A DNA stretch of 64,000 bases from NCBI RefSeq assembly GCF_037975245.1, contig NC_092578.1, positions 12,754,321 through 12,818,320 on the forward strand. The letters are read 5' to 3'. The stretch comes from Apostichopus japonicus. Taxonomy: Eukaryota > Echinodermata > Holothuroidea > Aspidochirotida > Stichopodidae. A model generated the notes under the pieces. It was not told where the DNA came from and ran no database searches. It saw nothing but the letters and a program-made list of their open reading frames with translations. The position numbers and the translations under genes are program-made. Below, piece after piece: positions 1-64,000 of the stretch (positions within the stretch are counted from its first letter, which is position 1; each line of letters opens with the position of its first letter).

Positions 1-462
1 AAACTAGCCTACACAGCGTTTTCCGGTTGACACTGAAGGTTAGGGAACTCAGGGGTTATTTTCATCGCCATAATTCGCGAGCTTTTTAATTCCGAACGCT
101 TTATTCATCCATAGAAAAATGTGTGATTATAACTAAAAATGAATTTGCGTATCACTTGGAGACAGATGACTCCGAAAACGTGAATTTGAGTAGAAAATAT
201 AAGACGGAGTGGAACGCCAAAAAGGACATCACGTAATGAGTACTAACGTGTGTGCAAAGGGAGAATGGATTGACACCAGGGATAGCCTAGATTCATGTGT
301 GCGGCCAGCAGAGGGCACTCATTCAACTCTCGTGTAATAAATTAGCCCGCCAGTGAACTGGGATGTGCACTGATGGCCTGGGCTATAAGGGTTGTGTGAA
401 TGGAGTGTATCAGTAGAGAGTAGGCCCAGGCCTACACTGCATGTACACTGTGCATGGAATTC

Positions 463-876
463 CTAATGAGATGAAAACATTACAAGTTTCCCCGCCTTAA
501 CGATGACTTGTACTGCGGACATAGTCGCAGTGAGATCACCCTTCGGCTGTGACGCATCAACCGGAGTTGTCGTCATAGTGTCCTTAATTCTCCACCACGC
601 CGTTGGCTGCGGATCATGTTCTGGTTCAACGGTGCAGTATGCTTCAGTAATTTTCAACGCCAAAAATTGTTCATGACAGCTATCCGTTACGGGCACACAG
701 TCTGCGGTCACGGTGGGTGACCGTATTGCATGAAGACGACACATGAGATATGTCGTTAAGTTATTGCCATGGTGCTGATTCCTCATGGTGACATAATCTG
801 AGCAAGTATACGGTCTGCGGTTCAATACGGTGAGCGAGTTAGATGGTGTTCGCATGTATCGGCATGGATGAACCAT
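463..876 (-). CDS. Conserved ORF in repeat block, copy 1 (hypothetical)
   Basis: This is a 137-codon open frame that I do not recognise. Its counterpart at 18882-19271 is open over the same stretch. The two differ by several substitutions and by one 27-bp indel that keeps the frame. The deduced product is Cys- and Thr-rich with a VTADCVPVT segment and a central AWWRIKDT motif, without a clear signal peptide or membrane span. A 66-codon frame on the plus strand overlaps it in copy 2. It could be an exon carried by the repeat or a chance ORF. Confidence 0.22.
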   Translation of the reverse strand: MVHPCRYMRTPSNSLTVLNRRPYTCSDYVTMRNQHHGNNLTTYLMCRLHAIRSPTVTADCVPVTDSCHEQFLALKITEAYCTVEPEHDPQPTAWWRIKDTMTTTPVDASQPKGDLTATMSAVQVIVKAGKLVMFSSH

Positions 877-1911
877 TCCCTGATATCTGCAATGAATTAA
901 GCCATTCTCGACTGAAACTAGCCTGTCGTGTATACGTATTTGAGCGGCCCAGCTTTGAGGCAGTCAACTGTGTGGACCACCAGTCAGTAGCCAGATATCC
1001 TCACTGTGCGCAGTCACCGAACTGAAGATAAACTTTGCAAACTACCTTCTCTTGCTAACTTGCTCCAATTCGAAACACATGCTATAGGCCTTGCCACACA
1101 GTATGCTATGCACAATGCATTTCGTGGAACCAGTTCATTCGAATCTAATTGAAATGTAGGTTCCTTATCAATTTTAGTTGCTCAACTTTATTGATTGTAC
1201 TTTCGCACATATTTTTTTCTCTATCAAGTTCACTCCTATCAATGTACGAGTTTCTCGTAATTTGCTGTTGAAATTCACTATTAATCTCAGTGGCGAAAAG
1301 CAGTGTAGGCTTTTTTCTTGGGTAGAGTTCCCATGAGGCAACGCGCGCTCAAGTTGCTGCAAATCGTATCACGGGCGTGTATACGCGAACCCAATGCTAG
1401 GTATATGATTTCTGTGGTTTGCATGTTGCTATTTGATAAGAGTAGATCGGCCACACATAACTTTTCTTGTGTCAGTACCTAGCTGTAACTAAAAGTGTTA
1501 ACTTTCCCTTTCAGTTTCAAATGTAGGCCATGCAAGTTTCAACACAGTCGTTGCATATAAGATAAATTGCTTGTATGCATCAACTGCGTCCCACTGACTG
1601 TGTTGTCCATGTAGAAATTGGTCACCAAAAACGATGTGAAACATAAAGATATATTATACAGAAGTAAGGATGTGACGTTATCAAATAAGACGTGTTGCCG
1701 TTCTACTCCTATTAAATTACGGTTCGAGTGATAATCTCCTTTAAGTTGTGAACTATCGTTTTAAAGGCCACACAAAGCATATTATTCTGAATTTAAATGT
1801 TTATGATGGGAGATGCACTTAATGTAATGGAATATGCTTCAAATAAACTGACAAACTATATGCGTGAAACTTCACATATGATTTATATTTTGCAGCTCTG
1901 TTTATAGAGGT

Positions 1912-2190
1912 GCTCCTCCAGCCCTTCACGCCAACAGCGGAAACTATGCTATTGACGTAATGTATGCGCCTCACGTCGCCCTCTTACGCTAACAGCGAAA
2001 ACCACGCCAATGACGTAGCGTATGCGCCTCACGTACGTCGCCCCCTTACGCCAGCAGTGAAAACCACACTGTTGACGTACTGTGAACGCCTCACGTCGCT
2101 CCTGCAGCCCCTAACGTCAACGGTGGAAACCACACTACTCACGTAGTGTAAGCGTCTACTGTCATTCCTGCAGCCCTTAAAACGCCAACA
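1912..2190 (+). repeat. CpG-rich minisatellite with TGACGTA motifs (copy 1)
   Basis: Four to five degenerate units of about 60 bp repeat the pattern CCTCACGTCGC, GCCAACAG, GGAAACCACACT and TGACGTA. Each unit holds one or two ACGT cores resembling CRE/ATF sites. The same array occurs at 20376-20660 in the second block copy. It is much more CpG-rich than its surroundings. Whether the ACGT motifs bind anything is inference. Confidence 0.65.
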
Positions 2191-2837
2191 CCGGGGGAGC
2201 GGTTAGTGTGAACAAATTTCGAGAAAAAAAAATGCAGAATGAGCCTACTTAGTTTATATTTGAAAATTGCTGGGAAATAGATAAAATTGCCCCGAATCCT
2301 CAAAAATCAATTGGAGGCTCAAAAATATGGAAATGCGAACCCCTTTCCGCTTTTTTTACGATTGACATATGTACCAGGGGCGTATCCAGGATTTTCTAAC
2401 CCGGGGCGCGAATTACTATCTAAGCGGAGCGCCACCATCGGTTGGCGCGCAGCGTACAAGAAATTTTCTGGTTTTGATACCACCCAGATCACCGGAAATG
2501 GCACTTCTCGGGCTTGAAAATGACCAACCAGATGTACCCTTTTTGCCTAAGAACCAAGTATTTCCCAATAGTTTTTTTTCCATCCATAACCTTTTTGAAG
2601 TTTGTCACCAGTCACACATCATGTTCAACCTCATCGCATGTCCTATGGATCATTGCTTTTGTAGGTGATTCTACGTCGCTGCCCACAATATCCGTCAGCC
2701 CCACTTTTCAAGGTTTAATTAAGCCCATTATTTGTTCAGAATTTGAAAATTTACGTTTCTCGTGATTAAACTCAATTCAAAATATACCCATAATGTTGCA
2801 CAAAATTTCATCTATTGACAACCAATATAGAAAAACC

Positions 2838-3499
2838 CAAGGGCGGTGGAAGCACTTTTAATCTGGGGGGGGGGGGGCACCGACATCAAAGGGCACTTTG
2901 CAGATATTCGATTGGACTGATGCAGCCTAATACTTAGTACCCTTTATAAATCTTATTGTATTTATCTTATTTGCGTATACACATCATCCCATCAACGCCC
3001 CCTCCCCCCCCTTCCTGAAGGAAAATATGCATACTAGCACTGCAATATCCAATGTGCAAATTAGGAAACATGGAACAAGTTTTCTTTTGAGACAAAATGA
3101 GGTGAAATCATGCTAGTTGCTAATGTAGGAATCTTCCGAATTAGAATTTTTTTCTTGTTAATATCTTACGATTTTTTTTCCATTCGAAATAGCTTTGAGA
3201 TTGACCCACAGAAATTCATTTGAAAGTCAGCGGCGTAGCCAGGATTTGCAAAGTTGTATGCACAACTATCTGAGCGGAGCTCTACCATCGGTTGGCGCGG
3301 AGCGTGCAAGAAATTTTTTGGTTTCACAAACCCCTCAGATGGCCGGAAACGGCCCTTCCCGAGTGTTCATTCTGGTTCCCTGGCCTCTTGCTAACTTGAG
3401 ACACCTAAATTTTTATGTAGAGAAAGGGCACATTTTTAACCTGAGGAAAAGTGGGGGGGGGGCACGTGCCCCCTGTGCCCCCCGGTTCCGCCGCCCTTG
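2838..3499. mobile_element. hAT-like MITE, copy A (8-bp TSD GAAAAACC)
   Basis: The termini CAAGGGCGGTGGAAGC and GGTTCCGCCGCCCTTG are inverted repeats. They are flanked by exact 8-bp duplications GAAAAACC at 2830-2837 and 3500-3507, the hallmark of hAT transposition. The 662-bp body closely matches 36137-36765, including a G-tract next to each end and the hairpin segment near 3272-3360. It has no coding capacity and is nested in the 2375-4895 insertion. Confidence 0.85.
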
Positions 3500-4726
3500 G
3501 AAAAACCTCCTTGAACCCCTAACAGACCGGTCAATATTGCACGAGTAGAGGGACGTGTGATGAAGAATGTGGGTCAGAAATTTTCAAAAATTCAGACACA
3601 GTTAATTTCTTGGTGTACAAATATTAAAACCCTCTTATAACGGCTATTATAAAACTTGGTTGAAGGAAATGAAAATATAGCAGATATTTCCGAAACCGAA
3701 CAATACACACATATGCGTAGGAGGGGGGAGGGGGTGGGGGCTGCATCCCCTAATTCGCCATTACTAATGTAAAAGAGAGTTTTAACATAATTGGACTTCC
3801 ATGATTTTTCTCCATCTACATAAGACATTTCGTTGTTTACATTAGCATCCCGCGGTATACTGTGCCAGTTTCACGGACCGTATGGTACACGATGGCATCT
3901 GATGTAATAAACCGATGCTTGCTTATATGATATTGACATTAACGTGTTGGACGCGCGCTACGCGCGCGAAAATTGTTGGTTATTTTTTTCGGGCAAGTCG
4001 GACAATTTTGAGGCTGTTCATCCTGGAACGCCATTTTCATGCTCACTGATATGATGTGATATCTGCTGTTTGCTTTACAAATTCGAACAGGCGCGTAGTG
4101 AGGATCTTGCCAAGGAAAGGGCGAAGCCTGTAGGCAAATTATCTAAGCGTAGCGCCCACATTAGTTGGCGCGAAGCGTATAAGAAAATTTTGATCGAAAT
4201 GCCTCCCAGATCGCTGGAAATGGCACTACCCAGGACCATTTGTTGGTGCGAAGCGTACAAGCAAATTTTGGCCGAAAATGCCTCCCAGATCGCTGGAAAT
4301 GACACTTCCCAGGCCTTGTAAGTTGCATCTAAGCACTTTCTATTTTGAAATTACTAGCGATATCATTAAATAATATGCTGAAGGGGGGGGGGGGGCGGTC
4401 GCCCCCTTCCCGAAATTTGTCATGTTCCCCGACGACACGGTCGAGTTCGAGACCAGCCACAGTTGGTTTCATAGCACCGTTCTACAATTGATTAAGGCGT
4501 ATATACACACACACGCGTTATGATATACCATATATAGTATATATATAGATCATGAGTAAGAGAAGAAAAATGGAAACGTCAAAAATTGAGTTGTCAGTGT
4601 AAGGGGTAGGGTGAGGCACACGCCTCTTCCGAAATCCTTGATCCGTCACTGGCTACCCTGTGTATATAATAGGGATCAGCGCTGTAATAATGCCACTGTT
4701 CCTTTTTCTCTTCCCGGTGTCTTGGC

Positions 4727-4853
4727 GTTTTTCTCCTTTGCTTCTTTTTCTCTCTTTATTCTTTTTCTTTTCCCTTCCTTCCTCTCCTCCTCCTCTTTCC
4801 CCGTCTTTTTTCCTTTTTTCTTCTCTTTTTTTCTTTCCTCTTTTTCTTACCCG
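4727..4853 (+). repeat. Polypyrimidine tract
   Basis: About 125 bases are almost pure C and T on the plus strand, made of imperfect TTTCTC/TTCCT blocks. Overlapping ORFs here are low-complexity artefacts. Such mirror-like tracts can form triplexes in principle. Confidence 0.75.
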
Positions 4854-5432
4854 GGGGGCGCGCGCCCCCAACGCCCCCCCCTGGATACGCACCTGTTCAG
4901 TACCAAACGAATTTTACCAAACGAATTTGAAAACAATACATACAGGTTAATGAAATGACCTTCGGAATATTTGGTGAGAACTTTCTCCTAAAAATCACGA
5001 CATTTTTGCACGAAAACACGCACGTGAAAGCAATTCACAGCTCCAAAACGGAAGCACATACTTCCGTTTTTTAGATGCGAGTGAGCAGCTCAAGCAGTCA
5101 CAATGTCGCTCCGTCCGTTCGTCAGTTCATCCGTTCGTCTGTTCGTCACGTTCACTCATAACTTCCAAACCGTACATGCTATCAAGTTGGAGCTTGGCGG
5201 GTGGGTGCGGCTTGCCGCTAGCCAGGGGGGTTGCATTTTCATGTGCGTGGTGTGATTATATTCCAATTAAATAAAATTTATTACCAAATTATTCTTTTCC
5301 ACAGCAATCCCTATTGAGTCGGTATTAGGGAGATTGTTTACATTACTACCTATCTATTGCACAGCCCTGTGTGAGATGGCTGGGGAATGCTGTTTATACT
5401 ATCTATCAACAGTTCAGAGGGCCATGATATGG

Positions 5433-5585
<153 letters not shown>

Positions 5586-5849
5586 CACATATTCACAAAT
5601 TGGAATTGGAATCATTAGCTGTGGGAGAGCAGCTCACGCAGTCAACATGTATCTCAGGTCGTTCGCCATTTGTCACGTTCACTCAAAACATCTAAACCGT
5701 AGATGCTATAAGGTTGAAACTCAGTAGGATACAGGTAGTGCGCAAGGCCTTCATTGAGTTATATTCTGAGCATGGTAGGCATATATGTCAATAAGATATG
5801 GCTAATTTGCCAAAATACGCTAAATTCACTACATTGATGGATTTACACG

Positions 5850-6002
5850 AAACTAGGTACATATAGTAAACGTTGGAAGGCAAAAATGTTGAAAGTCATT
5901 CCGAGGTCATCAGAGGTCAATGGCAGGCTAATTTGCATAAATCACGTTAAATTCTCAACATTGATGGATTGACATAAAAATTGGAATGTAGAGTGAACAT
6001 AC
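5850..6002 (+). repeat. AGGTCA-type dispersed repeat (block copy 1)
   Basis: One to two units of a roughly 105-bp repeat with the elements GGCAAAAATGTTGAAAGTCA, GAGGTCATCAGAGGTCAAT and ACATTGATGGATT. Longer arrays are at 21640-22050 and, inverted, at 15040-15450. Confidence 0.65.
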
Positions 6003-6395
6003 CGTTAAAAGCCACTCCTCTCAGTCTAGCTAGGGTTGTACTCCTATTGCACATTTGCTTAGTTTTTTTTGGGGGGGGGGGGGAATCACTCTTTAAACAG
6101 TTGGGGTTCACTAGTTAAAGTGACTGGACCTTTTAGTTTAGTACACAGCCCATCAGACTAGTTCCTCAGTTGCACTACAAAACTCAATGGGAAAAATTAA
6201 GACTATATGGTCTCAAATGACATGTTAATAATTTATTTGTGAAGGACAAATGGTGTTGAATTCCATCCAAGGGTGCTCTGATGCTTAAGCATCAGAAAAT
6301 TCTTCCTTATTAATTATTTAATTATTTAAGTGAATTATCAAGTTACAGCAATATCTATCTGTAGATTATTCTCCCATGATTGGATACCGGGCATA

Positions 6396-6562
6396 CTTTT
6401 TAAGAAAAGTCACCCAGGTAAGAACCTGGGCACGAAAATCAAACTACCGAACGTCTGATTCGCTCTCATCCCCAGTCCCCTTGCATCAGGACTGTGACTG
6501 TGTGATCATCGCCAGGTGTGTATAACCATTCCCGTCGAAAGGGAACAGATACTACACATGAT
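6396..6562 (-). pseudogene. U2 snRNA-like repeat, copy 1
   Basis: Read on the minus strand this carries GATCATGTGTAGTATCTGTT, close to the branch-site-recognition region near the 5' end of U2 snRNA, followed by sequence that is not U2 and a 3' hairpin GCCCAGGTTCTTACCTGGG. The U2 5' leader (GCTTCTCGGCC) is absent and replaced by other sequence. Copies at 26713-26898 and 35236-35400 share the body. It reads as a U2-derived repetitive RNA and not a working U2 gene. Confidence 0.5.
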
Positions 6563-6654
6563 CTTCGGGATATCTTCAACTCTTCGGTCGATCTGTTTGT
6601 TGTACACGTCTCCTATATGAGTCTATCAATCCGCCTGACCCTTACCGAAATCCC

Positions 6655-7195
6655 AGATCTGGCTTAATATCTGGTTTAATCTTGCCTTTTGATCAAGCCT
6701 TTATCTGGCCATATAAAGCCAGATATAAATGAATGAGTAAATTTAGATATGCAGATAAAGTTTAATCTGGCCATATAAAGCCAGATATATCTGGATAAAG
6801 AGTCAATCCAGATATACAGATAAAGTTTTAGCTGGCCATATAAAGCCAGATATAACTGGATATAGAGTCAATCCAGACATGCAGATAAAGTTCTATCTGG
6901 CTAAATAAAGCCAGATATAACTGGATATAGAGTCAATCCAGATATGCCGATACAGTTTTATCTGGCCATATAAAGCCATATATAACTGGATAGAGTCAAT
7001 CCAGATATGCATATAGTTTTATCTGGCCGTATAACCCCAGATATAACTGGATAAAGAGTCAATCCAGATATGCAGATAAAGTTTTATCTGGCTATATAAA
7101 GCTAGATATAACTGGATATAGAGTCAATCCAGATATGCAGATAAAGTTTTATCTGGCCATATAAAGTCAGATATCACTGGATATAGAGTCAAGGA
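6655..7195 (+). repeat. Tandem array of about 65-bp units with two hairpins each
   Basis: About eight units repeat TATCTGGCCATATAAAGCCA, then GATATAACTGGATATAGAGT and CAATCCAGATATGCAGATAA. Each unit contains two dyads, CTGGC...GCCAG and CTGGAT...ATCCAG, and a TATAAAG box. Two units occur at 37735-37870 in the other block copy. The exon-like segment at 7254-7423 follows directly. Confidence 0.85.
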
Positions 7196-7253
7196 TATTT
7201 CTCCTCCTTTTGAAACGCCTGCTAACCCCTTTTCTGTATTATTTGCTTTGCAG

Positions 7254-7423
7254 AAGTAAAAAAAGGAAGCAGCATCAGTACAAAAGGCACGGAAAGTATA
7301 CTGCAAAATGATATCTCTTCCATGGAGACCCTGCCTGATGAGCATCTTGAAGAGTTAGACCAACTATACGGAGAAGGGTGAAGCAACTGGAGAGGGAAAA
7401 CAGGAATCTGCAGGCACAAATTG
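7254..7423 (+). pseudogene. Exon-like segment encoding a coiled-coil piece, copy 1
   Basis: A pyrimidine-rich acceptor (TGTATTATTTGCTTTGCAG) and a donor (ATTG followed by GTGAGT) bracket 170 bases. One frame reads LPDEHLEELDQLYGE and then hits a stop; another gives RRRVKQLERENRNLQAQI, a heptad-like coiled coil ending at the donor. The frame change suggests a broken exon or an alternative acceptor. The same segment lies at 37925-38034 upstream of a BEN-like exon at 39038, so it may come from a BEN-domain gene. I see no other exons near this copy. Confidence 0.35.
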
Positions 7424-7880
7424 GTGAGTTGCATTTCTTGTAGTCATGTACTTGCTATCTGAGCAATGGGTTTTAATGTAACGTCAGTGCTTTTCAACTT
7501 TTTGGAACCATTACCCATTATTCCCCAAAATTTGGTTTCATTATGTCCCAAGGGTAATTAATTCTCAGCTTGGGCACCTCTTACAGTTTGTAACAAATGC
7601 AAAGCCCACTAGTGGGATTGAATGATTTTTATTTATTCAGTTTTATACTCATCTCTGCATTCAGTTATAAATTTATAATCTTTATTGAGTATCACTCAAG
7701 AAAGAATCGGGCAGTTTCCACTTAACAGCAGCTTTCCGGTCTACAATAACCACAGAGGTGAATAAACTGGCATATTTAGAAATGTTTGTGTCAACATTTT
7801 TGTAATACCATGAAAATGAGTTTACAAAGTTTAAAATGAGTTTGACAGTGGTTAGGGCCGGAGCTAGATACATTTAAATT

Positions 7881-8578
7881 TGAATAGAACCGAAATAGGA
7901 TACTTCCAGTCACATAATGTGCCAGAATTGTCAGTTTCATGTTTTTTTGGGTGAATTTTCAGGCGCCATTTTTTTGCAGAAACGAGCGATTTTGTTTGGG
8001 TGGAACTAAGTGGTCTCTGAACTGCAAGGGCATAGGCAACAATTTCCTTGGGTAATCATGGTGCAATGCAGCCGATAATTGAGATGGGACAATTTTACAT
8101 TAACCAGTGTTTTCGAATTTCCAGGGGTCGTGAAAGAAAACGATAGAAGGCGCTATTTCTAACATGCAGCCCTTCTTTTCTTGAACAGGTTCCATTACTA
8201 GGGGTATTTAGATGCAATAGAAGTAAAAGAAATCCAAGTATGGTACTTTCAGTCACATAATGTATCAGAATTGTCAGTTTTATGCTGTTTTGAGTGATTT
8301 GGGGCGCCATTTTCTCGCAGAAGAGCAAATTTTGTTGGTGGAACAGAGTTGTTTCTGAACAACAACAGTATGGTCAACAACTTCATTGAGTAATCTTGTT
8401 GCCTTTAGGGGTGGACCAGCTCCCTCAAAAACTAGAGGGAATTTTGCCCTTTGGCCCACGGTCTAATACACTATCGTAGTTTTTCGTAGTTTTGTCGATT
8501 GGGGTATAGTGTGGATTAGTGATTTAATGAATGAAATGATTCCAAATCAGTTCCCAGCCAAGCTTTTTATCAATGTAC
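7881..8578. other. No gene recognised
   Basis: AT-rich sequence with two related segments (about 7890-8060 and 8225-8400) sharing CAGTCACATAATGT.CCAGAATTGTCAGTTT and GGCGCCATTTT, so a diverged tandem duplication is present. No supported coding region. Confidence 0.5.
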
Positions 8579-8824
8579 GCTTCACCGGGCAGCCTAATTT
8601 TTATTCCCAGGATGGTAAAGGCCAAATCGGATTTTCAGGAATTTGCCAAATGTGTATGAAATCAAGTTAGGGTTCAGGGAAAGTTCGAGTCCCGCCGATT
8701 CCGTGGTGAAGAAAAAAAGGTTCAAAAAGGCGTTTTCCCGAAAAGGGGCGTCACCCCAAATGGAAGAATTTGATTGGTTCTTGGCATTTGCCACCTTAGG
8801 AATAAAATTACGCCACCGGGAAGC
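8579..8824. mobile_element. Palindromic MITE-like element
   Basis: The two ends are imperfect inverted repeats of about 45 bp sharing GCTTC, CCGG, TAATTTTATTCC and TGGCAAA blocks. Overlapping ORFs on both strands reflect the palindrome. No target duplication is clear, so the superfamily is open. Confidence 0.45.
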
Positions 8825-9176
8825 CGGGTGACTGGATCAGTGAAATCTACTCATCAGATAAAGTCGTATCTTCTCAGACAGATAATCACTTTTTAACCAA
8901 GCTCACCGTTGGGTTTGAAACTATTGATGTGGTCAACTTAACCTGTAAATGACCTCTCACTTATTCAGGCGACAATTATATTGCAGACCCAGAGAAGAAG
9001 ATCGCTGAATGAATTGCCTTCCTGTTACTCACTTTTCGCAATAGGTGGACAAATATTCATTTACTGCCTAATAATTTTCATGATGCCGATTTAGACGTCA
9101 AGATCTGCCATAGTATGTTATTTTGTGTCAGAAGTGGGATAGGCAATACTATTTTCAAAATCTAAACGGCATAAAA
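8825..9176. other. No feature recognised upstream of the retrotransposon
   Basis: Unique-looking AT-rich sequence. No copy of the 3' LTR (13274-14825) can be found here, so the retrotransposon lacks an adjacent 5' LTR. Confidence 0.5.
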
Positions 9177-9192
9177 GGGCGGTGGATATAAA

Positions 9193-10142
9193 ATGTCTAA
9201 ATCAGCGATGAGAGACCTGCAGCGCCAGCTGGATGCTCTTGCAGAAAGTCTTGAGCATGGGAAGGCCAAGAGGGAGGAAAAACTGGCGGAACGGGATGCT
9301 CCGAACACCGTCTATGTGCTAGAGAAGGAGAGGAAGATAAGAGCATTCTCCGGTACTGAGGGACCAGCAGTGAGCAGCTTCCAGGAAGACATCCAGGCCG
9401 CACTAAAGGTACGAAGGTTATCCGATACCGATGCTGCAGACTTTATATTGGCCCACCTGGAGGGAGCAGCCAGGCAGGAAATGCGGCATCAACCGTCAGA
9501 AGTGACCTTGGACCCAGACCTGATCCTTCAGAAGTTGTCGGACACATTTGGGACCGCCGTACCCTTGGCTCCCTAATGAGAGAAATGTGTAACAAAGTCC
9601 AACGAGAGGAGGAGACGATTGCAGAGTTCGCATTTAAACTCATGTCCCTAGCAGATCAGCTAAAGAAAGTACCTGGTGCCCCTGATGCAGAACAAGCCAT
9701 CAAGGAGCAGTTTCGAGATGGGCTGCTTGACGAAGTATTGCGCCGTGAGATTAAGAAGGCCCTGATACAAGACCCTGATGTGTCTTTTATTAAGTTGAGA
9801 GACTGGGCCCTTGATATGGCAGAAGAGGATCTTGACCTCCCCAGAAGACGTGTACGAAAGCCTGTGAGTGCCGTCGAGGCAGAGACCACTCAAATCACGA
9901 AAGCCCTGGTCGATTTGACGACAGCTGTAAAAAGCCAGGCTGAGGTGATGGAAGCCCTGCAGATCCAACAGTCAGGCATATTATCACGACTTGACAAGCT
10001 GGAGGCACAGACCACCCGACCTGCTCGCATCCCGAAGAAAGACCTCAGGTGCCATCGATGCCAGAAGATAGGTCATTTGGCGAGGGAATGCCGCAGCCCA
10101 GCACCTCTGTCACCTGCCGTCACTCAACAACAGGAAAACTAG
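9193..10142 (+). pseudogene. Gypsy gag, frameshifted
   Basis: The capsid-like region is split between two frames: 9193-9576 (N-terminal part with coiled-coil-like charged residues) and 9576-10142 (C-terminal part). A one-base change near 9550-9570 explains the switch. The second part ends in a CCHC zinc knuckle (CHRCQKIGHLAREC, about 10051-10092) that binds RNA in this family. The frame ends at a TAG at 10140 that overlaps the protease frame by about 90 bases in the -1 register. Confidence 0.8.
10133..10139 (+). promoter_or_regulatory. Possible -1 ribosomal frameshift site GGAAAAC
   Basis: The heptamer G GAA AAC sits in the gag frame directly before the gag TAG, and the pol frame is exactly -1 relative to gag. 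It resembles slippery heptamers of the GGANNNN class. A downstream structure was not established. Overlap and spacing fit gag-pol frameshifting, but the heptamer is not the commonest type. Confidence 0.4.
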
Positions 10143-10654
10143 AAACATCCAGCACAGTGAGCCATGTTCTGGGTGAGATTGTAACAGAGACGCAAGGGGG
10201 CTCAACAGATTTCTATTCATCTATTGTCGGGGAGCGACCTACTACCACTGTGGTGATGAATGGCTCTCGGATTAAGGCAGTTATTGATACGGGTTCAGCT
10301 GTAACACTTCTATCCAAGGCTCATTTCTTGACGTTGTTCGCAGGGAAGTCACTGGTAGAATTAAGGTGGCTTGGGTTAAAGGCTATCAATCAAACAAGGA
10401 TTCCCTTCTTGGGTTATTTTGAGATAGATGTAGAAGTTGGTGGCGAAGTGATACCCAACCGTGGTATTCTGGTGGTTGAAGACGATCAAGACCCTCCATT
10501 GTTACTGGGCATGAATATCATCCACCGAATGTCAGGAGAAGTTCTTGTTTACATGCTTGGGTACAAAATTGATGAGTCAAAGCTGTCGAAGCCAGTCTCT
10601 ACTTTGGCACGGATACCTGGGAAGAACAAAGTTAAGTTACCAGCAAGAAAGTAA
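10140..10654 (+). CDS. Gypsy protease region
   Basis: The open frame (first ATG 10049, likely entered by frameshift from gag) encodes a retropepsin-like domain. The active-site motif VIDTGSAVTLLS is near 10282-10317, with the hydrophobic LLLGMNII element about 70 residues later. It would cleave the Gag-Pol polyprotein as a dimer. The frame stops at 10652, where an 8-bp tandem AGAAAGTA marks the junction of the deletion that removed reverse transcriptase. Confidence 0.8.
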
Positions 10655-13084
10655 GAAAGTAAGGATTGGCCTGAGCCACAGAATGTGAAGGATCTACGAT
10701 CGTTTCTGGGATTTTGCTCCTTTTACCGACGGTTTGTCGTAGATTTCGCCAAGACGGCAAAGCCACTCCATGCACTGGTGTCCACTAGCCTACAAAATCA
10801 ACGTTCTAAGAAAGTAACACCGTTTCTCTGGACAAATGAGCATCAAATTGCCTTCCAGGAACTGAAGGATAAGATGTGTCGACAGGTTGTGTTAGCTTAT
10901 GCTGACTACTCACAACCATTTGAAGTTGAAATTGATGCGTCACTCCAAGGTTTTGGTGCTGTCCTATTGCAACGCCAAGATGGACAACGAAAGGTCATAG
11001 CCTTTGCCAGCAGAACTCTTCGAGGTGCAGAGAGAAATATGCAGAAGTATTCCAGTTTCAAGTTAGAACTACTTGGTCTGAAATGGGCGGTAACCGAGAA
11101 TTTTCGGGAATACTTGCTGGGCAACAAGTTCATCGTCTACACGGACAATAACCCCTTAGCTCACCTGGACAATGCTAAACTTGATGCAGCATCACAACGA
11201 TGGGTAGGAGCTCTTGCTTCATTTGATTTCACTCCTAAGTACAAACCAGGACGGTTGAACACTGGAGCCGATGCCCTGTCCAGACGCCCACATGTGCCAC
11301 AGCCTGAGGTAACCTCGAGTGAACTTGGTCAAGGAGTAGGACTTACAATTGTTCCTGCAGAATTGATTGAGGCAATTTCCAAGCCAAATGTGGAAGTGAG
11401 TGTCAATCAAGTGAATGCCGTGAAGACATCACCTTTGGTGTTCCCATCCTACACCAAGGACCAACTGAGAAATTTCCAACAGAACGATCCAGTGATTAGA
11501 AAGTTCTACACTTTCTGGTTGACCAAGGAGAAACCCTCAGTTGAAGAACGGGTAAAATATAGTGAAATGTCCCTACTTGTGAAGCAGTGGGACAAAATTC
11601 AAGAGTATGAAGGACTCTTGTATCGGTCTATAGAAGATGGGAAGAAACTACAATTAATTCTTCCAAAAGTTCTCCAAGAAGAAGTGCTATTTGCCTGTCA
11701 CGACCAATGCGGACACCAAGGATACAAAAGAACATTGTCACTCATTCAAGATCGGTGCTACTGGCCAAAATTTTCTCAAGACGTAGCCTCATATTGTGAA
11801 AGGTGTAACGAGTGCACACGGTGCAAAAGGCCACCCAAGATCAGAGAACCACTGAAGAGCATGATGGCAACCAGGCCAAACGAAATCCTTGCTATAGATT
11901 TCACCACCATTGAGAAAGACACAAGAGGCAAGGAAAACATACTTGTGATGACCGATGTCTTCTCAAAGTTTACGCAGGCTATACCTACATCTAACCAGAC
12001 TGCGGAGACAACTGCTAAGGTATTAGTTCGTAACTGGTTCCTTTTGTATGGACCACCAAAGAGACTCCACTCTGACCAGGGCCGAAATTTTGAATCGTCC
12101 CTTATACAATACCTATGTAAAGTGTATGGGGTCAACAAGAGCCGAACAACACCCTACCATCCTGAAGGCAACGGCCAAGCAGAGCGGTTCAACAGAACTC
12201 TGCATGATCTTCTGAAGACTCTGCCACCAAACAAGAAGCGTCGTTGGTCAGATCATCTCCCAGAAGTCCTGTATGCTTATAATTCCACACCACACACTTC
12301 CACGAGTCTGTCTCCTTTCTTCTTGATGTTTGGAAGGGACCCAATCCTTCCAGTGGATTACCTGCTGGGGCGTGTAGATTCTCCATCTGACTCAGACGAC
12401 ACGGATCCCATTGCTAACTGGGTGACGTCACATACCGAGAATTTACAGATGGCGTTCAAGAAAGCAGGGGAGCAGATGTCTTTGGAAGCAGAGGCTCGTA
12501 AAACCCAGTATGACAAGAAGGCCAAATCTCATCCAATAACTCTTGGGACCAGGGTATACCTGAAGAACCATCTCCGTGGAATGCACAAGATAGCAGATGA
12601 ATGGGGTTCCACAGTCTTTAAAGTGGTCTCTCGCCCCAATGAAGGTTCTGTGTACGTCATCGAACCGGCCGATGGTAGTGGTGGACAACGAACGGTACAC
12701 CGGCGGGAAATACGGACATGTCCACAGCTGATAGACGTACCTGTTGCTGTCTTCAAACCCGTTGCCCCAGCTCAGTGTGATCGGGAAAGGAAGTCGTCCA
12801 GTGACTCCAGTAGTGAAGAGGATTACGGTTTCCGCCGACATTTTGAAGGTGCCCTAACGAGACGTAAGCAATCAACCAGTGATGACTCTGATTCATGGTC
12901 TAATGACAGCGAGGTCATCCAACCACTACGTCGCAGTGCTCGAGTCACCAGAGGGTTTCACTCTAATATCAGCCACCTGCCGAGAAGTATTAGCAGTGTG
13001 ACAAATAGTACCTTGTATGATATTAAGTTATCAGATTTGTGTCGGCAAACCCAAAATTTGCTTGAGCGTGTCAAACGTTGTTAG
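10655..13084 (+). CDS. Gypsy RNase H and integrase (pol remnant)
   Basis: Sequence resumes at the end of the RT connection (LRSFLGFCSFYRRFV) and stays in the protease frame. RNase H follows with acidic residues in VEIDASLQGFGAVL, KLELLGLKWA and VYTDNNPL. Integrase has an HHCC zinc module (H, H, then CERCNEC, about 11699-11822) and a DDE core (AIDFTT, HSDQGRNFES, GNGQAERFNRTL), then a GPY/F-like C-terminal module and a serine/acid-rich tail. The frame is open for about 800 codons. The polymerase palm and fingers, including the YxDD box, are absent. The internal ATG at 10685 is unlikely to be a natural start. Confidence 0.88.
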   Translation, partial: ESKDWPEPQNVKDLRSFLGFCSFYRRFVVDFAKTAKPLHALVSTSLQNQRSKKVTPFLWTNEHQIAFQELKDKMCRQVVLAYADYSQPFEVEIDASLQGFGAVLLQRQDGQRKVIAFASRTLRGAERNMQKYSSFKLELLGLKWAVTENFREYLLGNKFIVYTDNNPLAHLDNAKLDAASQRWVGALASFDFTPKYKPGRLNTGADALSRRPHVPQPEVTSSELGQGVGLTIVPAELIEAISKPNVEVSVNQVNAVKTSPLVFPSYTKDQLRNFQQNDPVIRKFYTFWLTKEKPSVEERVKYSEMSLLVKQWDKIQEYEGLLYRSIEDGKKLQLILPKVLQEEVLFACHDQCGHQGYKRTLSLIQDRCYWPKFSQDVASYCERCNECTRCKRPPKIREPLKSMMATRPNEILAIDFTTIEKDTRGKENILVMTDVFSKFTQAIPTSNQTAETTAKVLVRNWFLLYGPPKRLHSDQGRNFESSLIQYLCKVYGVNKSRTTPYHPEGNGQAERFNRTLHDLLKTLPPNKKRRWSDHLPEVLYAYNSTPHTSTSLSPFFLMFGRDPILPVDYLLGRVDSPSDSDDTDPIANWVTSHTENLQMAFKKAGEQMSLEAEARKTQYDKKAKSHPITLGTRVYLKNHLRGMHKIADEWGSTVFKVVSRPNEGSVYVIEPADGSGGQRTVHRREIRTCPQLIDVPVAVFKPVAPAQCDRERKSSSDSSSEEDYGFRRHFEGALTRRKQSTSDDSDSWSNDSEVIQPLRRSARVTRGFHSNISHLPRSISSVTNSTLYDIKLSDLCRQTQNLLERVKRC

Positions 13085-13273
13085 ACAACCTTGATTGTAG
13101 ATAAACAGTTTTTTGCTAGCAATAGTTTGCCCGAGTACTTTTAGTTGGTAGTGCGGATACGCATGTATATTTTTTTTGTAAAAGTTTTCTTTCATATTAA
13201 TCCATTTTATCGTATTTCAGATATCTCATATACATTGGTCGTTTGAGGACAAACTTCCTTTAGCAGGGGAGAG

Positions 13274-14825
13274 TGTGAGGTAGTGCCCATTAGGCTACCG
13301 ATTATTTACGTAATGTGCATGTTCTCTCTAGTATACTTTTGTTCTACTTGGCGTTTCTTGTTCAGCGCTTGCGGTTTCGCTAAGTAAGCCCTGTTCGTTC
13401 TCTCTTTATTCTATTCATTACGAAATCACCTTGCTTTACGTTCAACGGCAGCCATATTGTATATTACTATTTTGTTCTCATTACCGTCATTTATTGAGAG
13501 ATGTAGTTCTTCAGTCGCCATGTTAGAGGTAAATACTATCTTAACTGTATTTGATACTTTTCGTCTCTAATTAAGTAGTTTTGAAAGCGAGATTAGGCAA
13601 ACTTTTCGTAGACCCACAGTCGGGCCTCGTAAACACTCGCTGTTCAAAGTGTGCATACACTGTGCAACTTGTATTGTTCACCATATAGCATCATTGTGTA
13701 AGTTACTGCGTGGTATTTCGTATAAACCCCGCAGATAGGCTGGTCGTTTTCAACTTAAATACATTTATCATCGGGCTTGTATCATGTAGATTTTATGTCC
13801 ATTTTGTGGAGCAGATCCTTAAGATCATTATTGGATAACGTTGTATGAGCATTATTGTTTTATTAACGGCAAAGGATAAGTTAAGTAAAAGTATTTAGGA
13901 CTGGGCCCTCTGTTTCGTTACTGGCCCAATATTATGTAAACATTGTATATATCGCTGACACGATTTCAGGTTAGCGCCCTCTTTTAGTAATTAAGATGGC
14001 GGCGTCCATGTGCGTTACACCAATGTACCGTATGGAGTTGTTTAGGCCTGAAATTGTTAACTGGTCTAGTTGTGCTAGAAGTTTTACTTGTATTTAGCTT
14101 GGATTGAGATTACTCTCATGTTTATTTTATATTCTTTTCTCTTATTATATTGTTTTCTATTTTATATTCATATATCTTATTTTATTGTTTTCTTAACCTA
14201 TTTGCCTGGTCTATATGCCAATAGCCTAGGGCTTAATTACTTACCTCTATGGGTTATATTATTATCTATTAAGGAAATGTGCTGGTTTCATTGTATGTTG
14301 GTTAAAGCCACCTGTTTTCTATAATTATCAAAGACTGTTTCACGCTTACGATGAAGGTTATACTTGCTGTGGTATAGAGATTGTCGGGCAGACGTGTCCT
14401 TGGATTTAAATATCCCTCTCTCATTGGTTGGTTGAGTGAAGCTATGTTAACCTGACCTTAAATGGTGGCAGTTTAATGTATTGGTACTAGGTATAACATA
14501 GGGTGTAGGCTTAAATGTCAGCCCTATTCAGTATAATTTTCTGCTATTTTTAGAGTTGCCTAATGGATATGTAAGAGTTCAGGTCATACAGTTACCAGTT
14601 ATTTTCATAAGATGTCTTGCCCATATATATTTTCTTATTTTATACTTATTAGTTTTGTTCTTCCTTTTATTTTGCAGTAGTTTACTCTTCTCCGAGAGTA
14701 GATATTATCCACCGCCCTCTTACCATGCTTAAACATAACCCCCAATAAAGTTGCCACCACGTACGGAGAAGTACGGAATCTATTTGATTTGTTTTGTTTG
14801 TTCTTCTTTACTCTCAGTAATTACA
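13274..14825 (+). repeat. Gypsy 3' LTR
   Basis: A purine-rich tract (GCAGGGGAGAG) precedes TGTGAGGTAGTG, the expected polypurine tract and LTR start. The proposed end is TTACA at 14821-14825, giving TGTGA...TTACA termini and about 1.55 kb. An AATAAA lies at about 14743. The right boundary is inferred from termini only, because no second LTR is present to compare. Confidence 0.6.
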
Positions 14826-15039
14826 ATTCGAATGGTAACCTGGCCTCTGTTCGTTATTCTATAAAGAAATTGAAACAATCGATCATCTTTTCCTTGAGTG
14901 CAGTGTCGTTAAAGCCTTTGAGATATTTGCAACAAGAGCCAAAAGGCTCAGTGATTCCTTGCCATGAGATTCAAAATTTGATTTTATTGTTAGGGTGTTT
15001 ACAATACTTTTCAATGAGTGAACTTCAAACTGTTTGACA

Positions 15040-15450
15040 CTCAATGTTCACTGTATGTACTGAGTCCCATTTTAATACCACAATGTTCACTCATTGACCT
15101 TCAATGACCCCTGATTGACTTTGTGTTATCAAATGTGACCCCCAGTTTCATGTAGATACAACGATGTTTAGTAATTTGACCTCTGATGACTTTGAAATGA
15201 CCATCAACATATTCGCCACCTCATCTTCACTACATGTACCAAGTGTTTTTCAGATACAACAATGTTCAGTAATTTGGCCTTCAATGACCTCTGATGACCT
15301 TAAAATGACCTTCAATATTTTCGCCACTTCATGTTTATTACATGTACTAAGTTCCGTTTTGATACAACGATGTTTCGTGACTTGACCGTTTATGACCTCT
15401 GATGACCTTGGGATGATCTTCAACATTTTCGCCACCTCATGTGGGTCCTA
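15040..15450 (-). repeat. AGGTCA-type tandem repeat, inverted
   Basis: About four units of roughly 105 bp, each with TGACCTTCAATGACCTCTGA, a CGCCACCTCAT segment and a GATACAACGATGTT segment. This is the complement of the repeat at 21640-22050. The hexamer TGACCT recurs two to four times per unit. Confidence 0.75.
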
Positions 15451-16920
15451 ATCGATTTCGCTATGAATGCATATAAATGTGTAATATATGGACTACCGGT
15501 GTGGCTAATATAGATCAGCAATCTAAAATACCCATTAAAAAGTGTTTTTTTCTTCCACTACACACGACAATCGAAATGGGATTTGATGTATCATAGCTTA
15601 TCTACCGAAACCATTATAATTCATCCAAGTCCTTTGAATTATGCGGAAAGGGAGATGTTTTACTACGAAAGAATATGAATAAGTCTTACACGTTGTCACG
15701 TACCAATACATTGATTAGCCAGACCTCCCTCATTTCAACACTGACTGTAACTGCTTTGAAATAATGGAAGAATCACATACTTCCAAAATAGTTCGATAAC
15801 CCCCCCCCCCCCCCCATCTCCTCCCCAATCATCACCCTCCGTCTCTATTACCGTATCACAACAATACTAATTCGAGTTGATTGCCCAGACCGATGGTGAA
15901 TCAATCGTTGTAGGGATAACATTAATACCGGTGCTGCTATGTTTTATTACCTCAGATCCGGAGGTTTCGTTTCCGTTTACCCGGATTTTGTTTCAGTCGA
16001 CATAGCCTACATAAACGTTTTCAGTTTTAACCGTTACTGGATCGTGTCATTTCATATGCACGTTAAAATTACCAGTGCCGTCTGTATACACGGCTCTGTT
16101 GCATACTTGGTGAAGGCAGTTCTGTCATTGAGTTGTAGCCATAAGACAGCCCAGGTCGGATCTTGTGTTCCTCGCGTGTAATGGTTGCCTATTGTCTGAT
16201 TGTACTCACAATTCCATGCGCTATTTGAGCAAAGAGGCAGTGGACTCCATTACTCCCGATTTTTACGCGGTGAAAGTAAGCGCAGTTGTATAGTTACTTA
16301 TCGGCGGTGAGTATTCCCTTATCAGGAATCATTAAGCCTCTTGCCATATTGGCTTTCTGTTTGTTTTCTTCTTCTTAGAGACTCTATTTTTTATTCCCTG
16401 CCAAAGGCAAAAACATCTACGCGATCCTGCTTGCGTGTGGGTGTGGGTGCGTGTGTGTGCCTGTGTATGTAACATGAACCTCCTAATGCTCCAAACTGAA
16501 GGGGGGGGGGGGGGGTGAAAACGGGTAGTTGTCATACTGTACTTGTCACAGGGGTTACTCATAGTGAGTAGATGTGCTCCATTCATGATGTCGTGGATAA
16601 TAATAAGTAGATTGTTCTTAGAGTAGTTTCCAAGTAATGTTAGTATCTCAGCAACGGTGGTATTAGAGTAAAGTCCTCTGTGCGGCTGTGGTGAAAGTTT
16701 GTCCAATCTCATTATTATTCATGAGGGGCGACGTAATGTAATGCCCAAACTGGGAAGTGCCGAAATGGGTTGATGCCATACTTGGCATAGTAAATCACCT
16801 TCCATGATGTCTTATCTAGAGGCAAGAATTTCAACGCTTTTTATGGCTTTGTGGATCAGAATTCCACTCATAACAATCACAGAAGTTTCGAATCCGACCC
16901 AACTTCTTTCTCTATAATTT
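15451..16920. other. No gene recognised
   Basis: AT-rich DNA with a C-tract near 15800, a G-tract near 16500 and a GTGTGTGCGTG stretch near 16440. Short ORFs have no supporting features. Confidence 0.5.
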
Positions 16921-16934
16921 CCTCCATGTTTTTC

Positions 16935-16943
16935 TATAAATAG
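16935..16943 (+). promoter_or_regulatory. TATA box of the secreted-protein gene
   Basis: TATAAATAG lies 56 bases before the ATG. About 22-28 bases downstream is an initiator-like CTCATCAC (about 16955-16962), which would give a short 5' UTR near 40 nt. Confidence 0.65.
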
Positions 16944-16998
16944 GAGTCGAGTGGCTCATCACCCATCTCCACATATTTGCTGACCAGCGACCTCGACA

Positions 16999-17523
16999 AT
17001 GAAGACTGCCGCAATTCTCATCGCTTGCCTTTTAGCATTGCAGACCAGCCTCGGGAACGCCGCACTGACGGACTGTGTAGTGCAGGCTTTCGGGAGCGAA
17101 CTTGGAGGGAAGGGAATATACGTGACCGTCCAAAAAAACGGTTTCGGTTGTTCTGATGGGAATTGGCCGTGGGAAGATGTCAGCGGCGAGAAGGATTTCG
17201 ATGGGACGGGTGAGGCAGAAGTTCCTCTTCGACTGCACGTGGATGTATTTGGAGTGTGCATGAACCAGATGTCAATTTGGGTGACGTTGCCGTACCAATG
17301 CACCAGCTATGACCGTATGGTAACCGACGCAGTTTGGAATAGTCCTTTTGGCGGTCAGGGGTCGTGTCGTGCTTTGAAGCAAGATTGCGGCGGAACGGTG
17401 TCAACGGCCGCGGTGCCATATATCGATATGTGGTGCAGGACCCCCAGCGGTATGGTTTTCGAGGGGCAGGCACAGGAAATGCGAATGGGATGGGGGTCCC
17501 CAAGTGCGAACGACCATTGTTAG
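16999..17523 (+). CDS. Small secreted eight-cysteine protein, intronless
   Basis: This is a 174-residue ORF. It starts with a textbook signal peptide (MKTAAILIACLLALQTSLGNA, cleavage likely before ALTDC) and has a purine at -3 of the ATG. The mature part of about 153 residues holds eight cysteines, enough for four disulphides, and ends at a cysteine. Trp-rich motifs NWPWEDV and MRMGWGSP stand out. The ORF is clearly more GC-rich than its flanks and sits just behind a TATA box, which supports a real single-exon gene. I do not recognise the family; an extracellular role is inferred from the signal peptide only. Confidence 0.7.
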   Translation: MKTAAILIACLLALQTSLGNAALTDCVVQAFGSELGGKGIYVTVQKNGFGCSDGNWPWEDVSGEKDFDGTGEAEVPLRLHVDVFGVCMNQMSIWVTLPYQCTSYDRMVTDAVWNSPFGGQGSCRALKQDCGGTVSTAAVPYIDMWCRTPSGMVFEGQAQEMRMGWGSPSANDHC

Positions 17524-18418
17524 ATGGTTTGTCCTCCTTGCTCCTTGCTGATTCTTTTGAAGTATTCGGGTGGTGAGGGTGGCTCGCGCAGGTAGTGAGG
17601 GAAACTTGAGTTAAATTTTCTCGTGAATGAGGCTTTCCGCCGGACGCGGAAACGGCGGGTTTCTTACCACTCTGCTCATCTTTTTGTGTAAACAATTTTC
17701 ACCGATGATGTTAAGACTTCAAAACCGTTTCTACATTATCGGTAGATATTTTTACACTATCGGACGTTTCCACATTATTGGTACTGTGTTTAAACTATCG
17801 GGCGTTTTCACATTATGAATTAATTTTCACATTAGTAGTTATAACAGAGGTTGTGCATTTGTTTTGTTTACTGTATAATGATAATGTAGTGTTCATACAT
17901 TTATATAGCGCCCTGTACAATTTCAGGGGAGCAACGACCAAAGGCGCTTTACATAATCACCCTTGCTCATAGTAACCATTATAACCATTGTCGGTTGTTG
18001 TGGACTCTTGCTTTCGGTGGTCACATCGTGATTATTAATGAGTGTGCAGGGCTTAATGTCAAATTCGAGAAATTACTATAAATTATAACACGGATACAGT
18101 GCATTGAAATTGTTTCATATTTGGTATGAGGGTCTTACTAGGTCAATTGTCTATATTATATGATACAATAAGTGGTTTCCATGTGTGCTGGACGGAGGTC
18201 GATGCAATTTCGCCCGTCATAGTTCGTAAACATGAAAACTGATTGAGCAATAAAAATCATAATTGTAGCATCACTAGCATATTTTCCAACTTCACGGCAT
18301 TTTGGGTTACCAAGCTATGACTGTTTGCATCACAGAAATCATATACCTAGAATTGGGTTCGAGTCAGCTGTTTGCAGCAAATTGGGCGCGCGTTGCATCA
18401 TGGGAACTCTTCCCCCAA
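17524..18418 (+). other. Likely 3' UTR and spacer of the secreted-protein gene
   Basis: No ORF of note. A short repetitive stretch (ACATTATCGGTAGATATTTTT, TATCGGACGTTTCCACATTA and similar, about 17730-17830) contains five imperfect copies of ACTATCGG.CGTTT. The first convincing AATAAA is at 18249-18254. Confidence 0.4.
18249..18254 (+). terminator. Candidate polyadenylation signal
   Basis: AATAAA about 725 bases after the stop of the secreted-protein gene; no nearer canonical hexamer was noticed. Confidence 0.3.
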
Positions 18419-18881
18419 AAAACTAGCCTACATAGCGTTTTCCGGTTGACACTGAACGTTAGGGAACTCAGGGGTTATTTCCATCGCCATAATTCACGAG
18501 ATTTGTAATTCCGAACGCTTTATTCATCCACAAAAAATGTGTGGTTAGAACTAAAGAATGAATTTGCGTATCATTTGGAGACAGATGACTCCGAAAACGT
18601 GAATTTGAGTAGAAAATATCGGACGGGGTGGAACGCCCAAAAGGACATCACGTAATGAGTACGAACGTGTGTGCAAAGGGAGAATGGATTGATACCAGGG
18701 ATAGCCTAGATTCATGTGTGCGGCCAACAGAGGGCACCCATTCAACTCTCGTGTAATACATTAGCCTGTCAGTGAACTGGGATATGTATTGATGGCCTAG
18801 GCTTAAAGGGTTGTATGAATGGAGTGGATCAGTAGAGAGTAGGCACAGGCCTACACTGCATGTGGACTGTGCATGGAATTC

Positions 18882-19271
18882 CTAATAAGATGAAAACATT
18901 ACAAGTTTCCCCGCCTTAACGATGACTTGTACTGCGGACATAGTCGCAGTGAGATCACCCTTCGGCTGTGACGCATCAACCGGAGTTGTCGTCATAGTGT
19001 CCTTAATTCTCCACCACGCCGTTGATGCGCATGGACATGGTCCGCACTCAGACTGCGGATCATGTTCTGGTTCAACGGTGCAGTATGCTTCAGTAACTTT
19101 CAACGCCAAAAATTGTTCATGACAGTTACTCGTTACGGGCACACAGTCTGCGGTCACGGTGGGTGACCGTATTGCATGAAGACGACACATGAGATATGTC
19201 GTTAAGTCATTGCCATGGTTCTGATTCCTCATGGTGACATAATCTGAGCAAGGATATGGTCTGCGGTTCAA
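18882..19271 (-). CDS. Conserved ORF in repeat block, copy 2 (hypothetical)
   Basis: This 129-codon frame corresponds to 463-876. Relative to that copy it has nine extra residues (SECGPCPCA-like, Cys-rich) from an in-frame 27-bp difference, plus scattered substitutions. No domain is recognised and no splice or promoter signals were identified. Retention of an open frame across an indel is the main argument for coding. Confidence 0.22.
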   Translation of the reverse strand: MNRRPYPCSDYVTMRNQNHGNDLTTYLMCRLHAIRSPTVTADCVPVTSNCHEQFLALKVTEAYCTVEPEHDPQSECGPCPCASTAWWRIKDTMTTTPVDASQPKGDLTATMSAVQVIVKAGKLVMFSSY

Positions 19272-20375
19272 TACGGTGAGCGAGTTAGATGGTGTTTATA
19301 TATCGGCATGGATGAACCATTCCCTGATACCTACAATGAATTAAGCCATTCTCCGGCGACTGAAACTAGCCTGTCGTGTATACGTATTTGAGCGGCCCAG
19401 CTTTGAGGCAGTCAACTGTGTGGACCACCCAGTCAGTAGCCAGATATCCTCACTGTGCGCAGTCACCGAACTGAAGCTAAACTTTGCATACTACCTTCTC
19501 TTGCTAACTTGCTCCAATTCGTAACACATGCTATAGGCCTAGCCACACAGTATGCTATGCACAATGCATTTCGTGGAACCAGTTCATTCGAATTTTATTG
19601 AAATGTAGGTTTTTTATCAATTTTAGTTGATCAACTTTATTGATTGTACTTTCGTACATATTTTTCTCTATCAAGTTCACTCCTATCAATGTACGAGTTT
19701 CTCGTAATTTGCTGTTGAAGTTCACTCTTCGTAACCTAACATTCAATCTCAGTGGAGAAAAGCAGTGTAGGCTTTGTTCTTGGGTAGAGTTTCCATGAGG
19801 CAACGCGCGCTCAAGTTGCTGCAAATCGTATCACGGGCGTGTATACGCGAACCCAATTCTAGGTATATGATTTCTGTGGTTCATGTTGTTATTTGATAGG
19901 AGTAGATCGGCCACACATAACTTTTCTTGTGTCAGTACCTGGCTGTAACTAAAAGTGTTAACTTTCCCTTTCAGCTTCAAATGTAGGCCATGCAAGTTTC
20001 AACACAGTCGTTGCATATAAGATAAATAATTGCTTGTATACATGCATCAACTGCGTCCCACTGACTGTGTTGTCCATGTACAAATTGGTCACCAAAAACG
20101 ATGTGAAACATAAAGATATATTATACAGAAGTAAGGATGTGACGTTATCAAATAAGACGTGTTGCCGTTCTACTCCTATTAAATTACGGTTCGAGTGATA
20201 ATCTCCTTAAGTTGTGAACTATCGTTTTGAAGGCCACACAAAGCATATTATTATTCTGAATTTAAATGTTTATGATGGGTTATGCACTTAATGAAATATG
20301 CTTCAAATAAACTGACAAACTATATGCGTGAAACTTCACATATGATTTATATTTTGCAGCTATGTTTATAGAGGT

Positions 20376-20660
20376 GCTCCTCCAGCCCTTCACGCCAACA
20401 GCGGAAACTATGCTATTGACGTAATGTATGCGCCTCACGTCGCCCTCTTACACTAACAGCGGAAACCACGCTACTGGCGTAGTGTATGCGCCTCACGTAC
20501 GTCGCCCCCTTACGCCAGCAGTGAAAACCACACTGTTGACGTACTGTGAACGCCTCACGTCGCTCCTGCAGCCCCTCACGTCGACGGTGGAAACCACACT
20601 ACTCACGTAGTGTAAGCGTCTTACGTCATTCCTGCAGCCCTTAAAACGCCAACACCGGAG
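20376..20660 (+). repeat. CpG-rich minisatellite with TGACGTA motifs (copy 2)
   Basis: Same unit structure and order as 1912-2190, with point differences. Confidence 0.65.
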
Positions 20661-21639
20661 GAGCGGTTAGTGTGTACAAATTTCGAGAAAAAAAATGCAG
20701 AATGAGCCTACTTAGTTTACATTTGAAAAATGCTGGAAAATAGATAAAATGGCCCCGAATCCTCAAAAATCAATTGGAGGCTCAAAAATAAGGAAATGCG
20801 AACCCCTTTCCGTTTTTTATTACGATTGACATATTTTCCAAACGAATTTTACCAAACGAATTTGAAAAAAATACATACCGGTTAATGATATGACCTTCGG
20901 AATATTTGGTGAGAACTTTTTCCTAAAATCACGACATTGTTGCACGAAAACACGCACGTGAAAACAATTCACAGCTCCAAAACGGAAGCACATACTTCCA
21001 TTTTTTAGCTGCGAGTGAGCAGCTCATGCAGTCACAATGTCGCTCCGTCCGTTCGTCAGTTCATCCGTTCGTCCGTTCGTCGCGTTCACCTATAACTTCC
21101 AAACCGTACATGCTATCAGGTTGGAGCTTGGCGGGTGGGTGCGGCTTGCCGCTAGCCAGGGGGTTGCATTTTCATTCGCGTGGTGTGATTAGATTCCAAT
21201 TAAATAAAATTAATTACCAAATTATTCTTTTCCACAGCAATCCCTTATGAGTCGAAGTTAGGGAGATTGTTTACATTACTACCTATCTATTGCACAAACC
21301 CTGTGTGAGATGGCTGGGGAATGTTGTTTATACTATCTATCAACAGTTCAGAGGGCCATGATATGGTATATATATATATATGACACATATTCACAAATTT
21401 GAATTGGAATCATTAGCTGTGGGTGAGCAGCTCACACAGTCAACATGTATCTCAGGTCGTTCGCCATTTGTCACGTTCACTCAAAACATCTAAACCGTAC
21501 ATGCTATAAGGTTGAAACTCAGTAGGATACAGTTAGTGCGCAAGGCCTTCATTGAGATATATTCTGAGCATGGTATAATTGTTAATAAGATATGGCTAAT
21601 TTGCCAAAAATCCGCTAAATTCACTACATTGATGTATTT

Positions 21640-22050
21640 ACACGAAACTAGGTACATATAGTAAACGTTGGAAGGCAAAAATGTTGAAAGTCATTCCGAG
21701 GTCATCAGAGGTCAATGGCAGGCTAATTTGCATAAATTACGTTAAATTCTCAACATTGATGGATTGACATGAAAATTGGAACGTAGAGTAAACATAAGGT
21801 GGCGAAAATGCTAAAAGTCATTCGAAGGTCATTAGAGGTCATTACAGGTTAAATAACTCAACATTGAAACTTGGTACATGTAGTAAACATGAGGTGGCGA
21901 AAATGTTGGAGTTCATCCCAAGGACCTCAGAGGTCATTAGAGGGCAAATTATGGAACAGTGTTGTATCCAAATGAATCTCGGTACATATCGTAATTGTTA
22001 AGTGACGAAAATGAAAGAGGTCATTCCAAGCCCACCAGGGGATATTTAAG
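21640..22050 (+). repeat. AGGTCA-type tandem repeat
   Basis: Three to four units of about 105 bp with AAGTCATTCCGAGGTCATCA, GAGGTCATTAGAGG and GGTACATGTAGTAAACAT. The first units belong to the end of block copy 2; the array then runs beyond the block. Confidence 0.75.
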
Positions 22051-23404
22051 TCAAATCACTGAATCTGCCCGCAGCTACCGAGATGTTTCTGATCAGGCTT
22101 GTTTTCACTGGGGCGTTTCCTCGTAGAAATTCCCACGACGGAATAGACTAAACCTATGCAAAGCGTCCTCATACCTCCTCAAATGTTCGACGAAATGTCT
22201 TACCAGTATATTATGTAACTCTATTAACTTTTAGTAGACAGCCTATGAAATGGTCACTTTGGTGGACACCTATTGCTTAAATTCGTGTATCACGTCGATA
22301 TATAGGACCTACGGTGTTAATATCAGATATAGTGTAGGCCTACATACCAGAGAAGTGGCGATATTCATCATTTTCCGAATCGGCCTTTCAAAAGCACAGT
22401 TTCCCACCAAATTCTTTCGGAATTTCCTCTGGCCGCTCCGAAATGTCTGCTGATATCTCAGTTTCATGAATATTATCGTCATATCATGTTTTGCTACTCC
22501 ACGTGTCGTGTACTAAATCTGGTTCCTCGGTTCATCGCCTATGTTCATATACATCAGAGCTAGGTTTTGCGCGCTCCGGGCGCATTCGTAACCCCTGCTG
22601 ACCTCTCATATGTATCACTGCATCCCTATCTGGAAGAGTAGATAGTTTTGGGTGGATGAAAACGTGAGGAACATGATTGAAATGTCGACGCGAAAATTGT
22701 ACGCAGAGGAATGGAGGGTGGAGTCGGGGCGAGCACTTTAAAAACGGATTTGCCCCCAACAATGGACAAAATGCCCCTTCGAGAGTGCCCTTTGATTGTT
22801 GGGCCCCTACCCCACTTTTTGGTAGCCTCAACCCACCCCCCCTCCGATTGAACGATTTCAAATTTGAATAACTTGCGAAGACTTTTTCCGAGGAGCATTT
22901 TCTGGAAGCATCTCCTCAGTCAACCAATAGTGGTGGTGATTGCATCCAATTGTTTATAAAGACCTCTCAGTATTGAACTTTTCCCAGGGGAAGGACCCTC
23001 TCCGGGCCAATTGTTTTGGCACTTACAAAACGCCGGCCTCGCATCCTAGCTCCTACCGAGAGTTCCTTGCAGTGAGGTGAGAACAGTGAGGGGGAAGTGG
23101 AAAGATTCCTATAAACTCGAGGCTTGGCGGAGTTTGAGATCCTGTTTTCGGCGCCTCTTTTCAAGTTAATAAATTGGCAGATGAAATGTCTACATGTAGA
23201 GGTCGATGGGTACGTCAGCTCATCACCAGCTGCTTGGACCGGTGTATCAAGCAGTAGCGAGCTCAGTTGATTTTGGAATGCCGGTCCTATCAGATTGATC
23301 ACCGCAGAAATTCTCTACAATGCTGAATATGTTCAGGTTATATGTGGTAACAACTTTTTGATTCCTTGACGAAGTCAATAGGAATCTATGTAATCGTGCG
23401 TTTG
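22051..23404. other. No gene recognised
   Basis: Mixed-composition DNA. Overlapping short ORFs near 22530-22900 lack splice or start support. Confidence 0.5.
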
Positions 23405-23575
23405 TGACGCCCAACTTGTAAACACGATATCTCAAGAAGGGAATGTCAGACCAATTTCATATTTGGTTCGTAGAAGTAACACATTAAGTACAATAAGCCT
23501 ATTCTCTTTATTGGAGGTCAAAGGTCATTTAGGGTCATCAGACGTCAAATCGTAAAACCTTTGTAAACATGTACA
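23405..23575 (+). repeat. Dispersed repeat with nuclear-receptor-like half sites
   Basis: Begins TGTAAACACGATATCTCAAG and ends with GGAGGTCAAAGGTCATTTA then GGGTCATCAGACGTCAAA. A related copy is at 40010-40330. AGGTCAAAGGTCA is a perfect direct repeat with one-base spacing (DR1). Confidence 0.7.
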
Positions 23576-24021
23576 CCATCACTATACATTACGTCAGATT
23601 CATGGAGAAAACTGCTCATTTTACATCATCGAAACCACAATGTATTTTTGCACTCTGTTTCTATATGTATTGTCTCACAGTGGGATCACTGTTGAGGGGT
23701 TGGCAGGTCTGTCAGCAATCGATGATGGTGTGCTCTAAATCACAACATATATGTCCATCCCTTCCTAAGTAGAGGATCAGGAATAATTTATCCAGTATCG
23801 TATCATAAAATGCTACACAAAATGATGGTCCAATTGCTACACAAGTCCAAGGATGTAATGCAGGTTTTGTTTACACAGAAACACATAGTATAATATTAGA
23901 GATAACATTTGGAGCCTAAAACACTGCTTCATAAAATATGAAAGCTAAAATGATTCCCTGTAGGATTGGGTCTTCTTGAGAAAATATGGATTCTCATCTC
24001 AACTGTATGATCATTTTGCAG

Positions 24022-24161
24022 GGTGGTGGCGTCCGGCGAGGCACGGTTTCACACCTTCAACCCGTTACGGGTTCTCCAAGCTTGGACTTTCTGCATTGAC
24101 TAGGATTCAAAACAGTGAGGTACAGAAGGACCCAAGCAGACCAGGAATTAATGTTAATTCA
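24022..24161 (+). CDS. Candidate internal exon, unknown gene
   Basis: A strong acceptor (TGATCATTTTGCAG) and a consensus donor (TTCA followed by GTAAGT) enclose 140 bases that are open in one frame (WWRPARHGF...SRPGINVNS) and locally CpG-rich, unlike the flanks. No neighbouring exons could be joined with confidence, and no family is recognised. It could be a relic exon. Confidence 0.3.
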
Positions 24162-25865
24162 GTAAGTGAAGATGATTGATCATGAATATTCATATACTGC
24201 AGGACTTCCTTTGGTTGCTACCAGTTGCCTTCTGCAAAAAAAACCCCTCATGGTTGACATGTTGTCAACTTGTCAGTAATGTACCCGATATTTGCTTTCC
24301 TATCGTCTTCAATTTGTGCACAGACAAATTGTCATTGTGGACTATCTTTCAACCATTCAGATCTTACAAAGTATATTTTGTTTCTACCTTCAAATCTGGT
24401 GTCAGTAGCTTGTAGGTACCCTTCAAAATAATTCTTCCCGCAAAGAGGAGAGTGAAATTCCTAACTAATACCCCTGGACAGCTGGTCCTCCTATGTTCAG
24501 ATATTATGGGTAACTCATCACGTGCTAGAAGCGCATATTGAAATATTGGAGATAAACATTGCCATACACTACATGAACATGACAGTGTTGTAAATGATTT
24601 TGACCCAATGAATAGAATAGCCCCCCCCCCCCTCGCTCTCTCTCTTCTGCCAACAAATCAGTTTTTATTCTTTTCTGGTATTTTGCTTCACAGTTTGTCC
24701 GGGGTATGTAGCTACTGATATCGAGCTTCAAGGGTCACAAGACACCATACGAGGGCGCTGTTACACTTGTCTGGTTAGCTTTACGACCACAGGGAGACAT
24801 AACAGGAGCTGGAGAATTCTACTCAGATGGGAAAGTTTCGAAAATATTCAAGTGACTTGCACTAACACTGACTGAAATATGTTCCATTTTATTCTTTATT
24901 GTAGCTTACTGTTCTGGTGTCTCTCAATATGCAGAGTTGTCGTATTCAGTCTTTAAACATAACTCTGTTCTAACAATCCCTTGGTATTAGATGGAAGTAA
25001 AATGGTTTGTCTTAAAAAAGTAGACAGTTTTGCAAAAATTGTTAGGAAGATTATGCAAGAAAATGGTGTCCTGAAGGGGAATGAATAGTGAAGAGAGGGA
25101 ACATACCAAATGATGACATGCAGATACAATATTTTAATATGTTCATATCTTTTACACAATTTCGATAAAGAAACTCAAGCTTGAATGGCTCCTTTTGACG
25201 ATGTAAAACTTGGCACAAAAAAGGAAAAATAACTGAAGCCCGTGGTCAAAGAGACCGCGAAAAATTTTGCAACGAAGAAATCACTGTGCTATTGAATGCA
25301 CATGTTATTTGGCAACTCTCAATGCAGAGAGAAACCTACTGTGAGATTAAAAATCCTTTTCAGTGTCAGCTTTCCACAAAATTCACAATTTTTTTCAACT
25401 CACTTAGCTTTGTTTTCAAACAATAATTCAAATCATTCGTGATATTCTTAGAAAACTTGAACTTCGGTTGCCGCATTGGTTCTGGATCCGTGGTATGTGT
25501 ACTTGTCTAATGTGCACGTGTATGGTATGTTCGGAGGATCGGAAACAGCGACAACAAATCGTGTTCCTAACATGACGTCACACGACGTCATGAGAATCGG
25601 AAAATGTTCGCGCAAACAAAGTTTCAAACGCCGAAGAGGGTAAATTCATTCTCAATTTTCGACTTGAAAAACCAAGTTTTTAACTGGCAGAATGGTTGAT
25701 ACATGTTCTAGAGAACATTCTATGATGGATCCCAAAAATATGGCGGCCACTTTAACATTGTCGTCCCTAATCCCGGTGGTAGGAAAAATGATACAAGTCA
25801 ATATACTCCATACACAGAAGTAGGCTGCCGTTGTAATCCTCTACGGTGGCCTTTGTGCCTAAAGG
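24162..25865. other. No gene recognised
   Basis: AT-rich sequence with a C-tract near 24620. No supported ORF, exon pair or repeat boundary was found. Confidence 0.5.
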
Positions 25866-26224
25866 ACAATTCACAAATTCGAACACATTACTCCTGTACT
25901 CCGTGACCTGCATTGGTTACCAATTCATCGCCGGATAAACTACAAACTCATTCTGCACGTTTTTCGTATTCTTTTTGATCAATCTCCGAGTTATATGTCT
26001 GATTTAGTTAAACGCTACACGCCAGCTAGGGCATTACGGTCCCAAAATCATCTTTCTCTAATCATTCCTCATACTACCAAAGTCACATATGGAGATTGTT
26101 CTTTTAGTACTGCAGGTCCTAAACTCTGGAATTCTCTTCCCCATCACTTAAGAAATATCACACATATTGACACTTTTAAGAAGCACTTGAAAACTTATCT
26201 TTTTAGGCTCGAGTATGGGCATTA
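25866..26224 (+). pseudogene. LINE reverse-transcriptase C-terminus (CR1/L2-like), 5' truncated
   Basis: The frame is open through HITPVLRDLHWLPIHRRI, then the conserved tail with CSFSTAGPKLWNSLPHHLRN and FKKHLKTYLF, ending at 26223-26225. This is the well-known C-terminal region of CR1/L2/Rex-type LINE ORF2 proteins, downstream of the polymerase core. Endonuclease and polymerase are missing, so it is a typical 5'-truncated insertion. 26225-26660 is probably its 3' UTR or adjacent repeat. Confidence 0.8.
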
Positions 26225-26339
26225 ATCTTATTCACATTTCTTTGTTTTATTCACTTTACTTTGCCCATATTTATGTATATTTATATTTTATATTTTCTTT
26301 ATTGTGGTTTATTATACCCTGTCTTATATCAGGTTTTAC

Positions 26340-26660
26340 TTTTACTGCTGTTGTTATTACTTTTAGGTTTTCTTAAGTTTGGTATTTTTATATTCCTGGT
26401 TTTGGTTCTTTTGTGCAGTGCTCTTGAGCATGTTTTACTTCTACTTTTACTACTGTTGTTATTACTTTTAGGTTTTCTCAGTGGCGTAGGAAGGAACTTT
26501 TGAGCGGGGGGGCGGAATGATACTTCCGCCCCTCCACATTTTTCACTGGGGGGGGGGGCTGGCGCCCCCCAGCCCCCCGGTTCCTACGCCCTTGGGTTTT
26601 CTTATGTTTGGTAATTTTATATTCCAGGATTTGGTTCTTTTGTACAGTGCTCTTGAGCAT
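26340..26660 (+). repeat. Tandem duplication interrupted by a MITE
   Basis: The stretch containing GTTGTTATTACTTTTAGGTT, then TTGGTTCTTTTGTGCAGTGC and TCTTGAGCATGTTTT occurs twice with a period of about 115 bp. The second copy is split by the MITE at 26479-26594. Confidence 0.75.
26479..26594. mobile_element. 116-bp hAT-like MITE (8-bp TSD GGTTTTCT)
   Basis: The ends CAGTGGCGTAGGAAGGAAC and GGTTCCTACGCCCTTG are inverted repeats, flanked by exact GGTTTTCT duplications at 26471-26478 and 26595-26602. The interior is mostly a G/C-tract palindrome (GGGGGGCTGGCGCCCCCCAG). It has no coding capacity. Confidence 0.88.
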
Positions 26661-26679
26661 GTTTTTTTTTCATGATAAC

Positions 26680-26928
26680 AGCACTTTAATATATGGTATT
26701 TATATTTATATACTTTTTAAGAAAAAGTCACCCAGGAAAGAACCTGGGCACGAAAACCAAACTACCAAACGACTGATCCGCTCTCAGCCCCAGTCCCCTT
26801 GCATCGGGACTGTGACTGTGTGATCATCGTCAGGTGTGTATCACCATTCCCTAAAAGAACAGATACTACACATGATCTTAGCCAAAAGGCCGAGAAGCAC
26901 TTTAATATATGGTATTTATATTTATATA
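26680..26928. repeat. 33-bp direct repeats flanking the U2-like insertion
   Basis: The same 33 bases (starting AGCACTTTAATATATGG) occur at 26680-26712 and 26896-26928, exactly at the two edges of the U2-like segment. They look like a long target-site duplication from retroposition. Confidence 0.75.
26713..26898 (-). pseudogene. Retroposed U2 snRNA-like RNA with complete 5' head
   Basis: On the minus strand the segment begins GCTTCTCGGCCTTTTGGCTA and continues through GATCATGTGTAGTATCTGTT, matching about the first 45 nt of U2 snRNA, including the GUAGUA branch-site recognition element. The following 130 nt do not resemble U2 stem-loops IIa-IV and have no evident Sm site. They match the bodies of the copies at 6396 and 35236, with a terminal hairpin GCCCAGGTTCTTTCCTGGG. 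It is flanked by a 33-bp duplication. It reads as a retroposed chimeric or U2-derived RNA, and no snRNA function is claimed. Confidence 0.65.
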
Positions 26929-27740
26929 TATTTATCACGTAGAATATAGGCATCTTATTTTTTGAAGATGATGAACCCTTTTCTCGCAACGGATATTTAT
27001 ACCCTCCGTGGCTGTTTGGGGTCGTTGTGGAGAAGAAAATAGAACATAAAACTGCCTGTAACAGTTTCATGTCAATATTCCAACTGAAAATTTGGTAGCT
27101 TGTTACAAACGGCAAGATTAAATTAAAAGTGCCCAACATTTTTGGAGAAATTCTGATGAATCTGCGAAGGATTCAAGAATTTTGGAAAGCAGCGTCCTAT
27201 TCCATTGGGATAACGTTACGATTGGTCAATGATTAAGGTGTGTCTTGGGCCGTGTGTCGTGGGCACAAGTTCGTTTACTCTCATGCTCAATTAAACAAGA
27301 CGACAGTTTACCCCAAAACTTCATATAGTACTTATATCATCTTACATGGGCGGCGATCATTGGGGGGGGGGGTGACGGGGGGGACATGTCTCCCAATATT
27401 TAAGGTGTGGGATGTAGTATCTAATATCCCCCCGATATTTTGTGGCATAGTTTTTTGTGTTGCTATAAATAGAAAATAATGCGAAAGATTATTTATCCAA
27501 ATCATATTTGGCGGTGGCTAAAACTTCATCCAACACATGCTGCATGAGTCAAATGACTCTTCGTGGTCGTTTCTGTGACCTGTGACCGTATAGCATGTTG
27601 TCACTCATGATTGTTATCATAATGTCTGTACATCTCTTGTGTATGAGTGTAAGTACGTACAATCATATATATGATCCACATCGATATGGGTTCACTGGGT
27701 TTCCATTTGGCCTGTTTCTAGCTACAAGATTTCTAACCGC
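26929..27740. other. No gene recognised
   Basis: AT-rich spacer with a G-tract near 27360; no supported features. Confidence 0.5.
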
Positions 27741-28355
27741 AGGCGCGTAGCCAAGGGGGGAGGGGGGTTATAGTAGCCGTTATAGAGGTTTTAATATTTG
27801 TAAACCAAGAAATTAACTGTGTCTGAATTTTCGAAAATTCCTTGACCAACATTCTTCATCATACTTCCCTCTACTCGTTCAAGCTTGACCGGTCTGTTAG
27901 GTGACATAGATGATATTTTGTGCAACATTATGGGTATGTTTTGAAGTGTATTTTTTATTTAAATTCTGAACAAATATTGGGCTTAAAACCTTGAAAAGTG
28001 GGGCTGACGGGTATTGTGGGGGCGTTACGTAGAATTACCCACAATAGCAATGATCCACAGGAGATGCGATGAGGTCGAACATGATGTGTGACTGCTGACT
28101 CTTGAAAAAGGTTATGAATGAAAAAAAAAAACTATTGGGAAAAACTTGGTTCTCAGGCAAAAGTGTACATCTGGTTGGTCATTTTCAAGCCCGAGAAGTG
28201 CCATTTCCGGTGATCTGGGGGGGGGGGGATATCAAAACCAGACATTTTCTTGTACGTTGCGCGCCAACAAATGGTGGCGCTCCGCTTTCATAGTAATTCG
28301 CCTGCACCCAAGCAAATGTCCCCCTAATATATGAAAAAAATCGTCGCCCCTGGCT
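27741..28355 (-). repeat. hAT-like MITE-related repeat, inverted
   Basis: The complement of 27780-27880 matches 3552-3650, and 28185-28300 is the inverted form of the hairpin subrepeat seen at 2423-2520. The left edge CAGGCGCGTAGCCAAGG resembles the hAT-like termini. An exact target duplication was not found, so boundaries are approximate. Confidence 0.55.
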
Positions 28356-29400
28356 TTGACTTAAGTTGAAAGGGATGCCATTGCATCATATAACTTATGC
28401 TTTACAGAGATTTTAGCTGCTGATAGAGTCGACCAGGTCAGAGTGTTGACTTGTATTGCACATTTTAAAGCTATAAAAACATCCAAATCCCGTCCTCGTC
28501 ACTGTCCCTTCCTCATTACCATTCAGTCTTCAAAATGCAGCAATTGTAAACAGCGTGATCAAGTTGGCTGATAATAGATCAAAATTTGATATTCATAAAG
28601 ATGATTCTAATGTTTTGTATTAAACTAAATACACACTCCTGTAAGTCATTGGGGGGGGGGGGGGGATGGCTGTACACCCAAAATGCCGCAATTTCAGAGG
28701 ATCAATAAACACATCAAGTCACTTGTGGACTAAGAAAAACAAAGTCTTGTAGTTGACGGATTCCCGACCTCGTGTTTCCCAAATCTACTTGCATAAACTC
28801 TAAACCCTATGAATCCTGTTTCGGGTTTCGAAGTTACTGTGCTATTTCCAGCCATTCAGATCCCTATATAAGATTAGTCATGTAGTTAACGTGTTTGACT
28901 TAATAAGTATTGTCTATTCCTCATTCAAAAGGAAGGTCTTGAAATGTGAATAGGTATTGTTTGTTGAAATTTCAGGCTTAATCCAGTTCATGATCGTCCG
29001 CATAGAATATAGTTGTAAAGGGAGACAATTTACAGCAGGAACTCTCTTGCGAGCATAATCTTATGCAATCTTTTCTGAATAAGGAGATTTCACGGAATCC
29101 TTTTTTTTTACTGTCTGCTTCGAAGTCATCGATAGTATCGGGGCATAAGCCTATTGTATATTTACGTCTTGAAAGGAAACGACATTCTTGCTGCTTGATG
29201 CAATGTAAACAAAGACATTGAAGCGTAAGCTTCTCATTAATAATGATATTCAGATCCGTTGTTCTAATGAGAGTGAAACAGGATGAATAGAGATTTCGTT
29301 GAAGGCAGTGTCATTCACAGTTACCAATAGATTGTATCCAACCAACAATACCAATTTAAGCTCGTTAAAAGTTAACTTGTCAAATGGCTCAAAGGATATA
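28356..29400. other. No gene recognised
   Basis: AT-rich spacer with a G-tract near 28652 and a T-tract near 29101. No supported ORFs. Confidence 0.5.
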
Positions 29401-30340
29401 GACCGGCAGCCCAGTGCACTTTGATCAAACGAACGAGGTACCAATATCTGAGTATTGGAACGTTTGTGGAAAAACCCAGTATATCCAAAAGTGGATGTCT
29501 GCCGTGGTCGCTCTGCTGCATGTGGCCCCTGGGGCCGGTTAAAGGGGGCCCAAAAATGCATCTGATCAAACGAACGAGGTACCACTTGAAACCAATGTCA
29601 ACTTAATGCATGAATGCCACATAGTACTGAATGGCCCATGCCAGACAAATTTTCTGCTGCAAAGGGCCCGCCAGACGCCCAAGAAGGGCCCCTAAAAAAA
29701 TGCATCTGATCAAACGAACGAGGTACCACTTGAAACCAATGTCAACTTAATGCATGAATGCCACAAAGTACTGAATGGCCTATGCCAGACAAATTTTCTG
29801 CTGCTAAGGGCCCGCCAGACGCCCCCAAATATGGCCCAAATGCCCATTAGCGTAGCATTGACCCAGATTAAATATGCAAGGTACCACTCAAAACCGGTTT
29901 GGAATGCTCGGGTTGATCTTACAGACTATGGAAATCATCATGCCAGACAAATTTTCTGCTACAAAGGGCCCGCCAGACGCCCCAAAAGGGCCCATAAAAA
30001 TGCATTTGATCAAACGAACGAGGTACCACTTGAAACCAATGTCAACTTAATGCATGAATGCCACAAAGTACTGAATGGCCCATGTCAGACAAATTTTCTA
30101 CTGCTAAGGGCCCGCCAGACGCCCCCAAATATGGCCCAAAATGCCCATTATCGTAGCATTGACCCAGATTAAATATGCAAGGTACCACTCAAAACCGGTT
30201 TGGAACCACACAAAAACAATATTAAATGCAAAGGTACTTTCCACAGAGTAAAGAACTGCCAATGCAAGACAAATTTTCTTCTGCATAGGTCCCACCAGAT
30301 AGAAAGAATAGGTGGCCCAACGTGGCCCTATATATGGGTC
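29401..30340 (+). repeat. FB2 left arm
   Basis: Modules start near 29423, 29567, 29706 and 30006. The repeated parts carry GCCAGACAAATTTTCTGCTG, AAGGGCCCGCCAGACGCCC and ACCCAGATTAAATATGCAAG. Because the long module is about 300 bp, a reading frame persists for 140 codons at 29750-30172. I regard that as a by-product. Confidence 0.8.
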
Positions 30341-30570
30341 TAAAGAATTGGATATATGTGCCTTGTAACATGACATTTCAAGCTCATGATTGTATTGTTT
30401 CCAGCATAAATTGGAGTTACTGTACACAAGACCAGTGTTTTATCTTATTTAGCTATTCGCTGCTCTAAGCAAAATAAAGATAACACTTTCACCTAAGCCT
30501 CTAAATATTTTGGGATTTGCTGGCCTGGGCAAAAATTACAGTTCCCCACATTATAATTCTAACACTCTGA

Positions 30571-30798
30571 GGAAGAGTCTTGCCTGGCTTGGATCCACAT
30601 AACTACGGTTGGAAGAGCAAGAATGGGTGCTACAGCCCTGACTGGTTTGAGGGTCCGGCTCTCCCAGATCATCTATTCCAAGAGGGGGAACTGAGCAAAG
30701 AGTTTCAAAGTAGCCGACCAGACGTGGCTTCCGAGTTTGATGCCGATGATTCAAGTACTGAACCATCTTGGAGTGATGACTCCGACAATGAAACATAG
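30571..30798 (+). pseudogene. C-terminal ORF fragment inside FB2
   Basis: The frame opens after a stop at 30568 and has no ATG. It encodes a motif NYGWKSKNGCYSPDWFEGPA followed by LPDHL and an acidic serine-rich tail (DADDSSTEPSWSDDSDNE). The YGW...G...P.WF.G..LP pattern recalls the region just before Cys-rich tails in transposon-associated hypothetical proteins of invertebrates; this is recollection, not a search. It may be the last exon of a transposase-like gene whose remainder is lost. Confidence 0.4.
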
Positions 30799-32129
30799 AT
30801 TTGAGCTTCCATTGTCTTTTTAGAATCAAGTTCATGGGAATACTTAATTTTCATAAACTTACTAATGATGCTTTTGAGATCTGTCTGAATGGCATATGCA
30901 GTGTCTTTTTACAATGCACACACTCCAGTGTTTAATCTCTGTCAAGAGACATGAATTCTGAGTTCTTATACTTCGAACCTAACATGTGTCATGTTCAGAG
31001 TAATCACATAGTGATCTTTTGTTACTATCTTTGCCAATTGTGATTTTAGTACATTTTAAACTAGCAAGATGACTTTCTTGAAAGGTAAAAGATTCCTTCA
31101 TAGATGAAAACAAAAACCCTCATCTAGCATTCATATTTCTGAAAAATGGATGCCACATCTATTTGTTGGACTTGTTACAAGCTATTCGAATTGAATTAGT
31201 GTAATGATGGAAGTTCTAAAAGACCAAGATGGAGTAATATAGGCCAATTACTCATTTTATATTTTGTATCAAAGAATGGAGTCACACGTGGTGATATCAG
31301 TATTTGTTTGTTCAATCTTAGCATTTTAAGTCCTTTAAAGAGTGTACCTAGCATAAAGGTACATATACATTTCTATGCTTCAATTATGTATCTTTTAAAA
31401 ACCATATTGGACAGTTTCAACTCAAACCTTTATCGTTAAGTACACGTTATAAAGCATTTTCACCATTGTTTGATAATTGTTTCTTTGTCTGAGCTTAAGA
31501 AACAAAACAATCTCTTTTGTTCGACTACATGTATGTCTTAAGATGACACTTAAGCGTTCTTTCTCAAGAGTTTAAACTTTGTAGATTTACAATGCTAACG
31601 TAAACACAGTGTTTTAAGATACAAAATGATTTTGGGTTTCTTATTTACAATACATAAACTGATTTTAATCTGCTCCAGTGTTTCCAGCGAAACAAAGTAA
31701 CTGCCAAGTTAAACACTGCTCACGATACAAAGTACTGACTGGATAAAAGGAAAAAGAATGGATAAAAGGAAAAAGAATGGATTTGAGAATGCATTATAAC
31801 TGTCAGGATCTCCCTTAAAGACTGAGTTCGCGTCATTTTTGTTTTGCTCAATGAAATGTTCAGTAATTGATACACCTACTAGTATACTAATCTCATTATT
31901 CCATTGGCCTATGTAGCGGGAAGGAATTTGAATAATTCAGGATGTTCTTGATTGTTATAGATTGGTTTCTTGTGGTATCTTAACTATTTAAACTGCATAA
32001 TTTTTTTTACATGTGGTGGGCACTTTGCAGAAGAAAATTTGTATTGTATTGGCATTTCTTTACTCTGTGGAATGCTACAAATGTCATGTCACAAGGCACA
32101 TATAGTCTGCATCGATATACAATTCATTA
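30799..32129. other. FB2 centre, non-coding
   Basis: AT-rich sequence without convincing ORFs. It includes a 20-bp tandem pair GGATAAAAGGAAAAAGAAT near 31741. Confidence 0.5.
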
Positions 32130-33187
32130 GGCCCATATAGGGCCGCATTGGGCCACCTATACTTTCTATCTGGTGGGACCTATGCAGAAGAAAATTTGTC
32201 TTGCATTGGCAGTTCTTTACTCTGTGGAAAGTACCTTTGCATTTAATATTGGTTTTGTGTGGTACCAACTATGATTGATCATGGCCCATTTGGGGGCCCT
32301 TTTTTAGTGTGTCTGTTAGCCCGTTTGTAGCAGAAAATTTGTCTGGCATGATGATTTCCATAGTCTGTAAGATTAACCCGAACATTCCAAACCGACTTTG
32401 AGTGGTACCTTGCATATTTAATCTGGGTCAATGCTACGCTAACGGGCATTTGGGCCATATTTGGGGGCGTCTGGCGGGCCCTTAGCAGCAGAAAATTTGT
32501 CTGACATGGGCCATTCAGTACTTTGTGGCATTCATACATTAAGTTGACATTGGTTTCAAGTGGTACCTCGTTCGTTTGATCAAATGCATTTTTATGGGCC
32601 CTTTTAGGGCGTCTGGCGGGCCCTTTGCAGCAGAAATTTTGTCTGGCATGATGATTTCCATAGTCTGTAAGATCAACCCGAGCATTCCAAACCGGTTTTG
32701 AGTGGTACCTTGCATATTTAATCTGGGTCAATGCTACGCTAATGGGCATTTGGGCCATATTTGGGGGCGTCTGGCGGGCCCTTAGCAGCAGAAAATTTGT
32801 CTGGCATAGGCCATTCAGTACTTTGTGGCATTCATGCATTAAGTTGACATTGGTTTCAAGTGGTACCTCGTTCGTTTGATCAGATGCATTTTTTTAGGGG
32901 CCCTTCTTGGGCGTCTGGCGGGCCCTTTGCAGCAGAAAATTTGTCTGGCATGGGCCATTCAGTACTATGTGGCATTCATGCATTAAGTTGACATTGGTTT
33001 CAAGTGGTACCTCGTTCGTTTGATCAGATGCATTTTTGGGCCCCCTTTAACCGGCCCAGGGGCCACATGCAGCAGAGCGACCACGGCAGACATCCACTTT
33101 TGGATATACTGGGTTTTTCCACAAATGTTCCAATACTCAGATATTGGTACCTCGTTCGTTTGATCAAAGTGCACTGGGCTGCCGGTC
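32130..33187 (-). repeat. FB2 right arm
   Basis: Inverted counterpart of 29401-30340. A 186-codon minus-strand frame (32279-32839) reads through two modules, with the same repeated peptide as the left arm. Confidence 0.8.
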
Positions 33188-34060
33188 TAATAGAGCAGTG
33201 GACTGGTAACCTGATGAATTGAGTTCGACTCCATCAACGGTTGGTTATACACGTTTAAATTTCTTTTTCTCTTTCAGTAGTCGACGCTGAAGTCTAGATA
33301 TATTAATTCAACCATATAATTTACTAGCTGATGTGATGGCCGATGCTGTTAAGAGGGTGACGAAAGACTCATTCCTCGTCGGTCGTGTAAATCGTGGCTA
33401 GGGTTCAAGACAGGCTTCTGGCAATAATACCTCTAGCTGTGGCATGGTGCTTTTTTGTGGCCTAGGATCCCGTACCATGTCTCCCTTGTTGTCGCAAAAG
33501 AACCCGGGAGGATGCGCAGAGGGTCGGTCAAATCGACCAGAAGCGTACTAGGTGGCGTGCGTGAATCCTTGCCTTTGGCCAGAGGTGGGGACACTCTCTG
33601 CGACCGGCATGCTTGCAGCCACCGTCCACTGAATACGTGGCCTGATGAGGCGCTATTCTCCTTAAAGTAAATCTACGGATGCCTTAAAGAGCCATACATA
33701 TTTTTTTAAATTAAAAACACCCTGTTTCAAACTAGCGCCATGAAATTCCTTAAAAGCCGTTTTCTTTTCATGTCACTCTGTAGGTGGAATGGATTTTATT
33801 GTAATGGTTTTTTGTGGTAAGCCAAGCAACACATTCAAACAGTCATGCGGTTCACAGAAGTTTGCATTGTTTGACATAAATGTGTTTTTACAAGATTTAC
33901 ACAACCTACAACAAAACAAGCATTATATTCGTTGCAATGCCAGAGACATATAAGCCAGCAAGAACATGAGATAACAACTTAATACACATAGAATTCAATC
34001 TAAATCACTTTTGTTAGAAAACCAAAGTATACCAGTTTTCAATATGGTCACATTCTAAGC
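33188..34060. other. No gene recognised
   Basis: The first 50 bases past FB2 contain an A/B-box-like pair (TAGAGCAGTGG and GAGTTCGACTCC), but no tRNA cloverleaf could be drawn. The rest has no supported features. Confidence 0.45.
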
Positions 34061-34068
34061 CACAGTGT

Positions 34069-34276
34069 CATAGGCGTACGGGACCATTTCAGTTTGGGGG
34101 GCCAGAAACTTTTGTGCCCGAAAGTTCCCTTGACACTATCTAAGCGGAGCGCCACCATCGGATGGCGCGTAGCGTACAAGAATTTTTTTGGCAAAAAATG
34201 CCTCTCAGATTGCCGGAAATGGCACTTCTGAGGCCTTGCAAGTTGCAAAAAGTTGAAAAAGATTCGGGCAAACTAC

Positions 34277-34363
<87 letters not shown>

Positions 34364-34475
34364 TCCTCTTAGGCTGCCCGAATTTTTCAGGACTTTTGCC
34401 CGAATTTCATGTCCTCTGGAAATTTTGGGGGGCAGTCTGCCCCCTGCCCCCCCCCCCCCGCCTCGTACTCCTATG
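34069..34475. mobile_element. hAT-like MITE (8-bp TSD CACAGTGT)
   Basis: Termini CATAGGCGTACGGGACC and the complement of CCTCGTACTCCTATG, with exact CACAGTGT duplications at 34061-34068 and 34476-34483. It contains the hairpin subrepeat (34137-34240), a TA microsatellite (34280-34359) and a C-tract by the right end. Confidence 0.85.
34280..34359. repeat. (TA)n microsatellite
   Basis: About 40 uninterrupted TA units inside the MITE at 34069-34475. Confidence 0.95.
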
Positions 34476-34627
34476 CACAGTGTTGTAGCAAATTCTCATA
34501 CCGGACAGTAGGTAGTTTCGGAAACTGAGTGGTTCTTAAGAAAGCTTTGTTTGAGATTCACAAAAAATACCCCGTATTGTGTTTTGATAACTTCAGGAAC
34601 AAAATAAAGTTTGATATGCCATGGACC

Positions 34628-35453
34628 GTGATAAGCCACTGCTCTCAGTCTAGCTCTGGTCGTATTCCTATGGCACGTTTACTTATTTTTTGTTTTTGGA
34701 ATGACCCTTTATACAGTTGGGGTTCACTAGTTAAATTGACTGGACCTTTTAGTTTAGTACACAGCCCATCAGACTAGTTCCTCGGTTGCAATACAAAACT
34801 CAATGGGAAAAAATAAGATTATATGGTTTCAAATAACATGTTTATAATTTATTACAAATTTGTTAAGGACAAATGGTGTTTAATACCATCCAATGGTGCT
34901 CTGTTGCTTATATGAAGTTTAACGAACTTATTCTGGTTGACCTCAAAAACAACGGGACAATGGTTAACATTAACTTTAAGAACTGCAGTGAAGAGCCGAC
35001 GTCACCATCAAGTTAGCCTAAACGAATACTCCAGAAATTAAGTATATTTAACGATACATATCTTGAAAAATACTGCAATAGCTACAAAAACATTATTAGA
35101 CCCAAAGTTGTCTGTTTTATTTGTATTAACATATCAAGACGAAAATTCTTCCTTATTAATTATTTAGGTGAATTATCAAGTTACAGCAAAATCTATCTGT
35201 AGATCATTCTCCCATGATTGAATACCTGGGATAATTTTTAAGAAAAGCCACCCAGGAAAGAACCTGGGCACGAAACACCAAACACCCGAAAGACTGATCC
35301 GCTCTCAATCCCAGTCCCCTTGCATCGAGACTGTGACTGTGATCATCGTCGGGTGTGTTCTACCATTCCCCTCGAAAGGGAACATATACTACACATGATC
35401 TCCGGGGATGTCTTCAACTCTTCGGTCGATCTGTTGTACACGTCTCAGAATAA
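34628..35453 (+). repeat. Second repeat block, copy 2, left part
   Basis: Matches 6003-6610, with about 220 bp of extra sequence near 34915-35140. It ends at TACACGTCTC, where homology jumps to 37668. Confidence 0.7.
35236..35400 (-). pseudogene. U2 snRNA-like repeat, copy 3
   Basis: Minus-strand body shared with 6396-6562 and 26713-26898, including GATCATGTGTAGTAT and a terminal hairpin GCCCAGGTTCTTTCCTGGG. Like copy 1 it lacks the U2 5' leader. Confidence 0.5.
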
Positions 35454-36136
35454 AACTAGTTTGATCTCGGAAGAAGCTTATCCGATTCCTTGTTCTTTAT
35501 TTTATTTGCTTTACAAGTCAATGGACTATATTCGGATGATCAATGAGCAGATGAAGAAAACTGCCATTAGTTGAATACCAAGTAGTCCCCGTTATGTCCA
35601 ACATGTAACACACAAATGTACTTTATCGATACTCATTGACGAACCACATCTTCCTTATTTGAAACAAGTTTATAACAATAGAGAGAGATTAATGCCATTC
35701 AAGTGGTGTATTTGCTTTCATATTACTGAATCCTGTACGACAAGATGTCTACTCTATGCGAGCAGTCCACAATTCACAGTGAACGTTTAGCGTTAACACG
35801 TATCAAGCATTCAATCGATGACTATATAACGACGAAAAGACATTAAGCACATGGACAGTAATATCCTCTTTCTTGAGGTACGTATGTGAGGCTCATTTGC
35901 ACCCATTGTTATCATTGGCTGAAAAATTAACTTTGCTAGCATTTTGTTTTCGCAATCTGGAAAATCAAACCCGACCTCTTAGAGGATTCTTAAGGTCCCA
36001 GAAAAAAATTCACAGCGTAATGGTATTCTCTCGGTAGGACCACGGATGATTATATAAGAAAACCCCTTTCATGGGTTCCACATGAGAAAAATAGAAGACT
36101 ATAAATTTAATACGTTGACAATTCGTTCCTTGTTAG

Positions 36137-36765
36137 CAAGGGCGGCGGAAGCACTTTTAATCTGGGGGGGGGGGGGGGCACAGACATCAAAGGGCACTTT
36201 GCAGAAATTCGATTGGACTGATGCAGCCTTATATTAAGTACCCTTTATAAATCTTATTTTATTATCTTATTTGCGTATACACATCACTCCATCTACGCCC
36301 CCCCCAAGGAAAAATGCATATACTAGCACTGTAATGTCCAATGTGCAAATTGGGAAACAAGGAACAAGTTTTCTGTTGAGACAAAATGAGGTGAAATCAT
36401 GCTAGTTGCTAATATAGGAATCTTACGAATTAGAGTTTATTTCTTGTTAATATCTTAACCATTTTTTTTCCATTCGATATAGCTTTGAGTTTGACCCACA
36501 TGCGTAGCCAGAATTTGCAAAGTTGTATGCACGACTATCTAAGCGGAGCGCCACCATCGGTTGACGCGGAGCGTACAAGAAAATTTTTGGTTTTGCAAAC
36601 CCATCAGATGGCCGGAAACGGCCCTTCCCGATCATTCTGCTTCCCTGGCCTCTTGCTAACTTGAGACACCTTAATTTTTATGTAGAAAAAGGGCACATTT
36701 TTAACCTGAGGAAAAGTGGGGGGGGGGGCACGTGCCACCTGTGCCCCCCGGTTCCGCCGCCCTTG
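36137..36765. mobile_element. hAT-like MITE, copy B (8-bp TSD CTTGTTAG)
   Basis: Termini CAAGGGCGGCGGAAGC and GGTTCCGCCGCCCTTG with exact CTTGTTAG duplications at 36129-36136 and 36766-36773. It is 629 bp long and co-linear with copy A at 2838-3499. Confidence 0.88.
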
Positions 36766-36773
36766 CTTGTTAG

Positions 36774-37667
36774 TGGATAGATCCAGCTATGTTTTTGTAT
36801 TAAGTTTGTTTGGTAATAGTAACGCAAACCCGGTCACGATGTGGTTCTAAGCGGTACCATTATCTGGCAACAGCACTAAAAGCCAATGGCGTGCGCAAGG
36901 AGGGAGGGCAGGAATACCCCTCCTTCACAAGATCCTTCCCATCTGGCTGTTTCCATAAACTTTCAGCCTCCTTTACCTAATTCGCCACTGCTATAGGTAT
37001 CTGTTAATGCTTGTATACAATATAATTCTCTAATAATATCTTTACATGCCCTTCTTAGGGGAGTCTTAGTTAAGGTAGCAGATCGAGATGAACGACAGTT
37101 CTTTTACAGACAAAGGTGATAGCTTGACTTGAACAAATAGAATAGAACAAATAGAATTATTATTTATTTGCAGTACCTATTTTCCATTATAAAGTTGGTC
37201 TTCCCAAAGTTATGTGGATCGAAAATGTTGAATTTCTGAGCATGTACCTAATAAGTGATGTTTTCAATGTTTTCAGTGTCAAGTATGTAAATTCAGCTTG
37301 AAAATGGAAAAAAAAGGAAAAATAAAAAGAGAAAAAAATGAAGAATAGCCATGTTTGCACCTCCTGGCAACACTTTGTCATTCATGACCTGACAAATGAC
37401 ACTAATGACACTAATTCCAATCCTGATATCTCCCAAATATTTCGATTTATTTCTTGAATTTGTTACGTTTCAACAGACTATTTTAATCTCAAAATATCAA
37501 CTTTCTTAAAAAAAACTCGGGATAATGATATAATAAGTTGGTACTCAATAAACTAGGAGAGTGTATACCAGGGTAACGAAAGGTCCAAATAAACTGTTAA
37601 ATGATTTCGACCTTATATAGAAAGTTTTAAGGAAAAAGCCAAAACTTCCACGGACTTTGGTATTCCT
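36774..37667. other. No gene recognised
   Basis: AT-rich spacer between the MITE and the resumed repeat block. Confidence 0.45.
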
Positions 37668-38480
37668 ACTCCTATATGAGTCTTTATCAATCCGCCTGAC
37701 CCTTACCGAAATCCCAGATCTGGCTTAATATCTGGTTTCATCTGGCCTTTTGATCAAGCCTTTATCTGCCCATATAAAGCCAGATATAACTGGATAAGTC
37801 AATCCAGATATGCAGATGAAGTTTTATCTGGTCATATAAAGCCAGATAAACCTGGATATGAAGTCAAGGATATTTCACCTCCTTTTGAAATGCCTGCTAA
37901 CCTCTTTTCTGTATTATTTGCTTAAGAAGTCAAAATCGATCCTGTCTGATGAGGATCTTGAAGAGTTAGACCAACTATACGGAGAAGGGTAAAGCAACTG
38001 GAGAGGGAAAACATGAATCTGCAGGCACAAATTGGTGAGTGGCATTTCTTGTAGTCATGTACTTGCTATCTGAGCCATGGGTTTTACTGTAACGTTAGTG
38101 TTTTCCAACGTTTTGGAACCATTAGCCATTATTCCCCAAAATTTGGTTTCATTATGTCCCAAGGGTAATTAATTCTCAGCTTGGGCACCACTTACATTTT
38201 GTAACAAATCCAACTTCCACTAGTGGGATTAAATGATTTTTATTTGTTCAGTTTTATACTCATCTCTGCACTCAGTTATAAATTTATAATCTTTGTTGAG
38301 TATCACTCAAGAAAGAATTGTGCAGTTTCCACTTAACAGCAGCTTTCCAGTGAGAGCAGTCTATTCTCTTTTCAGCTGCACCGGCCTACAATAACCACAG
38401 CGGTGAATGAACTGACATATTTAGAAATGTTTGTGTCAGCATTTTTGCAATACAATAAAAAGTTTCGTACTACAATGAGT
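37668..38480 (+). repeat. Second repeat block, copy 2, right part
   Basis: Matches 6611-7880 but with only two units of the 65-bp hairpin array. Beyond 38480 it continues into sequence not present near the first copy. Confidence 0.7.
37925..38034 (+). pseudogene. Exon-like coiled-coil segment, copy 2
   Basis: Counterpart of 7254-7423. The donor (ATTG before GTGAGT) is kept but the acceptor has decayed (CTTAAG for the CTTTGCAG of copy 1). Frames read LSDEDLEELDQLYGEG then stop, and RRRVKQLERENMNLQAQI to the donor. It lies about 1 kb upstream of the BEN-like exon. Confidence 0.35.
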
Positions 38481-39037
38481 TTACATACAGTTTTCTTCAA
38501 ATAGACATCTAGGAAACGCTGAAACAATTAAAAAAAGTTGTCCGTATAGATGACAAATGTTGAGGCTTCCCAACACCACAATTCATCAGATGAAATGCCA
38601 CGGGAAGTTCAGGAAATGGAGTCAACTTAGTCGTTTGACCACCTTCAGTAGAAACCCTCGGATGTTGGTGTAAGTTTTGTTGTGAACCTCTCTGTTTTTA
38701 TGCTTAGATGATACCACAAAAAAACTCGATTCCCTCTCTTGTCAAATGAATTGAGATAATATTAATTTTTCTTATTTAAACCAAGGTAGATAAAAGGTGG
38801 AACAAATCAAACCAACATGGAAGTTTGGATTTCTTGTAGAAGAAATCTGTCCAATGATGATTTTGTTTTGGTCATTTTGTGCAGGTATGTGTAAGATGCT
38901 TTGTCTTGTCATCGCAAGTCAAATTGAAATGTTATCTGAATATCCTTGTTGTTTTATAGGTTTCCATGCAGTCACTGCACCTGTTTCTGTAGTTTTCATA
39001 TGTCTGAACTGGTCTTTTACCTTCACCCTTTTCCTAG

Positions 39038-39279
39038 GTTGTTGAGTTTAAAGAAAGGATATGGGGGTTACCTGTCAAGGACAGAAAAACTGGGAGCCAG
39101 TACGGCAAAATCCGATACAACAATGGTCCGTAATATGATGTGTAGGCGGGTTTTTACACGAGAAGCGCTTATACAATGCAGCGTCAAGGGAAACGTTGCC
39201 AGGGGTAAAGGTGCCAGTAGTTAAGGAGGAGATGAGAGAAAACCACCCTTACACCCCAGAGGAGTGAATGCCATCATTG
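39038..39279 (+). pseudogene. Broken BEN-domain-like exon
   Basis: Acceptor (CACCCTTTTCCTAG) and donor (ATTG before GTAAGT) bound 242 bases. The main frame reads KKGYGGYLSRTEKLGAS, MVRNMMCRRVFTREALIQCS and KGNVARGKG before a stop. Two further frames give EEMRENHPYTPEE and GVNAII up to the donor. The order (aromatic beta start, R.LL..VF..E.L..CS..G, then P....V.AII) fits a BEN domain, a DNA-binding fold of chromatin and transposon proteins. At least two frame changes make this copy non-functional. Family assignment is from pattern recognition. Confidence 0.45.
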
Positions 39280-39396
39280 GTAAGTTTTGAATTCATTTCC
39301 ATATTCCGTCTACTTAGAATTGTAGGGATATGACTGACGAAGCAAAACGCAAAGTCCACCAGTGGTTTCTTATGAAGTGATGATCACAAACTGATT

Positions 39397-39667
39397 ATGT
39401 ATGTATGTATGTATGTATGTATGTATGTATGTATGTATGTATGTATGTATGTATGTATGTATGTATGTATGTATGTATGTATGTATGTATGTATGTATGT
39501 ATGTATGTATGTATGTATGTATGTATGTGTGTATGTATGTATGTATGTATGTATGTATGTATGTATGTATGTATGTATGTATGTATGTATGTATGTATGT
39601 ATGTATGTATGTATGTATGTATGTATGTATGTATGTATGTATGTATGTATGTATGTATGTATGTATG

Positions 39668-39727
<60 letters not shown>

Positions 39728-39996
39728 TGTGTGTGTGTGTATGTATGTATGTATGTATGTATGTATGTATGTATGTATGTATGTATGTATGTATGTATGT
39801 ATGTATGTATGTATGTATGTATGTATGTATGTATGTATGTATGTATGTATGTATGTATGTATGTATGTATGTATGTATGTATGTATGTATGTATGTATGT
39901 ATGTATGTATGTATGTATGTATGTATGTATGTATGTATGTATGTATGTATGTGTGTATGTATGTATGTATGTATGCGTGCGTGTGTGTGTGTGTGT
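39397..39996. repeat. 600-bp (ATGT)n microsatellite with GCGT core
   Basis: About 140 ATGT units, interrupted at 39667-39730 by a homogeneous block of GCGT units and isolated GTGT variants. Every frame on both strands is open, so all ORFs here are artefacts. The block of C-containing units in the middle suggests conversion or separate expansion of a variant. Confidence 0.97.
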
Positions 39997-40004
39997 ATGA
40001 GACA

Positions 40005-40330
40005 CTTTCTTGTAAACACGATATCTCAACAATTGAAGCTTGTATGTAACTCATACTCTTCATATGGGTAACCCATATTAGGAAAAAGACTACTTTTGTT
40101 TTTGGTGGAGGTCAAAGGTCATTTGAGGTCACCAGAGGTCAAACTAAAAAACCTCTTAAACTGCTTGTAAACACAATATCTTGTAGGAAGGGGTAACTTG
40201 GAAGGATTTCATACTTAGTATGTAGATGGCCCATATTGTGTAGGAGATCCCTATTATATTGGACGCGGGTCAACAGTCATGTGAGGTCAGCAGATCTGAG
40301 GTGAAAGTCTGAAAATCTTGTGAGAAATTA
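40005..40330 (+). repeat. Dispersed repeat with nuclear-receptor-like half sites
   Basis: Contains GTAAACACGATATCTCAACA, GGAGGTCAAAGGTCATTTGA and GGTCACCAGAGGTCAAA, then a second diverged unit. AGGTCAAAGGTCA is a DR1, and AGGTCACCAGAGGTCA a DR4 arrangement. Confidence 0.7.
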
Positions 40331-42345
40331 CTCTAAAAGTGAAATTGCGTTAATGTACAAACAAAGCACGTAGATTGCCTTTGGTGAGAACAAAATCGCT
40401 GTGGAATTTCATGCGTGTCAAATTTCCTTTGAGGTCAAGAGAAGTAGTTTTCAGAAAACCCAATCTACGGTACCCAACATCGACCATACTGTCATCACAT
40501 ACATGTTTCTGCATTACGATCATGATGCACAAGCCTATATCATTTCGTCGTCCGGATCAGGCATCCGTACAAAACTGTCGCAACGAAACCGGTGTACGAG
40601 CTGCATTTCGCGTAAGTTGCTGAGTTCCTGTAGGTTCTCTCTGGCCAGTAACTTTGTAGTAAGCAATAAGATTTTGATATGTACTTGGTATGTCGATGAT
40701 CCATATCAATTAAATAACCCTATTGTTTTGGTGAAGGTCAATACAGCCCAAACTGTGAATAACTTACAAACATGGTATATCCAAATCTCTAGTTGAAATC
40801 AAAGCCCTAACAAAATTTCTCCTATGTGCAAGGAATCACTAAATCTTTGACTTTCTGGTTTCTTATTTGTTCATTACTAGGCTGCTCATTGCCCTTTTGT
40901 AAATGATGTTCTTATCCTTTAAGAAAAGTGAATAATAAAGAAAAATACCACAGCAGCACGGCTAATAAATGAGCAGTGATGTAAGATGTTTGAATAGCTA
41001 ACCACCGGACCAAAGTTCAGCAGGCTGATTCGAAATATACCAATAACAGATGAGAACAATTTGCGGAAGGAAGGAGTGCTTCTAAATAAACCTTCACATG
41101 ATCAGCTATACACAATAATGCACATGTTTTGTAGCATATATAGTCCAATACACCTGTTTTCTCAAAGGTATTCCGTAAGAGTGGGGGGGGGGTCTTTAAA
41201 GGGGGTGGGGGTCCGATCTTCTAATTGTATGGCTTAGTGGGTCACTAGTTCCCAAACATATTCGAGACGGATGCTCATACCATTTCTGGTTTAGAAGGTT
41301 AAAGGTTAAAGTGCTAAACTGGCCATATTTTCAAACTGAGGCTAAAAATCGAAAGAAACTTGCAGAACTAATAGTTTCTATGGAAAACTTCCCCACCTTC
41401 CAAACGAGTGTGATAACGTCACAGAATCACAGGAGAATGACATGTCCAAAATATTAAAGTCTTAAGAAAGTCAAAATCTTGGTTGGAACTAAAATTTATA
41501 TGTGCGGCATTCAGTGGAAAGGATTTCGACTTCGAAAAGAATTTTCGAAACAATTATGGCGTTAACCCACACCCTATAGGTTTACCATTAGGATTAGCCT
41601 GATTAATTATGGTGTCTAAATGAAGAGGTCTATAGGAAGCTGAACCTCCGAATGCATATTATGGCAGACCGATGCTTTCACGTGATATCCATGTATAAGC
41701 TCATTGGAAGTTGCTCTCCATGTGAGGGCGCTTCATAAGAATACTTTCTAAGGCAAACCCCACAGCACTGGAAAGATCTGTGAACTTGAAACTTATAATT
41801 ACCTTGAAAGCTAATTGGAAAGGTACGTTTTGTAAATTAAATCCCGATTTTCCCGTCTTTTAACTCCAAGGGGATGTGACGTATTCGTGTACGTCGATAA
41901 GTCGGAAATGCAACATGCAATGGCATAATAATTTGTGGCGTATATACAGCATGACATTTTCTCTTACTTCTTAAGTTTCACATCTTTTCTTATACTTGAA
42001 TAAAAGGCGGCATGTTAAAAAGACATACAAAAATTTAAAAAATATCATAAAAAAATTACCAGAGGTCGGAGGCAATCGATATGACATTGCAAAACTGAGC
42101 TTTGTCTTTATTATTTAAATATAGAATTTCAAGCCAGTCGGGCAAAGTTTACATTGGCGCAAAATACCGCTCCACAATATAACGTCATAAAAATCGATAA
42201 AAATACTGTTTGTGATAGAATTGGACTCGCTGGGTCCATTGATGCAATGATCAGGACGATCAAATGCATTATTGTAGGGATTGAGAGGAGAATGAAAGGG
42301 TAGATAATTATGATATCACTCCGAGTCTATACAGCTAGGGGAGGC
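40331..42345. other. No gene recognised
   Basis: The 131-codon frame near 40401 lacks splice or initiation support. A G-tract lies near 41187. Nothing else is supported. Confidence 0.45.
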
Positions 42346-43028
42346 CAGTGGCGTATCCAGAGGGAGCCAGGTTTTTTTTCTTCTTCAAATTTGCTTTGTG
42401 CTACAGTCTTGCCCCCCCCCCAAATGAGATCCAGTGATGTATTCAAAATTATACTTTTTTTTAACATTTCTTCGAGTTCTGATCACAAGTATACCTCAGG
42501 GCTCATGTTCATACTTCATGTAAGGTCAGAACTTGGTAATCAGACCGAAATATTATACATTTTGGGCCTTCATCATACCCACATACGGAGACCGTTGATC
42601 AATATCGTCCTACAGAATAAGCGCCAATAATTTGGCCAGTTGTATAACCGTTACAAACTAACGCTAGCAACCCATGTTTATTTTCAGCGACCAATGATGC
42701 CACTTGTGGAGAATATTCACTGCAGGTATAGGTCCTATAGGCCTAGTGAAACTTGTTTCTGTGGGAATCTGGGCATGTTGTAAATTAGAGTAGCAAATTT
42801 ATTCACTGTATCCTTTTCATATTGTGCGGAATTATGCAGAAACCACGACGACTGTCTCCGCAATAGAGGTAAATTAAGTGAAAGTGTGTCATGTTCCACT
42901 GTACCATTAGATGTGTATTTGTGCAGACGAGGTGCCCGTTAATACATATATTTCTTGGTAATTCCTACCATCAACCCCTCTTAAGAAAAATCTTGCCCCC
43001 TAACAATTGAATGTTGGCTACGCCACAG
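42346..43028. mobile_element. hAT-like element (near-exact 8-bp TSD)
   Basis: Left terminus CAGTGGCGTATCC and right terminus GGCTACGCCACAG form an imperfect inverted pair. The flanks GGGGAGGC (42338-42345) and TGGGAGGC (43029-43036) match at seven of eight bases. No transposase ORF remains. Confidence 0.6.
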
Positions 43029-46000
43029 TGGGAGGCCACGTTGACTTAGAACTTATGTTGTTGGTACAAGACCACAGATGGGACTCACTATTGTTTATAG
43101 TCTTGCCCGATTTAAAATGTCCCGTGATTAAAATGGCATGCAAATGTGGCCAAGGAACAAATAAATATTAGTAGAGGGCGCTCTTGTTAGCTTACATTTA
43201 GAGCTAATTTATATGTTCTACTTACATTCAGAGCCATGTATACCTTTTTGTTTACATTAATGTAAGATACATAACCTGTCATATTTCAAAGCTATAAGCC
43301 TTAAAGTGTTGAGATTCTTCATCCTGGGGGGGGGGGTTATTGATCCCCCACCCCCCCTTGGCAGTAGTATACTGCATGATGTTGGTGCGAAGAAGAGTTT
43401 TGCCTGACCATTGCCTTTTCCAAACTTAAATGATCGGGCTGTTGTTAGCATTATTGGAGTGCTGTTGTAGGTGCAACTTTCCGAGTTTTCCCTACGAAAA
43501 CACTTGGGTATGGGGGAGGGGGCAAAGTGGAAATGTTATAAATAAATCAGCCTCCCTAGAGAGTCATGTTTTTTGTGGTAACATTAAACATGGACCCTCA
43601 CACTTGCAAAGTCATTCACATCCAGTGTGAGGGTATGACAGATAGGTGGGGGGGGGGGGCAGGGGAGACACACCCAAAATGTTCTGCTCAGTATCCCTAG
43701 CGGAGACACACCCAAAATGTTCTGCTCAGTATGTGCTGTAGACATGCTGACGGAGTTAGTGTGAAGGCTGGTTGCATGTGAGATAGTTGTCACAACATCA
43801 AATGATGTAGCATCACAGGCAATTGGGTTCATCTAATAATTTTAAATTATTTTATGCTAGAGAGCACCTTGACAAGATTTCAGTCCCTTCCGTAATAATA
43901 AAAATGTCAAGAATGTGGATTTTTATCCATCTGTCAATAATAGTTAATGAAATAAACAACCAAATACCATTATCAATTGAGACTTGAGTTTATTGAAATC
44001 ACCAAGTAATCATAAAGTATTGCCTTTATTCACCACAAATATGCTTTGATATCACTTGAATAACAAAACAAATCACTGCTTTTTTCCAGCAACTAGATCG
44101 TAAGTAGAAATAAGCAAGCACAAAGCACACATACTAATTTACATATGAAACACAACCAGCTATGGTATTTCCAAGATACATTTGGCATAGCAAGGTACTG
44201 TCAACCAGAATGAAAACATTTCATGGTTCCTGCTGCTGCTCATTGATTAACAGGGAACACTCCAAGTATGTAATGATGAAGCAAGATCAATAATTGCCTT
44301 ACAAAGCCACACCTCCTCATAAATACACACGTTATCAATTGTAACACACATCACCATGTGTAAGCTACCTATCAATAACACACTCACTTTTGATGGGACT
44401 GTGACTTATGGTTGTCTACTGTAGGTTTAACCCTGTGACCTCATTAATATTCATGATATGAGCACCAAAATCAATATTTTTATCAACAAATTATGGACCA
44501 CCCACCCACCCACCAAATATAGCATTGATCAATCATAGCCCTTGTTGAGTTATCGTGCATAAAAACTTAAGTGTCACACACATACACATATACACACACC
44601 CACACCGACCTGATTACAAAGGTTCCTTTGCTTTCAGCAAGGAACCAAAACTACAAAATGCCGTACACAAAATGCACATAAATTTAAGTTAACTGTTGTT
44701 TTTGATCCAGGCACAATGCAACATGATATTTCTTGTTAATTAAACAAAGAGGTAATTGCATACTACCTTGACAGCAAGGAAATGTTAATTGACTGAAAAG
44801 ACTGACTGAAACCACAGAATGCTTAACATACAATGGGTGGGTTCATTTACTGCAATGTTCAGAAAATAACATAATATGAACCCTGCTGAAGGATAACTAT
44901 TTCATGCCACAAAAAAATACCTTTTCACAGTGAAAAGAACCTTTTTAGACTAAATAGATCTGTCAATAAAGGAACAGAACATATATCACCTGTGATTTGC
45001 AAAGGGCATATTTCTATAGCATTTTAATGTTGAGAATTGTTATTTATTTTAACATCGCTTACTAATTATTAGTCACTAGTATAAAATTCTTCTTGATTAA
45101 CTGTATGATTTGGTGGCAGAAATATGATAATTATGATAGTAACTTGAGCAAATATACCTACAAATCTTTTCTGCCACACCCCCTTTTTTTATCATCACTG
45201 AACAACCATTCTAATTGTTATTCTGCTTGCATACAGTGCTTTCTCAATTCACTTGAATTGTGATCAATCATAGTTATTTGGATCATTTGCTTGATCTTAT
45301 GAAGTTTTACAGTACCTAAATGAGTAAACATCTAAGAATGTCTGCAAAGGTAAAATACTAACTGTATCCAGGGACAGTATTTAACTTATCACAATATGAG
45401 GTTCAACTGCATTATACCATACTGCAGCTTTAAACAACTATATACATACACATAAACCTGCAAAACCAAGAAATATGCCTCCTCCCAACCCATTGCCTTT
45501 TCAGGTATGCACAGTATGCCTTCATTATTAGCAATCATGGCTGGTGAAAGACATAAAAATTGATAAAACTAGTAGAACATATAATTTTCAGTTATGTCCA
45601 GCCAAATCAGTCTCTATGTGATTACTGTCATGTCTTTCTGCTACTACTGCACTCATGAACCTTTCTCTATGAGGCTTCTTATGCCCTTCAGCATGTCTCT
45701 TGACATAAATAGAATAAAAAGATAAAAAGTTTCAACACAATATGCATGAAAATATGAGTGTGATGTCTGGTATTTTGTGTAGAGTATTTGCCAGTTTTGC
45801 CCACTTTTGGCAAAAGTTTTGCAAACTGCCATAGGTGAAATTATTGAATTCCTTCTCATTCAATGTCTGAAAATTTTGCCAACAGATGATTGAACGAACA
45901 CCGGCTCAGTGACTAAACTGAGAGGATGAACATTTCTAGTTGCCAGAGGAATGCTTTTGGTTGCAATTGTGACATTGCAGAGGAAAATTGTATCCAACTT

Positions 46001-47611
46001 TCACAAAAATCCACCACAAAAATCCACCACAAAAAGAGTTTCCAAAGCACTTAAACAACCATAGATAAATGTAATACAACACTCAAGTTGTGAAATTTTA
46101 ACCCTAAATTTATATAGCTTTTTTAATACTACTGATAAGTTACCAAGTGCTGTAAACTGGTCATATATACCAAAAGATTGAGTGATTTGCAAACCCTGAA
46201 ACTGGCATGTTGTATGATATGCTGCAGATTTCCTGTAAACAAGGCTCTACTTGATTCATAAATAAGTACTCGGCCACATCGTGTGTCAACCTGAAAGAAA
46301 TAGACATAATTTTTATAGAATTCCTAAATACAAACTGTAAATGATGACATCCTAGGCTGCTAGCACAGATACATGTATGGTGAACAAAATTACCACCTTG
46401 ATGGTTATCTATTACATGTTAATACAACTAGGAAGCTAATTGTATTTTGCCAATTTTGAGCTGTCTACATAAACTTAATAGTTCAATCTTTTGTCAAGCA
46501 ATCCCACTTGCCTCAAACACAAGACTGCACGGTTTAAAGTTGGTAAAGGATGGCTAAGCCAAAGGCTGTCATACAGTCCCAGTGCTATGAGGGGCTTTCA
46601 CACCACCCATTCAGTAGTTACTTCAAAAAGGTACTGTAGAAAGATGAATAACAGATGGATAACAGCTAGATAGATTGACAGAGTGAAGATTCTGAGTCAC
46701 AATAGTTCAAGTGGCATAGCTTGTTCGAGCTAAAAGTAACATTCCAATATGGGGGAGTCTTTCGCATATCCAGTTGCTCAGACTTACACCAGTATTTTAC
46801 ATACACTGTGCTTGATCTCCATTAACCAGGTGCCACTCCATTAAATATGGAATAACAACATTTTGCTCCAGAGTCTCCGTTCATACAATACCATGATGGC
46901 AACTTCCATAGACCAGTCATGGAACCATGCAAAATATTTTGTGTGTCTTTGAGTGCAGCTTAACTTTCCTTTCCAATGTTTTTTGGTTGTGCTTCTATAC
47001 TGCTAGTACTATCTTTTTTATCAGCATGTTAATGATCATTGACATCTTCTGCCAGGGTGTGTTGTCAGGAAACCATCTTTGGAAAGATTAAGGCCAGACT
47101 GTATAGTCATGCTTTTGAATGACATATCAAGTTCTCTTGGATCTCATGCTGATCACCTGTCACAATTTTATTAAAATAGCTCAACACCTTGTCCAAACAA
47201 GGATCTCAATCACTGCAGTTTACAAAGTCATTACAAACTGAGGGCTTCCAATTCCATCCACAAAAGTCCACGAAATACGTACAGTATAGCCTAATGCTGA
47301 AGAACATGTGGAGTGAGTACTTGGTAATAATATTATATTTTTCAAAATTGCAGACAATACGCTGCACATTGACAAACAATGGGGCATTAGACATATTGTG
47401 AATCGCCTTTGGGAAAGCACGACACCCCTCCCCTTGGGTCCACCAGTACAAAGCTAAGTATTGATCCTAGGCCCTAGGGTACTAATAATTATTAAAATAC
47501 CAGAGTGAATTGCCGTGCATGACACTGGCAGTACAGTTTGCAGGCCTAAGTTAGGCTAACACAGTTACATTCCTAAAATACAGTTACGTCTAGTAGTAGT
47601 AGTAGCATGGT
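43029..47611. other. Gene-poor AT-rich region
   Basis: No ORF above 100 codons, no convincing exon pair and few repeats. There is a short duplicated CCAAAATGTTCTGCTCAGTA at about 43676 and 43712, and G/C tracts near 43327 and 43648. The low repeat load compared with the rest of the window is notable; part could be a long 3' UTR. Confidence 0.4.
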
Positions 47612-48192
47612 GGGCTCATAATTGACGCACTTAAGGATTTGATCAACGATGTCTATCAAGGAAAAATCCAAATCACTTAACTGTGTGTGTTTTTCATATG
47701 TGTAGTTCCTCCCCAATGTTATGATCTCAAAATATTTAAGGTTCTGTGCATATGCACCGTACAATTGAGCAGAATTTGACCACAAAATGTCTGCCGTGTC
47801 AAGTTCTTTCATACCCCTAAATTGACACATTCGATTATAAGCTAACTGTAGTGTAGGTCTAAGTGTATGCTTTGGATGCTGTTTGCTATGCTCTGAACCT
47901 CTAAGCTCAGACAGGTCAGGTCCGAGAGAGTAGTGGTATAATACTGAGGTAATTTTGGTTATTTTTACGGAGCAAGATTTCCAAATGTCCAAAAATGTGC
48001 AAAACTGAGGGGGAGGGTGCTAAAAGCTTAAAAAATACCACAATTTGGTCAGCAAATAGCTGAAATGGATTCAAACTAATGAAATATGTAATTTTGCTTG
48101 ACTGCAAAAAGTTTAGGTGGCCTGCTGTATCGTTGCTACAGTAGTAATTATTGAAGGTGCGTCAATTACGGGGGTGCGTCAATTATGAAGCC
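47612..48192. mobile_element. MITE-like element with TAATTGACGCAC termini
   Basis: GGGCTCATAATTGACGCAC on the left and the complement GGCTTCATAATTGACGCACC on the right form inverted ends about 580 bp apart. The right end has an extra tandem GGTGCGTCAATTA. A 139-codon minus-strand frame (47573-47992) mostly lies inside but is not recognisable. No target duplication is clear. Confidence 0.45.
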
Positions 48193-48455
48193 TTTACTAT
48201 ACTAGTAGTAGGCCTAACTACAGTAGTTAATACTATGCCTACTACTAGTTATAGGTAGGCTATATCGAAATTCGGACTTCTCCATCACTTCCAAAGCGCC
48301 CGAATCGACCGCTCGCCATTTCTCTATTTCTATGCTCCTTCACCTTGACTATACACGCTTGAAGTCGGGCTGGAAGTCGCCATTCTTCTCGTATACGCTT
48401 TGCACTTTGTTTACATCTATGGGCGCAGACATCTTGATTTGGGGTGCTTGGCAGC

Positions 48456-48588
48456 GATTGGCTGAAACCCCAAACCTTCTTTAAGATCTATTTTGATTGG
48501 TGCTAACATACTGTGACGCCGTCACCCTCTATAGAGGAAAATCAACTTGAAGTTAGCGGTAGTTGTTCACTTCAGAAGTCGGTGTAAG
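48456..48588 (+). promoter_or_regulatory. Possible promoter and first exon
   Basis: Two ATTGG boxes (inverted CCAAT) at 48457-48461 and 48496-48500, then a palindromic CRE-like TGACGCCGTCA at 48514-48524. Next come about 60 bases ending in GTGTAAG before a consensus donor GTAAGG at 48589. The region is GC-richer than its surroundings. This would be a non-coding first exon on the plus strand; the CCAAT boxes could equally serve a minus-strand transcript. Confidence 0.35.
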
Positions 48589-50108
48589 GTAAGGTATCGT
48601 TTGCAAACAATTTATCTGCATATTAAGCAACTTCATTTATTGGATAAATAATATACGTCTTCATTGCCGGCATATAAAATCTTGCACAAACACAACTCGA
48701 AAGCGGAAAGCCATTTCTATATTCATGTTATTTCCAACGAAGGTGTAGTGGTTGTCATTTTGTCAGGTTGTAATAGGAGAACACTAGGTCTGTGTTCAAT
48801 TCATATGTTTACAGCAATGCAGAAATGTCTTTTAAGTTGTAACAAAGCTGGAAATCGTTGCTTCAAGGGAAAGGTATTCTCACTCGTTACCAGTAGCGTC
48901 GAGAGCCAATTTGGACCTCGGGGACACTGGTGTCTCTTGGACGTACTGTAACCCCCCCCCCCATTCCCTCTCGTCAGGCCTTTACTTTACTTTGTGTTGT
49001 TTTAACTTCGTATCTTGTGTATTAAGTATTATTGCAAAATGTCTACTTCGGATATTGGTCGCATAGATAATGAGTGACAGACTAAGTTAATCTATGAGGG
49101 TCACGGGTGCGGGATTCGTCAATATGTTCTATTGACAGACTGAGTTAATCTATGAGGGTCACGGGTGCGGGATTCGGCAAGATGTTCTATTCGACATAAT
49201 GACACATTTTTGAACATTTGTACCATAACATGTAAGCATTTACCGTCAATGACGTTTTGTCTTGATCTACCAGGTTTTGGTAACATTCTCGTGAAAGTTC
49301 GTCTCGATTATTGTTTTTATTCTTAATTTAAAACCGTTTTCACATGTTTACACTACCTGGCTGTCTGAATACTGCCTGTTTTATTTTGTGCTTTAAGATA
49401 CCGACCTTTGTTCTATTTACATTCTTATAGATTTATGGATGTTCTCTTTGTTTAATCATTGTTCTAATTATTCACAGGACATCATTTAATAATTACGAAA
49501 GCTGATTTTGCTTCAATTAATTATTATTTATTATTTTCTTTTGATGAAGTTAATCGTTAATACACGGAGTAATGTTTGGGGTTATTCGATCAGTGACCAG
49601 AAGCCTAGGTTTGAAAAGGAAAAAATCATTAAGTGTTCCAATTTTTTGATCAATCAAAGGCTTAAAAACTTCCAGTCTTCTGATTGTAAATTTCACAAGA
49701 TTAACTTTGCTATATATGTGCAACATTGATGTAATCATGGCCGTGCAATTTATTATCAGTCTTTCTGAAATTGTATTTTCCTAATTTAAAGGAATATCAT
49801 GAACAGGTTCTGTATATATTCTTTTCACAGTATCGGTGGCTCCATGACGGAGCCCATACTTTAATATCATAAGTTTAACCATGGATGGTAAATGCTATAA
49901 TCCTAAGGACATAAGGGCATATTCGGTCTGCACGGCGAGGGCGGAAGGGGGGTTCTGGCTTTGGGCTTCTTTGGTATACTGTTCATCACATCAAGCTGTA
50001 ATTTTCTACTACCAATTTGACATGTTTATTGTTCTTGTATGTTATGTGTTACTCATTCTTTCTATTAAGCTCCTTTGTCACATATCTTATTTCTCTTCAT
50101 CTGTACAG
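48589..50108. other. Putative intron or spacer
   Basis: No supported coding sequence. It includes a 61-bp tandem duplication at 49076-49195. Confidence 0.35.
49076..49195 (+). repeat. 61-bp tandem duplication
   Basis: The stretch from GACAGACTAAGTTAATCTAT through GTTCTATT occurs twice, with three or four mismatches. Confidence 0.85.
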
Positions 50109-50229
50109 ATTTCATGAGGTCATCCTGAGTTTCAAAGATGATGGGTTTACCTGCAAGCAGAGGACTGTAGTGAAACATGCTGGATCTGTATCCGCGAGAT
50201 TACAAATGTACGATATAAATACAACTTGA
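50109..50229 (+). CDS. Candidate terminal exon, unknown gene
   Basis: After the acceptor TTCTCTTCATCTGTACAG, forty codons stay open (FHEVILSFKDDGFTCKQRTV, then VKHAGSVSARLQMYDINTT) to a TGA. The composition looks protein-like, but no family is recognised and no upstream coding exon was joined. It could be the last exon of a gene starting near 48588. Confidence 0.25.
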
Positions 50230-51966
50230 TTGGATAAATTCTAGGTTAAAATAATACTACAAAACTGGATGTCAGTACCGCACTATATAAACCTACGTAA
50301 ACGCGTATTACAATAACAAGGCTATACTGCTGAAGTTCTATTAAAGTCTACACAGTGATGGTCAGGTGTTGTGAGTAATCTCAGTGGAAGAGCTCAAGAA
50401 GATGGACACCATTGGTCAGATGTTGATAACCGCAACAAATATATGAATTCAGAGTTTATATCGTAATAAACAGGATAAACGTAAACGTGATTAACTTCCT
50501 GCAGACGATGTATAGATGTAGGCTATGGAATACTTTGTGGAGTACTGTACTGTTGTGAGAGCAAGATAGCGATCTTAAGTTAAGAATCTAAGGCATCATA
50601 ACCACGAATTTAAAAAGACTATTCTTCGCTCTCGAAATTTAATATAGCCCCAGGTGTTTTTTATTAAAATATTTAAAATGAAAATATGAAAAGAAACTCT
50701 GAGAATGTTTTACAAGAACGATATAAGCAAAAGGAAAGAATTCATGTTATTTTTCAGAAATTACTTTATTTAAATGTAAAGTGATACTCTAACATGATGT
50801 GAACTGGTAATGAACGGCGTTTAAAGGTTGGACGAGTAGGGCGGGGTTAGTGGTACCATTATTTATTCTCATCCACAAGACACGTTGTAGCCGCATCCTC
50901 TTGGTAACATCAAACTCAACACAACAATTGAAACTACGATACAACCACATCGGATAATACTATACAGACTGTTTGTATCATTGTATATGTAAATCTATGC
51001 AATAACATGTGAGTATTGTAAGTGCCCACTCTCTGTGGATTAGTGTGGTGCTTGAGCATACATAACGAAACTCTAGACAAACTATAATAGACAAAAAGAG
51101 TATTCTTTCACTTTTACTTTTGTATGTGACTGTTTAAGGTATGTCAATGCTACAGATCGATTGCATGGACATACTATATACTTCCTCGTACGTAGTTAGA
51201 ATTGTACAAACTGTGACATTTAGGCCTCGTTGTAGTATACCTACGTTGTTAATGCTGAAATGCAGTGTTACGAATTACAATGATCATTAAAGCTTCCTGT
51301 ATTACTTAGTGTACAACATAAAACACCAGACATCTCAATCGACTAACCTCGAGCAATCACGTGACATATATTGGCCAATAGCGTCAGCTGTGACACATTC
51401 ATTAGGCTCTGAAGTTTGGCGGTAACCTTAAACATTGAAATAACATGTTGTAATAGATTGTTTCATATCAAATATATACTTATTACATTTATGCTCCCTA
51501 CGATAGTTTGATTGGAAACGTAGTTAAATTGATTGAATTCAAATAAAACATTTCTTAACACATCATTTATTGTCTGTCATATTAAGCCGGGTTTGAGGTA
51601 ATTGTATGTTCAGTTCAACTTAACGTACCGATGAAATGAAGTCTTAGCTATAAACATGCACAGTTCTATATATCGCTTAAATAGGTTATAAATGATGGTA
51701 CGTTCATATTGTAAGGAGATCATTTCGTTATTGTTCTTCGACGCAACTTGAAACCATTGGTGTATATAAAGTCGCCATTGGGATCTCGTAGAAGCTGTGG
51801 TCAATCAATTTCTCGAAAATCTGTTAAAAAATCAAATAATCAAAAATCAAATATTATCAATAATCAACGTCGAATATATATGTTAAAAAGTAATAACAGA
51901 ATGATTCAAAAGTACTTTACTGTTTGAAATTTTGATATCCTTTTATTTTTTGTCTTTGTATATTTT

Positions 51967-52001
<35 letters not shown>

Positions 52002-52340
52002 ATAAAGTGTTTGTAGCACTGTTACAGGCCTGGCGATTATAAACGCCTTCCAGTTGTATTCATGGTTATAAAAAAATTAAAAAAATTGAATTTCGTGCAT
52101 TACTTAAATTGGAAATAACAATATGTTTTTAACAAATGTCTTTGTTTTTGTAGTTTTTAATTGAACCACAGTTCGTCTGACGTAAGGAGGCTAAAATTCC
52201 TATAAAGTCATTTATAATTATTAAACAAAACTTAAATAATAAAAGTTACTTCAATTATTGAAATATAAACTAAATAACCAAAACTAAAATGATATAATAT
52301 TGTATGTCCAAATAAATGAAGTTTATTCCTTCTGAAACTG
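50230..52340. other. No gene recognised
   Basis: AT-rich DNA with a TA run at about 51969-51998. It is the region downstream of the minus-strand receptor gene. Confidence 0.45.
52322..52327 (-). terminator. Candidate polyadenylation signal of the receptor gene
   Basis: AATAAA on the minus strand 13 bases after the stop codon. It is unusually close; further AATAAA-like hexamers lie downstream. Confidence 0.35.
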
Positions 52341-52518
52341 TCATGTAGTGATGCGTCTGGTGCGTTTAGTCATATGATAACTCAGTCGTCTAGTTATACA
52401 TGGTTTTAACTGTTGTAGATCTTTTATTATACGAACCGTTTTAAATGAAGCTCTCAGCTGATGGATAGATGGCCTTAGAGAACAATTTTCACTCCAGCAA
52501 TCAAACAGAAGAAAGTTT
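52341..52518 (-). CDS. Receptor pseudokinase, last exon
   Basis: Starts after the acceptor CCATGTTTTTCTTAG. Encodes NFLLFDCWSENCSLRPSIHQ, matching the kinase alpha-H/alpha-I region (CW...RPSI.QL), then a basic tail ending KRTRRITT and a TGA stop. Confidence 0.8.
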
Positions 52519-55500
52519 CTAAGAAAAACATGGAGAAGCATTAACATATAGTACATTGACAAGTATTATCATAACCCATATATGTGTGCGAAACTGAAAT
52601 ATTTTCACTTTAAACTGTCAAATCTAACATACCTCTCTTGACTAAAACAATTTAGTATGAATGAATTAGTTATTATGATATGTTTTAATCTAATGTAACT
52701 CGATAAACAAGACCCAATTAGCGAGCTGACCCCATGGATTCTCAAGTTTATGAACAAGACATCGTTTATGTTATGACAATATACCAACCTTAACTGTAGA
52801 AACCTTTCTGGCCATAGTAAATTAGGGGCGATGATAGTATCACCAGGCTTGATCTCTTTATCGACGGCGAATGGCGGCTTTCCTATTAGAATCAGCACAA
52901 TGAATATTCATATATTATGTATTGCTTTATTGTTTTAGATTGTAGATGACATGACAAAAACCTTTATGTCTTGAATCATTTAAAAATAGTATATCATAGC
53001 ACAATCCGATACAAAACTCAAAGTTTGTGCGTATAACATTTCCATTGGGCTGCTGGTTTAACATATTGTGTCCGAGTCAGTCAACTAAATTTGCAAAGTT
53101 TCCAATAAACTCTTGCAATCAAATCAAAAGAATATATAGCACTGCAAGGTTCAAGCAGTTTTATATAGGAATGATTTACCATCTGCTATGACCTCCCATA
53201 TAACAATAGCTGTAGCCCATACATCACTCTCGGCTGTATATTCACTCCGAAACAAAGCTTCAGGAGGGAAGAGATTTAAGGATTTTGAAACTTCATCCTG
53301 TAAATGAAAGGATATTTGGTGTAAAGATACGTTACCAAAATTGTGTAAAACAACATTTCCAGGATAGTATTACGACCCACCCCTTCCGCCTTCCCCCACC
53401 CATTCATTAAAAGCTGTGTTCAGTCTCCGATAATGTATACCTGTAAGATATTTGTGGACATATCAAATTGTTGTAGTGTATTGTCGACAAATATAACACT
53501 CATCACATATATTAGAAATTCATCTTTACCTTATAAGAGGGAAAGGGAAAGGCAAAGTATGCTACTCCTGTTCGATCACTACAGGAAACATTATAATTAT
53601 GAAAGACTGAGTCAGGTATGGCATGTTTATTAAGAGAAAGAAACAATTAGTTTACCACTCATTAAATGTGCTACCCTATTTACAGATTTTGCAAGTGTAA
53701 CTAACAGAACAGAAAGCACTTCGTTTTTCATTTCAGATACCTAGGTCTACCTTGCAGGGTTCTCAATTAGCTTTATATGTGAGGAACAGAGAAAGGAAAT
53801 CCTCCCGTAATGTTGATCTAAAGAGTTGTTTTAGACACTCATTTCAACGTTTTCCTATTAGTTCCTTTAATATCATGCAGACAATTATCAATAAGACAAT
53901 AAGGTGGAAGTCTCGCTGACAGTGAAGAGCTCAGCGCGTGACGAGAATCACTCATTAATTGGTTTATATTTTACCTGTGTTTTCTTGAATGCTATTATCT
54001 TTGGTGCATCTTCGGCGAGACAGAAATCATATAATTTACATTGTCCTTGTTTGGTATACAAAATCTTCTTTGTTGATAAACCAGGATGGAGAAACTAGAA
54101 GAAAAAAATTGTCCCAAATATAGGTCGGTAGAAATATATACATTATTTTGCTTTCGTAATGAATGTCTCAGTTAGGTTATGTACATAATATAACATAGAA
54201 TATCATATCACATCATATTGCAACACGTTACAACACATCATATCACACTACATGACAACACAACATATCACGACATAGTATACGGTACGTTACATTCAAG
54301 ATTAAGCTTACTCCATAAGACTGTAAGAATAAATGTCTCAGTTAGGTTATTTACATCATAACACAATATAACATAGATTATCATATCACATCATATAACA
54401 ACACGTTACAACACATCATATCACACTACATGACAACACGACATGTCACGTCATAGTATACGGTACGTTACATTTAAAAATAAACTTACTCCATAAGACT
54501 GTAAGAATAAATGTCTCAGTTAGGTTATGTACATCATAACACAATATAACATAGATTATCATATCACATCATATAACAACACGTTACAACACACCATATC
54601 ACACTACATGACAACACGACATGTCACGTCATAGTATACGGTACGTTACATTCAAGATTAAGCTTACTCCATAAGACTGTAAGAATAAATGTCTCAGTTA
54701 GGTTATGTACATCATAACACAATATAACATAGATTATCATATCACATCATATAACAACACGTTACAACACATCATATCACACTACATGACAACACGACAT
54801 GTCACGTCATAGTATACGGTACGTTACATTCAAGATTAAGCTTACTCCATAAGACTGTAAGAATAAATGTCTCAGTTAGGTTATGTACATCATAACACAA
54901 TATAACATAGATTATCATATCACATCATATAACAACACGTTACAACACATCATATCACACTACATGACAACACGACATATCACGACATAGTATACGGTAC
55001 GTTACATTCAAGATTAAGCTTACTCCATAAGACTGTAAGAATAAATGTCTCAGTTAGGTTATTTACATCATAACACAATATAACATAGATTATCATATCA
55101 CATCATATAACAACACGTTACAACACATCATATCACACTACATGACAACACGACATGTCACGTCACAGTATACGGTACGTTACATTCAAGAATAAACTTA
55201 CTCCATAAGACTTTAAGACTTCCATTCCTTCCAGTATACCCGCTAACATTTTCATAACCTCTGTCACTGACATGGTACTACTTAACTCTCCCTGCGCACT
55301 GGAGTCACTCGTTATAAGGCTATCCAATGGATCACATACAAGATGTTCGGTGATAAGATAAAGAAAACCTAATAGTATACAAGAAATACAAAAGAAAATA
55401 AGTATGAACAATTTAGTAATTTCTAATTAATTATTGGATCTTTATGACACTTTCTACTACTACATCATATTTACATTCGATACGTTACATACTGTAAGCT

Positions 55501-58500
55501 TACAATGTTATTATCCATTATGTTCAGCTGGTCAACAAACACTGTGATTCTGAAGTGATTAAAAGCTATAGTCCATGTAGAACTTTACTTTTGTGGCGGA
55601 TGAAAGAGGAACATATATGCTAAGATTTCTGTTGAAATTTCCACATAGCTAGTTTAAGACGTTGATAACCGAAACTGTAACAGTTTGTACATGCATACGT
55701 GAACTTTCAACAAACAGCTATGACAGACGTGCTTTGATATATATAGTTCCACGCTGACAGTTTAATATTTGGTTTTGCTTTTACTTGTCATTTCATTATC
55801 TTAACAATGGATTGGATTGGGTTTCAGCTTTACTTAACCAACGTGATGTGAAATTAATAGTCAGGTGGCTTAGCAACAATTTTTAGGCTTAACGTTACAG
55901 GCTGGACAAAAGTACCAAATTTGGCATGGAGTTTCTTTTCGACCTATCTATCACTTTTATCCGTGGAACCCACTTGATCGGCTCCGATTTTCCAAGATGG
56001 CGGCCAAAATCCAAGATGGCCGCCAGAAAAAAAGGAAATGTCATATATCTGGCTGTAAAAATCGGAGACGAACAAATGAGGGGTCAATTAAGGTGTTTCC
56101 GTGGTTACTGAAACAGATGATGGTCACGGCATGTTGCTCGAGTAAGCCACTTCCAAGATGGCGGCCAAAATCCAAGATGGCCGCCAGAAAAAAAGGAAAT
56201 GTCATATATCTGGCTGTAAATATCGGAGATGAACAAATGAGGGGTCATTCAGATGTTTCCGGGGTCACTGAAACAGATGATGGCCATGGCATGCTGCTCG
56301 AGTAATCCACTTCCAAGATGGCGGCCAAAATCCAAGATGGCCGCCAGAAAAAGGAAATGTCATATATCTGGCTGTAAAAATCGGAGATGAACAAATGAGT
56401 GGTCAATAAAGGTGTTTCCGGGGTCACTGAAACAGATGATGGCCATGGCATGTTGCTTGGGTAACCCACTTCCAAGATGGCGGCCAGAATCCAAGATGGC
56501 CACCTGGAAAAAAAGGAAATTTCATATATATTCATTCCTCAGACCCATGTGCCCTTCCTTTACTGATTGGGACCATCAAACCTTCCGTCCTCAAACGTGT
56601 AAATGAAACCAGGCTAGCACCCTGACTATATGTTTTGGCTGGTAGTCTTATTGTGTCACTTTGGCTCAGGAAGCCACTTAGGACTTATTGGGGAACTTTG
56701 AGGTGTGATCGACCGTGGATAGACACTGTCGCAAAGCCCGTTATTATATGGGACTAACGAGTGTCATGTAAGACTGATTACATTGAGTCAACTATATAAT
56801 AGGGTAACTTCGGGGAAAACCGACCAAATGTGAATACCGACTCATTGGAAGATTTTGTACGATTGTGCACACTTCATAAACACAACGTCAATTCTGCTAA
56901 CTTGACTTGATCAAGTTTGTTAAAGTTCGTGATTTGCCATGTGCCATGGTCTCCTTGGACCAGGAGAAGACCTTTGACATGGTAGAACACGACTTTCTGT
57001 TCAGAACCTTAGAGTCCTTTGGATTGAACTCAGTGTTTATTCGTTGGGTCATGTTACTAAATAAGGACGTCACGAACATGGTCACTGTTAACGGATTAAC
57101 TTCTGGTCCCTTCCCGGTTCGAAGGTTCGAGTCCATCGGTGTTGTCCCCTCTCCCCGTTGTTGTATGTTCTCTTCAGCAAAACGCTTAGTACCTCGCTGG
57201 ACAGATGCTTAGGTTATCGACCCTTCAATGTACGGGGTGGGGCTAGAGTTACAAGCGTGCAATATGCCGATGACGTCACTTGTATTTTGTCAGACCTCGC
57301 CTCCTTCAAGCCTTTATTGAAGGTTTTGGCCACCTTCCAAGAGGCTACTGGTGCCAGACTTAGCAAGTCCAAGACCAAAGGGCTGCGTTTAGGAGGTTGG
57401 CGCGGCCAATCCCTCTTGTTCGATGCTACTTGGTCAGATGTCATGATCAGGGTAAATGGCATCTGGCTAGGTTATGGTGCCCCCGAGGCCACCACTTGGG
57501 CCGAGAAGGCTGATCAGGTGGAGGCAAGGCTCGACACATTCAGTCGGAGGTGGCTCTCCCTCCCTGGAAAGGTTACAGTTGTTAATCGTTTTATTGTTCC
57601 TCTTCTTTGGTATCCTGGTACGGTGATCGCTGCACCGGATCATGCTTTAGTGAGATTGGAGAGGATCATTTTTGATTTCATTTGGGGAAAGCGCAAACCA
57701 AACCTTGTCAAAAGGATCGTTCTGTAAAAGACCCCCTTGACCGGTTGGCTCCGGTCCACATACCATCTAAACTGCGCCTTTTCCTTTGAAAGGTGTGTTC
57801 GTTGCGTTTGAGAATCCTTCGTTTCCCTTTGCCTTTCTTGTTAGGTTCTGGTGTGGGTTTCTTTTTGGCCACCACTGGCCTGGATCCTTTTCCAATAACC
57901 GGCCAAATGCGACACGCCCCTCGGGGGATGTATACTCAGATTGGTGACTCACTTCATAGAATCAAAGAGGAGGGCGGGCCAGATGTTCTGCTGAAGGTGG
58001 CCCCCTTTGTGTTATGTTCAATGCCCGCGCCTGTGTGCCCGTCGGGTTGCCAAATCGCCATCACTCCAGATGTGTGCCGGTCTGTGTGTTGTAAGTCACT
58101 AGATAGCTGTCTCCAGGACTTGGCATGGAGGATTGCACATGGAGTCCTCATCACTAACCATTTTCGCCTAGTCAGGTGGCGATTAGGTGATGGGATTTGT
58201 CAACATGTGGGCTGTGAGGCCATCGAGACTATGCAACACCTTTTGCTGGAGTGTCCCTTTGTCCGGTTGGTATTGGAATGATGGTTTCACGCCTTTGTTA
58301 TTGGTGTTATTGGTTGCACACTGTGGGCCATTAGTAGTGATTTTGTATTGTATGGTTTGTTGTCCTCTGTGTGCCCAAGATAGGTTAGGGATTTGCTGTT
58401 GTTGTTTGCCGCTATCATCAGGAGACACATCTGGAACAGCAGTTGCCGCCTAGTTTTGATGGGGACGTCTGGAGGGCCGAGGCTGTCGTCTCCCTCATGC

Positions 58501-61500
58501 AAAGTGACATAGGTTGCGCATGGAGGCCGACCACGCACGGCTTCCCGACACTGAATTTCGTAGACGCTGGCGCAAGCCTGTCGTCTACTATCGGGACGGC
58601 GTTCCCCGGATGAAATTTGGAGTGAGTTAGTTGTTAGGTGTGGGGGTTTGTGTAGTCGTTACATAATATATGGGTTGGTGGGGGGTTTCACTCATTGTGG
58701 TTTGCAGTTTGCTTTTTGGGGCTGGTTTGTAGTGATTTATTGTTTTGGTTCTGTTGGCCTTTGGGTCCGTGTCCTTTTCACGTCACGTTAAACGCTACGT
58801 TATATACATGTGTGGGTTAGTGAGAGATTTCTGTTTTGGGGTTTCAGTTGGGTTTTTGGTGGTTGTTATACAGACTGGGATTGTTTTTGGTTCTGTTGAC
58901 CTTTGGTCTGTGTCCGTTTTCTTTGCACGTAAAAAGCACACATGCAAATGCAGCAAGGCAAATCTGCCTTGCACATCTCTTTGTCGATGCAATGTTCATC
59001 CAAATAGTGTACATCGACTGTGAACTGTCTGGTAAAGAAACATCGTATTGAAACATTGTACACAGAATTCTCGAATACTTTCAGTATGTACTTAAAGGTC
59101 AGTGGAAGTGTTAACTTACATTTTTGAAGGTCACTTTAAGTGCAGCGGATTGATTTGAAACTTACATAGATGAAAAGAGTGTATTTCATAACCCCAAATA
59201 TCAAAGTTTGAGTTTCAAACTCATTTCGTTTTTGTGTTACCTAAATATCCGGGTCCGTTGACGTCAAGAGGGAAACGAAATGTATGTCGCTATTGAGTTT
59301 ACACAGTACTTGCTGATTTTTCGTTCTTCCATAGATGAAAAGTTCAAGTTAATGTTTACTTCAAATTCAATGAATGCCTGCATCTACATATTGTTTAAAA
59401 TTCTGTAACGTTTCATTCAAATCAGATTCGCCATTCTTAAGTGGCAGAGTTTTGAAATTGTAAATTATGCATTATCTAATTGCTTCCCCCGTTGACGTCA
59501 CAAAAATATTACGTAATAGTAAATTTGTCTAATTTTCAAACTGCATCGACTAAAAGTCTGTCTGGTGGTTGGATTTTCAATACTAATCAGAAGGAATCAG
59601 AATCTTCAAAGTCAAGTCTACACTTCCACTGACATTTAACAGTGACAACAAGTGTATTTTCTGTTATATTGGCCGCTATCTTGGTAATAGGTGACCCAAG
59701 CAACATGTCATGACCATCATATGTTTCAGTGACCCCGGAAACACCTGAATTGACCCCTCATTTGTTCATTTCTGATTTCAACAGCCAGATATATGACATT
59801 TCCTTTTTTTCTGGCGGCCATCTTGGATTTTGGCCGCCATCTTGAAAATGGGTGGCCCAAGCAACATGCCATGACCATCATCTGTTTCAGCGACCCCGGA
59901 AACACCTGAATTGACCCCTCATTTGTTCATTTCTGATTTTTGCAGCCAGATATATGACATTTTCTGTTTTCTGGCGGCCATCTTGGATTTTGGCCGCCAT
60001 CTTGAAAAATCGGAACCGATTAAGTGGGTTCCACGGATAAAAGTGATAGATAGGTCGAAAAGAAACTCCATGCAAAATTTGGTGCTTTTGTCCGGCCGGT
60101 AACGTTAAAGTTGCTAAGCCACCTGACTATAACAATATAACAATGAGTGTATAGTGTATTCGCATGTTAATGCATCCACCCAAAATCAGAAGTTGAAATT
60201 TGGATTTGAAGTTTGAACTAAACTAAACTTTATTTTCAGAGTAAAAGCAAAAGAAAATTGAAACGAAGATCTTGATGCAAATATATTCAAGCTACAAGGT
60301 CAAAGCAAGGTCAAGCTATAAGGTCAAAGTATTAGGTATTTTAGGAGAGAAATGAACACAAGAGTAAACTATCGCGAAGCTGTCTCATATCCTATCACAT
60401 ATCGATGAAATCATTTTAAGAATGAATAATATCTCACTTTTTTCGATGCCTATTCCCTCAATTTTCACAAGATGATCTGTTTGAGGAAGATCCAACGTTC
60501 TCTTAACAAAATCATCCCAATGAACATCTTTGTTTTTCACAACACTATCTGAAAAATGAACAAAATATAAATAATTGATTTGATGGTAACTGAAATAATG
60601 TAAATAATACATATAAACCTTTAGGATGCAAACGTTGTTACATTAACGAAAGCAACCAATGAGCATCTTAGGTCGCGGGCAGGTGACAATGACGTCACTG
60701 TGTTCCCTTTTAGAAGTCTTCATTTCTTAATGTATATTATGGACATGATAATTAAACTATTATATATTCTGTATTCATCGGATACCCCAGTTGACCATTG
60801 AGCCCCCCCCCCCTTGTCCTTCCTCAGGCCTACATAAAAGCAGGAATGTATGTGAAGGGGGATTCCCTCCAGATGTTCTGTGACATCATAGACTGTGACA
60901 TCATTCTGTGACATCATAGAAGCGAATCCTATCCTACCTCCCAATGCAGTTAAGACTCCACATTTACTGACGTCACGAGAGACAGTTATTGTTCCCATCC
61001 ATCTATCATAGATCCTCCCTTTCTTCATTTTTAATACGAGACAAATGTCTTTTTCATTAAACATTCTTTCTCGACCAGGACTGTCCTTAGTTGCTGAATA
61101 ATAATCTGAAAGGAGACACGAAAGAAAAACAAAACATTCTTGATATAATAATGTTTGACTGAATTGATGAAAGTCGCAAACCATGTGATCCCTTAAAATT
61201 AGGAAGGTTTGTTTTGACAATGCTATATTCTTCTAGCGATGATCAGTAACTACATTTACTTAATATCCTCACAGACTATGAGATATGTTACTTAGTTTAT
61301 CTGAGATTGAGGACTCACTGCTCTCGCTGCTTCCAGAATGTTGAGAGATTTGTTCTCCAGTTGGTATGTCAGGTAACTCTGATCTTCAATGAAACAATAA
61401 AACAGAAAAGGAAATCAAACAGTATAGTTATTCCTCTTTCTTTGTAGGCTCACTAAGTGGTGGTGTGTGTGGGGGGGGGGGGGGGGGTGTAGGGGGGGGG

Positions 61501-64000
61501 TGGGAGTAGCACAGTAAACGCAACGTTCAACATTCCGCAGTTAATTGAGCATGACTGTACACCAGCTGGCTAAATCAGTTATATATAAAAAACAATTACC
61601 ATCATGCCCTTAAAACCATTCTTAAAAGGTTATCCGTATTGCCCCAAAATATGCTAGAAGTCAAATAGTGGTCAGCCATGTTCATTGAATTGCCACCTTC
61701 AAAACATTCTTCCTCACTGAAGCATTGAATTGACACCTTCGAAACATTCTTCCTCACTGAAGCATTGAATGGTCTACTTGGCCACTCCTCAATGTCTGAG
61801 AGTTATTTGGATAGTCACCCTTAGTTCAACACAGGAACATGTCGGATCGTTTCAGACAATAACTAAATGCTAGTTTTATTATTTTAATCAGCAAATGTTA
61901 TTAAGAAGAACTTACTTTGGTTTCTTCTCATGTAATTTTTTCTCCAGACCTGTGAAAGCAGAAACTTGTTTGATATTTAGTATGAAAGAGTAAGAGAGAG
62001 AGAACAGAGCAATGAGACCTGATCAGCATTTTAGTGAGTTCAAGTAACACTGTTTGGCTGCAGGGCAGGTATCAACAAACGACCATTGTTACTAAATAGA
62101 AAAATGTCGGATCATTAATACAGTGAAGGATCATGTAAAATCGTTTAAATTAGAGAGGAGACTTTTGACAGACCATTTCTACCCTGCTACTGATATAGCA
62201 GATTACTATGAGTGTCATGTAAAACTATATACAAAGATTTATACCGTATACTGATATAGCAGATTGATATTATGAGTGTTATGTAAAACTATACAAACAT
62301 TTCTACGGTATACTGATATAGCTGATTACTATGAGTGTCATGTAAAACTATATACAAAGATTTATACCGTATACTGATATAGCAGATTGATATTATGAGC
62401 GTTATGTAAAACTATACAAACATTTACCGTATACTGATGTAGCAGATTATTATGAGTGTCATGTAAAACTATATAAACATTTATACCGTATACTGATATA
62501 GCAGGTTGATTATTATGAGTGTCATGTAAAACTATACAAACATTTACCGTATACTGATATAGCAGATTATTATGAGTGTCATGTAAAACTATATAAACAG
62601 TTATACCGTATACTGATATAGCAGGTTGGTTATTGTGAGTGTCATGTAAAACTATACAAAATGAGGTTAGTTACTTGATTGGTCGCCTGGTTGATCTAAG
62701 TCTGTCATCTCAACGTTTGCTTGTCCATCCGAGGCAGCACCGACATTTCTGGAAAAAATGACATAAATAAATATATAAATGTGTGTTTTTATTTTGCACA
62801 AAATGATAGTGAACAATACAAGCTAGACTTTATTTACGCAAGCTCATTTCTCGAAGCTGTTTACACAAAGCTATAACAGTGGACATATTTGACATTTCTT
62901 TATAGTAGGGGTAGAATTCTTTTTCAAAAGAAATATCAGTTACTATTCGTAGACATATACTATTTGGAACAATTATGCTTAACTTACGTCGATAGCCTAG
63001 CTCCCCTGGAGACTGCAAGGGAGAGAGAGAGAGAGTCATAAAACGAATTTTGAGAGATTCTTTTAAAACCAAAGTTATTGATTATTACCCCCTTACCCTC
63101 TACATTCCACCCTCCCTGTAGCAGCTAGACCCTCCTTTCATCCCCACACTTATCTGTGAAGCCAGTGCTATTCTGTATATCATAAACGTATAATCGATTT
63201 GATGAATGATGGAAGAATATTGTCACTTTTTTTAAATTAACCTCCATTTCTATAACGAGTGTGTTTGCGAGGGGGGGGGGGCGTAGGGCGGGGAGTGAAG
63301 GGAGGGGAGGGAATGAGGGGAGGGAGGGAATGAGGAAGTGTTTGCGGGGAGTGGGTGTTTCTGGTTACCATCATGTGGGCAAGGTGATAACATAAACTCA
63401 GGGGGTATTCTACTTGTTGAGTCCTCAAGACTTGTAATATTTCTATTTGCTTCATAATGACGTATAATACTTTTCTTTGTACTTTACGGATGGATGGATG
63501 GATGAAAGCGGTATAGGCTACTCACATTTAAATTTCTTGATTATCATGGAACAGCTTAAGAAGATGAGGCTCATGAGGAGAGCCGCTGTCCCAATAATTA
63601 CCCACTGAATAGAGCCAACTAATGATGTCCCAGTAGTGATGCCCGGTAATTCAGATACAAAACGTTGTTCAGAAACTTGTAAAATAATAAAATGAAATAA
63701 CGTTATATGTATGCTTATTTGAAAATAAATAACGTTATGTTTATGCTTATGTGAAAATGATACCAAAGGTAACACCGATACAGAGGTACACAAGGACATA
63801 TGTAGGTAAAAAATAAGGGCTTATGAGAACACATAGGTAAAAGTTAGAGTCATGAGGCTAAGGGAGGGGGGGGGGGCTTGCTCCTGAAACCACCCGGTAT
63901 ATTTTTTACTTACCAGGTAGTGTGACTTTCCTTGATATATTAGTTTCCATATCAACTTCTTGTAATTTACTAAGACAGAAGATCTTAGTTTCTTGGGTCC
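52341..64000 (-). CDS. Receptor tyrosine-kinase-like pseudokinase (5' end outside window)
   Basis: Thirteen exons join in one frame: 63914-64000 (partial), 63526-63675, 62988-63012, 62675-62748, 61916-61949, 61319-61383, 60938-61105, 60438-60548, 55202-55368, 53975-54094, 53180-53297, 52789-52882 and 52341-52518. All introns are GT-AG and every phase agrees. The product has an ectodomain end, a transmembrane helix followed by KKFK, a Ser-rich linker and a kinase-like domain ending shortly after the alpha-I motif CWSENCSLRPS. Catalytic elements are replaced: HRDLAARN reads HPGLSTKK, DFG reads DFC, the beta-3 VAxK region reads GVLT, and the glycine loop is reduced to KKGRIYDRWMG. It should be catalytically inactive and may act as a decoy, co-receptor or scaffold (inference). 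Confidence 0.85.
52789..52882 (-). CDS. Receptor pseudokinase, exon for the alpha-F to alpha-H loop
   Basis: Encodes GKPPFAVDKEIKPGD, the usual G..PF after the alpha-F helix, and NLLWPERFLQL. Flanked by TTCTAATAG and a donor GTTGGT. Confidence 0.8.
53180..53297 (-). CDS. Receptor pseudokinase, APE and alpha-F exon
   Basis: Encodes LFPPEALFRSEYTAESDVWA, with PPE in place of APE and the structural SDVW aspartate retained, then TAIVIWEVIAD of the alpha-F helix. Confidence 0.85.
53975..54094 (-). CDS. Receptor pseudokinase, catalytic-loop exon (HPG, DFC)
   Basis: Forty whole codons. HPGLSTKKIL stands where active kinases have HRDLAARNIL, so the catalytic Asp and the metal-binding Asn are lost. 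After TKQGQCKLY comes DFCLAED, keeping the Asp but not the Gly of DFG. The activation segment is short and has no tyrosine. Confidence 0.88.
54157..55201 (-). repeat. 178-bp intronic tandem array derived from an exon-intron junction
   Basis: About six units with an exact 178-bp spacing, judged from the motif CTCCATAAGACT at 54312, 54490, 54668, 54846 and 55024, ending at the true exon edge 55202. On the minus strand each full unit contains CTAACTGAGACATTTATTCT, TACAG, then TCTTATGGA and GTAAG. The last 9-16 bases of the exon and its donor were thus included in the duplicated unit. Confidence 0.9.
55202..55368 (-). CDS. Receptor pseudokinase, hinge and alpha-D/E exon
   Basis: Encodes FLYLITEHLVCDPLDSLI, matching beta-5, the hinge and alpha-D, then EVMKMLAGILEGMEVLKSYG, matching alpha-E, followed in the next exon by the HPG loop. 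It ends AAG TCT TAT GGA before GTAAGT; the end of this exon seeded the neighbouring tandem array. Confidence 0.85.
55860..56540 (+). repeat. FB1 left arm, four 160-bp YY1-motif modules
   Basis: After about 130 bp of unique terminus, four modules start near 55992, 56152, 56312 and 56472. Each holds CCAAGATGGCGGCCA and CCAAGATGGCCGCC, both with the YY1-type core AAGATGG, followed by GTCATATATCTGGCTGTAAA and AACAGATGATGG. Confidence 0.85.
56838..56886 (+). pseudogene. ORF remnant in FB1, upstream of the LINE
   Basis: A short stretch reads DSLEDFVRLCTLHKHNVNSA before the LINE begins. It may be the upstream part of the ORF whose Cys-rich tail is at 58936-59023. Very short, so tentative. Confidence 0.2.
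56885..58620 (+). pseudogene. LINE reverse transcriptase, L1/Tx1-like, broken
   Basis: Frames are broken at several points. 56907-57150 has the first palm motif (MVSLDQEKTFDMVEHDF) and VNGLTSGPF. A frameshift near 57125-57155 leads to 57158-57727 with YADD (about 57262-57273) and FSRRWLSLPGKVTVVNRFIV, then FIWGKRKPNLVKR typical of L1/Tx1-type LINEs. A stop at 57725 and more frameshifts follow. Near 58200, CQHVGCEAIETMQHLLLEC matches the zinc-ribbon tail of such ORF2 proteins. The endonuclease and ORF1 are missing. It is inserted in the centre of FB1. Confidence 0.8.
58621..58935 (+). repeat. Probable LINE 3' UTR with internal tandem repeat
   Basis: GTTTGTAGTGATTTATTGTT, TTGGTTCTGTTGGCCTTTGG and TCCGTGTCCTTTTC.CGT recur at about 58680-58790 and 58845-58930. 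The end CGTAAAAA may mark the LINE tail. Confidence 0.5.
58936..59023 (+). pseudogene. Cys-rich CXC-like tail remnant in FB1
   Basis: The frame reads HTCKCSKANLPCTSLCRCNV and ends soon after at a TGA. The CxC...LPCTxxCxC spacing resembles CXC-type tails of transposon-associated invertebrate proteins. Upstream coding is cut off by the LINE. Confidence 0.35.
59640..60127 (-). repeat. FB1 right arm
   Basis: Inverted copy of the left arm with two complete modules (near 59813 and 59973) and one decayed module near 59668. Confidence 0.85.
60438..60548 (-). CDS. Receptor pseudokinase, alpha-C region exon
   Basis: Encodes VVKNKDVHWDDFVKRTLDLP and DHLVKIEGIGIE, aligned with alpha-C to beta-4 of tyrosine kinases. 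The expected alpha-C glutamate position appears to be Arg. Acceptor TTTTTCAG, donor GTGAGA. Confidence 0.8.
60938..61105 (-). CDS. Receptor pseudokinase, beta-1 to beta-3 exon
   Basis: Encodes DICLVLKMKKGRIYDRWMGT for beta-1 and the nucleotide loop, and CGVLTALG for beta-3, where the VAxK lysine is not present. Acceptor TCCTTTCAG, donor GTAGGA. Confidence 0.82.
61319..61383 (-). CDS. Receptor pseudokinase, linker exon
   Basis: Encodes SELPDIPTGEQISQHSGSSE, a Ser-rich juxtamembrane linker. Acceptor TTTCATTGAAG, donor GTGAGT. Confidence 0.7.
61440..61505 (+). repeat. G-tract cluster in a receptor intron
   Basis: Two runs of nine or more G within 50 bp (about 61471-61487 and 61492-61501), with GTGTGTG in front. 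Confidence 0.8.
61916..61949 (-). CDS. Receptor pseudokinase, 34-nt linker exon
   Basis: Encodes LEKKLHEKKP, a basic segment. Acceptor TTTCACAG, donor GTAAGT. Its phase fits both neighbours. Confidence 0.65.
62150..62660 (-). repeat. Intronic minisatellite, about 60-bp units
   Basis: Eight to nine units with TACCGTATACTGATATAGCA, GATTATTATGAGTGTCATGT and AAAACTATACAAACATT, in the intron between the 62675-62748 and 61916-61949 exons. Confidence 0.85.
62675..62748 (-). CDS. Receptor pseudokinase, acidic linker exon
   Basis: Encodes NVGAASDGQANVEMTDLDQP and GDQS. Acceptor TTTTTTCCAG, donor GTAACT. Confidence 0.7.
62988..63012 (-). CDS. Receptor pseudokinase, 25-nt microexon
   Basis: Twenty-five bases between a CT-rich acceptor (TCTCTCTCCCTTGCAG) and GTAAGT, encoding SRGARLS in the frame set by its neighbours. 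Confidence 0.6.
63526..63675 (-). CDS. Receptor pseudokinase, transmembrane exon
   Basis: Encodes the end of the ectodomain (SEQRFVSELPGITTG), a hydrophobic span WVIIGTAALLMSLIFLSC and a stop-transfer KKFK. Acceptor TTATTTTACAAG, donor GTGAGT. Confidence 0.82.
63914..64000 (-). CDS. Receptor pseudokinase, ectodomain exon (partial)
   Basis: The exon continues past the window edge. Visible residues end DMETNISRKVTLP at a donor GTAAGT. The domain type cannot be told from 28 residues. Confidence 0.7.

Follow-up and report, generated by a model that had tools for sequence, protein, structure and literature searches.

An HPG/DFC receptor gene of Apostichopus japonicus: a tyrosine-kinase-like domain predicted to be non-catalytic and its expanded family

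A receptor gene whose tyrosine-kinase-like domain has exchanged the residues of catalysis for others may be decaying, may still act as an unconventional kinase, or may be kept for a task other than phosphotransfer. We put this question to a gene of Apostichopus japonicus found in a 64,000-nucleotide stretch of genomic DNA (the window), drawing on its exons, its relatives in the same genome, and receptors described elsewhere.

The gene in the window

The window gene is an intact cell-surface receptor gene. Thirteen exons (64000-52341, minus strand) join through 12 GT-AG introns into one frame of 462 codons, and the chance of an open frame this long at intron composition is ~6e-14; in order, they encode a stalk, a transmembrane (TM) helix, a juxtamembrane YY, and a tyrosine-kinase-like domain (Table 1). 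The TGA stop ends at 52341, and an AATAAA starts 14 bases beyond it (13 nt between). The earlier note had held that thirteen exons join without a frame break in an intact gene; all 13 could be placed, but they are only the last 13, since the 5′ side extends past 64000. A tblastn search and a motif scan found no second copy within the 64-kb window, and no relatives were confirmed in wider collections of genome contigs and viral contigs (11 and 1 pattern stretches, respectively), as expected for an animal gene.

Table 1. Features of the receptor gene and its surroundings, in window coordinates
Feature	Position	Strand	Basis or remark
E1, 3′ part of ectodomain exon	63914..64000	-	truncated by window end, continues beyond 64000; GT donor; Ig-like by eye; no Pfam match
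E2, stalk and transmembrane helix (WVIIGTAALLMSLIFLSCSMIIKKF)	63526..63675	-	hydrophobic stretch judged by eye
E3, 25-nt juxtamembrane exon	62988..63012	-	spliced frame
E4, juxtamembrane exon	62675..62748	-	spliced frame; present in C18 and C12 copies
E5, 34-nt juxtamembrane exon	61916..61949	-	spliced frame
E6, juxtamembrane exon	61319..61383	-	spliced frame and copy comparison
E7, YYS of the juxtamembrane region, modified Gly loop, and probable beta-3 (GVLTAL)	60938..61105	-	spliced frame, alignment, copies
E8 (111 nt), alpha-C (FVKRT, Glu replaced by Arg), beta-4	60438..60548	-	spliced frame, alignments, copies
E9, hinge to alpha-E	55202..55368	-	spliced frame, HMMER alignment
E10, catalytic loop HPGLSTKK and DFC	53975..54094	-	top conservation among seven kinase exons compared
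E11, PPE and SDVW (alpha-F)	53180..53297	-	spliced frame, motif reading
E12, alpha-G region	52789..52882	-	spliced frame, HMMER alignment
E13, CW..RPS, short tail, stop TGA	52341..52518	-	spliced frame
AATAAA, possible poly(A) signal	52322..52327	-	read directly from sequence
Inverted-repeat element, 4.27 kb, in intron 8	55858..60129		outside gene product; RT fragment inside

Residues lost and kept in the kinase-like domain

When searched against profiles, the joined protein matches Pfam PK_Tyr_Ser-Thr (PF07714) with E 2.9e-26 over aa 223-427, from behind alpha-C to the end, and the same profile matches 8/8 copies in our alignment A3. The structural elements PPE, SDVW, CW, and RP are all retained. 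The catalytic loop at aa 296 reads HPGLSTKK, with HPG for HRD and thus Gly for Asp; DFC at aa 316 replaces DFG, Gly giving way to Cys; the alpha-C Glu is Arg both in a HMMER alignment to EphA3 and in a MAFFT alignment to FGFR1; and the stretch from DFC to PPE contains no Tyr. The earlier note had read these features from the letters, the Arg with some reserve, and every one was recovered. Two alterations lie beyond its list: the catalytic-loop Asn has become Lys, and the Gly-rich loop is altered (KKGRIYDRWMG), its first Gly being lost in the MAFFT alignment to FGFR1 and the remainder depending on the alignment. The P+1 Trp is absent in the motif alignment, and the cytoplasmic part has a short tail and few tyrosines. 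A hand-entered table of positions, tied to the N-lobe register and given no weight here, counts 10/11 structural and 2/14 catalytic positions as kept. From its residues, we infer that the kinase-like domain is catalytically dead.

The N-lobe on its own gave no significant match in the PDB (best kinase hit E 1.4), and two registers are available for beta-3. The MAFFT alignment to FGFR1 places LGDS, not GVLT, under VAVK, with Ser opposite the Lys. The position of the intron relative to KIT, for which we take K623 of that protein as the reference, favors GVLTAL, as does its Thr, retained in 13/13 copies; beta-3 is probably GVLTAL, in which either Thr or Leu takes the place of the Lys. The proposal that Thr in GVLTAL occupies the beta-3 Lys position, the weakest of the earlier claims, thus agrees with the intron and the copies and disagrees with MAFFT. 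Neither register places a Lys there, but one is close by in SVVK (aa 205), three residues past the intron codon and retained in 12/13 copies, and may substitute for it.

The family and the constraint on its altered site

By its sequence, the window gene is one member of a large receptor family that shares the HPG/DFC site; further paralogues were found at dozens of loci. Genome-wide, HPG[LF][ST]TKK occurs exactly at 58 sites, against 1 for the control, so that one animal carries more sites of this single, apparently dead loop than of HRDLAARN (30) or HGDLAARN (37), all three counts covering only the spellings given. Among the 36 copies of the loop exon that were read, HP, Lys at the Asn place, and FC are universal; the third loop residue is G in 29, C in 5, A in 1, and D in 1, and the residue before FC is D in 34, E in 1, and N in 1. 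These copies were mostly recruited via exon 10, the best conserved exon, and 15/36 were selected by the HPG motif itself. In a check free of that selection, 23 of 24 DFCLAED sites lie in a family exon, where the third position is G in 16, C in 5, A in 1, and D in 1; one of the 16, at C12:24.92 Mb, was assigned from its coordinates alone. The other DFCLAED site, at C9:14.87 Mb, has no kinase context and was dropped. In the 13 copies compared at greater length, the juxtamembrane YY and the alpha-C Arg are both present in 13/13; three C4 copies have a single juxtamembrane Tyr and Thr in place of the Arg.

These counts bear on the idea that the protein is an unconventional active kinase, in which the DFC Asp, together with a Lys at a displaced position, would sustain a low level of activity of the kind known from certain atypical kinases. 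With D before FC in 34/36 copies, Mg and, weakly, ATP may still be bound; the SVVK Lys behind the probable beta-3 is nearly invariant, the copy at C16:45.85 Mb has HPD and so retains the Asp, and the altered site is strongly constrained (see below). Yet the HRD Asp is lost in 35/36 exon copies and the Asn in 36/36, Arg stands for the alpha-C Glu in 13/13 copies, and the P+1 Trp is missing in the motif alignment; we consider such activity distinctly improbable.

Comparison among copies shows that the HPG/DFC site is under purifying selection, the strongest among the seven kinase exons compared. The 13 copies give a dN/dS of 0.18, with the lowest value, 0.09, in E10; such Nei-Gojobori estimates are rough wherever dS > 1, dS is saturated in many pairs, and the pairs have ancestry in common. 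The other exons have dS values of 0.71-1.61, a span that includes the 0.82 of E10. In 10 copies (excluding C12:2.68, C16:45.0, and C18:19.86 Mb), dN/dS is 0.085 for E10 (bootstrap 0.036-0.167) versus 0.199 (0.159-0.244) across the remaining kinase exons. Invariant columns in 8 of the 13 copies (A3, which omits C12:2.68, C16:40.23, C16:45.0, C18:19.86, and C19:13.77 Mb) make up 35/43 in the Gly loop and catalytic loop/DFC versus 77/246 elsewhere. Since every one of the 36 exon copies has Pro in place of Arg, Lys in place of Asn, and Cys in place of Gly, the divergence measured here postdates those losses, and the minimum in E10 indicates that the altered site itself is conserved.

That the gene is a decaying pseudogene, its motif losses mere decay once function was gone, is very unlikely. 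Parts of the family do decay, as in-frame stops in 2/13 copies attest (C12:2.68 Mb in E13 and C16:45.0 Mb in E9), and intron 8 holds the 4.27-kb element, which the nearly identical gene copy at C18:19.86 Mb lacks. But the window gene runs through its 462 codons without stop or frame break and with 12/12 splice pairs intact, its family shows a low dN/dS with the minimum at the altered site, and neutral simulations at seven distances yielded 0/200 stop-free runs at each (mean 16 stops at 0.5 changes per site). The earlier suggestion that selection, as opposed to random decay, has shaped a receptor that folds but is catalytically dead is supported, deadness being read from the residues.

Ectodomain, proposed signaling, and known systems

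An extracellular domain and a single TM are indicated by an Ig match in an upstream exon and by the stretch read by eye in E2. The matching exon lies beyond the window, 1.0-1.3 kb upstream (Pfam C2-set_2, E 3.2e-7), and is the one Ig exon to pass the Pfam threshold; another exon of Ig-like appearance gave no Ig match, and the 5′ end of the gene was not found in the sequence upstream of the window. Against the C12 copy, dN/dS of the ectodomain is 0.44-1.0, a ratio that decay of that copy may have raised, and that of the kinase exons 0.31; the Ig exon has a dN/dS of 0.28 when compared with the other near copy, at C18:19.86 Mb. Identity to four distant copies is 28-41% in the Ig exon and 60-66% in the kinase exons, while most of the distant copies yielded no ectodomain match within the 10-20 kb retrieved. 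The C12 and distant-copy comparisons indicate that the ectodomain diverges faster than the kinase exons. Such signs of speed, with the lost catalytic residues, short tail, and few tyrosines, would suit a decoy or dominant-negative receptor that binds ligand without signaling, its kinase-like domain serving folding and trafficking only. Folding constraint alone, however, predicts a conserved core, yet the cleft-lining loops and the juxtamembrane YY rank among the most conserved segments, and we regard a decoy as unlikely.

We favor, with a probability of roughly 0.6, a single-pass Ig receptor with a tyrosine-kinase-like domain not expected to catalyze phosphotransfer, a member of an expanded HPG/DFC family that signals by docking or scaffolding. 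The ectodomain would recognize a ligand and the pseudokinase domain would retain its fold without ATP turnover, offering as docking surfaces (i) the remodeled cleft of Gly loop, HPG loop, and DFC and (ii) the juxtamembrane tyrosines. An active receptor kinase partner could pair with it and, by analogy with EphB4 acting on EphB6, phosphorylate these tyrosines, so that SH2 adaptors would be recruited. More tentatively, the family might form a diversified recognition-receptor system, its dozens of Ig receptors differing in rapidly evolving ectodomains but having in common a single pocket without catalysis (GT.Y.RWMGT, HPG.STKK, DFCLAEDA). One partner or ligand would bind this pocket in all of them, with kinases of the co-expanded HGDLAARN family as possible candidates. 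The family provides a natural alignment for probing what a retained pseudokinase cleft does.

Class III/V receptor kinases (KIT, PDGFR, VEGFR) and FGFR have an Ig-like ectodomain in common with the window gene, which differs from them in its missing catalytic residues and its short kinase insert and tail. E8 (111 nt, with a split codon at either end) is placed as KIT exon 13 (p.628-663), and E10 (starting in phase 0, two codons ahead of the HxD His) as KIT exon 17 (p.788-828); FGFR shares both placements, and the remaining exons were compared by the sizes of KIT exons 18-20. The nearest sequence relatives are not PDGFR, KIT, or VEGFR: EphA3 is the best single-sequence match (phmmer), and a profile search ranks a tandem EGFR construct first and then FGFR1. 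In alignment, the kinase insert is ~7 residues longer than that of EphA3, with no long insert as in class III/V.

A "tyrosine-protein kinase receptor" family is described as expanded in A. japonicus (PMC5638244), sharing with ours the species and clustered receptor kinase genes, which does not imply identity with the HPG/DFC genes. The words "pseudokinase" and "inactive" have 0 occurrences in the main text of that paper, and we found no pseudokinase part of this expansion in the published literature; we suggest that the expansion merits re-reading, as part of it may phosphorylate nothing.

The receptor tyrosine pseudokinases in Table 2 of PMC13259870 (EphA10, EphB6, HER3, PTK7, ROR1, ROR2, RYK, and STYK1), several of which are reported there to bind ATP, are likewise single-pass receptors whose tyrosine-kinase-like domain lacks catalytic residues. 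The likeness to EphB6, as that paper describes it, extends to an alpha-C Arg, loss of the HRD Asp and the Asn, and paired juxtamembrane sites, which in EphB6 are phosphorylated by EphB4 (PMC13259870). The same Table 2 shows neither HPG nor DFC, nor a Lys in place of the Asn, and the sea cucumber receptor keeps the DFG Asp. Scale differs too: where the human set listed there comprises eight receptor pseudokinase proteins, a single A. japonicus genome has dozens of loci.

Frame and catalytic motifs of the window gene

The last thirteen exons of the predicted receptor pseudokinase gene join without a frame break, as the earlier note had claimed: 12 GT-AG introns link the minus-strand exons in one frame of 462 open codons that ends with TGA at 52341, with AATAAA 13 nt downstream of this stop. 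The probability that so many codons stay open by chance, given intron composition, is ~6e-14. The profile search proposed for the joined protein identifies a tyrosine-kinase-like domain (Pfam, 2.9e-26), and tblastn and a motif scan detect no second copy of the gene inside the window. The altered motifs described before are likewise recovered: HPGLSTKK replaces the HRDLAARN-type loop and DFC replaces DFG, HMMER alignment to EphA3 and MAFFT alignment to FGFR1 agree on Arg in place of the αC Glu, and the stretch of the activation segment from DFC to PPE is free of Tyr. The structural elements said to be kept are among the 30 retained of the 59 C-lobe columns identical between KIT and EphA3, which include the HxD His, the Asp and Phe of DFG, the PPE Glu, SDVW, CW, and the Arg of RPS.

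The β3 Lys, read earlier as Thr in GVLTAL, is less sure than the other motifs. MAFFT places LGDS under VAVK, and the N-lobe searched alone gives no significant match; the intron 3′ of GVLTAL, on the other hand, cuts the fourth codon beyond Thr. The KIT exon 12/13 intron likewise falls in the fourth codon beyond K623, and this matching placement favors Thr, or the adjacent Leu, at the Lys position. KIT exon 13 spans whole codons p.628-663.

The HPG/DFC family and constraint on its kinase exons

The HPG/DFC locus is a family, not a single gene. In an assembly of 671,581,487 bases (35 contigs), a protein search (823 candidates, 92 scored) yields 97 matches, a count that takes in the exons of the window gene itself, and the codon pattern HPG[LF][ST]TKK has 58 exact sites versus 1 for the reversed control. 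These sites use 31 DNA spellings and read HPGLTTKK (31), HPGLSTKK (21), or HPGFSTKK (6); HRDLAARN, counting this loop spelling alone, has 30 sites (control 0). The 58 sites do not equal 58 proven whole genes: the kinase exons (E7-E13) were traced in 13 copies, one without E13 in the fetched stretch. The matches include a nearly identical copy, at C18:19.86 Mb, with dS 0.020 and dN 0.005, and a second, at C12:2.68 Mb, with dS 0.162 and dN 0.050.

All 36 copies read of the catalytic-loop exon (E10) carry HP, Lys at the Asn position, and FC; the third loop residue is G in 29, C in 5, A in 1, and D in 1, and the residue before FC is D in 34, E in 1, and N in 1. The HPD member, L066 (C16:45854048-45854148), thus has the catalytic Asp, together with DFC and Lys for Asn, and may hint at the order of residue losses.

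Across the 13 copies dN/dS is 0.18 (Nei-Gojobori, 78 pairs), with 0.19, 0.20, 0.27, 0.09, 0.18, 0.13, and 0.16 for E7 through E13. In 10 copies, E10 stands at 0.085 (bootstrap 0.036-0.167) versus 0.199 (0.159-0.244) for the remaining kinase exons, an order that flipped in 0.85% of 2000 bootstraps. Because E10 dS (0.82) lies inside the 0.71-1.61 span of the other exons, its low ratio reflects protein constraint, not recent conversion. All 36 copies share the replacement of Arg by Pro, of Asn by Lys, and of Gly by Cys, so this constraint acted after those losses. In an alignment of 8 of the 13 copies, 35 of 43 columns are invariant in the Gly-loop and catalytic-loop/DFC segments versus 77 of 246 in the rest of the alignment (Fisher 8e-10, a test that treats non-independent columns as independent). 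Neutral simulation of the window gene frame gave 0 stop-free runs of 200 at each of seven distances, and with the dN/dS values this upholds selection over random decay.

Ectodomain, juxtamembrane Tyr, and neighboring elements

A conserved exon ~1.0-1.3 kb beyond the window encodes an Ig domain (C2-set_2, 3.2e-7); the exon closed by E1 is Ig-like by eye, without an Ig profile match. Identity to four distant copies is 28-41% for the Ig exon and 60-66% for the kinase exons. Ig exon dN/dS is 0.28 against the C18 copy; against the C12 copy, ectodomain exons range from 0.44 to 1.0 and kinase exons give 0.31, but E13 is broken in that copy, so part of the raised ectodomain ratio may be decay. YY precedes the kinase domain in 13/13 copies, and three C4 copies retain a single Tyr at this place.

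The intron 8 element, which contains an RVT_1 fragment, is absent from the near-identical C18 copy and is thus probably a recent arrival. The 178-bp repeat overlaps the final 17 nt of E9, thereby repeating the exon end and splice donor. The 179-aa frame has no Pfam match.

Features of the window (C18:12754321-12818320) and HGDLAARN clusters elsewhere
Feature	Position	Strand	Remarks
4.27-kb inverted-repeat element (AGTCAGGTGGCTTAGCAAC)	55858-60129		intron 8 of window gene
178-bp tandem repeat	54183-55218		5.8 copies, 96% matches; most of intron 9
Gypsy-type gag-pol pieces	9175-13084		protease, RNase H, integrase domains
U2 snRNA-like match, shortened	26807-26901	minus	53.9 bits
179-aa single-exon reading frame	16984-17523	plus	hydrophobic start, several Cys
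HGDLAARN clusters (G000)	C17 13.17-13.61 Mb; C18 8.70-8.85, 13.97-14.26 Mb; C19 8.83-9.14 Mb; C21 13.30-13.48 Mb		also single sites (L059-L062)

Candidate partners and known pseudokinase receptors

The genome holds another clustered family of receptor-kinase-like sequences, in which HGDLAARN takes the place of HRDLAARN (37 exact sites, control 0, this loop spelling alone counted). Asp, Asn, and DFG are all retained in the four copies read, so these kinases look active as judged from their motifs; they are no more than candidate partners of the HPG/DFC receptors.

Receptor tyrosine pseudokinases are a known class. Literature searches, with subscription papers mostly outside their scope, found no paper on an HPG/DFC-type pseudokinase family; PMC8662651 and PMC10855541 were among the papers covered. 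Expansion of tyrosine-kinase receptors in A. japonicus is already published (PMC5638244); the word "pseudokinase" has 0 uses in the main text of that paper, and likewise 0 in a preprint (PMC13228809). The retained YY and the retained, remodeled cleft are consistent with a docking role, and the window-gene receptor might, by analogy with the established biology of the dead receptor kinases EphB6 and HER3 (PMC13259870), pair with an active kinase, become phosphorylated, and recruit adaptors.
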